From: Chryseobacterium pennipullorum
Lineage (GTDB): Bacteria; Bacteroidota; Bacteroidia; Flavobacteriales; Weeksellaceae
Assembly (NCBI RefSeq): GCF_003384725.1
Contig: NZ_QNVV01000001.1
Coordinates: 62,001-126,000 of the forward strand
Direction: 5' to 3'
DNA length: 64,000 nucleotides
In this document: one piece after another, positions 1 to 64,000 of the stretch
How positions within the stretch are numbered: the first letter of the stretch is position 1
How the letters are laid out: each line of letters opens with the position of its first letter
The notes under the pieces: generated by a model
Database searches by the model: none
Told to the model about the DNA's origin: nothing
The model's input: the letters and a program-made list of their open reading frames with translations, nothing else
Program-made: the position numbers and the translations under genes

Positions 1-2430
1 CGCGAAAATTTTAGGAATTGGCTGGAAAAATTCCACCGCTTCATCAATTGTCATATCCAATACATCAGAGATGGACTTTCCTTTGTAACGGACTTCTAAG
101 GTTTCTCTGTTGAATCGTTTTCCATTACAGGTTTCACAGTGAACATATACATCCGGAAGGAAATTCATTTCAATCACCTTCAATCCTCCACCCTGACAGG
201 TTTCACATCTTCCGCCTTTTACATTGAAAGAGAATCTTCCGGGCTTGTATCCACGGATTTTACTTTCCGGAAGCTCAGCAAAAAGATTTCTGATGTCTGT
301 AAACATTCCGGTGTAGGTAGCAGGATTGGAGCGGGGTGTTCTTCCGATCGGAGTCTGGTCTACATCTACAATTTTATCAATATTCTCCAGTCCTTCAATC
401 TTTTTATAGGGTAAAGGTTCCTGAACGGCTCTGTAAAAATGTTTGTTCAGGATCGGATACAAGGTTCCGTTGATCAGAGAGGATTTTCCACTTCCGGAAA
501 TTCCAGTTACCACAACGAGTTTCCCAAGAGGCACATCCAGTGTTACATTTTTCAGATTGTTTCCTGTAGCACCTTTAAGAAGAATATTTTTTCCGTTTCC
601 TGCTCTTCTTTCTGCAGGTATTTCAATTTTCCTTTTGCCGTTGATATACTGTGCCGTGATTGTATCTGCTTTCAACAGATCTTTGGGTTTCCCTTGCCAC
701 AATATTTCTCCACCGAATTTTCCAGCTTTCGGACCAATATCCAATACTTCATCAGCTTCCAGAATCATATCTTTGTCATGTTCCACGACCAATACTGAAT
801 TTCCGATGTCTCTTAGATTCTTCAGGGAATGGATGAGTCTTTCGTTATCTCTCTGGTGAAGTCCGATACTTGGTTCATCCAGGATATACAATACATTCAC
901 AAGTTGGGACCCAATTTGTGTCGCCAGACGGATCCTCTGCGATTCTCCGCCCGAGAGGGTCTTAGAGCTCCTGCTCAGACTCAGATAATCCAAACCTACA
1001 TCCAGCAGGAACTGAAGCCTGGTTTCAATTTCTTTCAGAATTTCGTGAGCGATGATTTTATTTTTTTCTGAGAACTTATCTCTGACGTCTGCCAGCCAGT
1101 CTTTTAGATCTGCTAAACTCAACGCATTAACCTCAGCAATATTTTTTCCGTCTATTTTAAAGCTCAGGCTTGAAGGCTGAAGACGTGTTCCATGGCATTC
1201 CGGACAGGTTTCTTCTGTCGTGAAGTGTCTTTCCAGAAGGATGGCTTCATAGGATTCTCTTTCATCAATGATTTCTTCCATGAAAGCAATAAGACCATCA
1301 AAACCAATCTTTATTTTCTTGGTAATTCCCGCGTATTTCAAATCCTTATTGAATTCTTTATGACAGCCATTGTAGATATATTCCAATGCTTCTTCCGGAA
1401 TATCCTTCATTGGAGTGGTTAACCCCAGTCCGAAAATTTCGAGAATATTTTTAATCTGTGCAAGAATCCATTTGTTGGATTTAATGTCTTCCAAAGGCAA
1501 TAAACCTCCCTGATTGATGGATAGCTTCGGGTTGTCTATAAAATAATCCGTATTGATCTTTTTGATAGTCCCCAATCCTTTACAGTCCGGGCAGCTTCCT
1601 TTGGGTGAATTGAACGAGAATGTATTCGGTTCGGGTAACGCTAAAGAGTGTCCTGTTTCTGCATCCATAAGGTTTTTGGAGAAATATTCAATCTCCGTAC
1701 TCCCCAGTTTCTGAATTCCAATGATTCCCTCGCCCATTTCCATGGCAGTACGCAATGATTTTTCCATTCTGCCTTCTGAAGCATTTTCACCGATAATCCA
1801 ACGGTCGATGACAATATCGATATCGTGGGTTTTATAACGGTCCAGTTTCAGATCATATTCAATATCCTGCAGCTCACCATCTATTCTTGCCTGCCCATAC
1901 CCTTTTTTAGCCATCTGTACGAAAAGCTCGTGATAGTGTCCCTTTCTGGAACGTACCACAGGGGCCAGAAGCATGATTTTCTCTTTTTTATAATTTTCTT
2001 TGATGGTCTCAAGGATCTGATCTTCCGTATAACTTACCAGCCTCTTGCCCGTAGACAACGAGTAAGCGTCGGAAACCCGGGCATACAAAAGCCGCAGAAA
2101 GTCGTACAGCTCAGTAACAGTTCCCACCGTGGAACGGGGATTTTTATTTGTAGTCTTCTGCTCGATAGCGATAACAGGTGAAAGTCCTTCGATCTTATCT
2201 ACATCAGGGCGCTCCAGCCCTCCTAAGAACTGACGTGCATACGCAGAGAAAGTTTCAATGTACCGGCGCTGGCCTTCTGCAAAGATCGTATCAAAAGCGA
2301 GAGATGATTTTCCACTTCCGGAAAGGCCTGTGATAACGACCAATTCGTTTCGTGGTATTTTAACATTAATATTTTTCAGGTTGTGTTCACGTGCTCCGTA
2401 AACTTCTATATATTCTGTTGATTTGCTCAT
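1..2430 (-). CDS. uvrA: UvrA, excinuclease ABC subunit A (C-terminus off the left edge)
   Basis: The frame is open from an ATG at 2430 to the window edge, giving about 810 residues; UvrA is usually about 940, so roughly 130 C-terminal residues are missing. It is the damage-recognition ATPase of nucleotide excision repair. Visible: N-terminal Walker [10 protein letters not shown] near residue 35, zinc-binding CPDCKG and CPECHG pairs, ABC signature [12 protein letters not shown], a Walker B/switch region [15 protein letters not shown], a second Walker [10 protein letters not shown], and the C-terminal CETC...CETC zinc finger. A -7 element lies 36 bases upstream of the start. Small plus-strand reading frames across this region are antisense to it. 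Confidence 0.97.
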
Positions 2431-2465
2431 AATTTGGAATGATTTTGCCTGAAAATCACAACGTG

Positions 2466-2473
2466 CAAAATTA
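2466..2473 (-). promoter_or_regulatory. -7 promoter element of uvrA
   Basis: Read on the minus strand this is TAATTTTG, an exact match to the Bacteroidota -7 consensus TAnnTTTG, 36 bases upstream of the uvrA ATG. No clear -33 TTG was found. Confidence 0.5.
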
Positions 2474-2641
2474 CGGAATTTTATGGAATTTATTTTATGA
2501 TCTGGAGCAGAAATTTGATCATCACAGATTGACATCTACCAAGGTAAAAAATGAATATACCTTTCCCTGATCATTGAAATGAGCAGATGTAAAGGTATAT
2601 CCAGGTTCTGCTAAAGCCAATGATAGCGTATAAAATAAAAA

Positions 2642-2659
2642 AACGGGCAGAAGCCCGTT
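2642..2659 (-). terminator. terminator after the lipoprotein-tssF-tssE genes
   Basis: A perfect 7-bp stem (AACGGGC/GCCCGTT) with a 4-base loop is followed on the minus strand by a long U tract. It lies 28 bases after the lipoprotein stop codon. Confidence 0.7.
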
Positions 2660-2686
2660 GATATCAAATAAAAAAAAATTTTGTCT

Positions 2687-3616
2687 CTATTTTACAAATG
2701 AATTGTAAGCACTCAATACGGATTCATAGGAAGAATCGATCTGCTGAATATCATTGTCAGGAATTTTCCCTGCTTCTTTGGAATCCCTGATCAGCTTTCT
2801 GTAGGTATCCAGAAAGTTGGAAGTATTCTTATTGAAGCTCTCAAACTGAGATTTTTTATAGGCGTACTGCTGATCCTTAACGTTAAATTCCTTTTTAGCA
2901 TTTGCTTCTGCCTGCTTAGCTAATTCATCGTACTTTTTCTGGGCTTCAGTCTCATTGAACTGCCCAGTGTATTGCTTACCGAGCACATCGATGACAGAAT
3001 CCAGTGAATTCATCACATTTTTAGAAGAGATGATATACTCTTTCATCGGGTGATCTTTCAGAACTACCTCTTCTGCTGCATCCGTAGCAGGCTTAATCTT
3101 AATCATGATATTTTCTCCGGCAGCAAAAAAGGCATTCGCTTCACCTTCAATTTCTTTTCTTAGCGTCTCAGCTTTGGCTCCCTTATCATCTTTATAATCT
3201 TCGGAGGTCATATAGGATTTAAGCTCGTCGAATTTTTTATCGATGTTTTCCCTTTTAGCCTTGTAGGTATTAAATTCTGTTTCAATAGCGGATTTATCTT
3301 TTTCAAACCCTGACGGAACTTCTTTAATTTTGGCCAGCGTATAATCTGTAGAGCTGATCACAACAGGCATGATCAATACATTTCCTCCTTTGGATTTGAC
3401 TACTGCCTCATCAGCATATTTCAAAATCCGTTCAATGTGTTTGGAGGAGTTTTTGTAAGAATCAATAAAGTTATTATTGAAGTCGATAATCGCATTGGCC
3501 TCTGCTTCCCCTCCAAGGTTTAAAACAGTATTTCCAATTTTTGAGGCCCCTTTCTTACAGCTTACTGCTGTGGCCGTTAAAGACAGAGCCATTGTCAGCA
3601 TAATAATCTTTCTCAT
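2687..3616 (-). CDS. DUF3829/YiiG-like lipoprotein beside tssF
   Basis: 309 residues. The N-terminus is a lipoprotein signal with lipobox TAVSC, so Cys20 is the likely lipidation site. The rest is charged and mostly helical, with long Lys/Glu-rich stretches that could form coiled coil, and resembles the DUF3829 (YiiG) family; the function is unknown. It starts 25 bases after the tssF stop and shares a terminator, so it is probably co-transcribed with tssF and tssE. Bacteroidota T6SS loci encode envelope lipoproteins, so a role in anchoring the T6SS is possible, but only context supports this. Confidence 0.6.
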   Translation of the reverse strand: MRKIIMLTMALSLTATAVSCKKGASKIGNTVLNLGGEAEANAIIDFNNNFIDSYKNSSKHIERILKYADEAVVKSKGGNVLIMPVVISSTDYTLAKIKEVPSGFEKDKSAIETEFNTYKAKRENIDKKFDELKSYMTSEDYKDDKGAKAETLRKEIEGEANAFFAAGENIMIKIKPATDAAEEVVLKDHPMKEYIISSKNVMNSLDSVIDVLGKQYTGQFNETEAQKKYDELAKQAEANAKKEFNVKDQQYAYKKSQFESFNKNTSNFLDTYRKLIRDSKEAGKIPDNDIQQIDSSYESVLSAYNSFVK

Positions 3617-3641
3617 ATTTTATCCATTATAGGTTCTTAAT

Positions 3642-5525
3642 TTACATATCCTGAAATTCTACATCTTCATTGCTTATTTTCACAAGATATTCGATGCCAT
3701 CAATTGCTTTGGCAATAATCTGATTCCTGATGATGTTGGCCATATTTTCCCAGTAAGCCCGCCCGTAAAATGAGTAATTCTGAGGAATAATTTCAACCTC
3801 TACGGTCCTCACAAATCCTTCTTTAGGACGATTGCTTACCATTGTTCCTCTTCTTACTCTTACTTCCCTCAGTTCATCTTTCAGAATCATACGGCAGTAA
3901 TTTTTAACGTCTTCCAGGGAGATAATTTTATCTCTTGTGGTCAGTGCATATTTGTATGCCTGGATACTGTCCGTTCCTTTCTGCTCTTCTGCTCCGCCTA
4001 ATGTCTCTGTAAGCAGCACAACAGTCTGGGACTTCAGCTGGTTTGAAAGCTCCGTGCCCGGGCGCATATGATTGGCAAGGGTACAGTGGGTCACCCAGAA
4101 AGAAGCATACGTATGATCGGTTTTTTCTACAGGTTCCATGATAACATAGTTCAGCTCCTGCCGGATATTCCTTTTGGCATTATTGACCTTTTGAACCATA
4201 GATTTCATCTTATCAGACATTTCACTGAGCACTCCTTTCACATTATCTCTGTTTAACAGGGAAAATGCTGCGATCTCATCTCTTGTAAGCTCCAGAACAT
4301 TAGCGATCATATCAACTGCATTTCTATTGGTAAAACGTTCCATTCCCCCTTTCCTTACGGTATAAAGTCCTTTTTTCAGATCATCAGCCGGAGTAAAGGG
4401 AATTTCTGTATATTTTCTTCCGTCCCCGTCCTGGACTTCATCTACATATAAAAAATGCTCGCCTTCATCAGTTACCAGAGGAATATTATTCCCCATGATA
4501 TCTAAACTGTATTCTGTTTTCTTCCAGCCTCTGTTATAAACCGGAAAAGCATTCAGCACAAAGGAAAAGTTATCAAGGATCTCAGCAGAAAATTGGGGTG
4601 GAAATTCAAAAGTAAGCCATAGATACCTTTTGTTTTCAAGATATTTAATGATTTCATCTTTTCCGGCCAGGAAATCTAGATTTTGAGGCAATTGTCCGGG
4701 TTCGGAAAACAGGCTGTTGGAGATGCCTGTGATTTCGATAAATTTATGGCGGTAGATACTTTTTATATCTTCAATAACCTTATTTTTAATCGACTGTTCT
4801 TTAAACATCTGCTCATAACTGTCCGTGTGGCTTTCGGTAAGATAGCTCAGTCCCTCTCTGACGAACAAAGGATTTCCATTGCTGGAAACTGTTATGTAAG
4901 GCAGAAGTTTGTAGACAAAATCAAGATGTTCAAAAGCAGGATTGGAGCAAAACATACTCAGGTATTTAGGGAAATTTTCGCTGATGTACTTGCTGACATC
5001 AACTCCTATTGTAATTTTACGATAATCCTCCGGTCTTCCCTGAAACCTTGCGATAGGAATTTTGTTGAATCTGTCATCAATACTGTAGCAGGTATTCCCT
5101 ACAAACATAATGGAAGTATGAACTTTATTGATCCTTACATTTCCTACGGGAGTAAAAGGTATGTTCACCTGTTTATCAGATTCAGATTTCACGGTGGAAG
5201 TCATCTGTTTCCGGAAGAAAAATTCCGTGTGCTCCAATAAAACTTCGGAAGAATCATAGGGCTGTGTAAATGCAACCGAGTGAGCCGGAATGGGATGGGT
5301 ATAGATAGACGGTGTGAGGAGTTTTGCCAGCTTTTCCAAAATGCGGGCATTCACGGTCTGTATTTCATTATTGGCTTTAAAAACTTCTGTACTGAATGCG
5401 TCAATCAACAGTTTTACAAAAGGATCTAATGACTGTGGGCTTTTCAGTCCCCAGACTTTGGTGGCATTCTGAAGCATTCTTGCTTTTACAGATTCTTTGG
5501 AATAGATATTCTGATCTAAATTCAT
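3642..5525 (-). CDS. tssF: TssF-like type VI secretion baseplate subunit
   Basis: 627 residues, typical TssF (VasA/ImpG family) length. The N-terminal region (about residues 14-70) contains the stretch LDPFVKLLIDAF and LEKLAKLLTPSIYTHPIPAH, which matches the conserved TssF start, where the protein packs in the baseplate wedge. The 23-base gap to tssE upstream fits the TssE-TssF pairing in baseplate wedges. It is assigned to the Bacteroidota subtype (T6SSiii) by overall style. No sheath, Hcp, VgrG, TssK or ClpV gene is in the window, so the rest of the system must be elsewhere or absent. Confidence 0.75.
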   Translation of the reverse strand: MNLDQNIYSKESVKARMLQNATKVWGLKSPQSLDPFVKLLIDAFSTEVFKANNEIQTVNARILEKLAKLLTPSIYTHPIPAHSVAFTQPYDSSEVLLEHTEFFFRKQMTSTVKSESDKQVNIPFTPVGNVRINKVHTSIMFVGNTCYSIDDRFNKIPIARFQGRPEDYRKITIGVDVSKYISENFPKYLSMFCSNPAFEHLDFVYKLLPYITVSSNGNPLFVREGLSYLTESHTDSYEQMFKEQSIKNKVIEDIKSIYRHKFIEITGISNSLFSEPGQLPQNLDFLAGKDEIIKYLENKRYLWLTFEFPPQFSAEILDNFSFVLNAFPVYNRGWKKTEYSLDIMGNNIPLVTDEGEHFLYVDEVQDGDGRKYTEIPFTPADDLKKGLYTVRKGGMERFTNRNAVDMIANVLELTRDEIAAFSLLNRDNVKGVLSEMSDKMKSMVQKVNNAKRNIRQELNYVIMEPVEKTDHTYASFWVTHCTLANHMRPGTELSNQLKSQTVVLLTETLGGAEEQKGTDSIQAYKYALTTRDKIISLEDVKNYCRMILKDELREVRVRRGTMVSNRPKEGFVRTVEVEIIPQNYSFYGRAYWENMANIIRNQIIAKAIDGIEYLVKISNEDVEFQDM

Positions 5526-5549
5526 AATTTTCTTTCGCTGTTAAAAATA

Positions 5550-5990
5550 TTAATCAATAGACATTGGACTAAGGAACAGTTCTGTGGAAAAACTAAACCG
5601 TTCTCCTGTTTCCTCCATTTTTGCATTGATGGCAATTCTTACTTTCTTTTTGATTTCTGTGTGTTCTTTGGTATCGTAGCTGTGCTCTACAAACTGAATA
5701 TGGGCATCGATCTGCGGCTGTACGATCCGTGGTTCATATTCCTGGATCTGTCTCCGGAGGCTTTTGATGAAGACATTTTCCCATATGGCACTGGTAACGC
5801 CATTATCGAATTCGAGGTTCCAGACATCGTTACCATAATTTTCATCATATCTGTTCTCCCCTTTTTTGGTCGTGATCAGCAGCATAATATTATGGGCAAT
5901 ACTTTCTCCCATATCGCAGGTATCGATACTTCCCCCTTCAGTCATCAAAGTAGACGGAACGAAAGGCATTCTGTAATTTGGTGTATCCAT
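5550..5990 (-). CDS. tssE: TssE-like gp25/GPW baseplate protein
   Basis: 146 residues. Contains the gp25-like core: ESIAHNIMLLITTKKGENRYDENYG at about residues 29-53, followed by an arginine-rich IKSLRRQIQEYEPRI segment near 74-88. Phage T4 gp25 and TssE join the sheath to the baseplate. It is the first gene of the tssE-tssF-lipoprotein set. The stem-loop at 6098-6127 separates it from the permease gene upstream. A GPW protein of another contractile particle is possible, but the TssF neighbour favours T6SS. Confidence 0.75.
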   Translation of the reverse strand: MDTPNYRMPFVPSTLMTEGGSIDTCDMGESIAHNIMLLITTKKGENRYDENYGNDVWNLEFDNGVTSAIWENVFIKSLRRQIQEYEPRIVQPQIDAHIQFVEHSYDTKEHTEIKKKVRIAINAKMEETGERFSFSTELFLSPMSID

Positions 5991-6097
5991 AACTTGTTAA
6001 TTTTTACTTCATGGTTTTGTTTACTTAAAAACGAAATACCAAAATACACATTTTCACTAAATAATACCCAAAATACTTTGAAATATTATTCAGCAAT

Positions 6098-6127
6098 CAG
6101 GGCTTTCAAATCAAATTGAAAGCCCTG
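6098..6127 (-). terminator. stem-loop after the permease gene
   Basis: Perfect 12-bp stem (CAGGGCTTTCAA/TTGAAAGCCCTG), 6-base loop, 35 bases after the permease stop. The U tract is weak on the minus strand, so termination may be partial. Confidence 0.55.
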
Positions 6128-6161
6128 AACGGATATCTTTTTATGTTATTTTAGTAATGTA

Positions 6162-7574
6162 TTAGCTATCTGCCTTTTTACGGTTAATAAAGTAGTAAAC
6201 CGGTAATCCCAATAAAACGAGTACAAATCCCGGCCATGTGTATTGCTGTTTATAGATTAAAAGCAAAATACAGAAGCAGGTTCCGATCACCAGATAAACG
6301 ATAGGAGTTACAGGGTAAAGCCATGTTTTATAAGGTCTTTCCAGGGCGGGCTGCTTAATTCTTAAATAAATAACTCCAAAAACGGTAATCATATAAAAGA
6401 GCACAATGACAAAGGAAATCATATCCAGCAGGTTTCCATACTGTCCGCTAAGGCATAGAAGAGAAGCCCATATTCCCTGCATCCATAAGGCATTTTCAGG
6501 AACTTCATTTTTATTATTCTTTACTGCAGAGTGGAAAAACATTCCATCTTTTGCCATGGTTTGGAATACCCTGGCTCCTGCCAGAATCAATCCGTTGTCA
6601 CAACCAAATGTAGAGATCATCACCAACAGGGCAATGATCACCGTTCCTGCACTTCCGAAAATATTCTGCGATGCAGCTACTGCTACCCTGTCATTCGCCG
6701 CAAATGCTATTCCGTCTCTGTCCAGTGCATTTAAGTAGACATAGTTCACGGCTATATAAAGGATCATGACAGCCGTCGTCCCGTAGATCATGGATTTTAC
6801 TACATTTCTCTTGGGATTATCAATTTCTCCCGACACAAAAGTTACACTTTCCCAGGCCACTGAGCTGAACACAGAACCCACCATTGCGGCGGCAATTCCT
6901 CCCAGCAGGGTCATTCCTCCAATAGGTTCCCAGCCTTCTTTCATAAAATTACCAGTAAGATCTTTGGTAAGATTGCTGAAAGAGTCTGTTCCCAGACTGA
7001 AGTTTTCAGACAAATGAGATACCTCTACCAATATAAAACCTGCGGCGATCAACCCCAGCAAAGCAATAATCTTTGATCCTGTAAATACATTCTGAAGAAT
7101 CTTACCACTCTGTACACCTCTTGTATTAATATAAGTAAGCAAAAGAATAATGGCTATTGCCAGAATCTGTATCCAGGTGATCTTAAACTCACCGCTTTGA
7201 AAAATAGGAGCAGCATCATTAAGTGAAGGAATAAGATAGGCGGTAAATTTACCAAAAGCCATGGCCACTGCAGCAATGGTTCCGGTCTGTATCACGGTAA
7301 ACAATCCCCAGCCATACAGGAATCCCATCCTTTTGCCGAAAATTTCTTTCAGATATGTGTACTGCCCTCCCGCTTTCGGAAACAATGCGGATAACTCTCC
7401 ATAGCTAATGGCGGCGGCCACAGTCATTATTCCTGTTATCACCCATACTACAACCAGCCAAAATCCGGATCCCAGATTCCGCATCATGTCAGCACTTACA
7501 ATAAAGATCCCGCTTCCGATCATGGATCCCATTACCAGCATAATGGCATCCCAAAGTTTCAGTTTTTTCTGCAT
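6162..7574 (-). CDS. APC-family amino acid permease
   Basis: 470 residues from the ATG at 7574; a TTG two codons earlier could also be read as a start, but ATG is preferred. Around 12 hydrophobic segments. The N-terminus (residues 6-25) has LWDAIMLVMGSMIGSGIF, the TM1 signature of amino acid-polyamine-organocation transporters whose unwound helix binds the substrate's amino and carboxyl groups. The closest group appears to be LAT-like permeases. The exact substrate cannot be read from the sequence. It is a single-gene unit ending in a stem-loop. Confidence 0.85.
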   Translation of the reverse strand: MQKKLKLWDAIMLVMGSMIGSGIFIVSADMMRNLGSGFWLVVVWVITGIMTVAAAISYGELSALFPKAGGQYTYLKEIFGKRMGFLYGWGLFTVIQTGTIAAVAMAFGKFTAYLIPSLNDAAPIFQSGEFKITWIQILAIAIILLLTYINTRGVQSGKILQNVFTGSKIIALLGLIAAGFILVEVSHLSENFSLGTDSFSNLTKDLTGNFMKEGWEPIGGMTLLGGIAAAMVGSVFSSVAWESVTFVSGEIDNPKRNVVKSMIYGTTAVMILYIAVNYVYLNALDRDGIAFAANDRVAVAASQNIFGSAGTVIIALLVMISTFGCDNGLILAGARVFQTMAKDGMFFHSAVKNNKNEVPENALWMQGIWASLLCLSGQYGNLLDMISFVIVLFYMITVFGVIYLRIKQPALERPYKTWLYPVTPIVYLVIGTCFCILLLIYKQQYTWPGFVLVLLGLPVYYFINRKKADS

Positions 7575-7716
7575 AGTCAAGTATAGGCGTCAAATATAAA
7601 CAAATCTGTCATTCATTTTGAATTTTATTGAAAATTTAAGAAATAAGCTATTTTTTATCATTTTTTATTCGTTTATGATTCAGTATTAATTAGTATTTTT
7701 GGAAAAAATATTAAAA

Positions 7717-8217
7717 ATGAAATTCAAGGCTTTATTATTTGCTATGGCTGTAAGTGCTTCCACTTTAGCTTTTGCACAGGAAATGGGACCACCTGCAGGA
7801 AATGCAGTGGTAGGTGACACATATGGAGGAGAGGTTTCTCCTGCTGCTGAATCCAAAGCCATTACGGTAGGCAAACTGAGTAAGCAGCTTAAAAAAGACA
7901 ACAAAAAGGTTGAAAATGTTGCCATTAAAGGAAAAGTAACGGATGTTTGTGATAAAAAAGGATGCTGGCTTACCATTCAGACGGAAGACCATTCAAAGTT
8001 TTTTGTAAAAATGAAAGACTATGCTTTTTTTGTTCCTACAGCCTTAAAGGGCAAAAACGTAGTGCTGGAAGGAAATGCAGAAAGGAAAGTAACTTCTGTG
8101 AATGAGCAGAAACATTATGCGGAAGACGCCAAGAAACCTCAGTCTGAAATTGATGCAATCACACAGCCAAAAGAAGAGATCAGATTTGTAGCAAACGGTA
8201 TTAAAGTAATCAACTAG
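7717..8217 (+). CDS. exported DUF4920 protein
   Basis: 166 residues from the ATG at 7717. An earlier in-frame TTG at 7699 lies inside a -7 promoter element (TATTTTTG, 7694-7701), so it is not the start. A signal peptide ends near LAFAQ. Residues about 70-120 form an OB-like DUF4920 core, including KGKVTDVCDKKGCWLTI with two cysteines, and FVPTALKGKNVVLEG. DUF4920 proteins are periplasmic or secreted and uncharacterised; the paired Cys could bind metal or form a disulfide. It is the only plus-strand gene in the first 10 kb and converges on the M14 gene. Confidence 0.75.
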   Translation: MKFKALLFAMAVSASTLAFAQEMGPPAGNAVVGDTYGGEVSPAAESKAITVGKLSKQLKKDNKKVENVAIKGKVTDVCDKKGCWLTIQTEDHSKFFVKMKDYAFFVPTALKGKNVVLEGNAERKVTSVNEQKHYAEDAKKPQSEIDAITQPKEEIRFVANGIKVIN

Positions 8218-8338
8218 ATTTGCCTGAAACCGGATGAAAATCCTGTTTCAATATGAGTGGGCTACACTTGTTATAGTACTCACGCAGAGGTTATCGCACA
8301 AATATCTTTCTTTTTAATAAAGAACAGACTATACAATC
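8218..8338. other. short convergent intergenic spacer with a GAAA-loop hairpin
   Basis: Just after the DUF4920 stop, 8223-8252 can fold as GAAAC-c-GGAT-GAAA-ATCC-t-GTTTC, with a GNRA-type tetraloop and no U tract. It could stabilise the mRNA end or be chance. Confidence 0.3.
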
Positions 8339-8368
8339 AAAACCGGCAATCCAAGGATTGCCGGTTTT
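8339..8368. terminator. bidirectional terminator between DUF4920 and M14 genes
   Basis: Perfect 14-bp stem (core AACCGGCAATCC) with a 2-base gap, A-rich on one side and T-rich on the other, between two convergent genes. Confidence 0.85.
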
Positions 8369-8369
8369 T

Positions 8370-9479
8370 TTAATCTTCTATTTTAAAATCTACTACCGCA
8401 TCCAGTTTTGGATATCTGGTAGCGGATATAAATTTCTTTCCGGTACAGTCTATTTCCAGCCAGCCTTTTCTTTTCTTTACATCTCCTACCTCCATGACAA
8501 ATGGGACAAAAGAAATTTCATCTTTTCCGTTTTCTATCACTTCCCTGTACTGCACAGCAATATCCAGAATACATTCATGTGCCGTGTTCAGTTTTACATT
8601 CCTGTATACGATATCATAATGTGTTTCTTTATTTTCAGGAATCTCAAGATAAGTCTCCCACCCCGTAATATCTGACTTCAGTTCACTGATAGCTTTTAAC
8701 GCATAATACAATGCAATTGTATAATATTTTCTTGTTCCTTTTCTGGTATAGTCATCAATAAAATGTCCCCCTTCAAATAAAATAGTGGGCATTCCGGCCT
8801 TAATAAAATTGTCTCCGGTAGAGGTCGGATAAAACTCGTCAGAGTATCGTCCAATCTGGTTAGGAATGATCTCTTTCAGGTGTGTGTAAACATTTCCGAT
8901 TACCGCCATACATTTTTTCCTGTTGTCCGTTACTGTTCGTTCTACATTCTCTGAAGGTGCCAGAAAAGAAAGTGTAGCCGGGTGAATACCATCGGTAGTA
9001 AAAATGGTTCTCTGCTCATGAAGGTTCAGAGCATAATCATATTTCCTGGAAGCCGCCGCATTTTTAAGGAACTTAATCTCCTTACTTGATTCATTGTGAA
9101 AATCCCGGTTCAGATCAATATCAGCAGCATTCAGCCTGGTCCATTTTTCTGAACCGTCAGGATTTAACATCAATATAAAATCCAAGCTGATTTTACTGAA
9201 TAAATCCTCTTTCATTTCTGGAGCTTTATCCAGGCTTATCATCAGGTCAAGGATCGCATGGGTAGCGTTGGATTCGTTGCCGTGCATCTGTGACCATGCC
9301 AGTACATGGATATCTCCGGTTCCGATGCTTAGCTTATAAATAGGTTTGTCTAAATAGGATGTTCCGATCTCCTGAATATAATCTCTGAGATTTGCCTGTA
9401 GGTAAGAAAATAATTTTTCAGGAGAAATATAGCGATTTGAGAAATCGGGGTTCTGAGAATAGATCTGTTCAAAATTCAT
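8370..9479 (-). CDS. M14-family zinc carboxypeptidase
   Basis: 369 residues, no signal peptide, so probably cytoplasmic. The M14 zinc site is visible: H66 and E69 in HGNES, and H154 in LNLHEQ. NPDG at 106-109 and DLNRD at 122-126 match the conserved substrate-binding loops. These enzymes remove C-terminal residues or act on peptidoglycan-type amide bonds; the substrate is not clear. Its stop codon overlaps the end of the shared terminator, and upstream it faces the long AT-rich leader of the XRE gene. Confidence 0.85.
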   Translation of the reverse strand: MNFEQIYSQNPDFSNRYISPEKLFSYLQANLRDYIQEIGTSYLDKPIYKLSIGTGDIHVLAWSQMHGNESNATHAILDLMISLDKAPEMKEDLFSKISLDFILMLNPDGSEKWTRLNAADIDLNRDFHNESSKEIKFLKNAAASRKYDYALNLHEQRTIFTTDGIHPATLSFLAPSENVERTVTDNRKKCMAVIGNVYTHLKEIIPNQIGRYSDEFYPTSTGDNFIKAGMPTILFEGGHFIDDYTRKGTRKYYTIALYYALKAISELKSDITGWETYLEIPENKETHYDIVYRNVKLNTAHECILDIAVQYREVIENGKDEISFVPFVMEVGDVKKRKGWLEIDCTGKKFISATRYPKLDAVVDFKIED

Positions 9480-9667
9480 TAGGAATAGTTTACAAGATCA
9501 AAATTAACCATTTTAAGGTAAAAAACACTATTGACATATGTAAATAAGTCAAAAAATCAATTGATTTAAGAATTTACATTTGACACTTGCTAATTTACAA
9601 ATATTAAAATCCCTATTTTACTCATAAAGATTGTATGCAACATTTGTAACATTGTTAAACAGTAACG

Positions 9668-9702
9668 ACAGACAAAATGTCTGTGGATAAAATTGTGGAT
9701 TG
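9668..9702. other. inverted repeat with two DnaA-box-like sites
   Basis: 9668-9684 is a perfect 7-bp inverted repeat (ACAGACA-AAA-TGTCTGT). Overlapping it, 9682-9690 is TGTGGATAA, the exact complement of the DnaA box TTATCCACA; 9694-9702 is TGTGGATTG, a weaker match 12 bp further on in the same orientation. Confidence 0.45.
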
Positions 9703-10374
9703 CGAATAATTAAAAACGTGTAATTTATGTATATGATTTTCAGTTATTTATAATATTTAATTAAATACTACTTTTAATATTACTTGAGGTAAATAAAAGG
9801 GCCTTTTACGACATTTATTCATTATTTTATTAAACGTACCCATTGTGGAAAAGTTGGTCGATTATCGGATAATAACAAATGTAAATAGTCAAAATACTTA
9901 ATCGTAATTGAAAATTCAGCTTATTTTTATGTTTAAGGGCATTTAATGATAGAAGCTTGAAGTATTTTTTCCTTAGAAGCTTATTTCCAAAAATAATTTG
10001 CAGTCAAATGATAATACTTTAGTAATTTACGTTTGTATATTGTTTTTAATACATTAATTACATGATAATTACGGAAATATGTAGCATATTTACTCTAAAC
10101 ATTTACTCTATTAAATTAACAATGTAAACTGTAATAATCAGATATTTTGGAGAGAATTAGACGGTATTAAAACCACATAATTTATCAATACGACCTTTTT
10201 ACCCCTTTATTATTCAAGAAGTATTAAGGAAATTAATACATTTAGTTTTGTAAAAATGATCTGCAATATGAATTACTACAAATGTAATTTTAACATAAAT
10301 TACTAATTAACAATACATTATGCACTATTTACATTTGTACATTTAATAAATTTCACTTTATTTACATTTGTATT

Positions 10375-10405
10375 TTGCATTTGTAAATTATATACATTAC
10401 ATTTG
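10375..10405 (+). promoter_or_regulatory. promoter of the XRE gene, overlapping two operators
   Basis: TTG at 10375-10377, 20-base spacer, then TACATTTG at 10398-10405, a full match to the Bacteroidota promoter pattern and about 25 bases before the ATG. The -33 and -7 elements coincide with the third and fourth palindromes, so a bound protein should block transcription. Confidence 0.65.
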
Positions 10406-10429
10406 TAACACAATTAATCGCCTATTTTT

Positions 10430-10969
10430 ATGAGCCTCAACGAAAGAATTTCAAAAGTTATCGAGTACTCCCGTCTTACTCCCTCTGAATTTGCTGACGA
10501 GATTGATGTACAACGTTCGTCGATCTCTCATATTACATCAGGAAGGAATAAACCTTCATTGGAGTTTATCATAAAAATAAAATCCCGTTTCCCGGAACTA
10601 CTTTGGGACTGGCTGGTTACGGGTGAAGGTGAGATGTTGAAATCCCAGCTAATGGAACCACAAATTCTTCAAGAAGATTCAACAGAAGAAAAGGGAAAGC
10701 CTACTCCTCTGCCCGATCTGTTTACGATGATCAACAGCAGTGATGAGGAGTTCGGGAATGACGAATCGGAAATCGAACCCGCAACCCAGGGTGCCGGAGA
10801 ATCTTTTACAGCGCATCAAGGTAAGGTTGAAGAAAAAATATCCGCTTCTCAGCGATTAGAAAATCCTGCAGAGCAAGTGCTGGGTCAAATGTTTGGAAAT
10901 CAATCCAATAAGATAAAACGTATTGTTTTGTTTTATGAAAACGGAAAATTCGAAAGTTTTGAACCATAA
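10430..10969 (+). CDS. XRE-family helix-turn-helix regulator
   Basis: 179 residues. Residues about 3-65 form an XRE/Cro-type HTH: LNERISKVIEYSRL, FADEIDVQRSSISHITSGRN as helix-turn-helix, then PSLEFIIKIKSRFPELLWDWLVTGEGEM. Residues 70-179 are acidic and low-complexity, with a more ordered C-terminal end (KIKRIVLFYENGKFESFEP) that may mediate oligomerisation. Four copies of the upstream palindrome overlap or abut its own promoter, so negative autoregulation is likely. The HTH suggests a conserved flavobacterial orphan regulator, not a phage repressor: there are no phage genes nearby. Confidence 0.85.
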   Translation: MSLNERISKVIEYSRLTPSEFADEIDVQRSSISHITSGRNKPSLEFIIKIKSRFPELLWDWLVTGEGEMLKSQLMEPQILQEDSTEEKGKPTPLPDLFTMINSSDEEFGNDESEIEPATQGAGESFTAHQGKVEEKISASQRLENPAEQVLGQMFGNQSNKIKRIVLFYENGKFESFEP

Positions 10970-10973
10970 AAAA

Positions 10974-11000
10974 AGCCTGACCAAAGAAAATGGGCAGGCT
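10974..11000 (-). terminator. terminator of the minus-strand small transcription unit
   Basis: Stem AGCCTG-a-CC/GG-g-CAGGCT. On the minus strand it is followed by a run of six U that overlaps the XRE stop codon; on the plus strand the run is A, so it works for leftward transcription only. Confidence 0.7.
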
Positions 11001-11020
11001 AAAAAATATTTGAAGAAGAA

Positions 11021-11050
11021 AACTAAAGCTATTTGCTTTATTAGTTTTTT
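11021..11050 (+). terminator. terminator of the XRE gene
   Basis: AACTAAAGC (11021-11029), loop, GCTTT-a-TTAGTT (11035-11046), then a T run. It overlaps the stop codon of the convergent small ORF. Confidence 0.6.
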
Positions 11051-11151
11051 AATTTGGAGATTCCGGTAGCATTCTTATCGCCTGACACGTTTACATCATA
11101 CTTGCTATTCCGGGTGCCCCACTTGATTCTGGTCTGACATTTCACCTGCAT
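11041..11151 (-). CDS. small ORF (36 aa) in its own transcription unit
   Basis: ATG at 11151, TAA at 11041-11043. The product begins MQVKCQTRIKWGTRNSKY and ends GISKLKN; it is basic and soluble with one Cys. I recognise no family. It lies between a good promoter (11200-11230) and a terminator (10974-11000) on the same strand, so a transcript of about 220 bases is expected. The same RNA also has two shorter overlapping ORFs upstream (12 codons starting MSENSN, 19 codons starting MSFCNA), so the locus may be a small RNA and not a peptide gene, or a leader-controlled peptide. Confidence 0.4.
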   Translation of the reverse strand: MQVKCQTRIKWGTRNSKYDVNVSGDKNATGISKLKN

Positions 11152-11199
11152 TGCAAAAGCTCATTGCTGTTCTCAGACATCAGTTTTCTATGGTTATAC

Positions 11200-11230
11200 C
11201 AAATATAGAAAATTTAAATTAAATTAACAA
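11200..11230 (-). promoter_or_regulatory. promoter of the minus-strand small transcription unit
   Basis: Read on the minus strand: TTG (complement of 11228-11230), 20 bases, TATATTTG (complement of 11200-11207). Both elements and spacing fit the Bacteroidota consensus. Confidence 0.65.
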
Positions 11231-11364
11231 CAAATAGCGCATTGTTTTAATAAATAATTAATACTATAATCCATTAGGTTAATTATTATTAATATTGACT
11301 TTTAAGGTTAATTATTGCAGACACGCCAATAAACCGTGTTTTTCAACAAATAATTCAAATAAAA

Positions 11365-11387
11365 AGACCCGCAAATTGTGCAGGTCT
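11365..11387 (-). terminator. terminator of proline dehydrogenase
   Basis: Stem AGACC-c-GCA/TGC-a-GGTCT, followed on the minus strand by an A/T-rich tail with five U, 25 bases after the stop. Confidence 0.55.
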
Positions 11388-11412
11388 CATCAGTATCATT
11401 ATTCTGTATTGT

Positions 11413-12579
11413 TTACTTTTTTCTTCTTTCCAGCTCTTTTTTGATCAGCCCAAGCTCTCTACCGGTCTGTCCGGCCACTGAAGTGTTTTCCTGCGCTCTT
11501 CTTGTAAGATATGGGACAACATCCTTTACAGGACCATAGGGAAGATATTTGGCCACATTATAGCCTTTATCTGATAAATAGAAGGTAATGTTATCACTCA
11601 TTCCGTAAAGCTGTCCAAAATACACGTGAGGGTTCCCATTTTCCAGAGCCTTAGCTTTCATCTTGTCCATAATCAGCTCTGAAGAGATCTCATTATGGGT
11701 TCCGAAGAACGCCGAAACTTTATCGAGGTGATTCATGACAAAGTCGATTCCGGCATTGTAATTCTGATCGGAAGCATCCTTGGTCGGCTGGATTGGGTCT
11801 GCATATCCTTTTTCTGCGGCTCTTGCTCTTTCTTTCTCCATATAAGCACCACGAACGATCTTATATCCGATAAAATAATTCTTTTCTCTGGCTCTTGTAA
11901 GGTGTCCTTCCATATACTCCAGTCTTCCTGTTCTGTACATCTGGATGGTATTCCAGACGATAGGTTTTTCCTGGTTGTATTTCTCCATCATCTCTTCACA
12001 AAGGTGGTCTGCGGCATCCTGCATCCATGTTTCTTCAGCATCTACCATTACTTTTTTATCATTTTCATGACAAAGACTGCATATCTCATCGAATCTTCTC
12101 ACCACTCTCTCCCATTCTTCTTTCTGGCTGGTGGTAAGCTCTGCACCTTTACCCACTGCTTCATAAAGATCTATTCTTCCAAAGGCTGTCGGTTTGAATA
12201 CAATAAAAGGAATAGCCGGATTTCCTACCGAAAATCTTACAATATCCTTGATTTCCTTGCATACGGCATCAAACGTTTCTTCATCTTCTTTACCTTCAAT
12301 AGAATAGTCGAAAATACTGCCAACTCCTCTTTTGAAAAGCTGTTTCACAACTTTCATACTTTCTTCCCGGGTTTCTCCACCGCAAAACTGGTCGAATAAA
12401 GTATTTTTTACAATTCCTGTTACGAAAGGAAAATTGTGGTGTACGGTAAAATTAAGGACAGAAGTTCCGAGGCTTGTAAGAGTCGGCTGCTCAATCATTT
12501 TAAACATCCAGTAAGCCTTTCTCAGTTGTGCATCCGTCTTGTCTGCAAATGCAACTTTAGTATCATTAAAAATGGGCAT
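11413..12579 (-). CDS. proline dehydrogenase
   Basis: 388 residues, a monofunctional FAD enzyme that oxidises proline to pyrroline-5-carboxylate. The TIM-barrel motifs are visible: FDYSIEGKE (about 91-99), MVDAEETWMQ (176-185), YKIVRGAYMEKER (about 230-242, with the conserved RGAY) and a late GQLYGMSDN and YLPYGPV. The C-terminal YLTRRAQEN has the paired arginines that bind the proline carboxylate. The P5C dehydrogenase partner is not adjacent. Single-gene unit. Confidence 0.93.
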   Translation of the reverse strand: MPIFNDTKVAFADKTDAQLRKAYWMFKMIEQPTLTSLGTSVLNFTVHHNFPFVTGIVKNTLFDQFCGGETREESMKVVKQLFKRGVGSIFDYSIEGKEDEETFDAVCKEIKDIVRFSVGNPAIPFIVFKPTAFGRIDLYEAVGKGAELTTSQKEEWERVVRRFDEICSLCHENDKKVMVDAEETWMQDAADHLCEEMMEKYNQEKPIVWNTIQMYRTGRLEYMEGHLTRAREKNYFIGYKIVRGAYMEKERARAAEKGYADPIQPTKDASDQNYNAGIDFVMNHLDKVSAFFGTHNEISSELIMDKMKAKALENGNPHVYFGQLYGMSDNITFYLSDKGYNVAKYLPYGPVKDVVPYLTRRAQENTSVAGQTGRELGLIKKELERRKK

Positions 12580-12642
12580 TCCTATTTATTAAATTTAGTT
12601 ATGCAAAGGTAATAATAACCTCAGTTTATTTAAAGAATTTTT

Positions 12643-13572
12643 TTACAATTTATGCTCTATTCCATTTAAAAGCATTGCAACAATTCCTACAAAAACCCAA
12701 AAACGCAATATATTCAGAGTAAAGAAGTTACTTCTTCTGGAAGCGTTGAGAAGAAGGTAGATACAAATAATCATCACAAACAAGGCCCCTGCAAAGTAAT
12801 ACGCCATAAATCCGGCAACACCGGTTTTGGTAATGATCTTCATGCAGACAGCCATGGTAATGACCAGTAAAGATATAAGGATAGTCCTGGCAGTTTTGCT
12901 TTTAAAATAATTCGGAATGGTAGTATATCCAAAGGTTTTATCCACACTTTTGGTAAGGGTGTCCTTTACGATATCAATGCACAGCAAAATAAGAAACAAG
13001 AAGACTGCCATCAGAAATACCTTTTTTGAAAAAGTTTCATAGTATACCATCATTCCGAAGAAAGGATACAGGGTAAGGCTGACAAAAGTAAGATTGTTGA
13101 TGATAAGCATCCGGCTCAATTTATGACTGTACAGCCACATAAAGAACTGATATACAAGAAAAAAAACAAAAACATTACGGGAAATCATCCAGGCTACTCC
13201 GAGAGAAATAACACTCAGCCCCAGATAGGCGTATAAGAAATATTTCTGTTTGATGAAGCTTTGTACGCGGGTCCGGAAAGGTTTTACCACATGATCTTTT
13301 TCAAGATCGTAGAACTGGTTAATGATTCCTCCAGCCAGAATGGTGAGGACGGTGCAGAAAATAATGCCGTGTACTTTAAAATCGAACACAAAATTTCTGA
13401 AAGATTCATCCTGATTGAACAGGAAAAAAGTAGAAACATAGAGGGCAAATGTGAGCAAAGCTGCTACAAAAAAGCGTGCTCCAAGCAGAAAGCCCACGAA
13501 TTGTGAAAATCTGTACAAAAGAGATTTTGAGACAAAGTTTTTAGATTGGAAAGTTTCTTCTTCAGAATTCAT
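12643..13572 (-). CDS. UbiA-family prenyltransferase
   Basis: 309 residues with about eight or nine membrane segments. The first Asp-rich motif is present as NQFYDLEKDHV (about 105-115) and the second as DIVKDTLTK (about 200-208). This arrangement fits geranylgeranylglycerol-phosphate geranylgeranyltransferase-like proteins common in flavobacteria; the true acceptor (for example glycerol phosphate or a quinone head group) cannot be told from sequence. The gene follows the mevalonate kinase gene by 10 bases, which supports an isoprenoid role and a shared transcript. Confidence 0.75.
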   Translation of the reverse strand: MNSEEETFQSKNFVSKSLLYRFSQFVGFLLGARFFVAALLTFALYVSTFFLFNQDESFRNFVFDFKVHGIIFCTVLTILAGGIINQFYDLEKDHVVKPFRTRVQSFIKQKYFLYAYLGLSVISLGVAWMISRNVFVFFLVYQFFMWLYSHKLSRMLIINNLTFVSLTLYPFFGMMVYYETFSKKVFLMAVFLFLILLCIDIVKDTLTKSVDKTFGYTTIPNYFKSKTARTILISLLVITMAVCMKIITKTGVAGFMAYYFAGALFVMIICIYLLLNASRRSNFFTLNILRFWVFVGIVAMLLNGIEHKL

Positions 13573-13582
13573 TCCAGTACAT

Positions 13583-14509
13583 TTAAAATCTGTAAATCAC
13601 CTCTTTTTGGAAGCCTTCAAGCATTTTTTCAGCTTTTTCATAGTCTTTGGTAAAGCCCAAAATATAACCGCCGCCGCCACTTCCGCAGAGCTTTAGGTAA
13701 TAGGCGTTCGAATCCAGCCCTTTTTTCCAGATATTAAAAATACTTTCGGGGATCATTGGGCGGAAATGTTCGTAAGCCCAGTGAGAAAGTTTTTTCAGGT
13801 TTCTGAAGAACGGATTCATGTCTTTTTTAAGGAAGGCATCTATGCAGGCATTGTTATAACGGATAAACTCTTCCTTTAATGTTTTACGGAAACCTTCGGT
13901 TTTCATTTTTTCAAAGAAGATCTGAATCATTGGTCCGGTTTCCCCCGTTATTCCGGAATCGATCAGGAAGATCGCTCCTTTTCCTTCTTCTCCTTCCGGA
14001 ATAGAAACCCGGTCCAGGTTTTCTTTGTTTTCAATAAGGATTGGCAGGTTCATATAACAGATCAAAGGATCCATTCCTGAACTTTTCCCATGGAAATAAC
14101 TTTCCATTTCACCGAAAACAGCTTTTAATTTTTTAAGATTTTCTTTTGAAATATTCTCAGGATTTAGCTTGCTTATTGAGTATTTTTCGAAAATAGCAGC
14201 AACCAGAGCTCCGGAGCTTCCTACACCATATCCCTGCGGAATGTTGGAATCAAAGAAAAGTCCGTTTGAGATATCATTTTTGAAGCGCTCAATATCCATT
14301 TTAAAATCGTCAGAAAGGTTGAGTGCTGTCAGAAAATCAGAATATTTCTGCAGGTGTCTGTTGGAATTGAGTTCAAACTCAGAACTCAGATCTGAAAATT
14401 TTAAAGCTCCTTTATAGAAACTGTATGGTACAACGAGTCCCTGGGAATCTTCAATCATTCCATATTCTCCGAACAGAATTATTTTTGCATAAAATAGAGG
14501 GTTGGTCAT
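13583..14509 (-). CDS. GHMP kinase, probably mevalonate kinase
   Basis: 308 residues from the ATG at 14509; a longer frame exists to 14563 but its extra 18 residues are hydrophobic and non-conserved in look. It begins NPLFYAKIILFGEYGMIEDS, the GHMP motif 1 of mevalonate kinases. The ATP loop PQGYGVGSSGALV lies at 91-103 and motif 3, CGSGGGGYILGF, near the C-terminus. It phosphorylates mevalonate for isopentenyl diphosphate synthesis. It sits just before the prenyltransferase gene. A phosphomevalonate kinase is a less likely alternative. Confidence 0.75.
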   Translation of the reverse strand: MTNPLFYAKIILFGEYGMIEDSQGLVVPYSFYKGALKFSDLSSEFELNSNRHLQKYSDFLTALNLSDDFKMDIERFKNDISNGLFFDSNIPQGYGVGSSGALVAAIFEKYSISKLNPENISKENLKKLKAVFGEMESYFHGKSSGMDPLICYMNLPILIENKENLDRVSIPEGEEGKGAIFLIDSGITGETGPMIQIFFEKMKTEGFRKTLKEEFIRYNNACIDAFLKKDMNPFFRNLKKLSHWAYEHFRPMIPESIFNIWKKGLDSNAYYLKLCGSGGGGYILGFTKDYEKAEKMLEGFQKEVIYRF

Positions 14510-14833
14510 TTTGACAATAAATCTTTTTGCAAAGTTAAAAATTATTCCGCTGAATATAAGCAAAAGTCAGGCCGAATTGCCATCTATTTTGCTTCCCTTC
14601 ATTGTTCTACTAAAATTACGAAAAAAAATGCTTAAAGCAGCTACAATTTAAATAATAAAATTAATAGCTGCATGATATGACGAGCAGTTGTACAATGATT
14701 TAAACTAAGGATGACTATCACTGTTACGTTATAAGGGTTAAAAAAGCTGAATCAAATGCTCTATTAAGTGTTTTCCACGGGAAACTTCTGGTCAAGTACA
14801 AAAGTTAGGAGAGAAACTTAATATTTTTCTATT
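14510..14833. other. intergenic AT-rich DNA, no gene seen
   Basis: No convincing ORF or RNA signal was found between the mevalonate kinase start and the inverted repeat at 14834. Confidence 0.4.
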
Positions 14834-14861
14834 TATACTTTTGCCTTGAAGCAAAAGTATA
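14834..14861. repeat. perfect 11-bp inverted repeat with 6-base loop
   Basis: TATACTTTTGC and GCAAAAGTATA separated by CTTGAA. It contains a -7-like TACTTTTG in each orientation and lies just beyond the 3' end of the orphan frame at 14888-15064. It looks like the end of a dispersed intergenic element. Confidence 0.55.
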
Positions 14862-14887
14862 CAAAAATTCAAGACTGGAATCATCCA

Positions 14888-15064
14888 CTAAAAATTGACC
14901 TTGCCTCCTAAAATTTCCAAACTCGCATGGATTCTACATTGGTTATTCGACTCAATAGGGTGACCATGCTCAGACACTGGAAATTTTTTAACGGATTCAA
15001 GATCAATTTTCTTAACGCTCCTGATTCCTAGGTCGATTAAGGAATGCTTACAACTACTCCACAT
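14888..15064 (-). pseudogene. orphan 58-codon frame, likely part of a dispersed repeat or a decayed gene
   Basis: ATG at 15064, TAG at 14888-14890. The frame reads like protein (for example SVKKIDLESVKKFPVSEHG) and stays open a further 19 codons upstream of the ATG, to a TGA. No family recognised. There is no promoter match in front and the hairpin at 14834-14861 follows. I suspect a multi-copy element in this genus, but cannot test that here. Confidence 0.35.
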
Positions 15065-15249
15065 AGTCCTGACTGTAATCGAATTAGAAAAAAAACTCCG
15101 AAAACATTCTCAAACATCTGTGGTCATTTTCTATACTTATATGTTAAAATCGAAGATCATCTCCTTCAGTCGATCAATGTTATTTTTCTATTCACATTAA
15201 CTCAGCTTTTTGCTTAGCCCGAAGCTTGCCTTCTCACATTGGGCATAAA

Positions 15250-15275
15250 AAAAGACGCTAAAAATAACGTCTTTT
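15250..15275 (-). terminator. terminator of the UMF1-type transporter gene
   Basis: Stem AAAAGACG/CGTCTTTT with a 10-base A-rich loop, then U on the minus strand, 6 bases after the stop codon. Confidence 0.65.
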
Positions 15276-15280
15276 AATTT

Positions 15281-16771
15281 TTATAAGGTTTCTCTTTCTT
15301 TTCTCATGGTGACCTTCAGAAACCGGATCAAAACTAATCCTGCACCGAAAAATATAGTCATTGATAAAGCAGCAATACGCATATTATTGAAATGCTCGAT
15401 AAGCGTTGCAAATATAAATGTTCCGATAATAATCGCAATTTTCTCCAGTACGTCATAGAAACTGAAATACGTGGTATTTTCCATAGAATTTTCAGGAAGC
15501 AATTTTGAATAGGTGGACCTTGACATTGCCTGAAGTCCTCCCATCACCAATCCTACTACGGCAGCTACCCCATAGAACTGGTATTCCACTGTAGGATTTT
15601 CTTTGTTAAGGAAGTAAGCCCATAGACAGGCTACAATCCAAAGTACAATAGCAATTGAAATCACATTTTTGTTACCTATTTTTTTAGATAATCTTGAGAA
15701 AATAACCGCCCCGATAATGGCTTCGATCTGAATGACCAGAAGGGTTCCGATAAGTTTGTCCTGAGCAAGGTTGATCTCACTTTTCCCAAATAGCGTGGCC
15801 ATCAGAAATATCGTCTGCATTCCCACACTGTAAAAAAAGAAACTGGACAGGAAAAATTTCAGGTTTTTATCTTTGAAAAGTTCGCCTCCCACTTTAAACA
15901 GTTCATGGAAGCTCTCCTTCGCAATATCTTTATAAAAGCTTAGATTGTCTTTTAGTACCTCGAAGAAGCCTCCCTGCTCTTCATGTTTTTTGAAGATGTT
16001 TTTGTAATTCAGCAGTACAAGATCTTTAGGGAGCTTTTCCTTCACATCCCCGAATTGCGGAAGATGCTTGAAGGTGTATTGTGAGAATCCGAACCACCAG
16101 GCACCGGTTAATAAAAAGCTGATTCTTGTAAACAATAGCTGCTGTGCTGCACCTTTAGCAAAAACCTGAATAAGGATCAGACAAATCACAACCAGAACTA
16201 CAGAACCCAGATATCCGTAAACATATCCTCTGGCAGAAAGTGCATCCTGCCTGTCCGGAGTGGCAATATCGGGAAGAAATGAATTATAAAACACCAAACT
16301 TCCCCAGAAACCGACACTCGCCGTTATGCTGAACAGAAGCCCGAGAAATACATTATGCATCCCAGTGAACATGGCTAACCCCATACATGAGGTAGCTCCC
16401 AGATAGCAGAAGAACTGGAGGAATGATTTTTTGTTTCCTATGGTATCCGCTAAGGAAGACAGAAAGGGTGACAGCAAAACCACAATAAAGAACGATATGG
16501 TAAGTGAATACCCATACACGGCATCCGGCTGATACTCGTCTCCAAAAATTTTAATCATATGCCTTACGGGAACATCAATCCAGGATTTTGTTTCCTCCAC
16601 ATACTCCTTTTTTTCATAGGCTGTGGTAAGGATAGAATAATAAATGGGGAAAATAGTAGAGGTAATTACCAAAGAGTACACAGAGTTGGCCCAGTCGTAT
16701 ACTGCCCAGGCTTTCATAATCTTTGGGTTATTCTTTATGTTTTTAGGCTGTCGATTCTCAGTTTCAGACAT
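15281..16771 (-). CDS. UMF1-family MFS transporter
   Basis: 496 residues from the ATG at 16771 (a longer frame to 16792 adds seven hydrophobic residues). The N-terminus has AWAVYDWANSVYSLVITSTIFP, the conserved opening of the Atg22/UMF1 branch of the major facilitator superfamily, which in fungi effluxes vacuolar amino acids. About 12 membrane segments, with a long central cytoplasmic loop (about 255-300) and late motif GLVMGGLQAMSRSTYSKLLP. Bacterial members are uncharacterised; an amino acid or small-metabolite exporter is the usual guess. Confidence 0.8.
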   Translation of the reverse strand: MSETENRQPKNIKNNPKIMKAWAVYDWANSVYSLVITSTIFPIYYSILTTAYEKKEYVEETKSWIDVPVRHMIKIFGDEYQPDAVYGYSLTISFFIVVLLSPFLSSLADTIGNKKSFLQFFCYLGATSCMGLAMFTGMHNVFLGLLFSITASVGFWGSLVFYNSFLPDIATPDRQDALSARGYVYGYLGSVVLVVICLILIQVFAKGAAQQLLFTRISFLLTGAWWFGFSQYTFKHLPQFGDVKEKLPKDLVLLNYKNIFKKHEEQGGFFEVLKDNLSFYKDIAKESFHELFKVGGELFKDKNLKFFLSSFFFYSVGMQTIFLMATLFGKSEINLAQDKLIGTLLVIQIEAIIGAVIFSRLSKKIGNKNVISIAIVLWIVACLWAYFLNKENPTVEYQFYGVAAVVGLVMGGLQAMSRSTYSKLLPENSMENTTYFSFYDVLEKIAIIIGTFIFATLIEHFNNMRIAALSMTIFFGAGLVLIRFLKVTMRKERETL

Positions 16772-16876
16772 TTCAAATAATATTAGTAGCACAAAAATAG
16801 AAAAACCATTAAGAAATGGATAAGTTTTTAAAAAAATTATCTATTCCTTAATGGTAATATATTCTGAAACAGAATG

Positions 16877-18055
16877 TTAGATATTTTCAATAACGATAGC
16901 AGACGCTCCACCGCCACCGTTACAGATGGCTGCTGCACCATATTTTGCATTATTCTGCTTCAATACGTTGATCAGGGTAACGATAATTCTTGAACCTGAG
17001 CTTCCCAGTGGATGTCCCAATGCTACTGCCCCTCCGTTTACGTTTACTTTGGCAGCATCTAATCCTAAGATCTTGTTGTTAGCCAGTCCTACTACAGAGA
17101 ACGCCTCATTAAATTCAAAGAAATCGATGTCTGAAACTTCAAGACCTGCTTTTTTCAGAGCAATAGGTAATGCTTTGGCAGGTGCTGTTGTAAAGTTCTC
17201 CGGCTCCTGTGCTGCATCAGCATAAGAAATGATCTTTGCCAGAGGCTTAAGCCCCAGTTCTTCCATTTTCTCTTTTGAAACAAGGATCAGAGCAGAAGCA
17301 CCATCGTTAAGAGTGGAAGCATTAGCTGCTGTTACCGTACCCTCTTCTTTTTTGAATACTGTAGGAAGTGTAGCAATCCTGTCAAAGTTTACCGCTTTAT
17401 ATTCTTCATCTTCAGCAAAGATTACCGGCTCTCCTTTTCTCTGAGGAATGGAGACAGGCACAATTTCTTCATTGAATTTTCCTTCGCTCCAGGCTTTTGC
17501 CGATCTTTTGTAAGATTCTACCGCAAAGTTATCCTGGTCTTCTCTGGTGATGCTGTAGTCAACAGCGCATTTTTCTGCACATACTCCCATATGCACTTTG
17601 TTGTATACGTCCGTAAGGCCATCAAGCACCATTCCGTCCTGCATTTTAATATCACCCAGCTTTGTAGCCACTCTGGCATTATAATAATGAGGAACCAAAG
17701 ACATATTTTCCATACCTCCGGCCACAATAACGTCTGCATCACCGGCTTTAATCGCCTGAGCAGCCATTGTTACGGCCTTCATTCCTGAAGCGCAAACTTT
17801 ATTGACTGTAGTGGATGGTGTATTGACAGAAAGGCCTGCTCCTAAAGCCACCTGACGTGCGGGAGCCTGTCCTTCGCCTGCCTGCAATACATTCCCCATA
17901 TAAATTTCCTGTACATTAGCAGGATCAAGACCTATTTTATCTAACGCTCCTTTTACTGCTGCAGATCCAAGTTTTGTAGCCGGAACTGTCGACAAGCTTC
18001 CCATAAAACTACCCATTGGTGTTCTTACTGCGGAAACGATGAATACTTCTTTCAT
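16877..18055 (-). CDS. acetyl-CoA C-acetyltransferase (thiolase)
   Basis: 392 residues, full length. Catalytic residues are visible: nucleophile C88 in KVCASGM, H348 in GHPLGSSG, and C378 in CNGGGGAS. It condenses or cleaves acetyl-CoA/acetoacetyl-CoA; flavobacteria use such enzymes both for beta-oxidation and for feeding the mevalonate pathway. It stands alone, with a perfect palindrome (18081-18102) 25 bases upstream of its ATG, resembling the operator near etfB. Confidence 0.93.
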   Translation of the reverse strand: MKEVFIVSAVRTPMGSFMGSLSTVPATKLGSAAVKGALDKIGLDPANVQEIYMGNVLQAGEGQAPARQVALGAGLSVNTPSTTVNKVCASGMKAVTMAAQAIKAGDADVIVAGGMENMSLVPHYYNARVATKLGDIKMQDGMVLDGLTDVYNKVHMGVCAEKCAVDYSITREDQDNFAVESYKRSAKAWSEGKFNEEIVPVSIPQRKGEPVIFAEDEEYKAVNFDRIATLPTVFKKEEGTVTAANASTLNDGASALILVSKEKMEELGLKPLAKIISYADAAQEPENFTTAPAKALPIALKKAGLEVSDIDFFEFNEAFSVVGLANNKILGLDAAKVNVNGGAVALGHPLGSSGSRIIVTLINVLKQNNAKYGAAAICNGGGGASAIVIENI

Positions 18056-18080
18056 GTATATAATTTTTATTTTTTAACTG

Positions 18081-18102
18081 AAATGAAACGGCGGTTTCAT
18101 TT
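18081..18102. promoter_or_regulatory. palindromic operator candidate upstream of thiolase
   Basis: Perfect 9-bp inverted repeat AAATGAAAC-GGCG-GTTTCATTT. The GAAAC-N4-GTTTC core is the type bound by TetR-family fatty-acid regulators such as PsrA. A related site lies upstream of etfB. Confidence 0.55.
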
Positions 18103-18194
18103 ATTTTACTTTTATATAAACCACGCTAAAGGCAGTTTTTTCAATTTTAGATTCGACTTTCAGTACATTATCCTAAGTGGCAAGGAGCCCATCC

Positions 18195-18599
18195 CTAAAT
18201 CTGTGTCCTGTTATTTATTTTTTTGCTTTTCACGGCAAAGATCATCAGCAGAGCACCAATAAACTCCACTATCCAGCCCCATCTTAATTTCACCACCCCG
18301 GCAAGGCTTTCTCTCCAGGATTTGAAAGGTAAGAAACTGAAGTATTGTAACGACTGCATTTTGACTGCGGCAAGAGTGAATACAAATAATATGATTAGCA
18401 AAACACCAAAAACCCTGACGATTTTCGGACTGTTGTTTACTACTCCAAAAACGGCACATGCAGAAAAGATCCAGCATGCAATGGCCAGATAATGATCAAG
18501 CTTCCAGTAATTCCAATTTCCGATAACGGGAACGTGTACCAATGGAAGAAAGCTTCCTGCAACAACCAATAATAATCCTAATAACTGAATATTTTTCAT
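18195..18599 (-). CDS. small membrane protein of unknown function
   Basis: 134 residues from the ATG at 18599; an extended frame reaches 18665 but the extra residues cover a run of T and have no signal. Four hydrophobic segments (about 4-20, 37-55, 62-82, 113-128). N-terminal MKNIQLLGLLLVVAGSFLP and a central HDY-type loop are seen, but no family is recognised. Single gene. Confidence 0.65.
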   Translation of the reverse strand: MKNIQLLGLLLVVAGSFLPLVHVPVIGNWNYWKLDHYLAIACWIFSACAVFGVVNNSPKIVRVFGVLLIILFVFTLAAVKMQSLQYFSFLPFKSWRESLAGVVKLRWGWIVEFIGALLMIFAVKSKKINNRTQI

Positions 18600-18837
18600 A
18601 TTTACTAAAGTGCCAAAATACAAAAAAAAACACATTTTCAAACCATCTGTCAGCAAACCCACCATTCTTCTTCCTAACAGTCATTAGTCTCAATAAAATA
18701 CCCGAGATATTATTTATTTATTAATAATTTATCTGTTATACTGATTATTTTGAAATACAATGGTAACAACTCTATCACTGATGATCACAATTTTTTATTC
18801 TTAAAATCACACTTTGGCAACAAACAGGTTAAAAAAA

Positions 18838-18861
18838 ATGCACTTTCAAATGAAAGTGCAT
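18838..18861 (-). terminator. terminator of the nucleoside permease gene
   Basis: Perfect 11-bp stem (ATGCACTTTCA/TGAAAGTGCAT), 2-base gap, followed on the minus strand by eight U. Confidence 0.85.
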
Positions 18862-18884
18862 TGATATGTTTTTTTCTCATTGCT

Positions 18885-20267
18885 TTAGTGACTCACTGAG
18901 GATACATCTTCAGGCTTGTGCTTATGTCTGAACAGTAATGCAAAGAATATAGCCAGCACCAACGCGTAAATAGCGAAAGAAAGCCATATCTGCTGCCAGT
19001 CTTTTACCAAAACAATAGAAGAAAGGGTTCCGTCGGAATTGACGGCTGCATTAAAGCTATTTTTCAAAATTTCCAGGAAGGTAGGATTATCGGGTGTTGT
19101 TTCCAGATAGGCAGACAGATCTGTAGCCGTCGTAAATTTATGGGTAAAGAATTTATCAATAGCCCAGCCTGCGATATAACTGCCAAAAACGGCTCCAAAA
19201 CCATTCGTCATCATCATAAACAAACCTTGTGCGGAAGACCTGATTTTCTTATCGGTCGTAGTCTCCACAAAAAGTGAACCTGAGATATTAAAGAAGTCAA
19301 ACGCCATCCCGTACACGATACACGAAAGGATGATCAATGACAGCCCAAACCCATCCGGAACTCCATAGGCAAAGAAACCGAATCTTAGCACCCATGCCAG
19401 CATGGACATCAGCATTACTTTTTTGATTCCAAACTTTTTCAGGAAGAAAGGAATTGCCAGAATAAATAAGGTTTCTGAAACCTGAGAAATTGACATAATG
19501 ATCGTAGATCTCTGTACTACGAATGAATCTGCATATTTCGGAAAATGGGCAAATTCACTTAGGAATACGTCTCCGTAAGCATTGGTCAGCTGAAGAGCCG
19601 CTCCCAAAAGCATAGAGAATAAGAAGAACAATGCCATTTTATAGCTTCCAAAAAGCTTAAATGCATTAAGCCCTAACTGCTCAGATAACGGTGCGTCTTT
19701 GTCGATCAGCTTTTGTGGCGGGCATTTTGGTAAGGTAAGGGCATAGATCCCTAAAAATATGGCTACCGCCCCTCCGATATAGAACTGCCCTTCTGTGGCT
19801 TTGTTACCACTAAGATTGGTAATCCACATCGCCACGATGAAACCAATGGTTCCCCATACACGGATTGGAGGAAAATCTTTTACTACATCCAGATTGTTAT
19901 TTTTCAGAATGGTGTAGGAAATGGAATTGGCCAGGGCAATTGTAGGCATATAAAAACACATGGCAACAAGCATCACAGAAAAGAATGAATTCGGATCTGC
20001 AGAATGAGGCAATATGAAAAGAATAACTCCGTAAAGGATGTGTAATACTGAAAATATGCGCTCAGCATTGACCCATCGGTCAGCAATAATTCCAGTAATG
20101 GTAGGCATAAAAATGGAAGCAATTCCCATGGTTCCGAAAACAGCTCCAAACTGAGTTCCCTCCCAGTGTTTTGTGCCAAACCAGAAGTTTGCCATCGTAA
20201 TCAGCCATGCCCCCCAGACGAAAAACTGGAGAAAGCTGAGGATGGTCAGTCGTAATTTTAAATTCAT
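18885..20267 (-). CDS. NupG-like nucleoside:H+ symporter (MFS)
   Basis: 460 residues, about 12 membrane segments. The N-terminal FLQFFVWGAWLITMANFW and the GIIADRWVNAERI loop after TM2 are typical of the nucleoside:proton symporter family (NupG/XapB), as is VRVWGTIGFI in the centre. It likely imports nucleosides. It follows the bifunctional-nuclease-domain gene by 21 bases and may share its transcript. Confidence 0.82.
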   Translation of the reverse strand: MNLKLRLTILSFLQFFVWGAWLITMANFWFGTKHWEGTQFGAVFGTMGIASIFMPTITGIIADRWVNAERIFSVLHILYGVILFILPHSADPNSFFSVMLVAMCFYMPTIALANSISYTILKNNNLDVVKDFPPIRVWGTIGFIVAMWITNLSGNKATEGQFYIGGAVAIFLGIYALTLPKCPPQKLIDKDAPLSEQLGLNAFKLFGSYKMALFFLFSMLLGAALQLTNAYGDVFLSEFAHFPKYADSFVVQRSTIIMSISQVSETLFILAIPFFLKKFGIKKVMLMSMLAWVLRFGFFAYGVPDGFGLSLIILSCIVYGMAFDFFNISGSLFVETTTDKKIRSSAQGLFMMMTNGFGAVFGSYIAGWAIDKFFTHKFTTATDLSAYLETTPDNPTFLEILKNSFNAAVNSDGTLSSIVLVKDWQQIWLSFAIYALVLAIFFALLFRHKHKPEDVSSVSH

Positions 20268-20288
20268 AGTTTATATAAAGTATCTCTT

Positions 20289-20888
20289 TTAGTCAATTTT
20301 CTTTTTCCTCCTCTTGATTTCTTCCTGAATTTCAAGGGCGGTATCATAATCTTCTTCTTTAACGGCATCATCCAGAAGCTTCTGAAGTTCTTCCATTGAA
20401 AGGGATTTCAGGTTATCTTCAGTCTGTACGGTCTCTGAGAAAGACTGTTCTTCTTTTGAAACATCTTCAAGCTCCAACAGAATACCGGCTTCATTAAGGA
20501 CCTGCTGTGTGGTAAAAATAGGTGCGTCGAATCTTACAGCCATCGCAACGGCATCTGAAGTTCTCGCATCAAGAATCAATTCTTCTTCAGTTTCCTTGTT
20601 TTTAAAGTTAATATTTGAGAAGAACACGCCGTCAACAATCTGATATATAATGACAGAAACCAACTCATAATTGGTAGAAACTATAAATTTTGTGAATAAG
20701 TCGTGGGTAAGGGGACGCGGTGGATGGATATCTTTTTCCAGTCCGAGAGAGATAGACTGTGCTTCGAAATTTCCTATAACAACAGGTAATTTTATGTGTG
20801 TTTCTTCATGCTCCAGTAACAATGCGTACGCCCCTGATTGAGTCTGGCTGTACGATATTCCGCGAATAATTAGCTGCTTATAATCCAT
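20289..20888 (-). CDS. bifunctional nuclease (BFN/DUF151) domain protein with UVR motif
   Basis: 199 residues. Residues 1-130 form the BFN/DUF151 domain (RGISYSQTQSGAYALLL, LPVVIGNFEAQSI, DARTSDAVAMAVRFDAPIF). The C-terminus has a UvrB/UvrC-type helical hairpin, MEELQKLLDDAVKEEDYDTA. The BFN domain had nuclease activity in a plant homologue; the role in bacteria is unclear. A -7 element ends only 5 bases before the ATG, so its mRNA may be leaderless. Confidence 0.85.
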   Translation of the reverse strand: MDYKQLIIRGISYSQTQSGAYALLLEHEETHIKLPVVIGNFEAQSISLGLEKDIHPPRPLTHDLFTKFIVSTNYELVSVIIYQIVDGVFFSNINFKNKETEEELILDARTSDAVAMAVRFDAPIFTTQQVLNEAGILLELEDVSKEEQSFSETVQTEDNLKSLSMEELQKLLDDAVKEEDYDTALEIQEEIKRRKKKID

Positions 20889-20893
20889 AGCTA

Positions 20894-20901
20894 CAAATAT
20901 A
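20894..20901 (-). promoter_or_regulatory. -7 element directly in front of the BFN gene
   Basis: Minus-strand TATATTTG ends 5 bases before the ATG at 20888. This implies a very short or absent 5' leader. Confidence 0.5.
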
Positions 20902-20939
20902 GATTAATTTTTTGTTGTGATTTCACTTTTTTACGCAAA

Positions 20940-20969
20940 AATAAAAGCCCGGAAAGCCGAGCTTTTATT
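20940..20969 (-). terminator. terminator of etfBA
   Basis: AATAAAAGC/GCTTTTATT outer stem with an inner CGG/CCG pairing, between etfA and the BFN promoter. Confidence 0.6.
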
Positions 20970-21068
20970 GTATTGTTTATGATTATTAATCGTCAATAGT
21001 GAAATTTGCTGTGAAGATAAATTTCTAAACCAACAAGCAAAACGTATTGACTACTGCCGATTCATTTT

Positions 21069-22016
21069 TTATCCTTTTATCGCTTTGATCTTTTCTGTCA
21101 ATGCAGGAATAATCTGGAAGGCATCTCCCACTACTCCGTAATCTGCTGACTTGAAGAATGGTGCTTCGGCATCGTTGTTAATAACTACGATTGTTTTTGA
21201 AGAGTTGACTCCGGCAAGGTGCTGGATTGCTCCTGAAATCCCTACTGCAATGTAAAGATTAGGGGCGATAGCTTTACCTGTCTGTCCTACGTGTTCTGTG
21301 TGAGGTCTCCATCCGATGTCTGAAACCGGCTTAGAACATGCTGTAGCAGCTCCTAAAACATTAGCCAGATCTTCAATCATTCCCCAGTTTTCAGGTCCTT
21401 TCATACCTCTACCTGCAGAAACAACTACTTCAGCCTCCTTAAGGTCCAGTTTACCAGAACTCTGCTCGTGAGAGATCACTTTTGTATCTTCGTTTGCAAC
21501 GGAAAGATTTTTAATTTCTTCCGATCCTGATACTGCGTTTTCTTTTACTCCGAAAGCATTCTGAGAAACCGTAATAATAACTCCGTTTCCTTCAGCTTTA
21601 GCATGCATAAAACCTTTTCCTGAGAACGCTTTTCTTTTCACCTGGAAAGGAGAAAGGCTTTCCGGAGCTTCCAGAACATTGGTAATTAAAGAATAATTTT
21701 TCATCACTGCCAACATGGGAGCAATAGAAGAAGCATCTGTAGTGTGAGGGAAAACAATAAGGTTTCCGTCTGCCACTTCGCTTACAGCCTGCGCAAATGC
21801 TTTTGCTGAAAAGTTTTTAAGACCTTCGTCTTTGATATTGATAACGTTTGACGCTCCATATTTGTATAATAAATCTGAAGAATCGGTAGGATTTACAGAG
21901 ATTGCCGTAACGGTATCTCCAGCTTTGTCTGCTACTGCTTTTGCATAAGACACTGCTTCGAAAGCTGCTTTTTTGTAAACTCCATTTATATTTTCTGCGT
22001 ATACGAATACTGCCAT
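21069..22016 (-). CDS. etfA: electron transfer flavoprotein alpha subunit
   Basis: 315 residues. The C-terminal FAD domain shows [15 protein letters not shown] (about 199-213), the ARG-type flavin loop, followed by [13 protein letters not shown] and [11 protein letters not shown], all signatures of EtfA. It carries electrons from acyl-CoA dehydrogenases to the ETF:quinone oxidoreductase. It follows etfB by 41 bases in an operon that ends at the 20940 terminator. Confidence 0.96.
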
Positions 22017-22057
22017 TTTTTTTAAATTTAAAGATTAAAAATTAAAGAATTAAAAGA

Positions 22058-22804
22058 TTAGATTACTTTTGCTTCTTCGTGAAGTAATCTTACCAATTCA
22101 TCCAGATTGTCCGGAGAAACCATCTTTACAGCAGCTCTTGGCGGTACACTGTCATAAGATACTCCCTGAACTTTCACTTCGGAAGACGTAGGCTCTACAA
22201 CCTGTAAAGGTTTTGTTCTTGCAGACATTATCCCTCTCATGTTTGGAATGATAAGGTCTTTTTCGTCTACCAATCCTTTCTGTCCCGCAATAATTGCCGG
22301 CAATTTTACAGAAATCGTTTCTTTTCCGCCTTCGATTTCTCTTACGGCAGTAGCTTCGCTTCCGTTTACATCCAATCCTACGGATGCATTAACGAATGGC
22401 TGGTTCAGTAGCTGAGCTACCATTCCCGGAACAGACCCACCATTATAATCGATAGATTCTTTACCACAAAGGATCAAATCATATCCTCCGTTTTGTGCTA
22501 CTGCAGCAATTTCTTTTGCTGTAGAATAGCTATCTTTAGGGTCTAAATTTACTCTTACTGCATCATTAGCACCAATAGCTAATGCTTTTCTGATCACAGG
22601 CTCTGTAGCAGCATCTCCTACATTGAGTACTGTTACGGTAGCTCCCTGAGATTCCTGAAGTTTGATTGCTTTGGTCAACGCAAATTCGTCTAGCGGATTG
22701 ATTACCCACTGAATTCCGTTTTTGTCGAAAGCAGATTTATCTGCTGTAAAGTTAATCTTGGAAGTAGTATCCGGAACACTACTAATGCAAACTAATATTT
22801 TCAT
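22058..22804 (-). CDS. etfB: electron transfer flavoprotein beta subunit
   Basis: 248 residues. Shows the EtfB AMP-binding region: VINPLDEFALTKAIKLQE near 35-52, and DLILCGKESIDYNGGSVP (about 109-126). It forms the heterodimer with EtfA. The palindrome at 22835-22854 lies 31 bases upstream of the ATG, similar to one upstream of the thiolase gene. Confidence 0.96.
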   Translation of the reverse strand: MKILVCISSVPDTTSKINFTADKSAFDKNGIQWVINPLDEFALTKAIKLQESQGATVTVLNVGDAATEPVIRKALAIGANDAVRVNLDPKDSYSTAKEIAAVAQNGGYDLILCGKESIDYNGGSVPGMVAQLLNQPFVNASVGLDVNGSEATAVREIEGGKETISVKLPAIIAGQKGLVDEKDLIIPNMRGIMSARTKPLQVVEPTSSEVKVQGVSYDSVPPRAAVKMVSPDNLDELVRLLHEEAKVI

Positions 22805-22834
22805 ATGTTGTTCTTAATTTTTTTATTTGATCAT

Positions 22835-22854
22835 ATGTAACCTTACGGTTTCAT
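22835..22854. promoter_or_regulatory. palindromic operator candidate upstream of etfB
   Basis: ATGTAACC-TTAC-GGTTTCAT: 8-bp arms with one mismatch. Its GGTTTCAT half is identical to one half of the thiolase-upstream palindrome. Confidence 0.45.
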
Positions 22855-23004
22855 GTGTACTATTTTATTTTTATCTCTTTCAAGTACAAAATCCTGACGG
22901 TTTTTGGAGAGATTTTGTTTGAATTAATTTTTGCTAATATAAATAAAAAATATATTATGCATGCATAATACTTACTAAATTATTATTCAATACATTAGAA
23001 GTAT

Positions 23005-23712
23005 TTACTTCGCTGGCTGCGTCGCTCTAAACTCTATTTTACTGGGCAAAACCCTTGGATTCATCTTTAAAATATCCAATATCAGATTCCCCATATCTTC
23101 CGGTTGGATCTTCCAGCTGTCTTTTTCTGAAGGAACATTTCCATTGAAATGAGTGGCTACCGATCCTGGCATAATGACTGTAGATTTGATGTTGTATTTT
23201 CTTAAATCGATCATGGCAGCCTGCGTAAATCCTACTACACCAAACTTAGAGGCATTGTAGCCGGCACCATTCTCAAAGAAATTAGCTCCTGCAAGACTGG
23301 AAACCGTGATATAATACCCTTCCGTCTTTTTCAACTGTTCTACGGAAGCTTTTAAGGTATAGAAAACACCGGTTAAATTGGTTTCAATCATATCATTCCA
23401 TTCTTCTGCAGTAAGCATATCTACGGGCTTGAAAATTCCTAACCCGGCATTGGCGATCACAAAATCCAGCCTTCCGAACTTCTCAGTAATATTTTGTACA
23501 GCCTGTTCTTCACTTTCGAGGCTTCTTACGTCAGAAACGATTCCCAAAACATTCGGAGCATACTGTTTCAGATCTTGTTCTGCTTTCTCCACATCATCTT
23601 TCTTTCTTCCGGAAAATGCCACTGAGACTCCATTTTGAAGCAAGATTTTAGCAATTCCGAAACCGATGCCTTTTGTTCCGCCTGTGATATAAGCGACTTT
23701 ATTTTCTATCAT
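23005..23712 (-). CDS. short-chain dehydrogenase/reductase
   Basis: 235 residues, classical SDR. NAD(P)-binding TGGTKGIG at 10-17, NAG at 88-90, N112, S138/139, and catalytic Y152-x3-K156 in YNASK. Arg36/Lys37 after beta-2 hint at NADPH. The substrate is unknown; similarity to 3-oxoacyl-ACP reductases is only at family level. The T9SS cargo gene downstream has its own terminator at 23744-23767 and own promoter. Confidence 0.88.
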   Translation of the reverse strand: MIENKVAYITGGTKGIGFGIAKILLQNGVSVAFSGRKKDDVEKAEQDLKQYAPNVLGIVSDVRSLESEEQAVQNITEKFGRLDFVIANAGLGIFKPVDMLTAEEWNDMIETNLTGVFYTLKASVEQLKKTEGYYITVSSLAGANFFENGAGYNASKFGVVGFTQAAMIDLRKYNIKSTVIMPGSVATHFNGNVPSEKDSWKIQPEDMGNLILDILKMNPRVLPSKIEFRATQPAK

Positions 23713-23743
23713 AATGTATAGATTTAAGTTCTTAAAAATAACA

Positions 23744-23767
23744 AAAACGCCCCAATTGGAGCGTTTT
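23744..23767 (-). terminator. terminator of the T9SS cargo gene
   Basis: AAAACGC/GCGTTTT outer stem with an inner CCAATTGG palindrome, 24 bases after the stop, then U on the minus strand. Confidence 0.65.
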
Positions 23768-23790
23768 ATTATGCTAACATTTATCAGTAA

Positions 23791-25524
23791 TTATTTTTTG
23801 ACAAATCTTTGTGAAGTTTTTCCTTCTTTTGTCTCAATGTTGATGAGATAGTTTCCTGAAGGCAGGCTTCTTATATCTACCTTGTTACCGTCCAGTTTTA
23901 CCTGTATCATTCTTCCTGAGATATCTGTAACAGATACGTTTATGATCTCTGAAGAAGTTATGATATTCAGAACATCTGAAGCCGGATTCGGGAACAGCTG
24001 CACTTTTTTAGCAAACAGATCTTTTTTATCTGTCTGAGCTTTAGGTGCTGTTCTCAGATTGAGCAACATATTATTTTTTGAATTTTTATTTCTTGCTTCA
24101 ACTTCTCCACCGGAACATTTACAATCTTCAATCTTTGCCAGATAGTTGGATCCATTCTGAATATAAGTATCCGGAAGAAGACTGATGCTTGTCCCGGCCT
24201 TCATGGTAATATCCTGTGTGGAATTCACCTGATAGTTCTGCTGGGCTGTAATCGTGCTGCTTGCATGGTAGGTATATGGGGCAGTGTGGGTATCTGGTGC
24301 TGTCAGATCATAAGACGCCACACATGATCCTACCCTTCTCGAAAGCTTTGGAAGCAGCTGAGGAAGGTTATTGGTAGAACCTACATAGATGAATGCACTT
24401 GGCTGAGTCATCGCGTTAAGGTTGATAGAGCTCTGTCCATAAACATCAGGATTAATGATCTGGCTCAAGCTGCCCCCATTGTTATATCCAACCATATGAA
24501 AATAAATATCCCCTTTTGTATTCCTTTGAATGGTGCTAGGTCCTCCTACACCATTGGTTCCTGACATTCCGTTGTAAATCGGAGTATAAACGATGTTGGA
24601 ATTGTTAGAATTCGGGAGGTCTATAGCGTAAAATGTTGTCGTATTGCTGGTCAGATCATAACCGCTTACATACAGTATATTTGCATATTGATTGAATTCT
24701 GCATAGGTCGCTGATGTGCTGGCAATAGATAAGTTATAATCTGTCGTCAGCGATCCCGAAAGGTTATCAAAAGAGCGTACCATTCCTTCGTTTTCTTTCA
24801 GGCTTGGATTGGAATTGGTGATACACAGCAAGTGTGAATAGTTACAGGAATCACCTACTTCCGGTGAAGCTTTGATCGAAATCCCATCATAGGAGGTAAA
24901 AAATCCTGAGGTATTCAGATCGGTTACTACAGGAGTAGTGCTCAGTCCTGAACCACTTAAACGGTAGGCATATAATTTTAACCCGTTGGTCACCAAAACC
25001 CAGTACGAACTGCCATCTCCATGAGGAACAACCGTTACTCCGCGTGCATTACTGATTTCATTTCCCTGTCCGTCCAGAAGCGGAACTTTTTTCTGGTTCT
25101 GGACAACATCACCTAATGGCTGACCATTAGATCCGTTGCTGCCTAAAGACATATCCACTACAGAATAGCGAACAACATTACCAGCTACCCAGGTGGTTGT
25201 AAAAATGTAGTACAAATTAGGATTGGTGGGATGTTTTACGGTAGCCGTCTGAAGCCCGTCCTGATCAATATCACCGTTGGGCATCTCCTGGTTTTGTCTG
25301 TTCCAGACTTTCCCTCCGCTGCTGTAGAATAGCAGCTTTCCACCACTATCGCTTACGGTCGCTGAGGAATTCAGGCTGGTCATATCACTGCCATTCACAA
25401 ACTGAGGAGTACTTCCAGAGAAATTAATGGCTATCTGGTAGCCGAAGTACCAGTTGTTATTTTCTCCCTGAGCATAGCCCCATAAGGACATGGCGAGGAG
25501 CATTGTAGAAAAAAGCTTTTTCAT
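23791..25524 (-). CDS. secreted protein with T9SS type A sorting domain
   Basis: 577 residues. Signal peptide ending at about residue 19 (WGYAQ). The body (20-400) is a beta-propeller-like repeat region with statements such as LLFYSSGGKVWNRQNQEM and GNVVRYSVVDMSLG, seen in flavobacterial surface proteins that carry no known enzyme motif. The C-terminus (about 505-577) is a type A sorting domain: LFPNPASDVLNI, VTDISGRMIQ, LPSGNYLINI and the final KK. Such domains direct secretion through the type IX system and surface attachment. It follows the tail-fibre-like gene by 23 bases. Confidence 0.88.
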   Translation of the reverse strand: MKKLFSTMLLAMSLWGYAQGENNNWYFGYQIAINFSGSTPQFVNGSDMTSLNSSATVSDSGGKLLFYSSGGKVWNRQNQEMPNGDIDQDGLQTATVKHPTNPNLYYIFTTTWVAGNVVRYSVVDMSLGSNGSNGQPLGDVVQNQKKVPLLDGQGNEISNARGVTVVPHGDGSSYWVLVTNGLKLYAYRLSGSGLSTTPVVTDLNTSGFFTSYDGISIKASPEVGDSCNYSHLLCITNSNPSLKENEGMVRSFDNLSGSLTTDYNLSIASTSATYAEFNQYANILYVSGYDLTSNTTTFYAIDLPNSNNSNIVYTPIYNGMSGTNGVGGPSTIQRNTKGDIYFHMVGYNNGGSLSQIINPDVYGQSSINLNAMTQPSAFIYVGSTNNLPQLLPKLSRRVGSCVASYDLTAPDTHTAPYTYHASSTITAQQNYQVNSTQDITMKAGTSISLLPDTYIQNGSNYLAKIEDCKCSGGEVEARNKNSKNNMLLNLRTAPKAQTDKKDLFAKKVQLFPNPASDVLNIITSSEIINVSVTDISGRMIQVKLDGNKVDIRSLPSGNYLINIETKEGKTSQRFVKK

Positions 25525-25547
25525 AAATAATGTGAGTTTAGAATTAT

Positions 25548-26294
25548 TTATTTCACTTTTTTCTCAAGCATTTCCAGACGTTTGCTCTGTTCATCCATTT
25601 TTTCCTGCTGCTGCAACGTATACAGGGTAAGTTCTTCAATTTTTTTCAGAAGAAGGATATTCATTTCTTTAAGCTCTATTCCGTTCTTGATCGCTTCCTC
25701 AGTAGTAGGAACTTCCGGTAAATGCCCATTATCATTGATAAAGGATTTCAGCTCCTTCAAAGGCATCAGTTGATAATCTTTGGCAAAGACATAGTCTGCC
25801 CAGCCATTGTTAGCTGCAATTTCAACTTTTACTTTCTCAGTTTTGATTCCGTTTCTGACAAAAAGCATATAATCATCACAGCCAACACAGTTAACGGCAT
25901 TGGTTCCGATCCCTACTCTCGAAGTGGATGAAACGAAGAAAACTTTACTTTGATCCGGAACACTTCCATCCAGATTGATGTATTCATGCGAAGGATAAAT
26001 ATAAAGACCATCTGTCCCTGAAATGCTGGACATATTGATCACATTTTCCACAGTAAAATAGGAGTTTACATAACTTCCCCTGTTAGGAATACGGTATCCA
26101 AAATTGATTTTTCCATCTACCATTCTCAGGTTTCCTTTGCCTATGGTAACTTTATCATAAGACTGTGCAGTTCCCACGCTTACGGCCCCCACTCTGTTGA
26201 TAGGATCTGAAGTTGTATTGTTTCCGGTCCATTGTTGCGAAAATAAAGAGTTGGCACACAGAAGTGCGAATAAAATTGCAGTTGTTTTTTTCAT
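25548..26294 (-). CDS. exported tail-fibre-like protein
   Basis: 248 residues from the ATG at 26294. The frame stays open upstream to 26597, but a full promoter (26319-26348) and the preceding gene's terminator lie in that extension, so the ATG is taken as start. Signal peptide MKKTTAILFALLCANSLFSQ. The middle resembles Bacteroidota proteins annotated as tail fibre (VTIGKGNLRMVDGKINFG, SRVGIGTNAVNCVGCDDYMLFVRNG); the end has LKELKSFINDNGHLPEVPT followed by a coiled coil. In such pairs the protein is exported and may act with the T9SS cargo gene after it; this is inference. Confidence 0.7.
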   Translation of the reverse strand: MKKTTAILFALLCANSLFSQQWTGNNTTSDPINRVGAVSVGTAQSYDKVTIGKGNLRMVDGKINFGYRIPNRGSYVNSYFTVENVINMSSISGTDGLYIYPSHEYINLDGSVPDQSKVFFVSSTSRVGIGTNAVNCVGCDDYMLFVRNGIKTEKVKVEIAANNGWADYVFAKDYQLMPLKELKSFINDNGHLPEVPTTEEAIKNGIELKEMNILLLKKIEELTLYTLQQQEKMDEQSKRLEMLEKKVK

Positions 26295-26318
26295 GTTATT
26301 AATTTTTTTATTGAAAGC

Positions 26319-26348
26319 CAAAAATATTAATAATATTTCAATACACAA
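26319..26348 (-). promoter_or_regulatory. promoter of the tail-fibre-like/T9SS cargo pair
   Basis: Minus strand: TTG (26346-26348), 19 bases, TATTTTTG (26319-26326), 24 bases before the ATG. It decides the start at 26294. Confidence 0.65.
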
Positions 26349-26544
26349 GACCGTTAAGTAAAAAAAACACCCAATAATACGTGTTTTGATATTAAATTTA
26401 AATATTTGTTTTAAAATGATTGCGATCGTCAGAAAAAAACACATTTGTTGGAAACCAGATGATGCAGCTATTGAATGCGTCAACACTAGTCCCATTTTAT
26501 AAATCCAAATAAAAATAGCCCAACATCCCCAGATAAATGAAAAA

Positions 26545-26582
26545 ACAAATAAGGTATTTCTTATCAGAAACACCTTATTTGT
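26545..26582 (-). terminator. terminator of the M20 dipeptidase gene
   Basis: Perfect 11-bp stem (ACAAATAAGGT/ACCTTATTTGT), 16-base loop, then five to six U on the minus strand, 15 bases after the stop. Confidence 0.8.
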
Positions 26583-26597
26583 TATCATATTTTCCAA

Positions 26598-27977
26598 TTA
26601 TTTGGAATAGTTCTCAAAGAATAGCGGGATACTTTCAATTCCTTTGTAAAAATTGAATAATCCATAATGTTCATTTGGAGAGTGGATAGCGTCGGAATCC
26701 AAACCAAAGCCCATCAGAACAGATTTAGCCCCCAGAACTTTTTCAAACATAGACGTAATAGGAATACTTCCTCCACTTCTGTATGGCAGTACTTCTTTAC
26801 CGAAGGCTGTTTCCATAGCCTCTTTAGCGGCTAAAAACTCTTTGGTATCACTTTGCAGAACGTAAGGCATTCCTCCATGGTGAGGCGTCACTTTTACTTT
26901 TACAGTATCCGGTGCAATCTTTTCGAAATATCTTGTAAATTTCTCAGTGATTTCCTCCGGAGTCTGATAAGGAACCAGTCGCATGGAAATTTTAGCAAAC
27001 GCTTTGGAAGGAATAACTGTTTTAGCACCTTCTCCTGTATATCCTCCCCAGATTCCATTACAATCCAATGTAGGACGGATGGATGCTCTTTCCAGCGTTG
27101 TATAGCCTTTTTCTCCTTCCACTCCGCTCAGTCCGATTGATTTTTTGAATTCTTCAGGATTATCCTTCAGCTTATTCATTTCTGTTCTGTCTGCATCAGA
27201 TACAATCTCCACATTATCGTAGAAACCGTCAATCGTGATATGCCCGTCATCATCAATCATTTTGGCAATCATTCTGGAAAGCACATGAATAGGGTTTGGA
27301 ACCGCCCCGCCATAAAGTCCTGAATGCAGGTCTCTGTTTGGTCCTTCTACCTCTACTTCCACATAGCTTAGCCCTCTAAGTCCTGTTGTAACGGTAGGCT
27401 GCTCGTTGCTGTAAATATGGGTGTCAGAGATCAGGATACAGTCACAAGACAATTTCTCTTTGTTTTCATTAACGAAATCCCCTAAGCTTACAGAGCCTAC
27501 TTCTTCTTCTCCTTCTAAAATAAATTTAACGTTGCAAGGAAGCGTATCGGTTCTCATCATGGCTTCGAAAGCTTTCAGATGCATGAAGAACTGTCCTTTG
27601 TCATCTGCTGCTCCTCTTGCGAAGATAGCCCCATCCGGATGAAGTTCGGTTTTCTCAATATAAGGTTCAAAAGGAGGTTTTCTCCAAAGTTCCAATGGAT
27701 CTGCTGGCTGAACGTCATAATGCCCATAGACCAATACGGTCGGCAGACTTTCATTAATTATTTTTTCTCCAAAAACAATTGGATACCCTTTTGTCTGGCA
27801 TACTTCTACGTTATCTGCTCCCGCGTTCCTAAGGTGCTGTGCACAAACCTCCGCACACTTTAATACGTCCTCTTTATAAGCCGGATCAGCAGAAATGGAA
27901 GGGATTCTCAATAACTCAAATAATTCATCCACGAAACGCTGCTTGTTTTCGTTAATGTAATTTAATGTCTCTTGCAT
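26598..27977 (-). CDS. M20-family dipeptidase
   Basis: 459 residues, cytoplasmic. Zinc-binding motifs of the M20 peptidases are visible: VLVYGHYDVQPADP near 82-95, ARGAADDKGQ near 120-129 with the metal-bridging Asp, and EGEEEVGS near 155-162 with the catalytic Glu. The dimerisation domain follows. The family cleaves dipeptides or N-acyl amino acids; the substrate is not evident. Confidence 0.9.
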   Translation of the reverse strand: MQETLNYINENKQRFVDELFELLRIPSISADPAYKEDVLKCAEVCAQHLRNAGADNVEVCQTKGYPIVFGEKIINESLPTVLVYGHYDVQPADPLELWRKPPFEPYIEKTELHPDGAIFARGAADDKGQFFMHLKAFEAMMRTDTLPCNVKFILEGEEEVGSVSLGDFVNENKEKLSCDCILISDTHIYSNEQPTVTTGLRGLSYVEVEVEGPNRDLHSGLYGGAVPNPIHVLSRMIAKMIDDDGHITIDGFYDNVEIVSDADRTEMNKLKDNPEEFKKSIGLSGVEGEKGYTTLERASIRPTLDCNGIWGGYTGEGAKTVIPSKAFAKISMRLVPYQTPEEITEKFTRYFEKIAPDTVKVKVTPHHGGMPYVLQSDTKEFLAAKEAMETAFGKEVLPYRSGGSIPITSMFEKVLGAKSVLMGFGLDSDAIHSPNEHYGLFNFYKGIESIPLFFENYSK

Positions 27978-28104
27978 TGTATAAATTTATTTTGTTAAAA
28001 TTAAAAAAAATGCTTGTCAGGGACAAGCAAAATACAGGATTTTCCTCACGTAATTGCTTATTCCCGGATGCTTACACAATCTTTCATTTTTTTCAATAAA
28101 AAAA

Positions 28105-28124
28105 TGCCCTGCAAAAACAGGGCA
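28105..28124 (-). terminator. terminator of the small lipoprotein gene
   Basis: TGCCCTG/CAGGGCA stem, six-base A-rich loop, then a run of U on the minus strand, 22 bases after the stop. Confidence 0.75.
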
Positions 28125-28146
28125 ATGGTATATTTTGTACTTATAA

Positions 28147-28425
28147 TTAGTGTTCAGCTTTTGGAGCCTTTTCTGATTCAGCTGGTTTTGCAGCAGCAGC
28201 AGCAGTACTATCCGTTTTCGGAGTTTCAGCCTCAGGTTTTGCAGCAGCTTCTTCTTTGTGACCGGCAGCAGCTTCATGCCCGTGAGCTTCTCCACCCTGT
28301 GCATCATCAGAATATCTTTCCACCCCTTCTTCCAGTTTCAGAGTATTTTTATTTCCTCCGGCTTGAATTTTTTTACAGCTTACAGCTACAGTGGCAAGAG
28401 CTAAACATATAATCAGTTTTTTCAT
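28147..28425 (-). CDS. small low-complexity lipoprotein
   Basis: 92 residues. Signal with lipobox AVSC (Cys17). After it the sequence is rich in Ala, Glu, Lys and Pro with a His cluster (GGEAHGHEAAAGHKEE, about 44-59). No domain recognised. The His/Glu stretch could bind metal, but composition alone does not show it. It is separated from both neighbours by own terminator and about 130 bases. Confidence 0.65.
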   Translation of the reverse strand: MKKLIICLALATVAVSCKKIQAGGNKNTLKLEEGVERYSDDAQGGEAHGHEAAAGHKEEAAAKPEAETPKTDSTAAAAAKPAESEKAPKAEH

Positions 28426-28560
28426 ATGTATAATTTATTTTTTAAAGGTCATATGGAATTGCAGGATTTAATCTTTTTAATGATCTATACGGCCAACAAT
28501 TTCATGCTTAAATTTTTAATTGCCCAAAATTAAGAAATCCTGCTTTTTTCGGCAACATTT

Positions 28561-29727
28561 TTAGACTGATTTTAAAATAATTTTACCTTTTTTGGATTGG
28601 GTAAAAATAAGATAGTGTTCTCCCCCATCTTTTAGTCCATATTTTTTCTTGATCTCTTCGGGTTTTAAAGGGTAGTTTTTTGAAATAATATTGTATTGCT
28701 CTTTCTTTTTAATCTTTTTAGAATCAATAACTTCCATTTCAAAAACCCTGCCCGGGAAATCATTTTTCTTTTCACCTGAGGTATAAATGTGGGTATTGGG
28801 ATGAAGTTTTTTCAATCCGCATCTTTTTGAAATGAGATTAAAGATTCCCGCCTTTAAAATGGAATGATTAGGAATATAAATGAATTTTTCAGGCTCAGAA
28901 AACTCCGATTCGGCTTTTTCCTCTTCGCCAATCGTAAAAGTAAAAGAAGGTTCACCACTTTCAAGATTCACCGCATTACAGACAATCTCGCTTGGAATTT
29001 CATTTGATAAAAAGATAACCACTTCTTTTACATCATTTTTCAACGCAATAATATCAATCCTGAAAATATTGGATACCTCTGAAATCAGATATCGCAAATC
29101 AATAAGCGGAGAAAGTTTAATCACGACCTGTTTTGATATAGACCGCAATTTTTCCTGGATCTCCAGAATGTTGGGAGAGAGATCTTCCAAAAGAAACACC
29201 TTATTTTTGTTCTGGTCTCTTCTGGCCGGGTCCAGATAAACAACATCAAATTCCTCTCGGTTTTCTTTTAAAAAGTCTTCCAGTTTCCGGTTCACAAACT
29301 TTGCTTTTCTTTTCAGTATACTCCAGTTATGCTCTACCAATGATAAGAGGTCTGAATTCTGCTCAACCAGAGTAATATTATCGAAATTTTCAGACAGGTA
29401 ATACGCATCAATGCCAAAGCCGCTTGTAAGATCAATAAATGACGATCCGGTTAAAATTCCTGATTTATAAATGGCTGTTTTTTCAGATGATGACTGTTCC
29501 AGGTTAAGCTGTGGTGGAAAAATAATTCCTTCATTCAGCAGAAAGGGAAATTTTCTTTCAGCCACCTGTTTTCCCTTGATCTGCTGCACAATCTCCTGCA
29601 TAGAAACCTCCGGAAAAGGGGATTTTTTCAACAGTAGAGTATGTAAATCTGTATTCAGATTTGCTTTGATATAATTTTGAACTTCTTTGTTTAATAATTT
29701 GTTTCCCACAGATTTCACAAATTGCAC
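28561..29727 (-). CDS. SAM-dependent methyltransferase with THUMP-like domain
   Basis: 388 residues as drawn. The class I methyltransferase core has SFIDLTSGFGIDAYYLS (about 95-111), an acidic E at the end of beta-2 (LVEQNSDL) and VVYLDPARRD (motif IV-like). The C-terminal 70 residues are the THUMP-like domain seen in this family, suggesting a nucleic-acid (RNA) substrate. No ATG lies near the N-terminus; the start is a GTG at 29727 or one of two GTG codons shortly after (29718, 29709), and this stretch overlaps a CACAGATTT repeat, so the true start is uncertain. Confidence 0.75.
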   Translation of the reverse strand: MQFVKSVGNKLLNKEVQNYIKANLNTDLHTLLLKKSPFPEVSMQEIVQQIKGKQVAERKFPFLLNEGIIFPPQLNLEQSSSEKTAIYKSGILTGSSFIDLTSGFGIDAYYLSENFDNITLVEQNSDLLSLVEHNWSILKRKAKFVNRKLEDFLKENREEFDVVYLDPARRDQNKNKVFLLEDLSPNILEIQEKLRSISKQVVIKLSPLIDLRYLISEVSNIFRIDIIALKNDVKEVVIFLSNEIPSEIVCNAVNLESGEPSFTFTIGEEEKAESEFSEPEKFIYIPNHSILKAGIFNLISKRCGLKKLHPNTHIYTSGEKKNDFPGRVFEMEVIDSKKIKKKEQYNIISKNYPLKPEEIKKKYGLKDGGEHYLIFTQSKKGKIILKSV

Positions 29728-29756
29728 AGATCGTGCTATATTTCTTTATTTAGTAA

Positions 29757-30484
29757 TTTAACCACAGATTTTCGCAGATTTGCACGGATGATTATGTTTT
29801 AAGGATACCAAACATCTGAGTAAGTCTATGAATTTGGGATCAAGTTAAAAGATCGTATAGTTTTCATAAACTTTTGAAGATGATTTTTCTCCATTTTTAG
29901 TCTAACTTTCCATTTATCTTTCTAAAAATACTTTTATCAATATGGTCGGTATTAAAGTTAACTAAAATCCCTAATTTCAAATTTGTTAGTTTTAAATAAG
30001 TTAATAATTGCTGATGATGGATATTTGATATTTCAGTAACTGCTTTAACTTCTATGATTACTTTATCTTCAACAATCATATCTGCTATAAAACTTGAATC
30101 AATAAATACATCTTTAAACTTGACATTCACTGAAACTTGGGTTTGTACTCTTAAACCATTATTTTCCAACTCATAAGCTAAAACCCTTTCGTAAACTTTC
30201 TCCAAAAGACCTGGACCTAGCTCGTTGTAAACAGAAAATATAGATTTTCTGATATAAAAACTTATCTCATTTTCTTTCATTACATTGTATTTATATCAAA
30301 AGTACAATATTATGAGATAGCATTACAGTTTCTTAATTTAAACCAAAATTAAATAGGAACTTATATTTTAACCTTATCTGAGCTTAATTTCCCATCATTG
30401 ATCATGTTAAACTTATGATATAAAAAAAATCACAGAATCTTATGAAAATCATCTGTGAAAATCTGTATAATCTGTGGTTAAAAA
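29757..30484. mobile_element. GxxExxY cassette bounded by inverted CACAGATT repeats
   Basis: The left end (29757 rightwards) and the right end (30484 leftwards, complement) share the 14-mer TTTAACCACAGATT and then imperfect 10-bp-periodic CAGATT units ending in GATGATT. A further partial copy (CCACAGATTT) is at 29706-29715. They enclose the GxxExxY gene. The right end is 4 bases from the mutA stop. No transposase is present; mobility is inferred from the symmetrical ends. Confidence 0.5.
29897..30280 (-). CDS. GxxExxY-family PD-(D/E)XK-fold protein
   Basis: 127 residues. The family motif is GPGLLEKVYE (about 22-31). The core FIADMIVEDKVIIEVKAV (about 63-80) has the D...ExK pattern of PD-(D/E)XK nucleases (D66, E76, K78 approximately). 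Activity is unproven for the family, which is found scattered in bacteria. The gene is AT-richer than neighbours and bounded by inverted repeats. No promoter of the usual form was seen. Confidence 0.75.
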   Translation of the reverse strand: MKENEISFYIRKSIFSVYNELGPGLLEKVYERVLAYELENNGLRVQTQVSVNVKFKDVFIDSSFIADMIVEDKVIIEVKAVTEISNIHHQQLLTYLKLTNLKLGILVNFNTDHIDKSIFRKINGKLD

Positions 30485-30487
30485 ATC

Positions 30488-31651
30488 TTATTCAAACATT
30501 TCAGCCCAACGAACCGCTTTTATTTCTTTTTCGTTGTATAGCTCATCTATCGATCTTTTAACGTCTAATTTAGGGTACAAATTCACTCCAATCAGCTTTA
30601 TTTTGCCTTCTTCAATCCACTGTTGCTCTTTCACTGCGTGTTCATAGATTTTTTTCTGGAGAGTTCCATCCTGCAGAAGTTTCAGATATCCACCCGCGTC
30701 TTCTATTTCAACAAAGAGGGCCCAGGATTTTTCGGCAATCTGCTGTGTAATGTCTTCAATATAAAAACTTCCATTGGCTGCATCTTCAAAAACATTGATA
30801 ATACTCTCGTAAGCAAGAACAATTTGCTGTTTGAAGGAGATTTCTTCCGAATTGTCTGTACTTCTGTCAATCAGATAATTATTGGAGAAAACAGCATCTG
30901 CCCCACCGATCATTGCTGAAGCTAGCTCCAATGTAGAACGGATCAGGTTGTTCTCATTGTCTGCAATGGCCTTGTTTCTAAGAGAAGTCTCTGCAAAGAT
31001 ATACGGAACGATATCCAATCCATATTCCCTGGAGAGTTGATTGAAGATGATTTTAAAAGCTCTCAGTTTTGCCATTTCAAAAAAGTAGCTGCCTCCTACC
31101 GCGATTCTGAAGATCAGTTTATTCAATATATCTTCACCATATATTTCTACCAGTTCCTTCGTTTTTGCTAAAGCGATCCCAAGCTGCTGATAGATAGCAG
31201 CTCCTGCATTCTGATGAAGTGAAATATCTACGCAGATATTTCTTTTGAAATCTTTTGCCAGCAGTTCTTTTGCCAGCTGATCGTCTATACTTCCCTCTTT
31301 TTCATTAAAGATGTCAATGAGCGAGAAATACTGATCTTCTTCTTTTGGACTGATATGACCTGCAAGGTCTTTGTTGTTGACAAAAATGGTTTTCTGATCC
31401 AGATTTTCCACATTCTGATCCAGCAGGAATGCAAATACTTCTTCTTCCAGACTCTCGTGATATCTTGATACCAGATGGGTGCTTTCTTCAACTTTTGGCA
31501 GGTTTACCAGTGGTTTCCGAACTTCTGTATAAAAAGGTTTTACCTCAATTCCTTCCAGGTTCTCTTTTTCTAAGACCGGGTAAATATCCTCGGTCTTAAG
31601 CTGTTTTTTTACCAGGTTTTCCCAGTTTGAAAGTATATCCGTATTTGACAT
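30488..31651 (-). CDS. mutA: methylmalonyl-CoA mutase small (beta) subunit
   Basis: 387 residues from the ATG at 31651; an in-frame ATG at 31732 would add 27 residues, but the start at MSNTDILSNWENLVKKQL fits the family better. Small-subunit features: the partner-type TIM barrel (DISLHQNAGAAIYQQLG, about 168-184 of this frame; FRIAVGGSYFFEMAKLRA) without the B12-binding domain, so it is non-catalytic and stabilises the large subunit. Its stop is 4 bases from the GxxExxY cassette. The large subunit gene, often adjacent, is not in the window. Confidence 0.85.
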   Translation of the reverse strand: MSNTDILSNWENLVKKQLKTEDIYPVLEKENLEGIEVKPFYTEVRKPLVNLPKVEESTHLVSRYHESLEEEVFAFLLDQNVENLDQKTIFVNNKDLAGHISPKEEDQYFSLIDIFNEKEGSIDDQLAKELLAKDFKRNICVDISLHQNAGAAIYQQLGIALAKTKELVEIYGEDILNKLIFRIAVGGSYFFEMAKLRAFKIIFNQLSREYGLDIVPYIFAETSLRNKAIADNENNLIRSTLELASAMIGGADAVFSNNYLIDRSTDNSEEISFKQQIVLAYESIINVFEDAANGSFYIEDITQQIAEKSWALFVEIEDAGGYLKLLQDGTLQKKIYEHAVKEQQWIEEGKIKLIGVNLYPKLDVKRSIDELYNEKEIKAVRWAEMFE

Positions 31652-31746
31652 TAGGTGTATGTATTGGTGAATGGCCAATTGTGAATTTTGCTTCCCAGAG
31701 AAATCTTCAGAAACAAAATTCACTGTTGACATCGTATTCAGTGTTA

Positions 31747-32103
31747 TTATTTTTTAGCGACTTTTGTACTGTCTACCACCAGAATGAAAATTTCTTCATT
31801 CGGTTTTTTCATAAAATAATTTTCTCTCGCGTATTTTTCTTTTTCCGATTTGTTGTTCATCAGTTTTTTATAAAAAGCATCATTTTTTTCGTACTCTGTT
31901 TTGTAGTACTCCAGCTGCTCTTCATATTTATGAATCTCACCATTCAGCTCATTGATCACAAGAAATGAAGTTTTGTCGAAGAAAACCATCCATACCAAAA
32001 ACAGACAGATCGTAATGGTATATTTATTCAAAACATATTTCTGAATAAGTTTGAATGTTTCAGATTTCGGCTGAATGTCTTTGATAAGTTTATTTTCTTC
32101 CAT
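31747..32103 (-). CDS. septum formation initiator (DivIC/FtsB-like)
   Basis: 118 residues. A short cytoplasmic N-terminus, one membrane helix (about 30-48), then a coiled coil (ELNGEIHKYEEQLEYYKTEYE) with the typical end REN-FMKKPNEEIF. This bitopic topology matches DivIC/FtsB. It starts 4 bases after the udk stop and so shares its transcript. Confidence 0.85.
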   Translation of the reverse strand: MEENKLIKDIQPKSETFKLIQKYVLNKYTITICLFLVWMVFFDKTSFLVINELNGEIHKYEEQLEYYKTEYEKNDAFYKKLMNNKSEKEKYARENYFMKKPNEEIFILVVDSTKVAKK

Positions 32104-32107
32104 TGTA

Positions 32108-32722
32108 CTAGTGTTTTCTCAATGAGTTTTTAATAACGGTAGTTAAAAAATCGATTGCTACGGAATTCTGTCTCATATTCGGGATAATAAGATCGGCCTC
32201 ATTCTTGGAGGGCTCTATGAATTCCTGATGCATTGGCTTCAAAGTGGTCTGATATCGGTGTAAGACTTCCCCCAGATCTCTTCCCCTTTCCTGGGTATCT
32301 CTCCGTATTCTTCTTATCAGTCTTTCATCGGAATCTGCATGAACAAATACTTTCAGGTCAAATTCTTTCAGTAATTCTTTATTGGTAAGAACAAGGATTC
32401 CTTCTACCACCAATACGTTTTTAGGTTCTACAGTCACATGATCTCCTGTTCGGGAATGGGTAACAAAGCTGTAAATCGGCTGTTCAATAGGCTCATTGTT
32501 CTTTAAAGCTTTCACATGTTTTATGAGTAATTCAAAATCGATCGACTTCGGATGGTCATAATTGAGTGCCTCTCTTTCCGTTAGTGTCAGACCTTGGTTG
32601 TCATGATAATAATTATCCTGAGAGAGGATATTCATTCCCTCAATATCAAGCTGCTGAAGTATCTTATCAACAACTGTAGTTTTGCCGGATCCTGTACCAC
32701 CGGCAATTCCTATTACAAGCAT
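32108..32722 (-). CDS. udk: uridine kinase
   Basis: 204 residues, normal length. Walker A GIAGGTGSGKTTV at 5-17, NYYHDNQGLTLTEREALNYDHP and HSRTGDHV match uridine/cytidine kinases, which form UMP in pyrimidine salvage. A TATATTTG element lies about 28 bases upstream. Confidence 0.95.
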   Translation of the reverse strand: MLVIGIAGGTGSGKTTVVDKILQQLDIEGMNILSQDNYYHDNQGLTLTEREALNYDHPKSIDFELLIKHVKALKNNEPIEQPIYSFVTHSRTGDHVTVEPKNVLVVEGILVLTNKELLKEFDLKVFVHADSDERLIRRIRRDTQERGRDLGEVLHRYQTTLKPMHQEFIEPSKNEADLIIPNMRQNSVAIDFLTTVIKNSLRKH

Positions 32723-32749
32723 TCTTTTTTTGTTTCTTTATAGTTGGTA

Positions 32750-32757
32750 CAAATATA
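32750..32757 (-). promoter_or_regulatory. -7 element of udk-divIC
   Basis: Minus-strand TATATTTG, 27 bases from the ATG at 32722. Confidence 0.5.
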
Positions 32758-32867
32758 CTATTTTAGATAAAATGTGACAATGAAGAGAGAGAAATTGAGA
32801 AATAAAGAAGTTGGTTTCAAAAATTCATGATGAGATAAAAGATTAGGCCGGTTTAGCTGGAAAAAAT

Positions 32868-33020
32868 CTATTTTTCCCACCCATACTTTACGATCTTATT
32901 TTTACCGCTCAAAGTTATCGTATTCTGATGTCTTATTTTACGGGGCAATACACCGATTTCGCCGTTGATGAAGCGAAATGATGATGTGTACTCATTGAAT
33001 AGGAGCCATCGAAAATCTTC
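32868..33020 (-). pseudogene. 50-codon coding-like fragment without a start codon
   Basis: Between clpS and udk the minus strand reads EDFRWLLFNEYTSSFRFING ... KNKIVKYGWEK and ends in TAG at 32868-32870. The frame has no ATG/GTG/TTG: it runs back into the clpS terminator. It looks like the C-terminus of a lost gene or a piece of an element. No family recognised. Confidence 0.4.
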
Positions 33021-33027
33021 ATAAAAA

Positions 33028-33052
33028 AAACCGACAAGTTAATTGTCGGTTT
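33028..33052 (-). terminator. terminator of clpS
   Basis: AAACCGACAA/TTGTCGGTTT stem, 5-base loop, then a run of U on the minus strand, 5 bases after the clpS stop. Confidence 0.85.
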
Positions 33053-33057
33053 CTATT

Positions 33058-33363
33058 TTATACGATTTCGCTTGTTAATTCCCGCGAAATCATTTTTTCA
33101 TGCATGGGTTTCAAAACATCCATTGAGCCTGTTTTTACCGTACACTTGCCTTTGTAATGGACAAGAATTGTACATTGTTCAGCCTGCTCCAGGGTATGTT
33201 TACATATTTCGATCAGACAGTCGATGACATAATCAAAGGTGTGAATATCATCATTATGCAGTACCAGTTTGTAAACATCATCCGTATCATCCAGCACCAG
33301 CACTTCTTCTTCGTACTGACGTTTTGGATTTTCGTAATCTTTTATGCTATTATAAAAATTCAT
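33058..33363 (-). CDS. clpS: ClpS, adaptor of the ClpAP/ClpCP protease
   Basis: 101 residues. YKLVLHNDDIHTFDYVIDCL (about 31-50) contains the conserved HNDD loop that binds N-degron residues. ClpS delivers N-end-rule substrates to the protease. It lies 10 bases after the hemolysin-family gene. Confidence 0.92.
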   Translation of the reverse strand: MNFYNSIKDYENPKRQYEEEVLVLDDTDDVYKLVLHNDDIHTFDYVIDCLIEICKHTLEQAEQCTILVHYKGKCTVKTGSMDVLKPMHEKMISRELTSEIV

Positions 33364-33373
33364 TCGTCCCTTT

Positions 33374-34732
33374 TTAAACTTCTCCGATTTTATCTGCTAA
33401 ACTGTCGATGGCATTAGGTTCCTGATAAATCAGCTCCACAAGTTCCACACTTTTATTGTTCATTTTCAGAATTTTGAAGTGGTAGTAATCAAGATCAAAT
33501 TCCTGGTTTTCTTCCGGGATCTCTTCCAATTCATAAAGAATAAACCCGGCTAATGAATTGTACTCGCTTTCTTCGGAAAGCGGCAGCTTTTTAGGCAGGA
33601 ATTCATTGATTTCGTCCAGTGGTTGTGTAGCCTGTACCCAATAGGTATTTTCAGCTATTTTGTCAACTATTTTTTCTTCATCATCTTCTTCATCCTGAAT
33701 TTCCCCTACAAGCTCTTCCAGAATATCTTCTAAGGTAATAATTCCTTCTGTTCCACCAAATTCGTCAATAACAATAGCGATATGCTGCTTTTTAAGCTGG
33801 AAAGTCTTCAGTAAGTCTGAAACTTTTTTGCTTTCTACTACAAAAAAAGCATCACGCATTAGGTCTTTAAGGTCTTCATGATCCAGATCTCCTTTTCTCT
33901 TGACAAATTCTCTTATGATTTCCTTTGTATAGAAAATCCCTATTACATTGTCTATAGAGTCGATGTAAACAGGGATACGGGAGTAACCGCTATCCATAAT
34001 TTTGTTGATGATATCATTGACATCTTCTTCAAAGTCTATTGAGGTAATATTTTGTCTAGGGACCATGATCTGCTTGGCAGAGTGATCGGTAAAATCAAAT
34101 GCATTTTTGATAATCTCATAGTTTTCCTCCTCAATCTCTCCGCTGTCAGCACTTTGTTTTACCAAAAGCTGAAGTTCTTCTGTAGAGTGAATTTCCTGTT
34201 CTGAAGCAGGATGGATTTTAACCAGTCGGAGAAAACCGTTTGACATCGAATTCATTAACCAGATAAATGGTTTGAAGATCGTATAAAACACTCTCAGCGG
34301 AACAGCTGTTGCCATGGTTGTAGCTTCTGATTTTCGGATTGCAATTGATTTTGGAATAAGCTCACCAAATACAATATGCATGATGGTAATCAACACAAAG
34401 CTTGTCACGACTGAAATTGTAGTAATTGTTGTCTGAGTCAGATTAATACTTAAAGACAGGAAAATATTTTCAACAATATGATGTAAGGCACTTTCTCCTA
34501 CCCAACCAAGGGCAAGCGATGCCAAGGTAATACCTAATTGTGTGGCAGAAAGGTATTCATCAAGATGCTTGATGATATGCTCCGCCTGTTTTGCCATAGA
34601 ATTGCCTTCTGCAGCTTTTAGTTGAATCTGTGAGTAACGAACTTTAACAATTGAAAATTCTGCGGCTACGAAAAAGCCATTTAGTAAAACAAGAAATAAG
34701 GCCAGCAAAAGCCTGACTATGTCCGAGTCCAT
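33374..34732 (-). CDS. hemolysin/CorC-CNNM family membrane protein
   Basis: 452 residues. N-terminal CNNM transmembrane domain (about 1-190) with LNGFFVAAEFSIVKVRYSQI and TQLGITLASLALGWVGE; then tandem CBS domains (about 205-335, MVPRQNITSIDFEED, GYSRIPVYIDSIDNVIGI, FGGTEGIITLEDILEELVGEI); then the CorC/HlyC C-terminal domain. Homologues are implicated in Mg2+ or Co2+ transport/resistance. The hemolysin label is historical. Confidence 0.88.
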   Translation of the reverse strand: MDSDIVRLLLALFLVLLNGFFVAAEFSIVKVRYSQIQLKAAEGNSMAKQAEHIIKHLDEYLSATQLGITLASLALGWVGESALHHIVENIFLSLSINLTQTTITTISVVTSFVLITIMHIVFGELIPKSIAIRKSEATTMATAVPLRVFYTIFKPFIWLMNSMSNGFLRLVKIHPASEQEIHSTEELQLLVKQSADSGEIEEENYEIIKNAFDFTDHSAKQIMVPRQNITSIDFEEDVNDIINKIMDSGYSRIPVYIDSIDNVIGIFYTKEIIREFVKRKGDLDHEDLKDLMRDAFFVVESKKVSDLLKTFQLKKQHIAIVIDEFGGTEGIITLEDILEELVGEIQDEEDDEEKIVDKIAENTYWVQATQPLDEINEFLPKKLPLSEESEYNSLAGFILYELEEIPEENQEFDLDYYHFKILKMNNKSVELVELIYQEPNAIDSLADKIGEV

Positions 34733-34954
34733 TTAGAAGTTGTATAAATTTAATTAAGTACAAAGATATGCAAAATATAAATAACCTGAATCTGTGATCC
34801 GATATTTCGACTGATGATTTTCAAAGAAGAAAAATGACCTCATTAGAGTCGTCTTTTCCGGCATAAAAAGCATTACTGAACCTGAGACATCATTTATGGG
34901 TTTAAAGGCAGCTTTTGAATACTAAAAAGCTTTTTTTCTACCAGTGCACATAAA

Positions 34955-34979
34955 AAAAGCACCGATGATCGGTGCTTTT
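34955..34979 (-). terminator. terminator of the ATP synthase operon
   Basis: Near-perfect palindrome AAAAGCACCGAT-g-ATCGGTGCTTTT, 24 bases after the atpG stop, U-rich on the minus strand. Confidence 0.8.
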
Positions 34980-35002
34980 AATGGGTATGTTAAAAAAATT
35001 CA

Positions 35003-35866
35003 TTATGAATTCTTCAAAGCTTCTGCTCCGGAAACAATTTCCAAAATTTCGTTGGTAATTGCAGCCTGTCTTGCTTTGTTGTAGAAGATCTTCAGATCAT
35101 TTCTCAAAGCTTCTGCATTATCTGTTGCTTTATGCATTGCTGTCATTCTCGCTCCGTGTTCGGATGCTACCGAATCCAGGATCGATTTGAAAACCTGAGT
35201 TTTGATAGACTTCGGAATCAGGTTATCCAGAATCTCAGCTCTGTTAGGTTCGAAGATATAGTCTGTCTCCACTTCCGATTCTGTATTTTCAGGCATTGAG
35301 ATAGGAAGAAGCTGCTCTGTAGTTACTTCCTGAGTTGCTGCATTGATGAATTTGTTGTAAATAACATAAACTTCGTCAAATTTCCCTTCTTTGAAGCTGC
35401 TCATTACTCCTTCTGTAATGTTGGCAACCATATCAAAGTTCAGGTTATCATATACAGAACTACCATTAGCATATACCGAACGGTTTCTTCTTACAGCATC
35501 ATAAGCCTTTTTACCTACAGGAAGTACTTCAATCTCGTACTGAGCATTATTCTGGAACTGAAGGTTAAGCTCTTTTACAATTGAAGAGTTAAAAGCTCCG
35601 GCAAGACCTCTGTTTGAAGTAACAGCGATGAAAAGTATTCTTTTAACCTCTCTTTTCTGAGCATATACAGAAATCTGATCAGGATCTGAGCTAGAATTTA
35701 CATTCTGGATAAGCTCCTGTAATTTTTCAGAATAAGGTCTTAGCATTACGATCGCATCCTGTGCTTTTTTTAGTTTCGCAGCGGAAACCATTTTCATAGC
35801 ACGGGTAATCTGCATCGTCGATGAAATTGACGTAATTCTGCCTCGTATTTCTTTTAAGTTTGCCAT
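35003..35866 (-). CDS. atpG: ATP synthase gamma subunit
   Basis: 287 residues. N-terminal EIRGRITSISSTMQITRAMKM, the coiled-coil that rotates in the alpha3beta3 head, and C-terminal KIFYNKARQAAITNEILEIVSGAEAL are classical AtpG ends. It is the last gene of the cluster, 83 bases after atpA, with an inverted repeat in the gap. Confidence 0.97.
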   Translation of the reverse strand: MANLKEIRGRITSISSTMQITRAMKMVSAAKLKKAQDAIVMLRPYSEKLQELIQNVNSSSDPDQISVYAQKREVKRILFIAVTSNRGLAGAFNSSIVKELNLQFQNNAQYEIEVLPVGKKAYDAVRRNRSVYANGSSVYDNLNFDMVANITEGVMSSFKEGKFDEVYVIYNKFINAATQEVTTEQLLPISMPENTESEVETDYIFEPNRAEILDNLIPKSIKTQVFKSILDSVASEHGARMTAMHKATDNAEALRNDLKIFYNKARQAAITNEILEIVSGAEALKNS

Positions 35867-35872
35867 ATCGGG

Positions 35873-35947
35873 TTAGTTGTTGGTTGTCAGTTGTTGGTTG
35901 TAGTTTTAGAAAATTCTGTCAACTATCAACCAACAACCATCAACTAA
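35873..35947. repeat. imperfect long hairpin between atpA and atpG
   Basis: 35873-35903 (TTAGTTGTTGGTTGTCAG then a repeat of TTGTTGGTTGTAG) pairs with 35920-35947 (CAACTATCAACCAACAACCATCAACTAA). The unit GTTGGTTGT appears twice on the left side. It fills the whole atpA-atpG spacer. Confidence 0.6.
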
Positions 35948-35949
35948 TT

Positions 35950-37527
35950 TTAGTTGTATTTAGAAGCTAAATCGTTAGCCGCCTGCTTAAGAACACTTGT
36001 AATATCGTTATCGATTTTTCCAGACTTAATAGCAGCCATTGTATCAGGATGCTTAGATCTCAGGAACTCGATATATTCGTGTTGGAATTCTTTAATCTTG
36101 TTCAATGGAACGTTTCTCATTAAGTTTTCTGTTCCTGCATATACGATCGCTACCTGACTGTCTACAGGAAGTGGTGCGTTTACCGGCTGCTTAAGGATTT
36201 CTACGTTTCTTTCTCCTTTAGAGATTACTGCTAAAGTAGAAGCATCAAGGTCAGAACCGAATTTAGCAAAAGCTTCTAGTTCTTTATATTGAGCCTGGTC
36301 CAGTTTAAGTGTACCAGATACTTTTTTCATTGATTTGATCTGAGCATTACCTCCTACTCTGGATACAGAGATACCTACGTTGATCGCAGGACGAACCCCT
36401 GAGTTGAATAGATCAGACTCCAAGAAGATCTGTCCGTCTGTAATAGAGATTACGTTGGTAGGGATATATGCAGAAACGTCACCAGCCTGAGTTTCGATGA
36501 TTGGAAGGGCTGTTAATGAACCTCCTCCTTTCACGATTGGTCTAAGAGACTCTGGCAAATCGTTCATTTGCTTAGCAATGTCATCATCAGCGATTACTTT
36601 TGCAGCTCTTTCCAATAGTCTTGAGTGAAGATAGAAAACGTCTCCAGGATAAGCTTCACGGCCCGGTGGTCTTCTCAATAGTAGAGAAAGCTCACGGTAA
36701 GCAACAGCTTGTTTAGATAAATCATCATAAACGATAAGCGCTGGTCTACCAGTGTCTCTGAAGAACTCACCGATAGAAGCTCCTGCCATTGCAGAATATA
36801 CCTGCATTGGAACTGGATCTGATGCGTTAGCAGCAACAATTACAGTATAAGCTAAGGCTCCCTTATCAGAAAGTGTTTTAACAATTTGTGCTACGGTAGA
36901 AGCTTTCTGACCGATCGCTACATATATACAATATACTGGCTGACCAGCATCAAAAAATTCTTTTTGGTTGATGATCGTATCGATCGCAACAGTAGTTTTA
37001 CCTGTTTGTCTGTCACCAATGATAAGCTCTCTCTGACCTCTTCCTACAGGGATCATCGCATCAATAGCAACAATACCTGATTGTAAAGGCTCAGTTACCG
37101 GCTGTCTGAAGATAACTCCCGGAGCTTTTCTTTCCAATGGCATTTCGTATAAATCCCCAGTAATAGGACCTTTACCATCGATAGGGTTACCAAGAGTATC
37201 TACTACTCTTCCTAACATTCCTTCTCCTACTTTAATAGAAGAAATTCTGTTTGTTCTTCTTACTGTATCACCTTCTTTTACTAATTTACTTTCACCAAGT
37301 AGCGCAACACCTACGTTGTCTTCTTCAAGGTTAAGTACAATACCTTCTACATCACTAGAAAATTTCACCAACTCTCCGTATTGTACGTTTTCTAACCCGT
37401 ATACACGAGCAATACCATCACCGATGGTTAAAACTGTACCTACTTCCTCAACGTTTGATTGAGTATCGAAGTTGGCCAATTGCTGTTTTAAGATCGCAGA
37501 TACTTCTGCCGGATTTATTTCTGCCAT
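35950..37527 (-). CDS. atpA: ATP synthase alpha subunit
   Basis: 525 residues. Walker [15 protein letters not shown] near 172-185, [29 protein letters not shown], and [32 protein letters not shown] are highly conserved. It is the regulatory nucleotide-binding subunit of F1. In the same strand and close to atpH (16-base gap). Confidence 0.98.
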
Positions 37528-37543
37528 TGTATGGTTGTTTTTC

Positions 37544-38083
37544 TTAATTTAATTGGAAATCTTTTTTAACTTGGTTCAATTTGGTCTTCACAGACGCATC
37601 TATCTGCTGGTCACCTACTCTCAGAACGTATCCTCCAAGAATTTCAGGCTTTACAATTACTTTCAAATCAAAATTCGAATCAGCATTCACAAGATTGGTA
37701 GATCTTAAAATCTGGTCAAGATTTTCTTTTGAAAGCGGAGTTGCTGTGGTAACCGTTACTCTCTGTACACCGCTAAGGTCCTCCACTTTATTGATGAATT
37801 CCTGTGCGATATTTTTCAATTGGTTTTCACGTCCGTGCTTGATGACCAATCTGATCAAATTTTGAGAAGAAACAGATAAACCTTTGAAAATTTCGTTTGC
37901 TACTTCTATTTTCTTTTTAGAATCAATGTAGGGAGTAAGGAAAAACTTGTTTAAATCTTTAGATTCAGTCATTACCTTTACCACATCTTTCATTTCAGAA
38001 AATACAGTAGCCGTTTGCCCTGATTCGTTTGTAAAATCAAGTAAACCTTGTGCGTATCTTTTAGCTACTTTAGATGTAAGCAT
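37544..38083 (-). CDS. atpH: ATP synthase delta subunit
   Basis: 179 residues, F1 delta (OSCP). Begins [12 protein letters not shown] and ends [20 protein letters not shown], the family signatures. Links the F1 head to the b stalk. The gap to atpF is 2 bases. Confidence 0.95.
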
Positions 38084-38085
38084 TC

Positions 38086-38583
38086 TTAGTTAAGGTTTGA
38101 TTTGTTTAAATAATTTTGAACTAATTCGTTTTGAGCTTCAGTGTTATCTAACTTTTGCTTCAGGATAGATTCTGCAATGTTTACAGATAAACTACCGATC
38201 TGAGTTTTGATATCTGCCATTGCAGCATTTTTCTCAGCGTTGATCGTTTGCTTAGCAGCTTCGATCATTTTGTCTCCTTCAGCTTTAGCAACATCTTTAG
38301 CTTCTCCTACGATTCTGTCTTTAATCTCTCTGGCTTCTTTTAGGATAGCATCTCTTTCGATTTTAGCTTCACGAATGATTCTTTCGTTATCCTCTTTTAA
38401 AGTTTCCATTTCTTTTCTAGCTAATTTAGCTTGATTAAGAGCGTCAACAATAGAAGTTTCTCTGTCGTTGATAGACTTTAAAATAGGTTTCCAAGCGAAT
38501 TTACCTAACAAAAATAATAATGCTAGAAAAATTACAGACTGGATAATAAATAATCCTGATGAAAACTGATGAATTAATTCCAT
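38086..38583 (-). CDS. atpF: ATP synthase b subunit
   Basis: 165 residues: one N-terminal membrane helix (about 8-27) followed by a long charged helix (KPILKSINDRETSIVDALNQAK) that dimerises as the stator. Usual length for AtpF. Confidence 0.95.
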   Translation of the reverse strand: MELIHQFSSGLFIIQSVIFLALLFLLGKFAWKPILKSINDRETSIVDALNQAKLARKEMETLKEDNERIIREAKIERDAILKEAREIKDRIVGEAKDVAKAEGDKMIEAAKQTINAEKNAAMADIKTQIGSLSVNIAESILKQKLDNTEAQNELVQNYLNKSNLN

Positions 38584-38669
38584 TATATAAATGTATAAAT
38601 AATTATTACTTTTTTTAAAATTAACATTGCTGCAGCCAACCGCTGCAACAATGTTTTAGTTTGATTGGC

Positions 38670-38861
38670 TTATGATGCGAATAACGCAGCAAATGCAACA
38701 CCTTCTACTAGTGCAGCTGCAATAAGCATAGCAGTTTGGATTTTTCCAGATTGCTCAGGCTGTCTAGCGATAGCTTCAAGAGCAGCAGCTCCGATTTTAC
38801 CAAGACCGATACCTACACCTAGTACGATAAGACCTGCACCAATAATTCTAGGGATTTCCAT
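38670..38861 (-). CDS. atpE: ATP synthase c subunit
   Basis: 63 residues, two-helix hairpin. Glycine-rich first helix (GLIVLGVGIGLGKIGAAALE) and loop ARQPEQ; the ion-binding carboxylate is the Glu in ALVEGVAF of helix 2. Short N-terminus, as in other Bacteroidota. Confidence 0.95.
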   Translation of the reverse strand: MEIPRIIGAGLIVLGVGIGLGKIGAAALEAIARQPEQSGKIQTAMLIAAALVEGVAFAALFAS

Positions 38862-38922
38862 AATATATAATTTTAAAAAATTGTTTTAATACTTTGTTTT
38901 AATTTCTCTTTTTTAACTTCAA

Positions 38923-40023
38923 TTAGTGAGCTGCATGATGTTCGTGCTCATGCTCTTCAACAGCCATTCCGATAAACAATGCTGATAACATGGTGAAGAT
39001 ATAAGCCTGTAAGAATGCTACCAATACTTCCAATAAGTAAATTACCAGTGTTAAGAATGGGAATGCTACTCCTGCGATCCAGTTTTTGAAAATATAGATT
39101 GACCCGATCAAAGTCATTACGACAATGTGTCCCGCCGTCATGTTAGCAAAAAGTCGGATCATCAAAGCGAAAGGCTTAGTAATAGTCCCCAACAATTCGA
39201 TTGGCAACATAATAAACTTCATCGGAACAGGAACTCCCGGCATCCAGAAGATATGCTTCCAGTAATCTTTATTTGCTGAAAATGTTGTAATCAGATACGT
39301 AAGGATTGCCAGGAAGAACGTCATGGTAATATTACCTGTAACATTGATTCCGAAAGGCATTAATCCCAGAACGTTAAGGAAAAGAATAAAGAAAAATACC
39401 GTTAACAGATACCCCATAAATCTTTTATACTTATGTCCGATGTTTGGGATAGCAATCTCATCTCTTACGAAGATGATCAACGGCTCTAAGAATCTTGCCG
39501 CACCTGTAGGAACTACAGACTTCTTATAAGATTTAGCCATTCCAACAAATAACGCAAACATGAAAATAGCAACCAATAAAATAATCAGAACACTTTTCGT
39601 AATAGAAAGATCCAGAACCTTATCCTGTGTAGGGTGATGATGCTTATCTAAAGTAATCGTTCCTTTTTCATCCGTTTTATAGATTTTCTCATGATGTAAT
39701 ACATAATGAGAACCATCTACTTCAACAGGCTCTCCGTGCATAAACCCTTCTTTGCTGTTGCTCATGAAAGCGTGGAATCCGTTATCATAAAAAATAACAG
39801 GCAGAGGAAAACCAATATGATGACCCTCTTTATCAACCATCAATGTAAAATCATGTGCATCCAACAAGTGATGATCGATAAACTCCTTGTTTTCTTTAGT
39901 TACTTTGTCTTTCTCTGAAAGCTCTTTAGCAGGAGCTGCCTCAGCAGTAGCTTCACCGTGCTGTGCAGACACTAAGTTTAATACAAAAATACTGTAGAAT
40001 AAAACTGCGAATTTCTTAAACAT
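38923..40023 (-). CDS. atpB: ATP synthase a subunit, long N-terminal version
   Basis: 366 residues from the ATG at 40023. A TTG at 40047 opens a longer frame, but it lies in the -7 promoter element (40045-40052), so the ATG is chosen. Residues 1-22 are a signal-like helix, followed by an extended periplasmic-type region (25-145) typical of Bacteroidota AtpB, then the proton half-channel helices with the key Arg in LMIRLFANMTAGHIV. The His-rich end EEHEHEHHAAH is characteristic. It forms the half channels beside the c ring. Confidence 0.95.
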   Translation of the reverse strand: MFKKFAVLFYSIFVLNLVSAQHGEATAEAAPAKELSEKDKVTKENKEFIDHHLLDAHDFTLMVDKEGHHIGFPLPVIFYDNGFHAFMSNSKEGFMHGEPVEVDGSHYVLHHEKIYKTDEKGTITLDKHHHPTQDKVLDLSITKSVLIILLVAIFMFALFVGMAKSYKKSVVPTGAARFLEPLIIFVRDEIAIPNIGHKYKRFMGYLLTVFFFILFLNVLGLMPFGINVTGNITMTFFLAILTYLITTFSANKDYWKHIFWMPGVPVPMKFIMLPIELLGTITKPFALMIRLFANMTAGHIVVMTLIGSIYIFKNWIAGVAFPFLTLVIYLLEVLVAFLQAYIFTMLSALFIGMAVEEHEHEHHAAH

Positions 40024-40044
40024 TGATAGGTTTTTTTCGTTGTG

Positions 40045-40052
40045 CAAAAATA
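40045..40052 (-). promoter_or_regulatory. -7 element in front of atpB
   Basis: Minus-strand TATTTTTG, 21 bases before the atpB ATG and inside the gap after the upstream gene. It gives the ATP synthase genes a promoter of their own. Confidence 0.55.
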
Positions 40053-40082
40053 GGATATTTTTTCTAGTTTCAATAAATAATT

Positions 40083-40454
40083 TTACTGTTTTTTATCATG
40101 ATTAATCAACCCGATGGCATAGTACGTAAGCAGGGCTGTCAGGACAAAATATGGGATGATAAAATGAAATTTATAGCCTGGAATCACTTCAAAGTTCAGT
40201 TTTTTTCTGATCAGGTACATTAAACCGAATTTTAAAAGGATCAAACCAATAACCGACAGTCCTAAAAATTGTGGTGCTACTCTATTGATTAAGATCACGA
40301 GCGTAATCATCATCATAAACATGACACTGAGAAAAAGATAAAATTTGATGATAACAATTTCGTCAAGATGAAAAACAAATTTCCAAAGGGAAAAATGAAT
40401 CAGAAAAGTCAGAAATAATAAAATGACAACAAGAATATTGGGATTGATTTTCAT
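40083..40454 (-). CDS. DUF6168-like membrane protein preceding atpB
   Basis: 123 residues, four hydrophobic segments (about 7-25, 33-52, 60-78, 97-115). It lies directly before atpB, as an AtpI/AtpZ-position protein does, and resembles the DUF6168 proteins found there in flavobacteria. A role in assembling the c ring is plausible from position only. Confidence 0.6.
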   Translation of the reverse strand: MKINPNILVVILLFLTFLIHFSLWKFVFHLDEIVIIKFYLFLSVMFMMMITLVILINRVAPQFLGLSVIGLILLKFGLMYLIRKKLNFEVIPGYKFHFIIPYFVLTALLTYYAIGLINHDKKQ

Positions 40455-40473
40455 TCAAAATTTTAATTAATCG

Positions 40474-40481
40474 CAAAAATA
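40474..40481 (-). promoter_or_regulatory. -7 element of the gene preceding atpB
   Basis: Minus-strand TATTTTTG, 20 bases before the ATG at 40454. Confidence 0.5.
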
Positions 40482-40522
40482 GACTTTTTCTATCGTATTA
40501 TAATAGAATTTGATATTTATCA

Positions 40523-40558
40523 TTTTTTGTATATATATAATTTTTTGTATATATATAA
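40523..40558. repeat. 18-bp perfect tandem duplication in the atp-ffh divergent region
   Basis: TTTTTTGTATATATATAA occurs at 40523-40540 and again directly at 40541-40558. It lies between two divergent promoters. Confidence 0.85.
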
Positions 40559-40598
40559 TATTACGTCTCGGGACTCTTTAGATCTCCCAAAAATTCCT

Positions 40599-40606
40599 TA
40601 TTTTTG
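40599..40606 (+). promoter_or_regulatory. -7 element of ffh
   Basis: TATTTTTG, 23 bases before the ffh ATG at 40630. No convincing -33. Confidence 0.5.
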
Positions 40607-40629
40607 CAAACCTATAATTTACAATACAT

Positions 40630-41991
40630 ATGTTTAATAGTTTACAGGATAAATTAGACAAGGCATTACACAATATTTCCGGAAGAGGAAAAATTACCGA
40701 GATCAATGTCGCGGAAACCGTAAAGGAGATCCGTAGAGCATTGGTAGATGCCGACGTTAACTATAAAGTTGCAAAAGATCTTACAAAGAGAGTTCAGGAC
40801 AAGGCATTAGGGGAAAATGTTCTTACTTCGCTTACTCCGGGACAGCTGATGACCAAGATCGTTCATGATGAATTGGTAGATCTTATGGGAGGTTCCCAGG
40901 AAGGCATCAATCTTTCAGGAAAACCATCAGTAATTCTTATTGCAGGTCTGCAGGGTTCCGGTAAGACCACTTTTTCCGGAAAGCTTGCCCACTACCTACA
41001 GACAAAAAGAAGTAAAAAGCCGTTATTAGTAGCTTGTGACGTGTACCGTCCCGCAGCCATTGACCAGCTGAAGGTATTAGGGGGACAGATCAACGTTCCT
41101 GTATATACTGAAGAAGGAGCTACAAATCCGTCTACTATTGCTGAAAACGCCATCAATTTTGCAAAGGCCAATAACCATGATGTAGTTATTGTGGATACCG
41201 CAGGTCGTTTGGCAATTGATGAGCAGATGATGAACGAGATCAAATCCGTGCATTATTTCATTAAGCCGCAGGAAACACTTTTCGTAGTTGATTCCATGAC
41301 CGGTCAGGATGCTGTGAATACAGCCAAGGCCTTCAATGATGCATTGAATTTTGACGGAGTTGTTTTAACGAAGTTAGACGGTGATACAAGAGGGGGTGCT
41401 GCATTGACGATCCGTTCTGTAGTGGAGAAGCCGATTAAGTTTATCTCTACCGGAGAAAAAATGGAAGCTCTGGATCTTTTCTACCCGGAAAGGATGGCAG
41501 ACAGAATCCTTGGAATGGGAGACGTTGTTTCCTTAGTAGAAAGGGCTCAGGAGCAATTTGATGAAGAAGAAGCAAAGAAACTTCACAAAAAGATCGCTAA
41601 AAACGAATTCGGTTTTGACGATTTCCTTAAGCAGATCAACCAGATCAAGAAAATGGGGAATATGAAAGACCTTATGGGAATGATCCCGGGAGTTGGAAAG
41701 GCCATCAAAGATGTTGAGATCAGCGACGATGCGTTTAAACACATAGAGGCGATCATTCACTCTATGACTCCTGAAGAAAGAAGAAGGCCTTCTATCATCA
41801 ATACCCAGAGAAAAAACAGGATTGCCAGAGGAGCCGGAAGAAAGATTGAAGATGTAAACCAGCTGATGAAACAATTCGATCAGATGGGTAAAATGATGAA
41901 GATGATGCAGGGTCCTCAAGGAAAGCAGATGATGCAGATGATGAGCAAAATGCCAAATATGCCGGGAATGGGCGGAATGTTTGGAAAATAA
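40630..41991 (+). CDS. ffh: signal recognition particle protein Ffh
   Basis: 453 residues. N domain (1-90), then GTPase motifs: G1 GLQGSGKTTFSGKLA (about 105-119), G3 DTAGRL, G4 TKLDGDTRGGAALTI. The M domain has the Met-rich end with KMMKMMQGPQGKQMMQMM, which binds signal sequences and 4.5S RNA. It targets inner membrane proteins with FtsY. Flanked by its own promoter and a strong terminator. Confidence 0.98.
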   Translation: MFNSLQDKLDKALHNISGRGKITEINVAETVKEIRRALVDADVNYKVAKDLTKRVQDKALGENVLTSLTPGQLMTKIVHDELVDLMGGSQEGINLSGKPSVILIAGLQGSGKTTFSGKLAHYLQTKRSKKPLLVACDVYRPAAIDQLKVLGGQINVPVYTEEGATNPSTIAENAINFAKANNHDVVIVDTAGRLAIDEQMMNEIKSVHYFIKPQETLFVVDSMTGQDAVNTAKAFNDALNFDGVVLTKLDGDTRGGAALTIRSVVEKPIKFISTGEKMEALDLFYPERMADRILGMGDVVSLVERAQEQFDEEEAKKLHKKIAKNEFGFDDFLKQINQIKKMGNMKDLMGMIPGVGKAIKDVEISDDAFKHIEAIIHSMTPEERRRPSIINTQRKNRIARGAGRKIEDVNQLMKQFDQMGKMMKMMQGPQGKQMMQMMSKMPNMPGMGGMFGK

Positions 41992-42019
41992 TTCTAGAAC
42001 AGATCAAATCAAAATATAA

Positions 42020-42045
42020 AATCCGACTCAAAACTGAGTCGGATT
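42020..42045 (+). terminator. terminator of ffh
   Basis: Perfect 11-bp stem (AATCCGACTCA/TGAGTCGGATT), AAAC loop, then T runs. Since it has A before and T after, it may also stop leftward transcripts. Confidence 0.85.
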
Positions 42046-42073
42046 TTTGTTTTTTTATCTTAAAATAAATGGG

Positions 42074-42733
42074 TTATCTATCCGCTTTTTGAGATTTACC
42101 CTTGATAAAATAAGAGAAACCAACGTTAACCCCAAAAGTTTTCACATTAGTCTTAACTTCTGTATTCATAATCGTTTCTTTATTTGAAAACTGATCATAA
42201 GAGATTCCGAGATTGATTCCTAAAGACGGAGTGGCCATATAGGTTACCCCTCCTTTTACTCTCCAAGCCAGACCATCTGTAGTCGTTTCTGTACCCTGGA
42301 CAAGTAGAGGATCAATAATCTCATTATTAATGGCGCCCGCATAAGAGAACTTTGTCTTATTGGAGGCGTATCCGATTCCAGCTCCTAAAAATGGTACAAG
42401 CTTGCTGGAATTAGTAAAATAATAAGTAGCTGTAGGCAGTACTGAAAAAGAAGAGTTGGTCGATTTATTACCGTCATATTTAGTAGTAGTACTGATGTAT
42501 CCAAGATCAATACCCACTGCCAATTTATCAATTACAAAATACCCTACGGAAGGAGCAATTGAAAATGTATTTACTTTTGGACCATCCAAAGACTTCCCTC
42601 CTATTTTTACCGTTGTTGTAGCGTTATTAAAGCCGATTCCTGTGTTTCCACTGATTACCCAATCTCCTTTAGTCATTTGAGCATTAGATAATCCGAAAAG
42701 TGCGACTGCACCTGCTAGTATTAGTTTTTTCAT
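42074..42733 (-). CDS. beta-barrel outer membrane protein, paralogue 1
   Basis: 219 residues. Signal peptide MKKLILAGAVALFGLSNAQ. Alternating hydrophobic strands follow (GYFVIDKLAVGIDLGY, VPFLGAGIGYASNKT, ATPSLGINLGISYDQF), and the end KTFGVNVGFSYFIKG has the aromatic strand of 8-stranded barrels. It starts 14 bases after the stop of the next barrel gene and is therefore its operon partner. Signal peptide nearly identical to the 44119 gene. Confidence 0.8.
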   Translation of the reverse strand: MKKLILAGAVALFGLSNAQMTKGDWVISGNTGIGFNNATTTVKIGGKSLDGPKVNTFSIAPSVGYFVIDKLAVGIDLGYISTTTKYDGNKSTNSSFSVLPTATYYFTNSSKLVPFLGAGIGYASNKTKFSYAGAINNEIIDPLLVQGTETTTDGLAWRVKGGVTYMATPSLGINLGISYDQFSNKETIMNTEVKTNVKTFGVNVGFSYFIKGKSQKADR

Positions 42734-42747
42734 GGTTGTTAATTGAA

Positions 42748-43410
42748 TTATTTAAATTTATATCCCAGTCCGATCTGTAAGAAATTCATCTTCATTTTTT
42801 CATCATTTTGAGGATTCTTGATCATATTCGTCAAACCAAAACTGTAACGTGCATCTACAAACAATCCTTTGTAAACGCTATAATCAGCACCCAGGAACAG
42901 TCCGAAATCTGTAGATTTTAAATTATCATCCAAAAACTTCTCTACATATTTTTCTCCCTGACTGATTCCCGCAGGATCTACCATACCGGCATTAGGCCCA
43001 CTCATCTCGAATTTCACTTTATTATTGGTTTTAAAGCTTACATATGGACCAGCATAAATACCCAGTTCAGGGGTTGCATAATATCTTGCCGATACCGGGA
43101 TTATAATTCTGTTCAGATTGAGCTTTTCAGTAACCTTAATACCAGGCATTGACACTTCTGCCTTCCCACCCAGATTAGCGTACTCCAATTCACCCTGAAT
43201 AGCAAATTTACTATTGAATTTATGTTCAACCAAAGCACCTACGTAAAATCCAGATTTTGATTTTAATCCGCCTTCTATTCCACCCATCTCAAAATCATCT
43301 TCGTTGGTATTCAATGTTGATAAAGCATATCCTGCTTTTACTCCGAATGTAATTTGTGCATGCATTCCAGCAAATAAGATAATTGCTGATGCCATAAAGA
43401 TTTTTTTCAT
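42748..43410 (-). CDS. porin-family (PorT-like) beta-barrel protein, paralogue 2
   Basis: 220 residues. Signal MKKIFMASAIILFAGMHAQ, then ITFGVKAGYALSTLN, the typical entry into the outer membrane beta-barrel domain (OMP_b-brl_2 type), and SFGLTNMIKNPQNDEKMKMN with the final LQIGLGYKFK. Close in layout to the 45861 gene. Transcribed from a -7 element at 43440-43447. Confidence 0.82.
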   Translation of the reverse strand: MKKIFMASAIILFAGMHAQITFGVKAGYALSTLNTNEDDFEMGGIEGGLKSKSGFYVGALVEHKFNSKFAIQGELEYANLGGKAEVSMPGIKVTEKLNLNRIIIPVSARYYATPELGIYAGPYVSFKTNNKVKFEMSGPNAGMVDPAGISQGEKYVEKFLDDNLKSTDFGLFLGADYSVYKGLFVDARYSFGLTNMIKNPQNDEKMKMNFLQIGLGYKFK

Positions 43411-43439
43411 GATTTATTATATTTATTTAAGAATGTCTG

Positions 43440-43447
43440 CAAAAATA
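43440..43447 (-). promoter_or_regulatory. -7 element of the barrel-gene pair
   Basis: Minus-strand TATTTTTG, 30 bases from the ATG at 43410. Confidence 0.5.
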
Positions 43448-43461
43448 AGGTTTTTACGGAC

Positions 43462-43838
43462 TGCCTCTGATTTTTTTACCTGATTATTTTGTGAATATAT
43501 ATTTAGTTCCTTCTCTATCTCTTTTGAGAGGTTTCCATATCCGGACCCATCGATCACAGCCTCAATGGGCTAGTTTTATATTAACCTGAGTTCATATTTT
43601 TCAACTTACTACCAATACCTTCTTTGAATTAAAATAAGTTTTAGCTAAAGCCAATGAACCATTTTTCACTGTAGGCGAACGGGCTAAAGTACATTCCTAT
43701 TGAATACTGTTGCCAAGAATAAACAGAATTTGAAGCTATGAAAATTGCAGGTACACCTCCCATCAGCCTACGAAATCGGGAGCATTAAGAAACCATTTAA
43801 TGCTCGCCGATTCAAATTAAAATAAAAAATCAGAGGCA
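43462..43838. mobile_element. 377-bp segment with 15-bp perfect inverted ends
   Basis: TGCCTCTGATTTTTT at 43462-43476 is the exact complement of AAAAAATCAGAGGCA at 43824-43838. Within it are the 14-mer GCTAAAGCCAATGA (43644-43657, also at 2610-2623), and a hairpin at 43774-43812 (arms AATCGGGAGCATTAA and TTTAATGCTCGCCGATT). There is no ORF, so it resembles a small non-autonomous element. Confidence 0.45.
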
Positions 43839-43927
43839 AAATTAACATTGAGTACGTTAAAAAATTTCTACTGCCAGAGCAAAATGTAGCACTGATTCCA
43901 ATTCTATGACATCATCTTCTAAAGCTG

Positions 43928-44041
43928 TTAGTGTACATGCTTTCTGTATCGCTTGTCCTGAAATCTATACAGTCCTTTTGGAAATCCGGGCATCTGAAAA
44001 TCAGAAAGTGCAACGGCACCCGCCAACAGGCATTTTTTCAT
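43928..44041 (-). pseudogene. relic of a beta-barrel gene (signal peptide remains)
   Basis: ATG at 44041, TAA at 43928-43930, 37 codons. It begins MKKCLLAGAVALSDFQM; the first 12 residues match the signal MKKILLAGAVALF of the neighbour at 44119 except for Cys and Ser substitutions, then the reading becomes unrelated. A duplicated barrel gene appears to have been cut. Confidence 0.55.
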
Positions 44042-44073
44042 GGTTACGGTTTTGAGCTATTCACATAGAAAAA

Positions 44074-44096
44074 AGCCCTGAGAAGATCTCAGGGCT
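44074..44096 (-). terminator. terminator of the 44119 barrel gene
   Basis: Perfect 10-bp stem (AGCCCTGAGA/TCTCAGGGCT), AGA loop, U run on the minus strand. Confidence 0.8.
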
Positions 44097-44118
44097 CTGT
44101 TGCTATATGCTTTGTTTA

Positions 44119-44769
44119 TTATTTTGCAAATACATATTTAACTCCGAAAGTTACAGCTGATAAATTCAATCCGAATTTATAGTTGTTTACTCTTTCAGCT
44201 CCGTCAACATCTACTTTAGAAGTATTGTATCCGAATTCACCAATAGTAGCTTCAATAGACCAGTTTTTGTTTAGGAAATAATCTAAACCTGGCTTAATGT
44301 TAACTCCGATTGAAGTGAAGTTGTTTTTAGTAGAAGAAGACGTAGTAGTAGTACTTCCAGCAACTGTAGTAGTAGCAGTCTCCTCATCTTTATTCTGACC
44401 GAATACCATTGGCACTTCTAATTGACCAAAGATGTATAATTTGTCAGCTAAAGTCCAGTACTTTCTTACAAAAGGAGCAACAACAAATCCAGATACAGTT
44501 TCTTTTGAATCGATAGTACCCAGTGGAGAAGTTGTAGTTTGCTTTGTATTATCATTTTGGTAACCAACTCCTAAACCTACAGCTAGGTTAGTGTTTACAA
44601 AATATCCTACAGTAGGAACCACTTTAAAGCTTTCAACTTTAGTGTCATTGTTGTTATTTTCAGTTTGAGAATAACCAACTTGTCCTGATAAATATGTAGT
44701 ACCTTTAGCAATCTGAGCGTTAGATAAACCGAAAAGTGCAACAGCACCCGCTAATAATATTTTTTTCAT
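44119..44769 (-). CDS. beta-barrel outer membrane protein, paralogue 3
   Basis: 216 residues. Signal MKKILLAGAVALFGLSNAQ. Strands such as VVPTVGYFVNTNLAVGLGVG and FVVAPFVRKYWTL, a Thr/Ser-rich extracellular loop (VAGSTTTTSSSTKNN) around 128-142, and the last strand TFGVKYVFAK. A paralogue of the 42074 gene. It has its own promoter (44799-44806) and terminator. Confidence 0.82.
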   Translation of the reverse strand: MKKILLAGAVALFGLSNAQIAKGTTYLSGQVGYSQTENNNNDTKVESFKVVPTVGYFVNTNLAVGLGVGYQNDNTKQTTTSPLGTIDSKETVSGFVVAPFVRKYWTLADKLYIFGQLEVPMVFGQNKDEETATTTVAGSTTTTSSSTKNNFTSIGVNIKPGLDYFLNKNWSIEATIGEFGYNTSKVDVDGAERVNNYKFGLNLSAVTFGVKYVFAK

Positions 44770-44798
44770 TTTTAAAAAATTTTAATACTTTCTGGAGG

Positions 44799-44806
44799 CA
44801 AATTTA
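44799..44806 (-). promoter_or_regulatory. -7 element of the 44119 barrel gene
   Basis: Minus-strand TAAATTTG, 30 bases from the ATG. Confidence 0.5.
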
Positions 44807-45174
44807 CTGTGGTAGTCACTAATATTAAAATTTGTTAATGTGATTAATATCATTGCAGGATTCAGGTGTTTTACAAATAAAAATTTTATCTACAATAAGT
44901 CTTTGAGTTTTTCACATTATTATGAATAAAAAAACATCAATTTATCAATCAGATACGGATATACTTAACTTTTTTAATTTGGTCATTTGGCCAAAAATTT
45001 TACAATTTTGTCAAATCCGGCTCATTGAATTAACTTAAAATATTAGTATTTAAGTTATTAACTGTTAAAATCTAAACATTTGTTTATAATCCAGTCTTTA
45101 ATTTCTCTTCTAAAAGGTCTATCTATGGCTGATTTAGAAGCAGAACTCAGATGTAGTAGGTAGTCTCATAAAAA
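44807..45174. other. AT-rich intergenic DNA, no gene seen
   Basis: Between the promoter of the 44119 gene and the terminator of the 45223 gene there is no convincing ORF, repeat or RNA. Confidence 0.4.
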
Positions 45175-45198
45175 AACTCCGGCTTTTCAGCCGGAGTT
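45175..45198 (-). terminator. terminator of the 45223 barrel gene
   Basis: Perfect 10-bp GC-rich stem (AACTCCGGCT/AGCCGGAGTT), TTTC loop, then U on the minus strand. Confidence 0.9.
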
Positions 45199-45222
45199 CT
45201 ATTGTTATTCTGTAATTTCTTC

Positions 45223-45720
45223 TTATTTGATAAAGAAGTTGTATCCAAGGTTAATAGCACCAACATTCCAGCTATAAGTACCCCATCCTACTTTTTGACG
45301 GTTGCTTATAGACTGGTATCCCAGGTACAATTCCCCTTTAGACATCTGGTACCCGAATTTTGGCTGAGCGTAGAATCCTCCGTCCATACCATCTTTGGTA
45401 GAAATTCCGTATCCTAAATCTAACCCTACAAAGATAGGAGCACCTGTAAATTTGTATTTACCAGACACCGCTACAGGAATAAATCCGAAATCATCAAAGT
45501 GATCTTTTCCGAAGAAATGAGAGTATCCTGTCGTCACTCCGAGGTCCAGACCTTTAGTGATATTCCACATATAAGCAGCATCTACTCCTAATGTAAATGA
45601 AGATACATCACTTGCATCAGATACAGGAACACCAATATGTCCACCAATTTTAAAACCTTCCTGAGCTTGAGCAGCACCTCCTAAAAGTGCAAAAGCACCT
45701 AGTACTAATAGTTTTTTCAT
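45223..45720 (-). CDS. small beta-barrel outer membrane protein, paralogue 4
   Basis: 165 residues. Signal peptide ends AAQAQ. The barrel strands are short (FKIGGHIGVPVSD, LGVTTGYSHFFGKD, FGYQMSKGELYLGYQSISN) and the end GAINLGYNFFIK is a typical C-terminal strand. Function unknown. A -7 element TAATTTTG lies at 45749-45756. Confidence 0.78.
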   Translation of the reverse strand: MKKLLVLGAFALLGGAAQAQEGFKIGGHIGVPVSDASDVSSFTLGVDAAYMWNITKGLDLGVTTGYSHFFGKDHFDDFGFIPVAVSGKYKFTGAPIFVGLDLGYGISTKDGMDGGFYAQPKFGYQMSKGELYLGYQSISNRQKVGWGTYSWNVGAINLGYNFFIK

Positions 45721-45748
45721 TTTTTTTAGTAGCTTTGAATTAAGGGCC

Positions 45749-45756
45749 CAAAATTA
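45749..45756 (-). promoter_or_regulatory. -7 element of the 45223 barrel gene
   Basis: Minus-strand TAATTTTG, 28 bases from the ATG. Confidence 0.45.
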
Positions 45757-45860
45757 CTAATAATTTTCATTATTCAGGCAAAGTCAATACGGTTATTCTC
45801 AGGTAACAAAAAAACCGGACAAATTGCCAGGTCCTTATCTTATTTATCTAATCAATACCA

Positions 45861-46523
45861 TTAGTTTCCTCCAAACTTGAAACCAACACCTACCTGGATA
45901 AAACTGTTAGTCAGCTTCTCGTTACCTTCAGCATGTTTGGCAAGGTTAGAAACACCAAGGTTATATCGTGCATCAAAAAATAATCCGTTCTCCAGTGCAT
46001 ACTCAGCGCCGATGAAAGGGGCAAGGTTTAAGGTATTCACCTGGTCTTTGATGTCCACTTCCTGGTCTGCGTCAAGCTCAAACAATGGCCCTAAACCAAA
46101 ATCAGCAGAGAGTTTTTCTTTTGCAGAAAGGATAAGACCGACACTTGCACCCGCCGAAACAGACAGTCCTTCCGTAATGAAATACTTAGCAGATACAGGA
46201 ATCAATAACGTATGAAAAGTCTGTTTTGCTTTAAAGTTCAGGAATGTAGTCGGGTCCTCAGGATCAGCAGCCTCTATATTTACCCTACCTCCCAGTGGAG
46301 AATATAAAAGCTCTCCCTGTAGGGCAAATTTGTCACTTAGCTTATACTCAGCGATTCCACCGATGTAAAAGGTATGCAGGGGATCAGAAGTCTCAGACTG
46401 ACCGTCACCTTTCGCTTTAAGAGTAGAGTATGAATATCCTGCTTTAGGACCGAATCGAAATTCCTGAGCATTCATGGAAATTCCCAATACAGCTACCGCT
46501 GCAACAAGTAAAAGTTTTTTCAT
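45861..46523 (-). CDS. porin-family beta-barrel protein, paralogue 5
   Basis: 220 residues, same length and layout as the 42748 gene: signal MKKLLLVAAVAVLGISMNAQ, EFRFGPKAGYSYSTLK, GELLYSPLGGRVNIE, and the end SFIQVGVGFKFGGN. Likely a duplicate of that gene. -7 element TAGATTTG at 46546-46553. Confidence 0.82.
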   Translation of the reverse strand: MKKLLLVAAVAVLGISMNAQEFRFGPKAGYSYSTLKAKGDGQSETSDPLHTFYIGGIAEYKLSDKFALQGELLYSPLGGRVNIEAADPEDPTTFLNFKAKQTFHTLLIPVSAKYFITEGLSVSAGASVGLILSAKEKLSADFGLGPLFELDADQEVDIKDQVNTLNLAPFIGAEYALENGLFFDARYNLGVSNLAKHAEGNEKLTNSFIQVGVGFKFGGN

Positions 46524-46545
46524 TGTTAATTAGTTTTAAGGATTG

Positions 46546-46553
46546 CAAATCTA
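46546..46553 (-). promoter_or_regulatory. -7 element of the 45861 barrel gene
   Basis: Minus-strand TAGATTTG, 22 bases from the ATG. Confidence 0.45.
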
Positions 46554-46632
46554 ATTATTTTTTTCAGATCTCCAAATGTTAATAAAACAATTAAGGTTAA
46601 TGAAAGGTTAACAGAACTTTTACCGTTGTATT

Positions 46633-47592
46633 TTAATCATTTCTCAGTCTTTGCTCCTCATCGTTATAGGCCAGGATAATCTTTCTTACAACAGGATGCC
46701 TTACGACATCTTCTTCTGTAAGGTGTACAAATCCGATCTCCTTCACTCCGTTCAGAATTCTCATGGCTTCTTTCAATCCGGACTGTTGGTTTTTCGGAAG
46801 GTCAATCTGGCTGGGATCTCCCGTAATGATAAACTTGGCATTCATTCCCATTCTGGTCAGGAACATTTTCATCTGGGCATGCGTGGTATTCTGTGCTTCA
46901 TCAAGAATTACAAATGCATCATCCAGCGTACGTCCTCTCATAAAAGCCAGCGGTGCCACTTCAATTACTTTTTTCTCCATAAACCCCTCCAGCTTCTCAT
47001 GTGGAATCATATCACGCAATGCATCGTATAGAGGCTGTAAATACGGATCCAGCTTTTCTTTTAGGTCACCTGGTAAAAACCCAAGACTCTCCCCTGCTTC
47101 TACTGCCGGTCTTGTAAGGATAATTCTTTTGACCTCCTTATCCCTCAATGCTCTTGCTGCCAATGCCACACTGGTATACGTCTTACCGGTTCCTGCTGGT
47201 CCGATGGCAAAAACCATGTCTTTTTTCTCAGTCTCTTTTACCAGTTTTTTAAGATTGGTAGTTTTGGCTTTGATGATCTTACCATTGACTCCTTTTACAA
47301 TAATATCCTGGTCAAAGATCAGCTGCTTTTCGCTTTCGTCTTTAATATTGAGAATATTTTCAACATCTTTCAGCCCTATTGAGTTGTTTTTAGAGATAAA
47401 ACTTACAATATCATTCAGTTTTTGTTTCAGTATATCCAAAGCTTCCTGATTTCCCATGGCAAAGATAAAATGATCTCTTCCTGTAATTTTAATGGTTGGG
47501 AAACTTGATTTTATTAAGTTGAAATATTGGTTATTAACTCCATAGAAGATTTTCGCATCGATATCTTCCAGATCATATGTCAATTCAAACAT
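46633..47592 (-). CDS. PhoH-family ATPase
   Basis: 319 residues. N-terminal KH-like part (about 1-100), then Walker A FAIGPAGTGKTYTSVALAA (about 131-149) and GESLGFLPGDLKEKLDPYL, with DEAQNTTHAQMKMFLTRMG (Walker B region) and TGDPSQIDLP (sensor). PhoH proteins are thought to act in RNA metabolism. Divergent from the 47725 gene. Confidence 0.92.
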   Translation of the reverse strand: MFELTYDLEDIDAKIFYGVNNQYFNLIKSSFPTIKITGRDHFIFAMGNQEALDILKQKLNDIVSFISKNNSIGLKDVENILNIKDESEKQLIFDQDIIVKGVNGKIIKAKTTNLKKLVKETEKKDMVFAIGPAGTGKTYTSVALAARALRDKEVKRIILTRPAVEAGESLGFLPGDLKEKLDPYLQPLYDALRDMIPHEKLEGFMEKKVIEVAPLAFMRGRTLDDAFVILDEAQNTTHAQMKMFLTRMGMNAKFIITGDPSQIDLPKNQQSGLKEAMRILNGVKEIGFVHLTEEDVVRHPVVRKIILAYNDEEQRLRND

Positions 47593-47689
47593 GCAGTATT
47601 TTTATTTTTAGATTTTAAAATTAAAGCTTTTTTTCAAATTTATATCAAATTCTTTTCAACAATATTTCGGGCTTTCTTTTTATTTTAAA

Positions 47690-47697
47690 TAACTTTG
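47690..47697 (+). promoter_or_regulatory. -7 element that decides the start of the SAM hydrolase-like gene
   Basis: TAACTTTG ends at 47697 and overlaps a possible TTG start at 47695, so the ATG at 47725 is the start. Confidence 0.55.
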
Positions 47698-47724
47698 CAA
47701 TACCAGACTATTCTAAAATTGCTC

Positions 47725-48552
47725 ATGTCAATTATTACCCTTACTTCGGATTTCGGAAATTTAGATTACAGAGTTGCCGCTGTGAAAGGTAAAATTCTGT
47801 CTCTAAATCCTGAGGTTAATATTATTGATATAACCCACGATATCCAGGCATTCAATCTGATACAAACCTCGTACATCGTACGAAATGCTTATAAATATTT
47901 TCCAAAAGGCAGCATCCACATTCTTTCTGTGGACAGCTTTTACCATAGATCAAGAAAAAACATCCTTTACAAGGCAGACGGATCTTATTTTCTGGCAGCA
48001 GACAACGGCCTTCTTAGCCTTATATTTTTCGATATAAAGCCTGAAGCGATCTATGAGCTGACGCTGAATAACAGATTTGATGATATTATCGACTTTACTT
48101 CGACCGATATTTTTGTACCCGCAGCAGTACACCTCGCCAATGGTGGGCTTCCCGAAGTGATCGGAAGAAAAATAGATTCTGCGAAACAACTGATGTTCCC
48201 TAGAGCGGTGTATAATGAGTCTGAAGGCATGATCATTGGGGAAGTTACCTATATTGATAATTTCGGAAATATAATTTCAAATATCAATAAAGATTTTTTC
48301 GAGAATATCAGCAAAGGATACAATGGATTCACCATAAAATTCAGAAACCTGAGCCTTTCCAGGATATTTTCAAGCCATACCGAAGTGGTTTCGGATTGGG
48401 AAAGGGAAACGGAATACCACGGTCAGTCTGCAGCTATTTTCAATGACGGCCAGCAGCTGGAACTTACGATCTATAAAGGAAGCAAGAAAAACGGCGCTAA
48501 AAGCCTGTTTGGCTTGAACGTAGGCGAAAATATCTATATTGAATTCAGCTAA
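47725..48552 (+). CDS. SAM hydroxide adenosyltransferase (DUF62/chlorinase-fluorinase fold)
   Basis: 275 residues from the ATG at 47725. Opening SIITLTSDFGNLDYRVAAVK is the conserved N-terminus of the family related to fluorinase and chlorinase; characterised bacterial members hydrolyse S-adenosylmethionine to adenosine and methionine. SVDSFYHR, AADNGLLS and FVPAAVHLANG are also typical. The physiological purpose is unclear. Confidence 0.85.
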   Translation: MSIITLTSDFGNLDYRVAAVKGKILSLNPEVNIIDITHDIQAFNLIQTSYIVRNAYKYFPKGSIHILSVDSFYHRSRKNILYKADGSYFLAADNGLLSLIFFDIKPEAIYELTLNNRFDDIIDFTSTDIFVPAAVHLANGGLPEVIGRKIDSAKQLMFPRAVYNESEGMIIGEVTYIDNFGNIISNINKDFFENISKGYNGFTIKFRNLSLSRIFSSHTEVVSDWERETEYHGQSAAIFNDGQQLELTIYKGSKKNGAKSLFGLNVGENIYIEFS

Positions 48553-48587
48553 AATTATATATTTCATAAAAAAACCGATTTTTTTTA

Positions 48588-48595
48588 TATATTTG
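48588..48595 (+). promoter_or_regulatory. -7 element of the E2 gene
   Basis: TATATTTG, 20 bases before the ATG at 48616. Confidence 0.5.
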
Positions 48596-48615
48596 TCAAA
48601 ATCTAAAAATCAAAA

Positions 48616-49923
48616 ATGGCAGAATACAAATTATTGCTTCCTTCCATGGGAGAAGGGGTTATGGAAGCGACAATTATCACTTGGTTATTCAATGAGGGTG
48701 ATAACGTAAAAGAAGATGACTCTGTGGTAGAAATTGCAACAGATAAAGTAGATTCAGACGTTCCGACACCAGTTTCGGGGAAAATCGTGAAAATTTTAAA
48801 GCAAAAAGATGAAGTTGCAAAAGTAGGTGAGGCCATTGCTATTTTAGAAATCGAAGGAGAAGGCACCGCTTCTGAAGAAGTAAAAACTGAAGCTCCGGCA
48901 GCAACCACTCCGGATGCCGATACTTTGAAAACAATTGAGCAGCCATTGCAGCCTGCTGCTTCAACCGTAGAATTTTCCGGAGATCTTTATCTTTCTCCAC
49001 TTGTAAAATCCATCGCACAACAGGAAAAAATTTCTGAAACCGAGCTGAAATCCATCAAGGGAAGTGGTTTGGAAGGAAGAATTACCAAAGAAGATATATT
49101 GGCCTACGTTTCCAACAGAGGAAGCCAGCCCGTTCAGCAGACAGCTCCGGTACAGGCAGCTTCTACTCCACAACCGGCACCATCTGCTCCGGCAGCGACA
49201 ATTCCGGTAAGTGCAGGTGATGAGATCATTCCAATGGACAGAATGAGAAAGATCATTGCTGAAAACATGGTAAAAGCAAAACAAATTGCTCCACACGTGA
49301 CTTCTTTCATTGAAACAGACGTTACCAACGTTGTAAAATGGAGAAATAAAAACAAAGCGGTTTTCGAAAAACGTGAAGGTGAAAAACTTACTTTCATGCC
49401 GATTTTCGTCAAAGCTGTTGTGAAAGCAATCCAGGATTTCCCAATGATCAACGTTTCTATCAATGGTGAAAATATCATCAAGAAGAAAAATATCAACATT
49501 GGTATGGCCACTGCCCTTCCGGACGGAAACCTTATTGTTCCTGTCATCAAAAATGCTGATCAGCTCTCTCTTTCCGGTCTTGCAAAAGCAATTAATGACC
49601 TGGCTTACAGAGCAAGAAACAAAAAATTAAGACCTGAAGACACTCAGGGAGCAACATATACCATTTCCAACGTAGGAAGCTTCGGAAACCTGATGGGTAC
49701 ACCGATTATTCCTCAGCCTCAGGTAGCCATTTTAGCAATCGGAGCTATTGTTAAAAAGCCTGCAGTTCTTGAAACGGCTGATGGTGATGTGATCGCGATC
49801 AGAAACTTAATGTTCATGTCTCACTCTTATGACCACAGGGTGGTAGACGGATCTTTAGGCGGAATGATGCTGAAGCATGTTCACGATTATCTTGAAAACT
49901 GGGATCTGAATACAGAAATCTAA
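48616..49923 (+). CDS. dihydrolipoamide acyltransferase (E2), 2-oxoacid dehydrogenase
   Basis: 435 residues. Lipoyl domain 1-80 with the lipoyl lysine K44 in EIATDKVDSD; peripheral subunit-binding domain about 121-161 (LSPLVKSIAQQEKISETELK, GRITKEDILAYV); an Ala/Pro/Gln linker; catalytic domain with SHSYDHRVVDG near the C-terminus, whose His is the catalytic base. The branched-chain alpha-keto acid or a similar complex is most likely; there are no E1 or E3 genes beside it. Monocistronic with promoter and terminator. Confidence 0.88.
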   Translation: MAEYKLLLPSMGEGVMEATIITWLFNEGDNVKEDDSVVEIATDKVDSDVPTPVSGKIVKILKQKDEVAKVGEAIAILEIEGEGTASEEVKTEAPAATTPDADTLKTIEQPLQPAASTVEFSGDLYLSPLVKSIAQQEKISETELKSIKGSGLEGRITKEDILAYVSNRGSQPVQQTAPVQAASTPQPAPSAPAATIPVSAGDEIIPMDRMRKIIAENMVKAKQIAPHVTSFIETDVTNVVKWRNKNKAVFEKREGEKLTFMPIFVKAVVKAIQDFPMINVSINGENIIKKKNINIGMATALPDGNLIVPVIKNADQLSLSGLAKAINDLAYRARNKKLRPEDTQGATYTISNVGSFGNLMGTPIIPQPQVAILAIGAIVKKPAVLETADGDVIAIRNLMFMSHSYDHRVVDGSLGGMMLKHVHDYLENWDLNTEI

Positions 49924-49968
49924 GAAATAGGTAACGGGCAAAACTATTTTTTGCCGGTTCCAATACAA

Positions 49969-49991
49969 AGCCTTCGATTGATTCGAAGGCT
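49969..49991 (+). terminator. terminator of the E2 gene
   Basis: Perfect 9-bp stem (AGCCTTCGA/TCGAAGGCT), 5-base loop, then seven T. Confidence 0.88.
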
Positions 49992-49997
49992 TTTTTA

Positions 49998-50338
49998 TTG
50001 AAAAAATGTAATTATTACTGTATACACAGGAGATTTGTCAACGATACAACAGAACATGACTTCCTTATGACAGAGGTACATCAATTAAATAAGCTGCATT
50101 TGTGACAAAAAAAATCAACAAAATAGAAATCTCCTTAATGACATTGAAAAATCAGATTCGTTATACAAACCTAAAAAAAGCGATTTTTATTTTACAAATA
50201 ATTTAAAATATATAGTTTTTCATGTAAAAACATCAATTCTAGATCATCTATTTTAGATTATATGGACTTTTTTGGAAGTTTAAGTTATTAGTATTACATT
50301 TAAAAACAATTAACGTTTAAACTTTTCCCAACACACAA
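49998..50338. other. AT-rich intergenic DNA, no gene seen
   Basis: Nothing recognisable between the E2 terminator and the ClC start codon; no promoter of standard form either. Confidence 0.4.
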
Positions 50339-51688
50339 ATGCTGAAAATCTTTATTCTTCTACGCAAATCCATCAAAAACTCCTTTGACAATATCCGGAA
50401 TGAACAGCTGAAGTACAATCTTCTTCAGGCTATTCCCTTTTGGATAGGGTCTGTGATCACAGGCTTTTTTGCCGTTATGTATGCCCAGATCTTCGCGTGG
50501 GGTGAAAACCTGATGATTTTTATCCTCAACTGGCATGCCTGGATGATCTTTATTATTGCGCCCATAGGATTTGTCCTCTCGTGGTGGTTGGTCAAGGAAT
50601 TTGCTCCCAATGCCAAAGGAAGCGGTATTCCGCAAGTAATGGCCGCTGTAGAGCTGGCCAACCCCAAGGAACACAAAATGATAAGAAGCCTCCTGAGTCT
50701 TAAGATTATTATTTTTAAAATCATTTCCTCCGTCATACTGGTTATCGGAGGTGGCGCTGTAGGTCGCGAGGGTCCCACCATTCAAATTGCCGGCTCTGTT
50801 TTCAGAAAGGTCAATGAGTATCTACCGGAATGGTGGCCGAAAATCTCCAAGAAAAATATGATCATGACCGGAGCAGCTGCAGGACTTGCGGCCGCCTTCA
50901 ATACTCCCCTGGGAGGAATTGTATTTGCTGTCGAAGAACTTTCAAAGACGCATATCAATTATTTTAAAACCGCTTTATTTACCGCTGTTATTATTGCAGG
51001 CTTAACTGCTCAGACGTTGGCCGGATCGTACTTATACCTTGGTTATCCCAAAACAAATGATGTTTCTTTAATGGTCATGTTTCCCATTATCCTTGTCGCT
51101 GCTACGGCCGGGATCCTTGCAAGCCAGCTTTCTGTGATCATGCTGAAGATCAGTGCATGGAAAAAGAAAAGACTAAAAACAGATAAAGCCAACATCATAT
51201 TCCTGGTTGTATGTGCGCTGATCATTGCTTCGATTGCTTACTTTATCAATCGGGAAATCCTCGGCTCCGGAAAAGAGATTATGGAACGCGTTCTCTTTAC
51301 TAAGAATAAGCATGAAGACTGGTATGTTCCTATTTTAAGAATGCTGGGCCCTGCCCTGTCATTTACTTCGGGAGGCGCAGGCGGGATCTTTGCACCGGCA
51401 CTTACGGCAGGGGCAAGTATTGGATCTGTCATTTCCGGAGCGATCCACTTAACCCCCCATGAAACGAATGTTGTGATTCTTGGCGGCATGGTTGCATTTC
51501 TTACCGGTATTACCAGAGCACCATTTACATCAGCAATTATTGTATTGGAAATGACCGACAGGCACTCACTGATCTTTCACCTTATGCTTGCCGGTATGGT
51601 TTCTTCTATTGCTTCGATCTTAGTAAGCAGACATTCTTTATATGATGTACTGAAAATCAACTTCTTAACAGAAATAAGAAAAAACTAA
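50339..51688 (+). CDS. ClC-family chloride/proton exchanger
   Basis: 449 residues, 10-12 membrane helices. Signature motifs: GSGIP at 94-98, GREGP at 142-146 with the gating glutamate E144, and GGIFAPAL further on. FAVEELSKTH carries E200 at the position of the internal proton glutamate, so it should be an H+/Cl- exchanger and not a channel. No CBS domains. The next gene begins 11 bases after its stop. Confidence 0.92.
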   Translation: MLKIFILLRKSIKNSFDNIRNEQLKYNLLQAIPFWIGSVITGFFAVMYAQIFAWGENLMIFILNWHAWMIFIIAPIGFVLSWWLVKEFAPNAKGSGIPQVMAAVELANPKEHKMIRSLLSLKIIIFKIISSVILVIGGGAVGREGPTIQIAGSVFRKVNEYLPEWWPKISKKNMIMTGAAAGLAAAFNTPLGGIVFAVEELSKTHINYFKTALFTAVIIAGLTAQTLAGSYLYLGYPKTNDVSLMVMFPIILVAATAGILASQLSVIMLKISAWKKKRLKTDKANIIFLVVCALIIASIAYFINREILGSGKEIMERVLFTKNKHEDWYVPILRMLGPALSFTSGGAGGIFAPALTAGASIGSVISGAIHLTPHETNVVILGGMVAFLTGITRAPFTSAIIVLEMTDRHSLIFHLMLAGMVSSIASILVSRHSLYDVLKINFLTEIRKN

Positions 51689-51699
51689 AACTAAAAACT

Positions 51700-52458
51700 A
51701 TGTCACTAAACAAACCATTTAAGAAAATAATTAGGCCATTTATTGATGATAATTATTTACGATCAATTGGAAACACTTACTTATTAGACTCAGATTATTC
51801 AAATGAAAGAATAAGCTCAATTAGAGCATTTCATCTAATAGTACAGGATTATCTCGACATTCTTGATTATATTGAACCTAATGACAGTAATAAAAAAGTA
51901 TATTCTCACAGAATATATGAATTATTTCTAAGAACTTGTACTGAATTCGAATCTAATTGTAAATCTATATTAAGTTCAAACCAATTCTCAAAAGCTCCCC
52001 GAGATTGGAATATTACAGATTATTTTAAAATAAATAAAGCTTCAAAATTACATGAGTATAAAGTTCAATTAGATATTTGGGGATCTACATCCAAGCTTTT
52101 AGATCCTTTTCAAGAATGGAACTCAGCTACATATGTTTCACTACCTTGGTATAAGGCATATAATAATGTAAAACACAATAGAAATAATAATTTTCATGAT
52201 GCGAGTTTAGAAAATTTAACACTAGCATTATCTGGCTTATTTACAATACTATTTTCTCAATATTTTTCATTTTCTTTTGATCCATTTCAACTGAATACAT
52301 CTTTTACTGAAGACCAAGGCTTTCTAAGCACTTCAAAAAATATTTTTAAAATTCAATTACCAACCACATGGATTAATAGTGAAAAATATGATTTTGATTG
52401 GAATACCTTAAAATCTACGGCTGATAAATTTGATAACTTTAATTTTGATGCAATTTAA
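51700..52458 (+). CDS. AT-rich orphan protein, possibly HEPN-like
   Basis: 252 residues, no signal peptide, mostly helical. Base composition is clearly more AT-rich than the neighbours, with many Asn, Ile and Lys codons ending in A or T, which suggests transfer. WYKAYNNVKHNRNNNF at about 148-163 resembles a helical motif of HEPN-like proteins; no catalytic Rx4-6H of RNase HEPNs can be assured. It may be co-transcribed with the ClC gene (11-base gap). I do not recognise a named family. Confidence 0.6.
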   Translation: MSLNKPFKKIIRPFIDDNYLRSIGNTYLLDSDYSNERISSIRAFHLIVQDYLDILDYIEPNDSNKKVYSHRIYELFLRTCTEFESNCKSILSSNQFSKAPRDWNITDYFKINKASKLHEYKVQLDIWGSTSKLLDPFQEWNSATYVSLPWYKAYNNVKHNRNNNFHDASLENLTLALSGLFTILFSQYFSFSFDPFQLNTSFTEDQGFLSTSKNIFKIQLPTTWINSEKYDFDWNTLKSTADKFDNFNFDAI

Positions 52459-52524
52459 AAATACTTAATATGGGATAAAAACTCATGATCTTACAAAAGA
52501 ATAATATTAGTTCCACCACTACGC

Positions 52525-52555
52525 TTGTATATAACAAATATATTTTATACTTTTG
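52525..52555 (+). promoter_or_regulatory. promoter of the rpsF-rpsR-rplI operon
   Basis: TTG at 52525-52527, 20-base spacer, TACTTTTG at 52548-52555, 34 bases before the rpsF ATG. Confidence 0.7.
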
Positions 52556-52589
52556 CACCTCGAAATAATTAATAAATTCATTTAACATT

Positions 52590-52931
52590 ATGAACAATTA
52601 CGAAACTGTTTTCATTTTAACTCCCGTTCTATCTGAGTCACAGGTAGAGGAAGCAGTGAACAAGTATGTAGATCTTATCAAAGAAAAGAACTGCGAAATC
52701 GTTGCTAGAGAAAATTGGGGACTTAAAAAATTAGCTTACCCTATCCAATTGAAAAAGAATGGGTTCTACACTTTAATCGAGTTTAAAGGTGAAGGTACTG
52801 TAGTAGCTGACTTAGAATTAGCATTTAAGCGTGACGAGAGAGTAATCCGTTACCTTACTACAAAACTTGACAAGCATGCTATTGAGTACGCTGTAACGAG
52901 AAGAGCTAAAGTAAAAGCAGCTAAAGCTTAA
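52590..52931 (+). CDS. rpsF: ribosomal protein bS6
   Basis: 113 residues. [20 protein letters not shown] and [16 protein letters not shown] are typical. Forms a dimer with bS18 in the small subunit platform; it lies directly before rpsR, the standard order. Confidence 0.96.
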
Positions 52932-52963
52932 TTATTAACCCTATTTTTTAAAAAAGACAAGAC

Positions 52964-53266
52964 ATGGCAATAGATGAAATGGCTAAACAAGCCTCAGCTG
53001 GAGGAGAATCAGAAGTAAAATTCCTTACTCCACTTGATATCAATACAAAATCTGAAAAGAAATATTGTAGATTCAAAAAATACGGAATTAAGCACGTTGA
53101 TTACAAAGATGCTGATTTCTTATTACAGTTTGTAAACGAGCAAGGTAAAATCTTACCAAGAAGATACACTGGAACTTCTTTAAAATACCAAAGAAAAGTT
53201 TCTGCTGCTATCAAAAGAGCAAGACACCTTTCTTTACTACCTTACGTAGCTGACTTATTGAAATAA
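52964..53266 (+). CDS. rpsR: ribosomal protein bS18
   Basis: 100 residues, with a slightly long N-terminus. [20 protein letters not shown] and [20 protein letters not shown] are family hallmarks. Partner of bS6. A strong hairpin follows at 53281-53306. Confidence 0.96.
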
Positions 53267-53280
53267 GACAAAAAATAAAT

Positions 53281-53306
53281 AAAAGAAGAGGGCAACCTCT
53301 TCTTTT
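53281..53306 (+). terminator. GNRA-loop hairpin between rpsR and rplI
   Basis: Perfect 11-bp stem AAAAGAAGAGG/CCTCTTCTTTT closed by a GCAA tetraloop, with no further T run. Probably a partial terminator or RNA-processing site that lowers rplI relative to rpsF-rpsR. Confidence 0.55.
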
Positions 53307-53377
53307 GTTGCTGAATAAATAAAATTAATTCTAACGATTTTTAGATGAAAGGAAAGAAATAATTTCTAAGACATCCG

Positions 53378-53409
53378 TCTTTTTTCTTTTTTCTTTTTTC
53401 TTTTCTCTA
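53378..53409 (+). repeat. CTTTTTT repeat before rplI
   Basis: Three heptamers of CTTTTTT followed by CTTTTCTCT, 23 bases upstream of the rplI ATG. Pyrimidine tracts like this can slip. Confidence 0.7.
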
Positions 53410-53431
53410 AAACTAAAAACGGACAACAACA

Positions 53432-53935
53432 ATGGATATCATCCTAAAACAAGACGTAGAAAACTTAGGACTTGAGTTTGATACAGTAAGCGTAAAGCCA
53501 GGTTATGCTAGAAACTTTTTACTTCCTCAAGGAATTGCACTTTTAGCTACACCTAAAAACAAAGCAGCTCTTGAAGCTACTTTAGAAGCTAGAAAAGAAG
53601 AAGAAGCTAAATTAATCGCTGCTGCTAACGCGGTAGTTGATCAATTAAAGAAAACTTCTATCACCATCCCTGCAAAAGTAGGTTCTGGTGATAAACTATT
53701 CGGATCTATCAACAATGCAGATCTTTCTGATGCTCTTGCTAAAGCTGGAGTTTCTGTAGAGAAGAAATACATTAAAATTCCAGGGAACACAATCAAGAGA
53801 ACTGGTAAAGTAACAGCAAACATCAGATTACACAGAAACGTTGAGTACAATTTCGAATTCGATATCGTATCTGACGCTCCAGTTGTAGCTGCCCCTGCTG
53901 CTAAGAAAGAAGAAGTTAAATCCGAAGAAGCTTAA
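53432..53935 (+). CDS. rplI: ribosomal protein bL9
   Basis: 167 residues. MDIILKQDVENLGLEFDTVSVKPGYARNFLLPQ is the N-terminal RNA-binding domain; the long helix and C-terminal domain follow. Short acidic tail KKEEVKSEEA at the end. Confidence 0.96.
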   Translation: MDIILKQDVENLGLEFDTVSVKPGYARNFLLPQGIALLATPKNKAALEATLEARKEEEAKLIAAANAVVDQLKKTSITIPAKVGSGDKLFGSINNADLSDALAKAGVSVEKKYIKIPGNTIKRTGKVTANIRLHRNVEYNFEFDIVSDAPVVAAPAAKKEEVKSEEA

Positions 53936-53969
53936 TTAATAAGCGACTGAGAATTTCTCTCCATACAAC

Positions 53970-54000
53970 ACCACTTCATGTATTTGAAGTGGTTTTTTTT
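53970..54000 (+). terminator. terminator of the rpsF-rpsR-rplI operon
   Basis: Perfect 9-bp stem (ACCACTTCA/TGAAGTGGT), 6-base loop, then eight T. Confidence 0.9.
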
Positions 54001-54004
54001 GTAC

Positions 54005-54808
54005 CTAACGCTCCCCTCTCAACTTATTCTGATATTCGGTGGGTGCTATTCCAATTACTTTTTTGAAGATATTACTGAAAGAAGACAAACTGTTGTACCC
54101 TACCATCATGGCAATCTCGTACATATTATATTTACCTTCCAGCATCAATTCAAGAGACCGGGTAATTCTTAAAGCCCTCAGAAAACGGACATAATTCATT
54201 CCCAAAATCTCTTTAAACCTCCGGGAAAGGGTTCTGGTGCTCATTCCGAATTCTTTGGCGGTAGATTCGATACTAAGTGGTTTTTCAAGATTAGCATGAA
54301 TATATCGTGCGATCTTCAGCAATGTTTCATCTTTTGGAAAAGGATGTTGTATCGGAAATGCCAGATGTTGATGTTTTTTCTCCTGCAAGACTCCCTTAAG
54401 AGCTTTGAGAAAATAATATTCAGAAGTATCATTTTTTGTGATTTTCCCATTCCATTCTTTGGTATGTAAAATCATTTCCCGCAGCAGGTTGTTGACGGAA
54501 TAGATATTAATTTCATCAAAAAAGCCATTCTCATTTTCTTCTTTTTTAAAGTAAAAATTATACAGATCTACTTTTGGGCTCGTCGAAAAAATATAATGGG
54601 GTGTTCCTGCTGGAATCCACATAAAACATCTTGCCGGAAGGTACCAGTGCTTTAGATCGGTAAAAACATGCACAATACCGCCTTCAGCATATACGAGCTG
54701 GGCCGAGCTGTGATAATGAATCTCTGTTGTAATATTTCCTGTAAGTACATGATAAATGTAAAATTCAGCATCTTCTTCTTCTACTTCACTAAAATGACTG
54801 TTATTCAT
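54005..54808 (-). CDS. AraC-family transcriptional regulator
   Basis: 267 residues. The N-terminal half is a cupin-like sensor (YHSSAQLVYAEGGIVHVFTD, RCFMWIPAGTPHYIFST). The C-terminal 100 residues are the twin HTH: IESTAKEFGMSTRTLSRRF and MYEIAMMVGYNSLSSFSNIF. It is divergent from, and 136 bases away from, the TolC-HlyD-MFS efflux operon, so it is very likely its regulator; the effector is unknown. Confidence 0.88.
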   Translation of the reverse strand: MNNSHFSEVEEEDAEFYIYHVLTGNITTEIHYHSSAQLVYAEGGIVHVFTDLKHWYLPARCFMWIPAGTPHYIFSTSPKVDLYNFYFKKEENENGFFDEINIYSVNNLLREMILHTKEWNGKITKNDTSEYYFLKALKGVLQEKKHQHLAFPIQHPFPKDETLLKIARYIHANLEKPLSIESTAKEFGMSTRTLSRRFKEILGMNYVRFLRALRITRSLELMLEGKYNMYEIAMMVGYNSLSSFSNIFKKVIGIAPTEYQNKLRGER

Positions 54809-54895
54809 GAAATAAAGATACTAAGATTTTTTATATTGGCGTAAATGAACAAATCTTTTTCTGTTTTCACAAATCATGTCCGGCTCCCCACCGCG

Positions 54896-54903
54896 TACCT
54901 TTG
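54896..54903 (+). promoter_or_regulatory. -7 element of the efflux operon
   Basis: TACCTTTG, 41 bases before the TolC ATG at 54945, in the divergent region with the AraC gene. Confidence 0.5.
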
Positions 54904-54944
54904 CAATATCAAAATCATTTTAGCAAAAATCCTTTAATAAATTT

Positions 54945-56279
54945 ATGAATATGATATTTAACGCATGCCGATATCAGTGCATAGCGTTGTGCCTTTTATT
55001 GAGCAATTTTTTTCATTCACAGATGATAGATTACCGGCATCTAGGCCTTCAGCAGGCCGTGGAAATCGGTCTAAAAAACAACAAAAACATTCAGATAAGT
55101 CACCTGAAACAGGAAATGTCCGCAACCAGAGAGAAAGATCTTAAAATGGAAAAACTTCCGGATATTGAGTTTCATACAAGCTATAGCCAGGTAACAAATC
55201 TTTTTCAGTATCAGGATGGCGTATTCGGTCAACCTACAAAATATAATGCCATCAACGGAATGTATGATTTTACGCTATCGGCATCCATTCCGGTGTATAT
55301 GGGTGGTACAATAAAAAATACGGAAAAAAAAGCGGCAATAGATACAGAAATTTCAGCCCTTACAACACACATGGATGAGAGACAGCTTAAGATGGAGATC
55401 ATTACCGCTTTTTTACAGATTCATCATTTGAAGGAACAGCAAAACCTTATCCAGGACAAAATGAAAGAAGATTCTGTGAATATAAGACAGGTAAAAGTCC
55501 TAAAAGCTAACGGAGTGGTTACGGTAAATGAAGTCCTGAGAACATCATTACAGCTTTCCAATCATAAAATGAGCTGGACGGAGCTTAATAATGACATCCA
55601 GATTGCAGAACACAAACTGAAAACGATTCTTTCACTCCCTGAAGACCAGGAAATGCATGCTGATACGGAAGATCTGATTTCTGATAAAGCATCCATCCCC
55701 CATATTGATGAGCTGACAGAGACCGCTTTACACAAAAATGAATCGGTGGAAATCACCCATAAAAACCTCTCTTTAAAAGAATTGGACCAGAAAATCACCA
55801 AAGCCAATTATCTTCCAAAGATAACAGCCGGTGGAGAGTATTTCTTAAAGTATCCGAACATGATGTTTTTTCCTCCGGAGCCTTATGCATACCGTTTAGG
55901 AATGATTGGGGTAAATCTCACCTATCCCATCGGAAACCTCTACAAAAACAAATACAGAATGCAGGAAGCCAGAGAGAACATTAACCTGGCAAAACTTCAG
56001 ATCGGGGAAAATGAAGAAAAGATCAGGCACAACGTCTATCAGGCATATAAAAAATTTGAAGAAACCGACCAAAAGGTAACCATCGCTGAAGAAGCCATCG
56101 TACAGGCCAAAGAGAACTACCGCATCGTGAGAACAAAATATGCAAACAAACTAAGCCTGATCACGGAGCTTATTGATGCGGACAACACCTACCTTGAAGC
56201 CGAATCCAACCTTATTTCCGTAAAAATTAACAGACAACTAAAGTATTATCAACTCCAATATACGATTGGAAACTTATAA
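54945..56279 (+). CDS. TolC-family outer membrane efflux protein
   Basis: 444 residues with an N-terminal signal (FFHSQ end). Two OEP repeats with long helices: LQQAVEIGLKNNKNIQISHLKQE, and the second starting KNESVEITHKNLSLKELDQKIT, with late KFEETDQKVTIAEEAIVQAK. It forms the outer membrane exit duct. The HlyD gene starts 5 bases after it. Confidence 0.88.
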   Translation: MNMIFNACRYQCIALCLLLSNFFHSQMIDYRHLGLQQAVEIGLKNNKNIQISHLKQEMSATREKDLKMEKLPDIEFHTSYSQVTNLFQYQDGVFGQPTKYNAINGMYDFTLSASIPVYMGGTIKNTEKKAAIDTEISALTTHMDERQLKMEIITAFLQIHHLKEQQNLIQDKMKEDSVNIRQVKVLKANGVVTVNEVLRTSLQLSNHKMSWTELNNDIQIAEHKLKTILSLPEDQEMHADTEDLISDKASIPHIDELTETALHKNESVEITHKNLSLKELDQKITKANYLPKITAGGEYFLKYPNMMFFPPEPYAYRLGMIGVNLTYPIGNLYKNKYRMQEARENINLAKLQIGENEEKIRHNVYQAYKKFEETDQKVTIAEEAIVQAKENYRIVRTKYANKLSLITELIDADNTYLEAESNLISVKINRQLKYYQLQYTIGNL

Positions 56280-56284
56280 AAACT

Positions 56285-57331
56285 ATGGCAAAGAAACAAC
56301 TGACACGAAAGGAAAAAAGAATCAACAGGGTAATCAGCCTGCTTGCCTGGATCCTGATCATCTCCGGGATTACAGGAATGGTAAGTTTTTACCTTTTTTC
56401 AAGAAAAAATGTTACCACCAATGATGCACAGATCGAACAGTACATTACACCAATTTCCAGCAAAGTATCCGGATTTATCCAAAAGATCAGGTTTGATGAA
56501 AATCAGTTTGTACACAAAGGGGATACTTTGATTGTCATAGATAACAGGGAATTTGTCAACCAGATACAAATGGCAGAAGCCAGTCTTCATGCCACTACTG
56601 AGAATATAGCAACAATCCAGAGCGGTGTCAGTACAAAAGAAAGCGATACAAAAATTATCGATGCCAAAATTGCTTCGGCAAGAATTGACATCTGGAAAAA
56701 TGAACAGGATTTCAAAAGATACAAAAACCTGTTGGCTGAAGATGCCGCTACGGAGCAGGAATTTGAAAATGTAAAAGCTTCTTATGAACAGTCAAAGGCC
56801 AATCTGCTGGCATTGGAACAACAAAAAAATGCAGTGAGAGCAGGAGCCAGCGAACAGCAGACTAAAGTGGCACCTGCCAAAAGCCAGATCCGCCAGAGCT
56901 CAGCCAATTTGAATAATGCCAGGCTTTTCCTTTCCTATACAGTTATTACAGCTCCTTACGACGGCTGGGTAGGCAAAAAAACAATCCAGGAAGGACAGCT
57001 GATCAAGGAAGGACAGGCATTGGTGCAGATCGTAAGCAAAGAAAAATGGATTATAGCCAATTACAAAGAAACACAGCTTGGGCTGATCGATCAGAAGCAG
57101 GAGGTCATCATCACCGCTGATGCCTATCCGGGAATCGAATTTAAAGGAAAAATTCTTTCTGTATCTCCGGCTTCGGGATCCCAGTTTTCTTTGATAAAAC
57201 CCGACAATGCGACCGGAAATTTTGTAAAAATCGAACAGCGGTTTCCTGTTAAAATCATCCTTGATAATAATAAAGATAATGAAAAGCTGCTTTCCGGAAT
57301 GAACGTCCTCGTAAGCGCGAAGAAGATTTAG
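56285..57331 (+). CDS. HlyD/EmrA-family membrane fusion protein
   Basis: 348 residues. Basic N-terminus, one membrane helix (about 17-34), then the barrel-sandwich half TPISSKVSGFIQKIRFDENQ, a coiled-coil hairpin (about 95-200), and the returning lipoyl half ITAPYDGWVGKKTIQEGQ. It joins the MFS pump to the TolC-like duct, in EmrA style. Confidence 0.88.
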   Translation: MAKKQLTRKEKRINRVISLLAWILIISGITGMVSFYLFSRKNVTTNDAQIEQYITPISSKVSGFIQKIRFDENQFVHKGDTLIVIDNREFVNQIQMAEASLHATTENIATIQSGVSTKESDTKIIDAKIASARIDIWKNEQDFKRYKNLLAEDAATEQEFENVKASYEQSKANLLALEQQKNAVRAGASEQQTKVAPAKSQIRQSSANLNNARLFLSYTVITAPYDGWVGKKTIQEGQLIKEGQALVQIVSKEKWIIANYKETQLGLIDQKQEVIITADAYPGIEFKGKILSVSPASGSQFSLIKPDNATGNFVKIEQRFPVKIILDNNKDNEKLLSGMNVLVSAKKI

Positions 57332-57553
57332 AATGGAGCTGTTAGAGTACAAATCCTCTATATCTTCAAATTAACACATTTTCAAATCTTCAAATTAATA
57401 ATCTTTTCTGCGAAAAGACAAAACTGCAAATTTTTTCTTAAGCATATTTGCTATTTTACCCTTTTGTTTTACTCTTTGCCTTTTTGTCTTTTCGCTTTTT
57501 AATTTAGATAAAATGAATGCATTCTATGTATTCCTAGCCTTTTTCAACAGTTT

Positions 57554-59116
57554 ATGCAACACAATACAGTTTATCATAAATGGCTGCCGCAGTGGTTAAA
57601 ATTGCCTTTACTCATACTGGCATTATTTCCACACATCATGTTACTGTCATTATTACATTCCAACAGTGCCTTCACCTCTTCTTTTATGGGAGTAGATTCG
57701 GATGATATTCAATATTTAATGATGCTGATGTACGGAACATTTGTAGTGACTCTCTTGGTTTTGCAAAGGTTTATGGCTTATTTCAGCGTTAAATACTATG
57801 TGCTTCTGATGTCTTCCGTTTCCGTGATCCTTCTGTATGTCTTATCCGTCACCAATGATTATCATGTAATTCTGGTTATTCGGTTTTTGGAAGGTTTTTT
57901 CGGGCTGCTTGAGGGCGCTATTTTCCTGCCATTGATTATCGCAGAACTCAGGACCAGACATGCTAAGGTGATCGCTTATCTCTTTATGTATTCTCTCATG
58001 CTGACAGGAGGAACTGTGACCACTACCCTAATGAAATCAAGCATCCAGGATTACGATTTTCAGCATATGATTTTAATGATGGCGTATTTTCATGTTTTTG
58101 TGCTGATTCTGGGTATTGTCATTTTCAACAGGAACCGCTTTTTTCCCAAAAAACCACTTTATCAGCTGGATATTCCCAGCTGGTTTCTGCTTTGGGTGTG
58201 TTTGCAATCCGGAGCTTATGCGATCGTCTATGGAAAAAGACTAATGTGGCTGGAATCTGACACCATTCTTATCTGCTTATTTGTATTCCTTATTTCCGGC
58301 GGATTGTTTATGCTCAAACAAAGAAACTCAAAACGGCCATTATTTCATTTTGAAGTTTTAAGTTCAAAAAATGTGATTGCAGGAATGATCCTTTTCTTTA
58401 TTTTCTATCTCATCCGTTCCGGGTTGAACAATGTGTACAGCATTATGGCAGTCATCTGGAAGTGGCCCTGGGATTATATTGTGAACATCCAATACTGGAA
58501 TGTAGCTGGAACACTGATCGGAGTTTTCATATCCGGTATTTGCCTTGTTCGCGGGATTTCTTCCCGAATCGTTTTCTTTACAGGCTTTCTTTTACTGGCA
58601 ATAGATTGTGCATGGTTTACCTATACCTTTTATCCGGATACCAGCCTTACCACGATCTGTCCGCCTTTATTTCTGCAGGGAATAGCTCAGGGACTGCTAT
58701 TTACACCTCTGGTTTTCTTTCTTATTTCTGGGATGACGGAAGAATACGTTGCTAATGCAAGTGTTATGGGAACTACCACCCGTTTCTGGGCAACAGCGAT
58801 TGGTTACGCCTTAATGCAGAACCTGATGTTATTTTTAACTTTAAAACATGCCGACACGTTAAGCTTTAATCTCACAGATACCAATCCGGTTTTCTACAGC
58901 CAGTGGAATAAGATTTTCGGAAACCATATTTCCAGGCTGCCCGTTAATGAATCTATGGCCATGACCGCCGGTGCTTTTAAAACAAAAATCAATGCACAGG
59001 CAATGCTGCTCTCCAATATGGAGATTTTTACAGGATTATTCTGGCTAGCCTTTATTACAGCGCTCATTGTATTACTTTATCACCCGGTGAAGATCGCAGT
59101 GAGGAATATTATGTAA
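57554..59116 (+). CDS. EmrB-like MFS multidrug transporter
   Basis: 520 residues, 14 apparent membrane helices, the DHA2 drug:H+ antiporter type. EDGLF-type motif C is less clear than in EmrB, but the partners TolC and HlyD in the same direction support an export role. FLEGFFGLLEGAIFLPLI and PLFLQGIAQGLLFTPLVFF are conserved-looking loops. It begins 223 bases after the HlyD stop; the gap has hairpins, so a separate promoter is possible. Confidence 0.78.
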   Translation: MQHNTVYHKWLPQWLKLPLLILALFPHIMLLSLLHSNSAFTSSFMGVDSDDIQYLMMLMYGTFVVTLLVLQRFMAYFSVKYYVLLMSSVSVILLYVLSVTNDYHVILVIRFLEGFFGLLEGAIFLPLIIAELRTRHAKVIAYLFMYSLMLTGGTVTTTLMKSSIQDYDFQHMILMMAYFHVFVLILGIVIFNRNRFFPKKPLYQLDIPSWFLLWVCLQSGAYAIVYGKRLMWLESDTILICLFVFLISGGLFMLKQRNSKRPLFHFEVLSSKNVIAGMILFFIFYLIRSGLNNVYSIMAVIWKWPWDYIVNIQYWNVAGTLIGVFISGICLVRGISSRIVFFTGFLLLAIDCAWFTYTFYPDTSLTTICPPLFLQGIAQGLLFTPLVFFLISGMTEEYVANASVMGTTTRFWATAIGYALMQNLMLFLTLKHADTLSFNLTDTNPVFYSQWNKIFGNHISRLPVNESMAMTAGAFKTKINAQAMLLSNMEIFTGLFWLAFITALIVLLYHPVKIAVRNIM

Positions 59117-59121
59117 GAAGA

Positions 59122-59198
59122 GATGCTGGAAGCTAGATGCTAGATGCTGGATACTGGATACTGGATGCTAGATGCTGGATGCTGGATGCTGGAAGTTG
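59122..59198 (+). repeat. 11-unit heptanucleotide tandem repeat after the MFS gene
   Basis: Units of GATGCTG or one-to-three-base variants (GATACTG, GATGCTA, GAAGCTA, GAAGTTG) run from 59122 to 59198, beginning 5 bases after the stop codon. The final GCTGGAAGTT (59188-59197) has its complement AACTTCCAGC at 59439-59448. Confidence 0.8.
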
Positions 59199-59552
59199 TT
59201 GAAGTCCTAAATTACTAATGGATTCGGTTAAGGAAATTTGTATTTTAACGCTGTGTCCGCAAAGGCTTAAAGTATTTATCTTTTTTTTAAAAATTTTCAA
59301 ATCAAATTCGTTGTGATCTTTGTGTGAGAAAAATAATCCTTGGCGCGGAATAACATATTAACTGAAATTTTTTAAAATTAAAACGAATTATAATCAATTC
59401 TTATAAAAATAACCAATACCCTCATAACGTCAAAAAGAAACTTCCAGCTTCGCGCTACCGTCTTCCATCTCTACTCACTTTGGCCAACTTATTGTTGCTT
59501 CTGTTCATTACAGTATCACTTAAGCACTTGCGTTTAACAGAAAAGCCATCAT
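59199..59552. other. intergenic DNA, no gene seen
   Basis: Only the complement of the heptamer unit (59439-59448, then CTTCCATCTCT around 59461-59471) was found here. No promoter match before the aldehyde dehydrogenase gene. Confidence 0.4.
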
Positions 59553-60914
59553 ATGGAAATTGAAAAAATTTTACACAGTCAGAGAGAATTTTTTAAGACT
59601 CAGCAAACCAAAAGTATTGCATTCCGGAAAATGTATCTGGAAAAACTAAGGGATCTTATAATCTCTCATGAAAATATGCTGTATGATGCCATTCTTAAGG
59701 ATTTTGGAAAATCCAGGTTTGATACACTTACGACAGAAATTTCTTTTGTACTGAATGATATAGACTATTATTTAAAAAATCTGAAGTCTCTCTCTAAGCC
59801 TAAAAAAGTAAACACAAATCTGGTGAATCAGCTGGGCAGCAGTAGAATTTATTCCGATCCGCTGGGCTGCGTATTGGTGATTGGGGCCTGGAATTATCCA
59901 TATCAGCTATCCCTGTCTCCTCTTGTTGCCGCTGTTGCGGCAGGAAACTGCTGCATTCTCAAACCTAGTGAAATAGCCCATCATACCATGATGGCAATGT
60001 CTGTTCTCATCAATGAAAATTTTCCGCCGGAATATCTTCGGGTGTATGAAGGAGGTATTGATGAGACCACAGCCCTTTTAAAACTTAAGTTTGATAAAAT
60101 ATTCTTTACCGGAAGTACCAAAGTAGGAAAGATTGTGTACAAAGCTGCTGCTGAACATCTTACACCTGTTATTCTGGAATTAGGTGGAAAATCACCTGCT
60201 ATTGTCACCAAAGATGCCAATCTTGAAGTTGCCGCGAAAAGAATTGTCTGGGGAAAGTTTTTGAATGCTGGCCAAACCTGTGTAGCTCCCGATTATCTCC
60301 TGGTAGAAGAAACCGTTCAGGAGCAGTTTCTGGAAATGCTCAGAAAATACATCAGGGAATTCAGTTATGATCCGGGATCGGCACAATATACCAGAATCAT
60401 AAACCAGCGAAATTTTCATCGTCTCACCACCCTTATTGATCAAAAGAAAGTATATACCGGAGGTGATTTCAACGAAGAACAACTATACATTGCACCAACC
60501 ATTCTGAATGCTGTAGATTGGAACGATGAAATTATGCAGGAAGAGATTTTTGGCCCAATCCTCCCTGTCATCAGCTTTCAGAGCTATAATACAGTACTCA
60601 ATTCCATTTTGGAACTGGAAAAACCACTTGCAGCTTATCTTTTCACTAATAATTCTGAAGAAAAAGAGATCTTTACGCGTAAACTTTCGTTCGGAGGTGG
60701 ATGTATCAATGATACCATCATGCATTTGAGTAATGACCATCTGCCATTTGGAGGTGTCGGAAGCTCAGGTATTGGAAATTATCATGGTAAATATGGCTTC
60801 GAAGCGTTTTCACATCAGAAAGCCATTCTTGAAAAAGCAACCTGGGGTGAGCCAAATATCAAATATCCACCGTATTCTGATAAAAAATTAAGCTGGATCA
60901 AAAAATTATTATAA
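59553..60914 (+). CDS. class 3 aldehyde dehydrogenase
   Basis: 453 residues, lacking the C-terminal extension of class 1/2 enzymes. NYPYQLSLSPLVAAVAAGNC (about 112-131), FTGSTKVGK, ELGGKSP with the general-base Glu, and NAGQTCVAPDY with the nucleophile Cys (about residue 244). Oxidises fatty or aromatic aldehydes with NAD(P)+. Single gene. Confidence 0.92.
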   Translation: MEIEKILHSQREFFKTQQTKSIAFRKMYLEKLRDLIISHENMLYDAILKDFGKSRFDTLTTEISFVLNDIDYYLKNLKSLSKPKKVNTNLVNQLGSSRIYSDPLGCVLVIGAWNYPYQLSLSPLVAAVAAGNCCILKPSEIAHHTMMAMSVLINENFPPEYLRVYEGGIDETTALLKLKFDKIFFTGSTKVGKIVYKAAAEHLTPVILELGGKSPAIVTKDANLEVAAKRIVWGKFLNAGQTCVAPDYLLVEETVQEQFLEMLRKYIREFSYDPGSAQYTRIINQRNFHRLTTLIDQKKVYTGGDFNEEQLYIAPTILNAVDWNDEIMQEEIFGPILPVISFQSYNTVLNSILELEKPLAAYLFTNNSEEKEIFTRKLSFGGGCINDTIMHLSNDHLPFGGVGSSGIGNYHGKYGFEAFSHQKAILEKATWGEPNIKYPPYSDKKLSWIKKLL

Positions 60915-60950
60915 TTATTCCACAAATAGGGATTTTCTAAAATAAAAACA

Positions 60951-60958
60951 TATCTTTG
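60951..60958 (+). promoter_or_regulatory. -7 element of the double-glycine peptide gene
   Basis: TATCTTTG, 25 bases before the ATG at 60984. Confidence 0.5.
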
Positions 60959-60983
60959 GTACCGAACTATTAAACCAATAATT

Positions 60984-61169
60984 ATGAAAAATTTAAAAAA
61001 ATTATCTCGTGAACAATTAAGAATTGTGTCTGGAGGAACTTCTTGTGCGGGAACTTGTTCAGACGGATCTTTTGTATCTATAAGTTCATGTACTTCATGC
61101 ATCAGCTATTCTGGCGGGGCAGCCTGTCATAATGCTCATGAACAAAGTATATATGTTGAGAATTGTTAA
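60984..61169 (+). CDS. double-glycine leader peptide, Cys-rich bacteriocin-like
   Basis: 61 residues. The leader MKNLKKLSREQLRIVSGG ends in a GG cleavage site (17-18), as in peptides exported by C39-peptidase ABC transporters. The 43-residue core has six Cys (CAGTC, SSCTSC, C in AACHN and the C-terminal C), many Ser/Gly/Thr, and no long helix. In flavobacteria such genes are annotated bacteriocin-like; the activity is untested. It is a complete small unit with a -7 element and a terminator, but no transporter or maturation enzyme is next to it. Confidence 0.75.
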   Translation: MKNLKKLSREQLRIVSGGTSCAGTCSDGSFVSISSCTSCISYSGGAACHNAHEQSIYVENC

Positions 61170-61174
61170 ATAAA

Positions 61175-61210
61175 AAAAAGCCATACACAATCTGTGATAT
61201 GGCTTTTTCA
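61175..61210 (+). terminator. terminator of the double-glycine peptide gene
   Basis: AAAAAGCCATA/TATGGCTTTTT stem around a 12-base loop, starting 6 bases after the stop. Confidence 0.85.
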
Positions 61211-61275
61211 TATATCTTAAATTATCAAATATAATTTATTCTAATTCTGAGAGCAATTCGCTAATAAAATGTCTA

Positions 61276-61839
61276 TCAAACTTTTCCATTTTCCAGGAAT
61301 TGTTTCACTTTTGCTTTACTATATCCCTTTCCATCCTCTAGAATCTCACTTTGTTGAACATGAAGTTTTTTACCATCTTTATCTAAAATAATAAAAAATG
61401 GATAAAATTGTTGTTCATTAATATTAATATACTGGGCAAAGACTTTCTCATTTTTATTGTCTGGAGAATAATTCAGGTGATAGTATACATAATTTTTATC
61501 TACAATTTCTTTCAGTTCAGGAGTTTGCTGTACAAAATTATTAAATCGGAGACACCAGATACACCAGTTCCCCCCAGCCTGAATTATAATTTTTTTGCCT
61601 TCTTTCTGGGCTTGCGCTATCACTTTAGCAATATCAGCCTGCGCATCAGCCTTCGGATCGTAAGGCTTTGGAAGCTTGGCTTTTTCTTCAGCAGCTTTCT
61701 TCTTTGCATCAAGCTCTTTCTGTTCCGTAGGGACAATAAGGGCGGTCTTCTGTTTTCCGTCTTCCCGCGTATTCTTTACATTCTGTGAAAAAGCAAGTGT
61801 GCCTAATCCCAGAAAAGCGAAAATTATCAATTTTTTCAT
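61276..61839 (-). CDS. exported thioredoxin-fold protein
   Basis: 187 residues. Signal peptide ends AFSQ. Charged spacer to about 70, then a thioredoxin-like domain with the redox motif WCIWC (about 92-96) in IIIQAGGNWCIWCLRFN. C-terminal FYPFFIILDKDGKKL is the beta strand before the resolving cis region. Resembles periplasmic DUF255/thioredoxin_7-type proteins that reduce or form disulfides. It converges on the GG peptide gene; the association may be chance. Confidence 0.8.
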   Translation of the reverse strand: MKKLIIFAFLGLGTLAFSQNVKNTREDGKQKTALIVPTEQKELDAKKKAAEEKAKLPKPYDPKADAQADIAKVIAQAQKEGKKIIIQAGGNWCIWCLRFNNFVQQTPELKEIVDKNYVYYHLNYSPDNKNEKVFAQYININEQQFYPFFIILDKDGKKLHVQQSEILEDGKGYSKAKVKQFLENGKV

Positions 61840-61903
61840 AACATAAAAGTAAAAAAATAATACTTATCTCCCAGCAAAAATAGAACCATAATTTAATTAT
61901 CAC

Positions 61904-61911
61904 TAAATTTG
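61904..61911 (+). promoter_or_regulatory. -7 element immediately before the LpxL-type gene
   Basis: TAAATTTG ends 9 bases before the ATG at 61920, so the 5' leader is very short or absent. Confidence 0.5.
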
Positions 61912-61919
61912 CATCTTTT

Positions 61920-62804
61920 ATGAACTTCCTGATCAAAATATTATATTTCATCTCAAAACTTCCACTGAGAATACTCTATGTTTTTTCGGACGTTATTTTC
62001 TTCCTCAATTACTATTTGGTGGGCTACAGAAAACATGTAATTACTCAAAATCTGAGAAATTCCTTTCCGGAAAAATCCGATGAAGAAATAAGAGAAATCC
62101 GCAAAAAGTTTTATCACAATTTCTCCGACTATCTGGCGGAGACTGTAAAGTCATTCAGCATTTCCGAGACAGAATCCAGGGTGAGAATGCAGCATATTAA
62201 CCAGGAGCTTTTTCACGAAGCTAAACAGGAAGGCAAGAATATTATCTTACTGGCGGGGCACGTTTTCAACTGGGAATGGATCAATGCTTTGGCCAAGGTC
62301 ATTCCACAAGCTCACTGTCACCCCGTATACAGAAAAGTGAATAATGATTTTTGGGAAAACCAGATGAAAAAGGTCCGGAACAAATTCGGGAATGAAGCTC
62401 TTGAAGCGAATGAAGTAATCCTTAATATTTTCAGATCGAAGAACAATGGTGATTCTGCTTATATGTTTGTAGCAGACCAAACTCCCCATTTTGCCCACAT
62501 TACCTATGGGCTGGAATTTCTGAACCAAAGAACCCCTGCTTTTATCGGCTATGATAAGCTGGCAACAAGAATGGACCTTATCTTTATCTATTGCGAAATG
62601 AAACGGGTAAAACGAGGGTATTATCAGGTCAATTACCATAGAATATATCCGGATGGTGAAAAATTCACTGAGAATGAAGTGGTAAGGAAATTCCATAAAC
62701 TACTGGAAAACACTTTACATAAGCACCCGGATAACTACCTGTGGTCCCATAGAAAATGGAAATACCAGGACTCTATCAAAAATTTTGATTCTGAAAAAAA
62801 ATAA
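61920..62804 (+). CDS. LpxL/HtrB-type lipid A late acyltransferase
   Basis: 294 residues with an N-terminal membrane anchor (about 1-36). The catalytic HX4E motif is H114...E119 in LAGHVFNWEW. VADQTPHFAHI and FLNQRTPAFIGYDKLA are the next conserved blocks. It adds secondary acyl chains to lipid A in the inner membrane. The GT2 gene starts at the base after its stop codon. Confidence 0.88.
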   Translation: MNFLIKILYFISKLPLRILYVFSDVIFFLNYYLVGYRKHVITQNLRNSFPEKSDEEIREIRKKFYHNFSDYLAETVKSFSISETESRVRMQHINQELFHEAKQEGKNIILLAGHVFNWEWINALAKVIPQAHCHPVYRKVNNDFWENQMKKVRNKFGNEALEANEVILNIFRSKNNGDSAYMFVADQTPHFAHITYGLEFLNQRTPAFIGYDKLATRMDLIFIYCEMKRVKRGYYQVNYHRIYPDGEKFTENEVVRKFHKLLENTLHKHPDNYLWSHRKWKYQDSIKNFDSEKK

Positions 62805-63803
62805 ATGCACATGCAGAACAAACTGGCAATTGTCATCTTAAACTGGAACGGAAGAAACTGGCTTGAGAAATTTCTACCCGGTGTGCTCCAATTTTCTCAG
62901 CACGCAGATGTTTACGTGATCGATAATCATTCTACGGACGATTCCCTGGCATTTCTCAGCAGACACTTTCCCCCCGTAAAAATTATCAAAAACAATAAAA
63001 ATTATGGATTTGCAGGGGGGTATAATGAGGGCTTACAGGAGATCACAAATGAATATTACTGCCTTCTGAATTCTGACGTAGAGGTTACAGAAAACTGGAT
63101 TGGCCCTGTATTGGAGCTATTTGAAAAAGATGCTTCAATTTCTGCAGTGCAGCCTAAAATCCTTTCCTATAACCGTCCGCAATATTTTGAATTTGCAGGT
63201 GCAGGTGGCGGGCTGATTGATAATCTTGGCTATCCCTATTGCAGAGGAAGGGTTTTTGATGAGCTTGAAGAAGATAAGGGCCAGTACGACGATGAAACAG
63301 AAATTTTCTGGGCATCAGGATGCTGCTTTTTTATACGTTCCAAAGACTTTTGGGAACAGAATGGTTTTGATGCCCGATTTTTTGCCCACCAGGAAGAGAT
63401 CGATCTATGCTGGAGGCTTATCAATTCGGGGAAAAAGATTTTCTATACCGGAAAAGCCAAAGTCTATCATGTTGGCGGTGGAACTTTGAACAAGCAGAGT
63501 GCACAAAAAACCTTTTTAAACATCAGAAACAACCTTTCAATGATGCTTAAAAACCTTCCTTTTCCAAAATTGATCTGGCTGATCTTTTTCAGACTTTGCC
63601 TGGATGGTGTTGCTGGAATTTACTTTGGGGTAAAACAGGGATTCCCACACCTTTGGGCGGTAGTACGGGCACATTTTGGATTCTACGGACAGCTTCCCGG
63701 AACCTGGAAACTTCGCCAAAATCACCAGAAGAAAAAATTCTACCAGTCAAAATGGTTAATTTTCAAGCATTTTTTGGGTAGAAGGCAGCAGATTAGGAAT
63801 TAG
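62805..63803 (+). CDS. family 2 glycosyltransferase
   Basis: 332 residues. GT-A fold motifs: VILNWNGRNWLEKFLPGVL (about 9-27), VIDNHSTDDS (43-52), nucleotide/metal-binding LNSDVEV (DxD-like, about 88-94), and ASGCCFFIRS, HQEEIDLCWRL. C-terminal hydrophobic tail. Similar to rhamnosyltransferase-like GT2 enzymes for surface polysaccharides. Translation is coupled to the acyltransferase gene by direct abutment. Confidence 0.88.
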   Translation: MHMQNKLAIVILNWNGRNWLEKFLPGVLQFSQHADVYVIDNHSTDDSLAFLSRHFPPVKIIKNNKNYGFAGGYNEGLQEITNEYYCLLNSDVEVTENWIGPVLELFEKDASISAVQPKILSYNRPQYFEFAGAGGGLIDNLGYPYCRGRVFDELEEDKGQYDDETEIFWASGCCFFIRSKDFWEQNGFDARFFAHQEEIDLCWRLINSGKKIFYTGKAKVYHVGGGTLNKQSAQKTFLNIRNNLSMMLKNLPFPKLIWLIFFRLCLDGVAGIYFGVKQGFPHLWAVVRAHFGFYGQLPGTWKLRQNHQKKKFYQSKWLIFKHFLGRRQQIRN

Positions 63804-63821
63804 GAATAACCTTAAACTTTT

Positions 63822-63870
63822 AACCAGAAAACGAGCAACCAGAGCACCCGCAACCAGAAAACGAGCAACC
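63822..63870 (+). repeat. 19-bp direct repeat with 30-bp spacing
   Basis: AACCAGAAAACGAGCAACC at 63822-63840 recurs exactly at 63852-63870; related AACCAGCAACC follows to about 63887. Confidence 0.85.
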
Positions 63871-63903
63871 AAAAGAACCAGCAACCACCTATAATTTAAA
63901 ACA

Positions 63904-64000
63904 ATGGATTTCTGCGCAATAGATTTTGAAACGGCAACACACGAGAAAAGCTCAGCTTGTGAAATGGGGATCTGTATAGTACAGGACTCTAAAATTGTAG
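63904..64000 (+). CDS. start of a DnaQ-like 3'-5' exonuclease (runs off the right edge)
   Basis: ATG at 63904; 32 codons visible to the window end. MDFCAIDFETATHEKSSA has the DEDD motif-I residues (D7-x-E9: DFETA) of the RNase T/DnaQ exonuclease family. Only the first of the three exonuclease motifs can be seen. Confidence 0.7.
   Translation, partial: MDFCAIDFETATHEKSSACEMGICIVQDSKIV

Follow-up and report, generated by a model that had tools for sequence, protein, structure and literature searches.

Palindrome clusters between divergent XRE-regulator and M14 carboxypeptidase genes in Chryseobacterium pennipullorum: a conserved, putatively autoregulatory locus

The window analyzed here is a 64,000-nucleotide stretch of Chryseobacterium pennipullorum DNA (G000:C1:62001-126000, G000 being the organism's own genome of 4.8 Mb). 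It contains an XRE-family regulator gene (hereafter xre) and, on the other strand, an M14-family zinc carboxypeptidase gene (M14). The two are divergent and are separated by a gap of 950 bp with 23% GC (9480-10429), in which a short palindromic sequence is repeated many times. The features of the locus are as follows, in window coordinates; the counts refer to 81 aligned leaders, i.e., the window and 80 other Chryseobacterium loci.

10430-10969, plus strand: XRE-family regulator gene, 179 aa (open reading frame, ORF; HTH_3, E 2.4e-06)
10398-10407, plus strand: site O1, TACATTTGTA, containing the predicted -7 box at 10398-10405; exact in 81/81 leaders
10376-10385, plus strand: site O2, TGCATTTGTA, overlapping the predicted -33 TTTG at 10374-10377; at most one mismatch in 45/81
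10363-10372, plus strand: site O3, TACATTTGTA; at most one mismatch in 64/81
10330-10339, plus strand: site O4, TACATTTGTA; at most one mismatch in 81/81
10277-10286, minus strand: extra exact site, TACAAATGTA on the plus strand; weakly conserved, at most one mismatch in 34/81
9874-9883, minus strand: right-hand site of the M14-side module, AACAAATGTA on the plus strand; at most one mismatch in 80/81; 235 bp from 9639
9674-9720, no strand: conserved non-coding core with TGTCTGTGGATAAAATTGTGGATTG; mean column conservation 0.84; recognizable in other genera of the family
9639-9648, plus strand: left-hand site of the M14-side module, AACATTTGTA; at most one mismatch in 44/81, column conservation 0.91
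9531-9544, no strand: M14-end site picked by the first-pass annotation, TTGACATATGTAAA; kept in only 22/81
9499-9506, minus strand: possible M14 -7 box as read from the sequence, CAAAATTA on the plus and TAATTTTG on the minus strand
8370-9479, minus strand: M14-family zinc carboxypeptidase gene, 369 aa (Peptidase_M14, E 2.6e-07)

Counted in either orientation, the gap holds four exact copies of TACATTTGTA and eight copies with at most one mismatch. Dinucleotide shuffles of the gap (n = 2000) contained on average 0.02 exact copies (maximum 1) and 0.53 copies with at most one mismatch (maximum 5). Across the 64 kb scanned, 950-bp segments starting outside 8500-10450 contain at most one copy of TACATTTGTA each. 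With up to two mismatches allowed, TTTACANNTGTAAA has nine sites between 9531 and 10409, and 20 in the window versus about eight expected. The first-pass annotation had reported the array from the letters of the DNA and had asked whether the motif is any denser here than elsewhere and whether it is conserved in relatives. The array is real and far denser than in the shuffled gap, the rest of the 64 kb is far poorer in it, and the sites are kept both in the 81 aligned leaders and at loci of other families.

The four sites next to xre follow one another at start-to-start distances of 33, 13 and 22 bp (O4 to O3, O3 to O2 and O2 to O1). The sequence TACATTTG within O1 fits the -7 box TAnnTTTG, and 20 bp upstream of it lies the TTTG at 10374-10377, which we take to occupy the position of the -33 element. 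O1 holds the predicted -7 box and O2 overlaps the predicted -33 TTTG; the claim that two of the sites coincide with promoter elements is thus borne out by position. PMC9723704 gives the consensus TAnnTTTG at -12 to -5, and the predicted -7 box would place the transcription start about 20 nt before the xre ATG. In the 81 leaders, column conservation is 1.00 at 10398, 0.90 at 10376, 0.88 at 10363, 0.88 at 10330, 0.86 at 9874 and 0.91 at 9639, versus 0.58 outside these six sites. The weaker sites 10277, 10028 and 9533 have values of 0.65, 0.61 and 0.40, and are kept at up to one mismatch in 34/81, 27/81 and 22/81. Judged by this alignment, the copies in the array are unequal in importance, six being well conserved and these three weakly. 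Part of the conservation of O1 is promoter constraint, because TACATTTG is itself the -7 box.

The stretch had been described as an approximately 870-bp leader of the XRE gene, but it is the gap common to the divergent M14/XRE pair. M14 is divergent and directly upstream of xre in 30/58 loci (four of the 30 are second fetches), and was found divergent at 1.5-2.5 kb from xre in all 20 of the remaining 28 that were re-examined with more flank. Its ORF is on the minus strand in 78/80 Chryseobacterium loci. Seventeen loci of the family have an ORF of 345-375 aa between M14 and xre, starting 331-378 bp from the M14 match. The one that was checked is a TerC protein (Pfam E 6.5e-52), and the other 16 loci match it at 64.7-87.2% identity; three f7 loci among the 20 re-examined have a different ORF in this place. 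In a search at E 1e-20, neither the window nor the extracted stretches of the 80 Chryseobacterium loci gave a TerC match. In relatives terC lies between the M14-side module and the xre-side cluster. The supposed leader thus consists of two control regions, from between which, we infer, terC was lost. Each cluster remains with its own gene in the terC-bearing relatives, and in G025, where M14 is 4.9 kb from xre, both genes keep their own cluster.

The M14-side control region has a form of its own. It consists of a site, the core (GTCTGTTGAT...TTGTGGATT) and a second site, an arrangement that recurs across loci. The two sites, both at up to one mismatch, start 233-236 bp apart in 10 loci of ten genera, and 224 bp apart in three loci of genus g9. 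The core matches (threshold, at most 4 of 23 positions) in 12/17 terC-bearing family loci; in the other 5/17, and in the majority of loci from other families, it is no better matched than shuffled sequence. We did not find a site with at most one mismatch near M14 in L142, L144 and L335, or near the core in L360 and L353. The core at 9674-9720 also carries the DnaA-box-like elements TGTGGATAA and TTGTGGATT. A structured RNA leader was considered for this region and rejected (a sub-threshold Rfam match of 19.9 of 40 bits, and no predicted pairs in 15 sequences).

It is conceivable, if unlikely, that the XRE protein acts on its own promoter only and that another factor binds the M14-side module, whose TACATTTGTA-like elements would then be part of an M14/terC promoter region. 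The module does have a conserved core distinct from the palindrome, its left-hand site is present at up to one mismatch in only 44/81 leaders, and both of its sites are recognizable at this level in only 6/17 terC-bearing family loci. On the other hand, the right-hand site is kept in 80/81 leaders, and in other families the palindrome recurs at the M14 end as closer pairs (e.g., 24 bp apart) that lack the core.

The association of the motif with xre extends through the order. Within 120 bp upstream of xre, an exact TACATTTGTA is found in 25/30 family loci (27 genera) and in 13/20 loci of other families; allowing one mismatch raises these numbers to 30/30 and 17/20, and no such site was found within this distance at the other 3/20. 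In a background set of 787 ORFs, a few of them xre genes themselves, the corresponding numbers are 11 exact and 50 with up to one mismatch. Homologs of xre are present in 230/246 family genomes, and 14 of the 16 genomes without one belong to genus g21. Sites paired at no more than 30 bp occur at 104 places in 94/242 family genomes, with 2 matches for the reversed control. The position of xre is known for the genomes that hold 82 of the 104 places, and 77 of these 82 sit within 300 bp upstream of the gene. Paired sites are absent from 14/14 genomes of g21, which has no match to xre; this is moderate evidence, because the pattern is also absent from 148/242 genomes. Single copies of TACATTTGTA number 18-32 in three g21 genomes versus 34-46 in four genomes of the Chryseobacterium group.

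The C. pennipullorum genome has 38 exact copies of TACATTTGTA. Four lie within 131 bp at the array; elsewhere no two copies are closer together than 1.1 kb. In the genome-wide scan suggested by the first-pass annotation, the 14-bp pattern at one mismatch shows no excess (40 matches versus 38 for the reversed pattern); the density of the array is therefore local. Across the family genomes, paired sites are nearly confined to the xre locus (77/82). Of the 34 exact sites outside the array, 20 were examined; 11 fall within ORFs of 60 aa or more and nine do not, and for eight of these nine an ORF starts within 250 bp downstream. Two single copies of TACATTTGTA about 1.1 kb apart occur in four related genomes (G161:C1:4365322/4366404, G060:C1:1889194/1890288, G185:C6:104712/105805 and G000:C11:47286/48411), and by eye one site of the G000:C11 pair precedes an ABC-transporter-like ORF. 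Five of the 82 paired-site places are away from xre. The examples at L169 and L194, which are unrelated places, share a similar, repeat-like flank, with TACATTTGTACTACTTTTGTA at 1500-1521 of both; it is possibly the end of a mobile element.

The first-pass annotation took sites nearly 900 bp upstream to imply a spreading nucleoprotein complex, a titration array or a chromosome-organizing site. That argument found no support: the far sites (9639 and 9874) are the M14-side control region, which stays with M14 where terC intervenes, and the clusters of G025 are 4.9 kb apart. Several sites do fall within 130 bp, as titration or spreading would have it. They are few, however, with set spacing over promoter elements, the far ones make up a separate cluster that goes with M14, and we found no further clusters elsewhere that could serve as titration targets. 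We consider titration or spreading extremely improbable here.

The XRE protein matches HTH_3 with 27.9 bits (cut-off 23), and its closest named matches are from Chryseobacterium at 80% identity and below. Its structure model has five helices; the helix-turn-helix spans residues 3-64, where pLDDT is mostly 79-90, and a disordered linker leads from there to a hairpin at the C-terminus (165-177). Autoregulated XRE or lambda-repressor-like proteins that act at several operators between divergent genes form a known class. The xre locus resembles them in its HTH_3 protein, in the repeated palindrome over its own promoter, which is conserved in relatives, and in a divergent neighbor with sites at its end. 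It differs from them in its order-wide conservation, the set spacing of the operators, the M14 (and terC) neighbors and the nearness to dif described below, and the XRE protein is here the putative binder. We did not find a description of the motif, the regulator or the locus in the open-licence literature; the circuit would be of a known kind and the locus is apparently undescribed.

In the M14 protein, residues H66, E69, H154 and E236 are invariant in 21/21 sequences and presumably have a functional role. The mean pLDDT of its structure model is 59. Its similarity to MpaA, a murein tripeptide amidase, is weak (27.2 bits, cut-off 157), and a role in wall recycling is therefore only a lead.

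We think it probable that the XRE protein regulates its own gene and co-controls M14, and in other genera terC. XRE dimers would bind TTTACATTTGTAAA, and the array would be the operator set of this adjacently encoded protein. Bound at O1-O4, the protein would cover the -7 and -33 elements and repress or tune the xre promoter, so that a covered promoter would hold the XRE protein at a steady level. The sites at the M14 end would let it control the divergent M14 gene, plus terC where terC intervenes. The 950-bp gap of Chryseobacterium would then be the old M14/terC control region joined to the xre promoter, with terC gone. The predicted regulon is small, comprising xre itself, the M14 peptidase and, in many genera, terC.

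The xre locus also lies near a dif-like site. A 28-bp dif-like sequence was recognized by comparing G025 and G001. Its 23-bp core, TCCTATAATTTATATTATGTTAA, is present at up to two mismatches in 226/242 family genomes and occurs once in 220, with 1 match for the reversed control. We regard it as a putative dif from its XerC/XerD-like form, its uniqueness and its closeness, in G161 and G008, to the switch from plus to minus skew, and it offers a simple dif-like marker for the family. According to PMC3025954, dif has been predicted earlier in 19/19 Bacteroidetes genomes. A general dif consensus at two mismatches gave only noise in the C. pennipullorum genome (35 matches versus 48 in the reversed control), with the later candidate, C17:50187, among the matches. 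That genome has TCCTATAATTTATATTATGTTAA once, at G000:C17:50188-50210, and xre is on contig C1. It is one of 36 genomes with xre and dif on different contigs, which stand outside the 113 genomes listed with both on one contig.

In those 113 genomes, the distance from xre to dif is 2.5-288 kb (median 90 kb), and dif lies upstream of xre in 111 of them. If a genome had two dif-like matches, the better one was used. Since draft contigs bias distances short, a fairer set is formed by the 42 genomes that consist of one contig and have both positions listed: in all 42 xre is within 9.3% of the chromosome from dif (median 2.6%, genome sizes being rounded to 0.1 Mb), and dif is upstream in 40. Eleven g9 genomes have a paired site 2.0-3.4 kb from dif. 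Outside the family, 6/9 genomes have a dif-like match with 2-3 mismatches, at 4.1, 4.8, 7.2, 7.8, 36.5 and 93 kb from the XRE homolog; at this threshold the reversed control matched 2/45 genomes. The gene for proline dehydrogenase adjoins xre in Chryseobacterium; of 10 other genomes, eight have it at a greater distance from dif than xre, and two, G027 and G062, have it closer. A small protein with a lipoprotein-like N-terminus is encoded within 10 kb of dif in 7/20 genomes (L336, L350, L345, L348, L351, L343 and L338).

This position gives the chromosome-organizing idea one support, indirect and unexplained. Bound to its sites, the XRE protein could help to organize the dif region or serve to mark it, in the manner of MatP on matS, which we judge very improbable. 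MatP has a different fold from the HTH_3 protein; the two have in common a DNA-binding protein with a palindromic site and a link to the dif region. In this direction point the nearness of xre to a dif-like site in all 113 same-contig genomes and all 42 one-contig genomes, the nearly constant side of dif, and the greater distance of proline dehydrogenase in most of the genomes compared. However, MatP/matS sites are spread over the terminus and the xre sites cluster at one locus: exact sites in the C. pennipullorum genome cluster only there, and in G161 no excess of other sites around dif was evident by eye among the listed places. The distance to dif is also uneven (2.5-288 kb), terminus-symmetric inversions by themselves maintain positions of this kind, and the single control gene is nearer dif in 2/10 genomes. 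As the genomes are related, symmetric inversions preserve positions and there was one control gene, the xre-dif linkage is a fact wanting explanation and no proof of a terminus function. A stronger version, which we hold to be highly speculative, would make the XRE protein a dedicated Flavobacteriales terminus factor, MatP- or Xer-accessory-like and outside both families. It would have stayed on one side of dif because its complex on the paired-site module and operator array marks the terminus, or couples events at dif to expression of the possibly wall-related M14.

The proximity to dif bears also on the origin of xre. CTX-type phages integrate at dif and have RstR as their repressor; the XRE protein is like RstR in its helix-turn-helix repressor type and its dif neighborhood. 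We find it improbable that xre descends from the repressor of a dif-integrating phage and now serves the host or immunity, a reading of its origin that is compatible with autoregulation. There is weak similarity to RstR-family repressors (28.3 bits, against a curated NCBIfam cut-off of 80) and to phage repressors, but it is mostly in the helix-turn-helix part, and of eight phage records one spans 80% or more of the query. The neighbors of xre are M14 and TerC genes, and no phage genes adjoin it. For Flavobacterium, PMC9719478 describes phages with presumed integration at dif.

Autoregulation with co-control of M14 remains the reading we favor. A little-studied order gains a widely kept regulator with a readable predicted site and a conserved place near dif, and XRE binding, regulation and any terminus role are now directly testable.

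An origin of replication was considered because the gap contains TGTGGAAAA and a perfect DnaA box, and was rejected on GC skew and box variation. The perfect box (9682-9690) is altered in many relatives; a second, with one mismatch, is at 9844. GC skew in the window is negative on both sides of the gap, and the minus-to-plus switch of an origin was not encountered. In G161, G008 and G001, xre is near the opposite (plus-to-minus) switch. Skew was examined in ten further genomes, being unclear in G004, G026 and G032 and weak in G062, and at fine scale it is noisy in G025 and G001. Elsewhere in the window, at about 46000-50000, gene orientation changes from mostly minus to mostly plus and the GC skew flattens.
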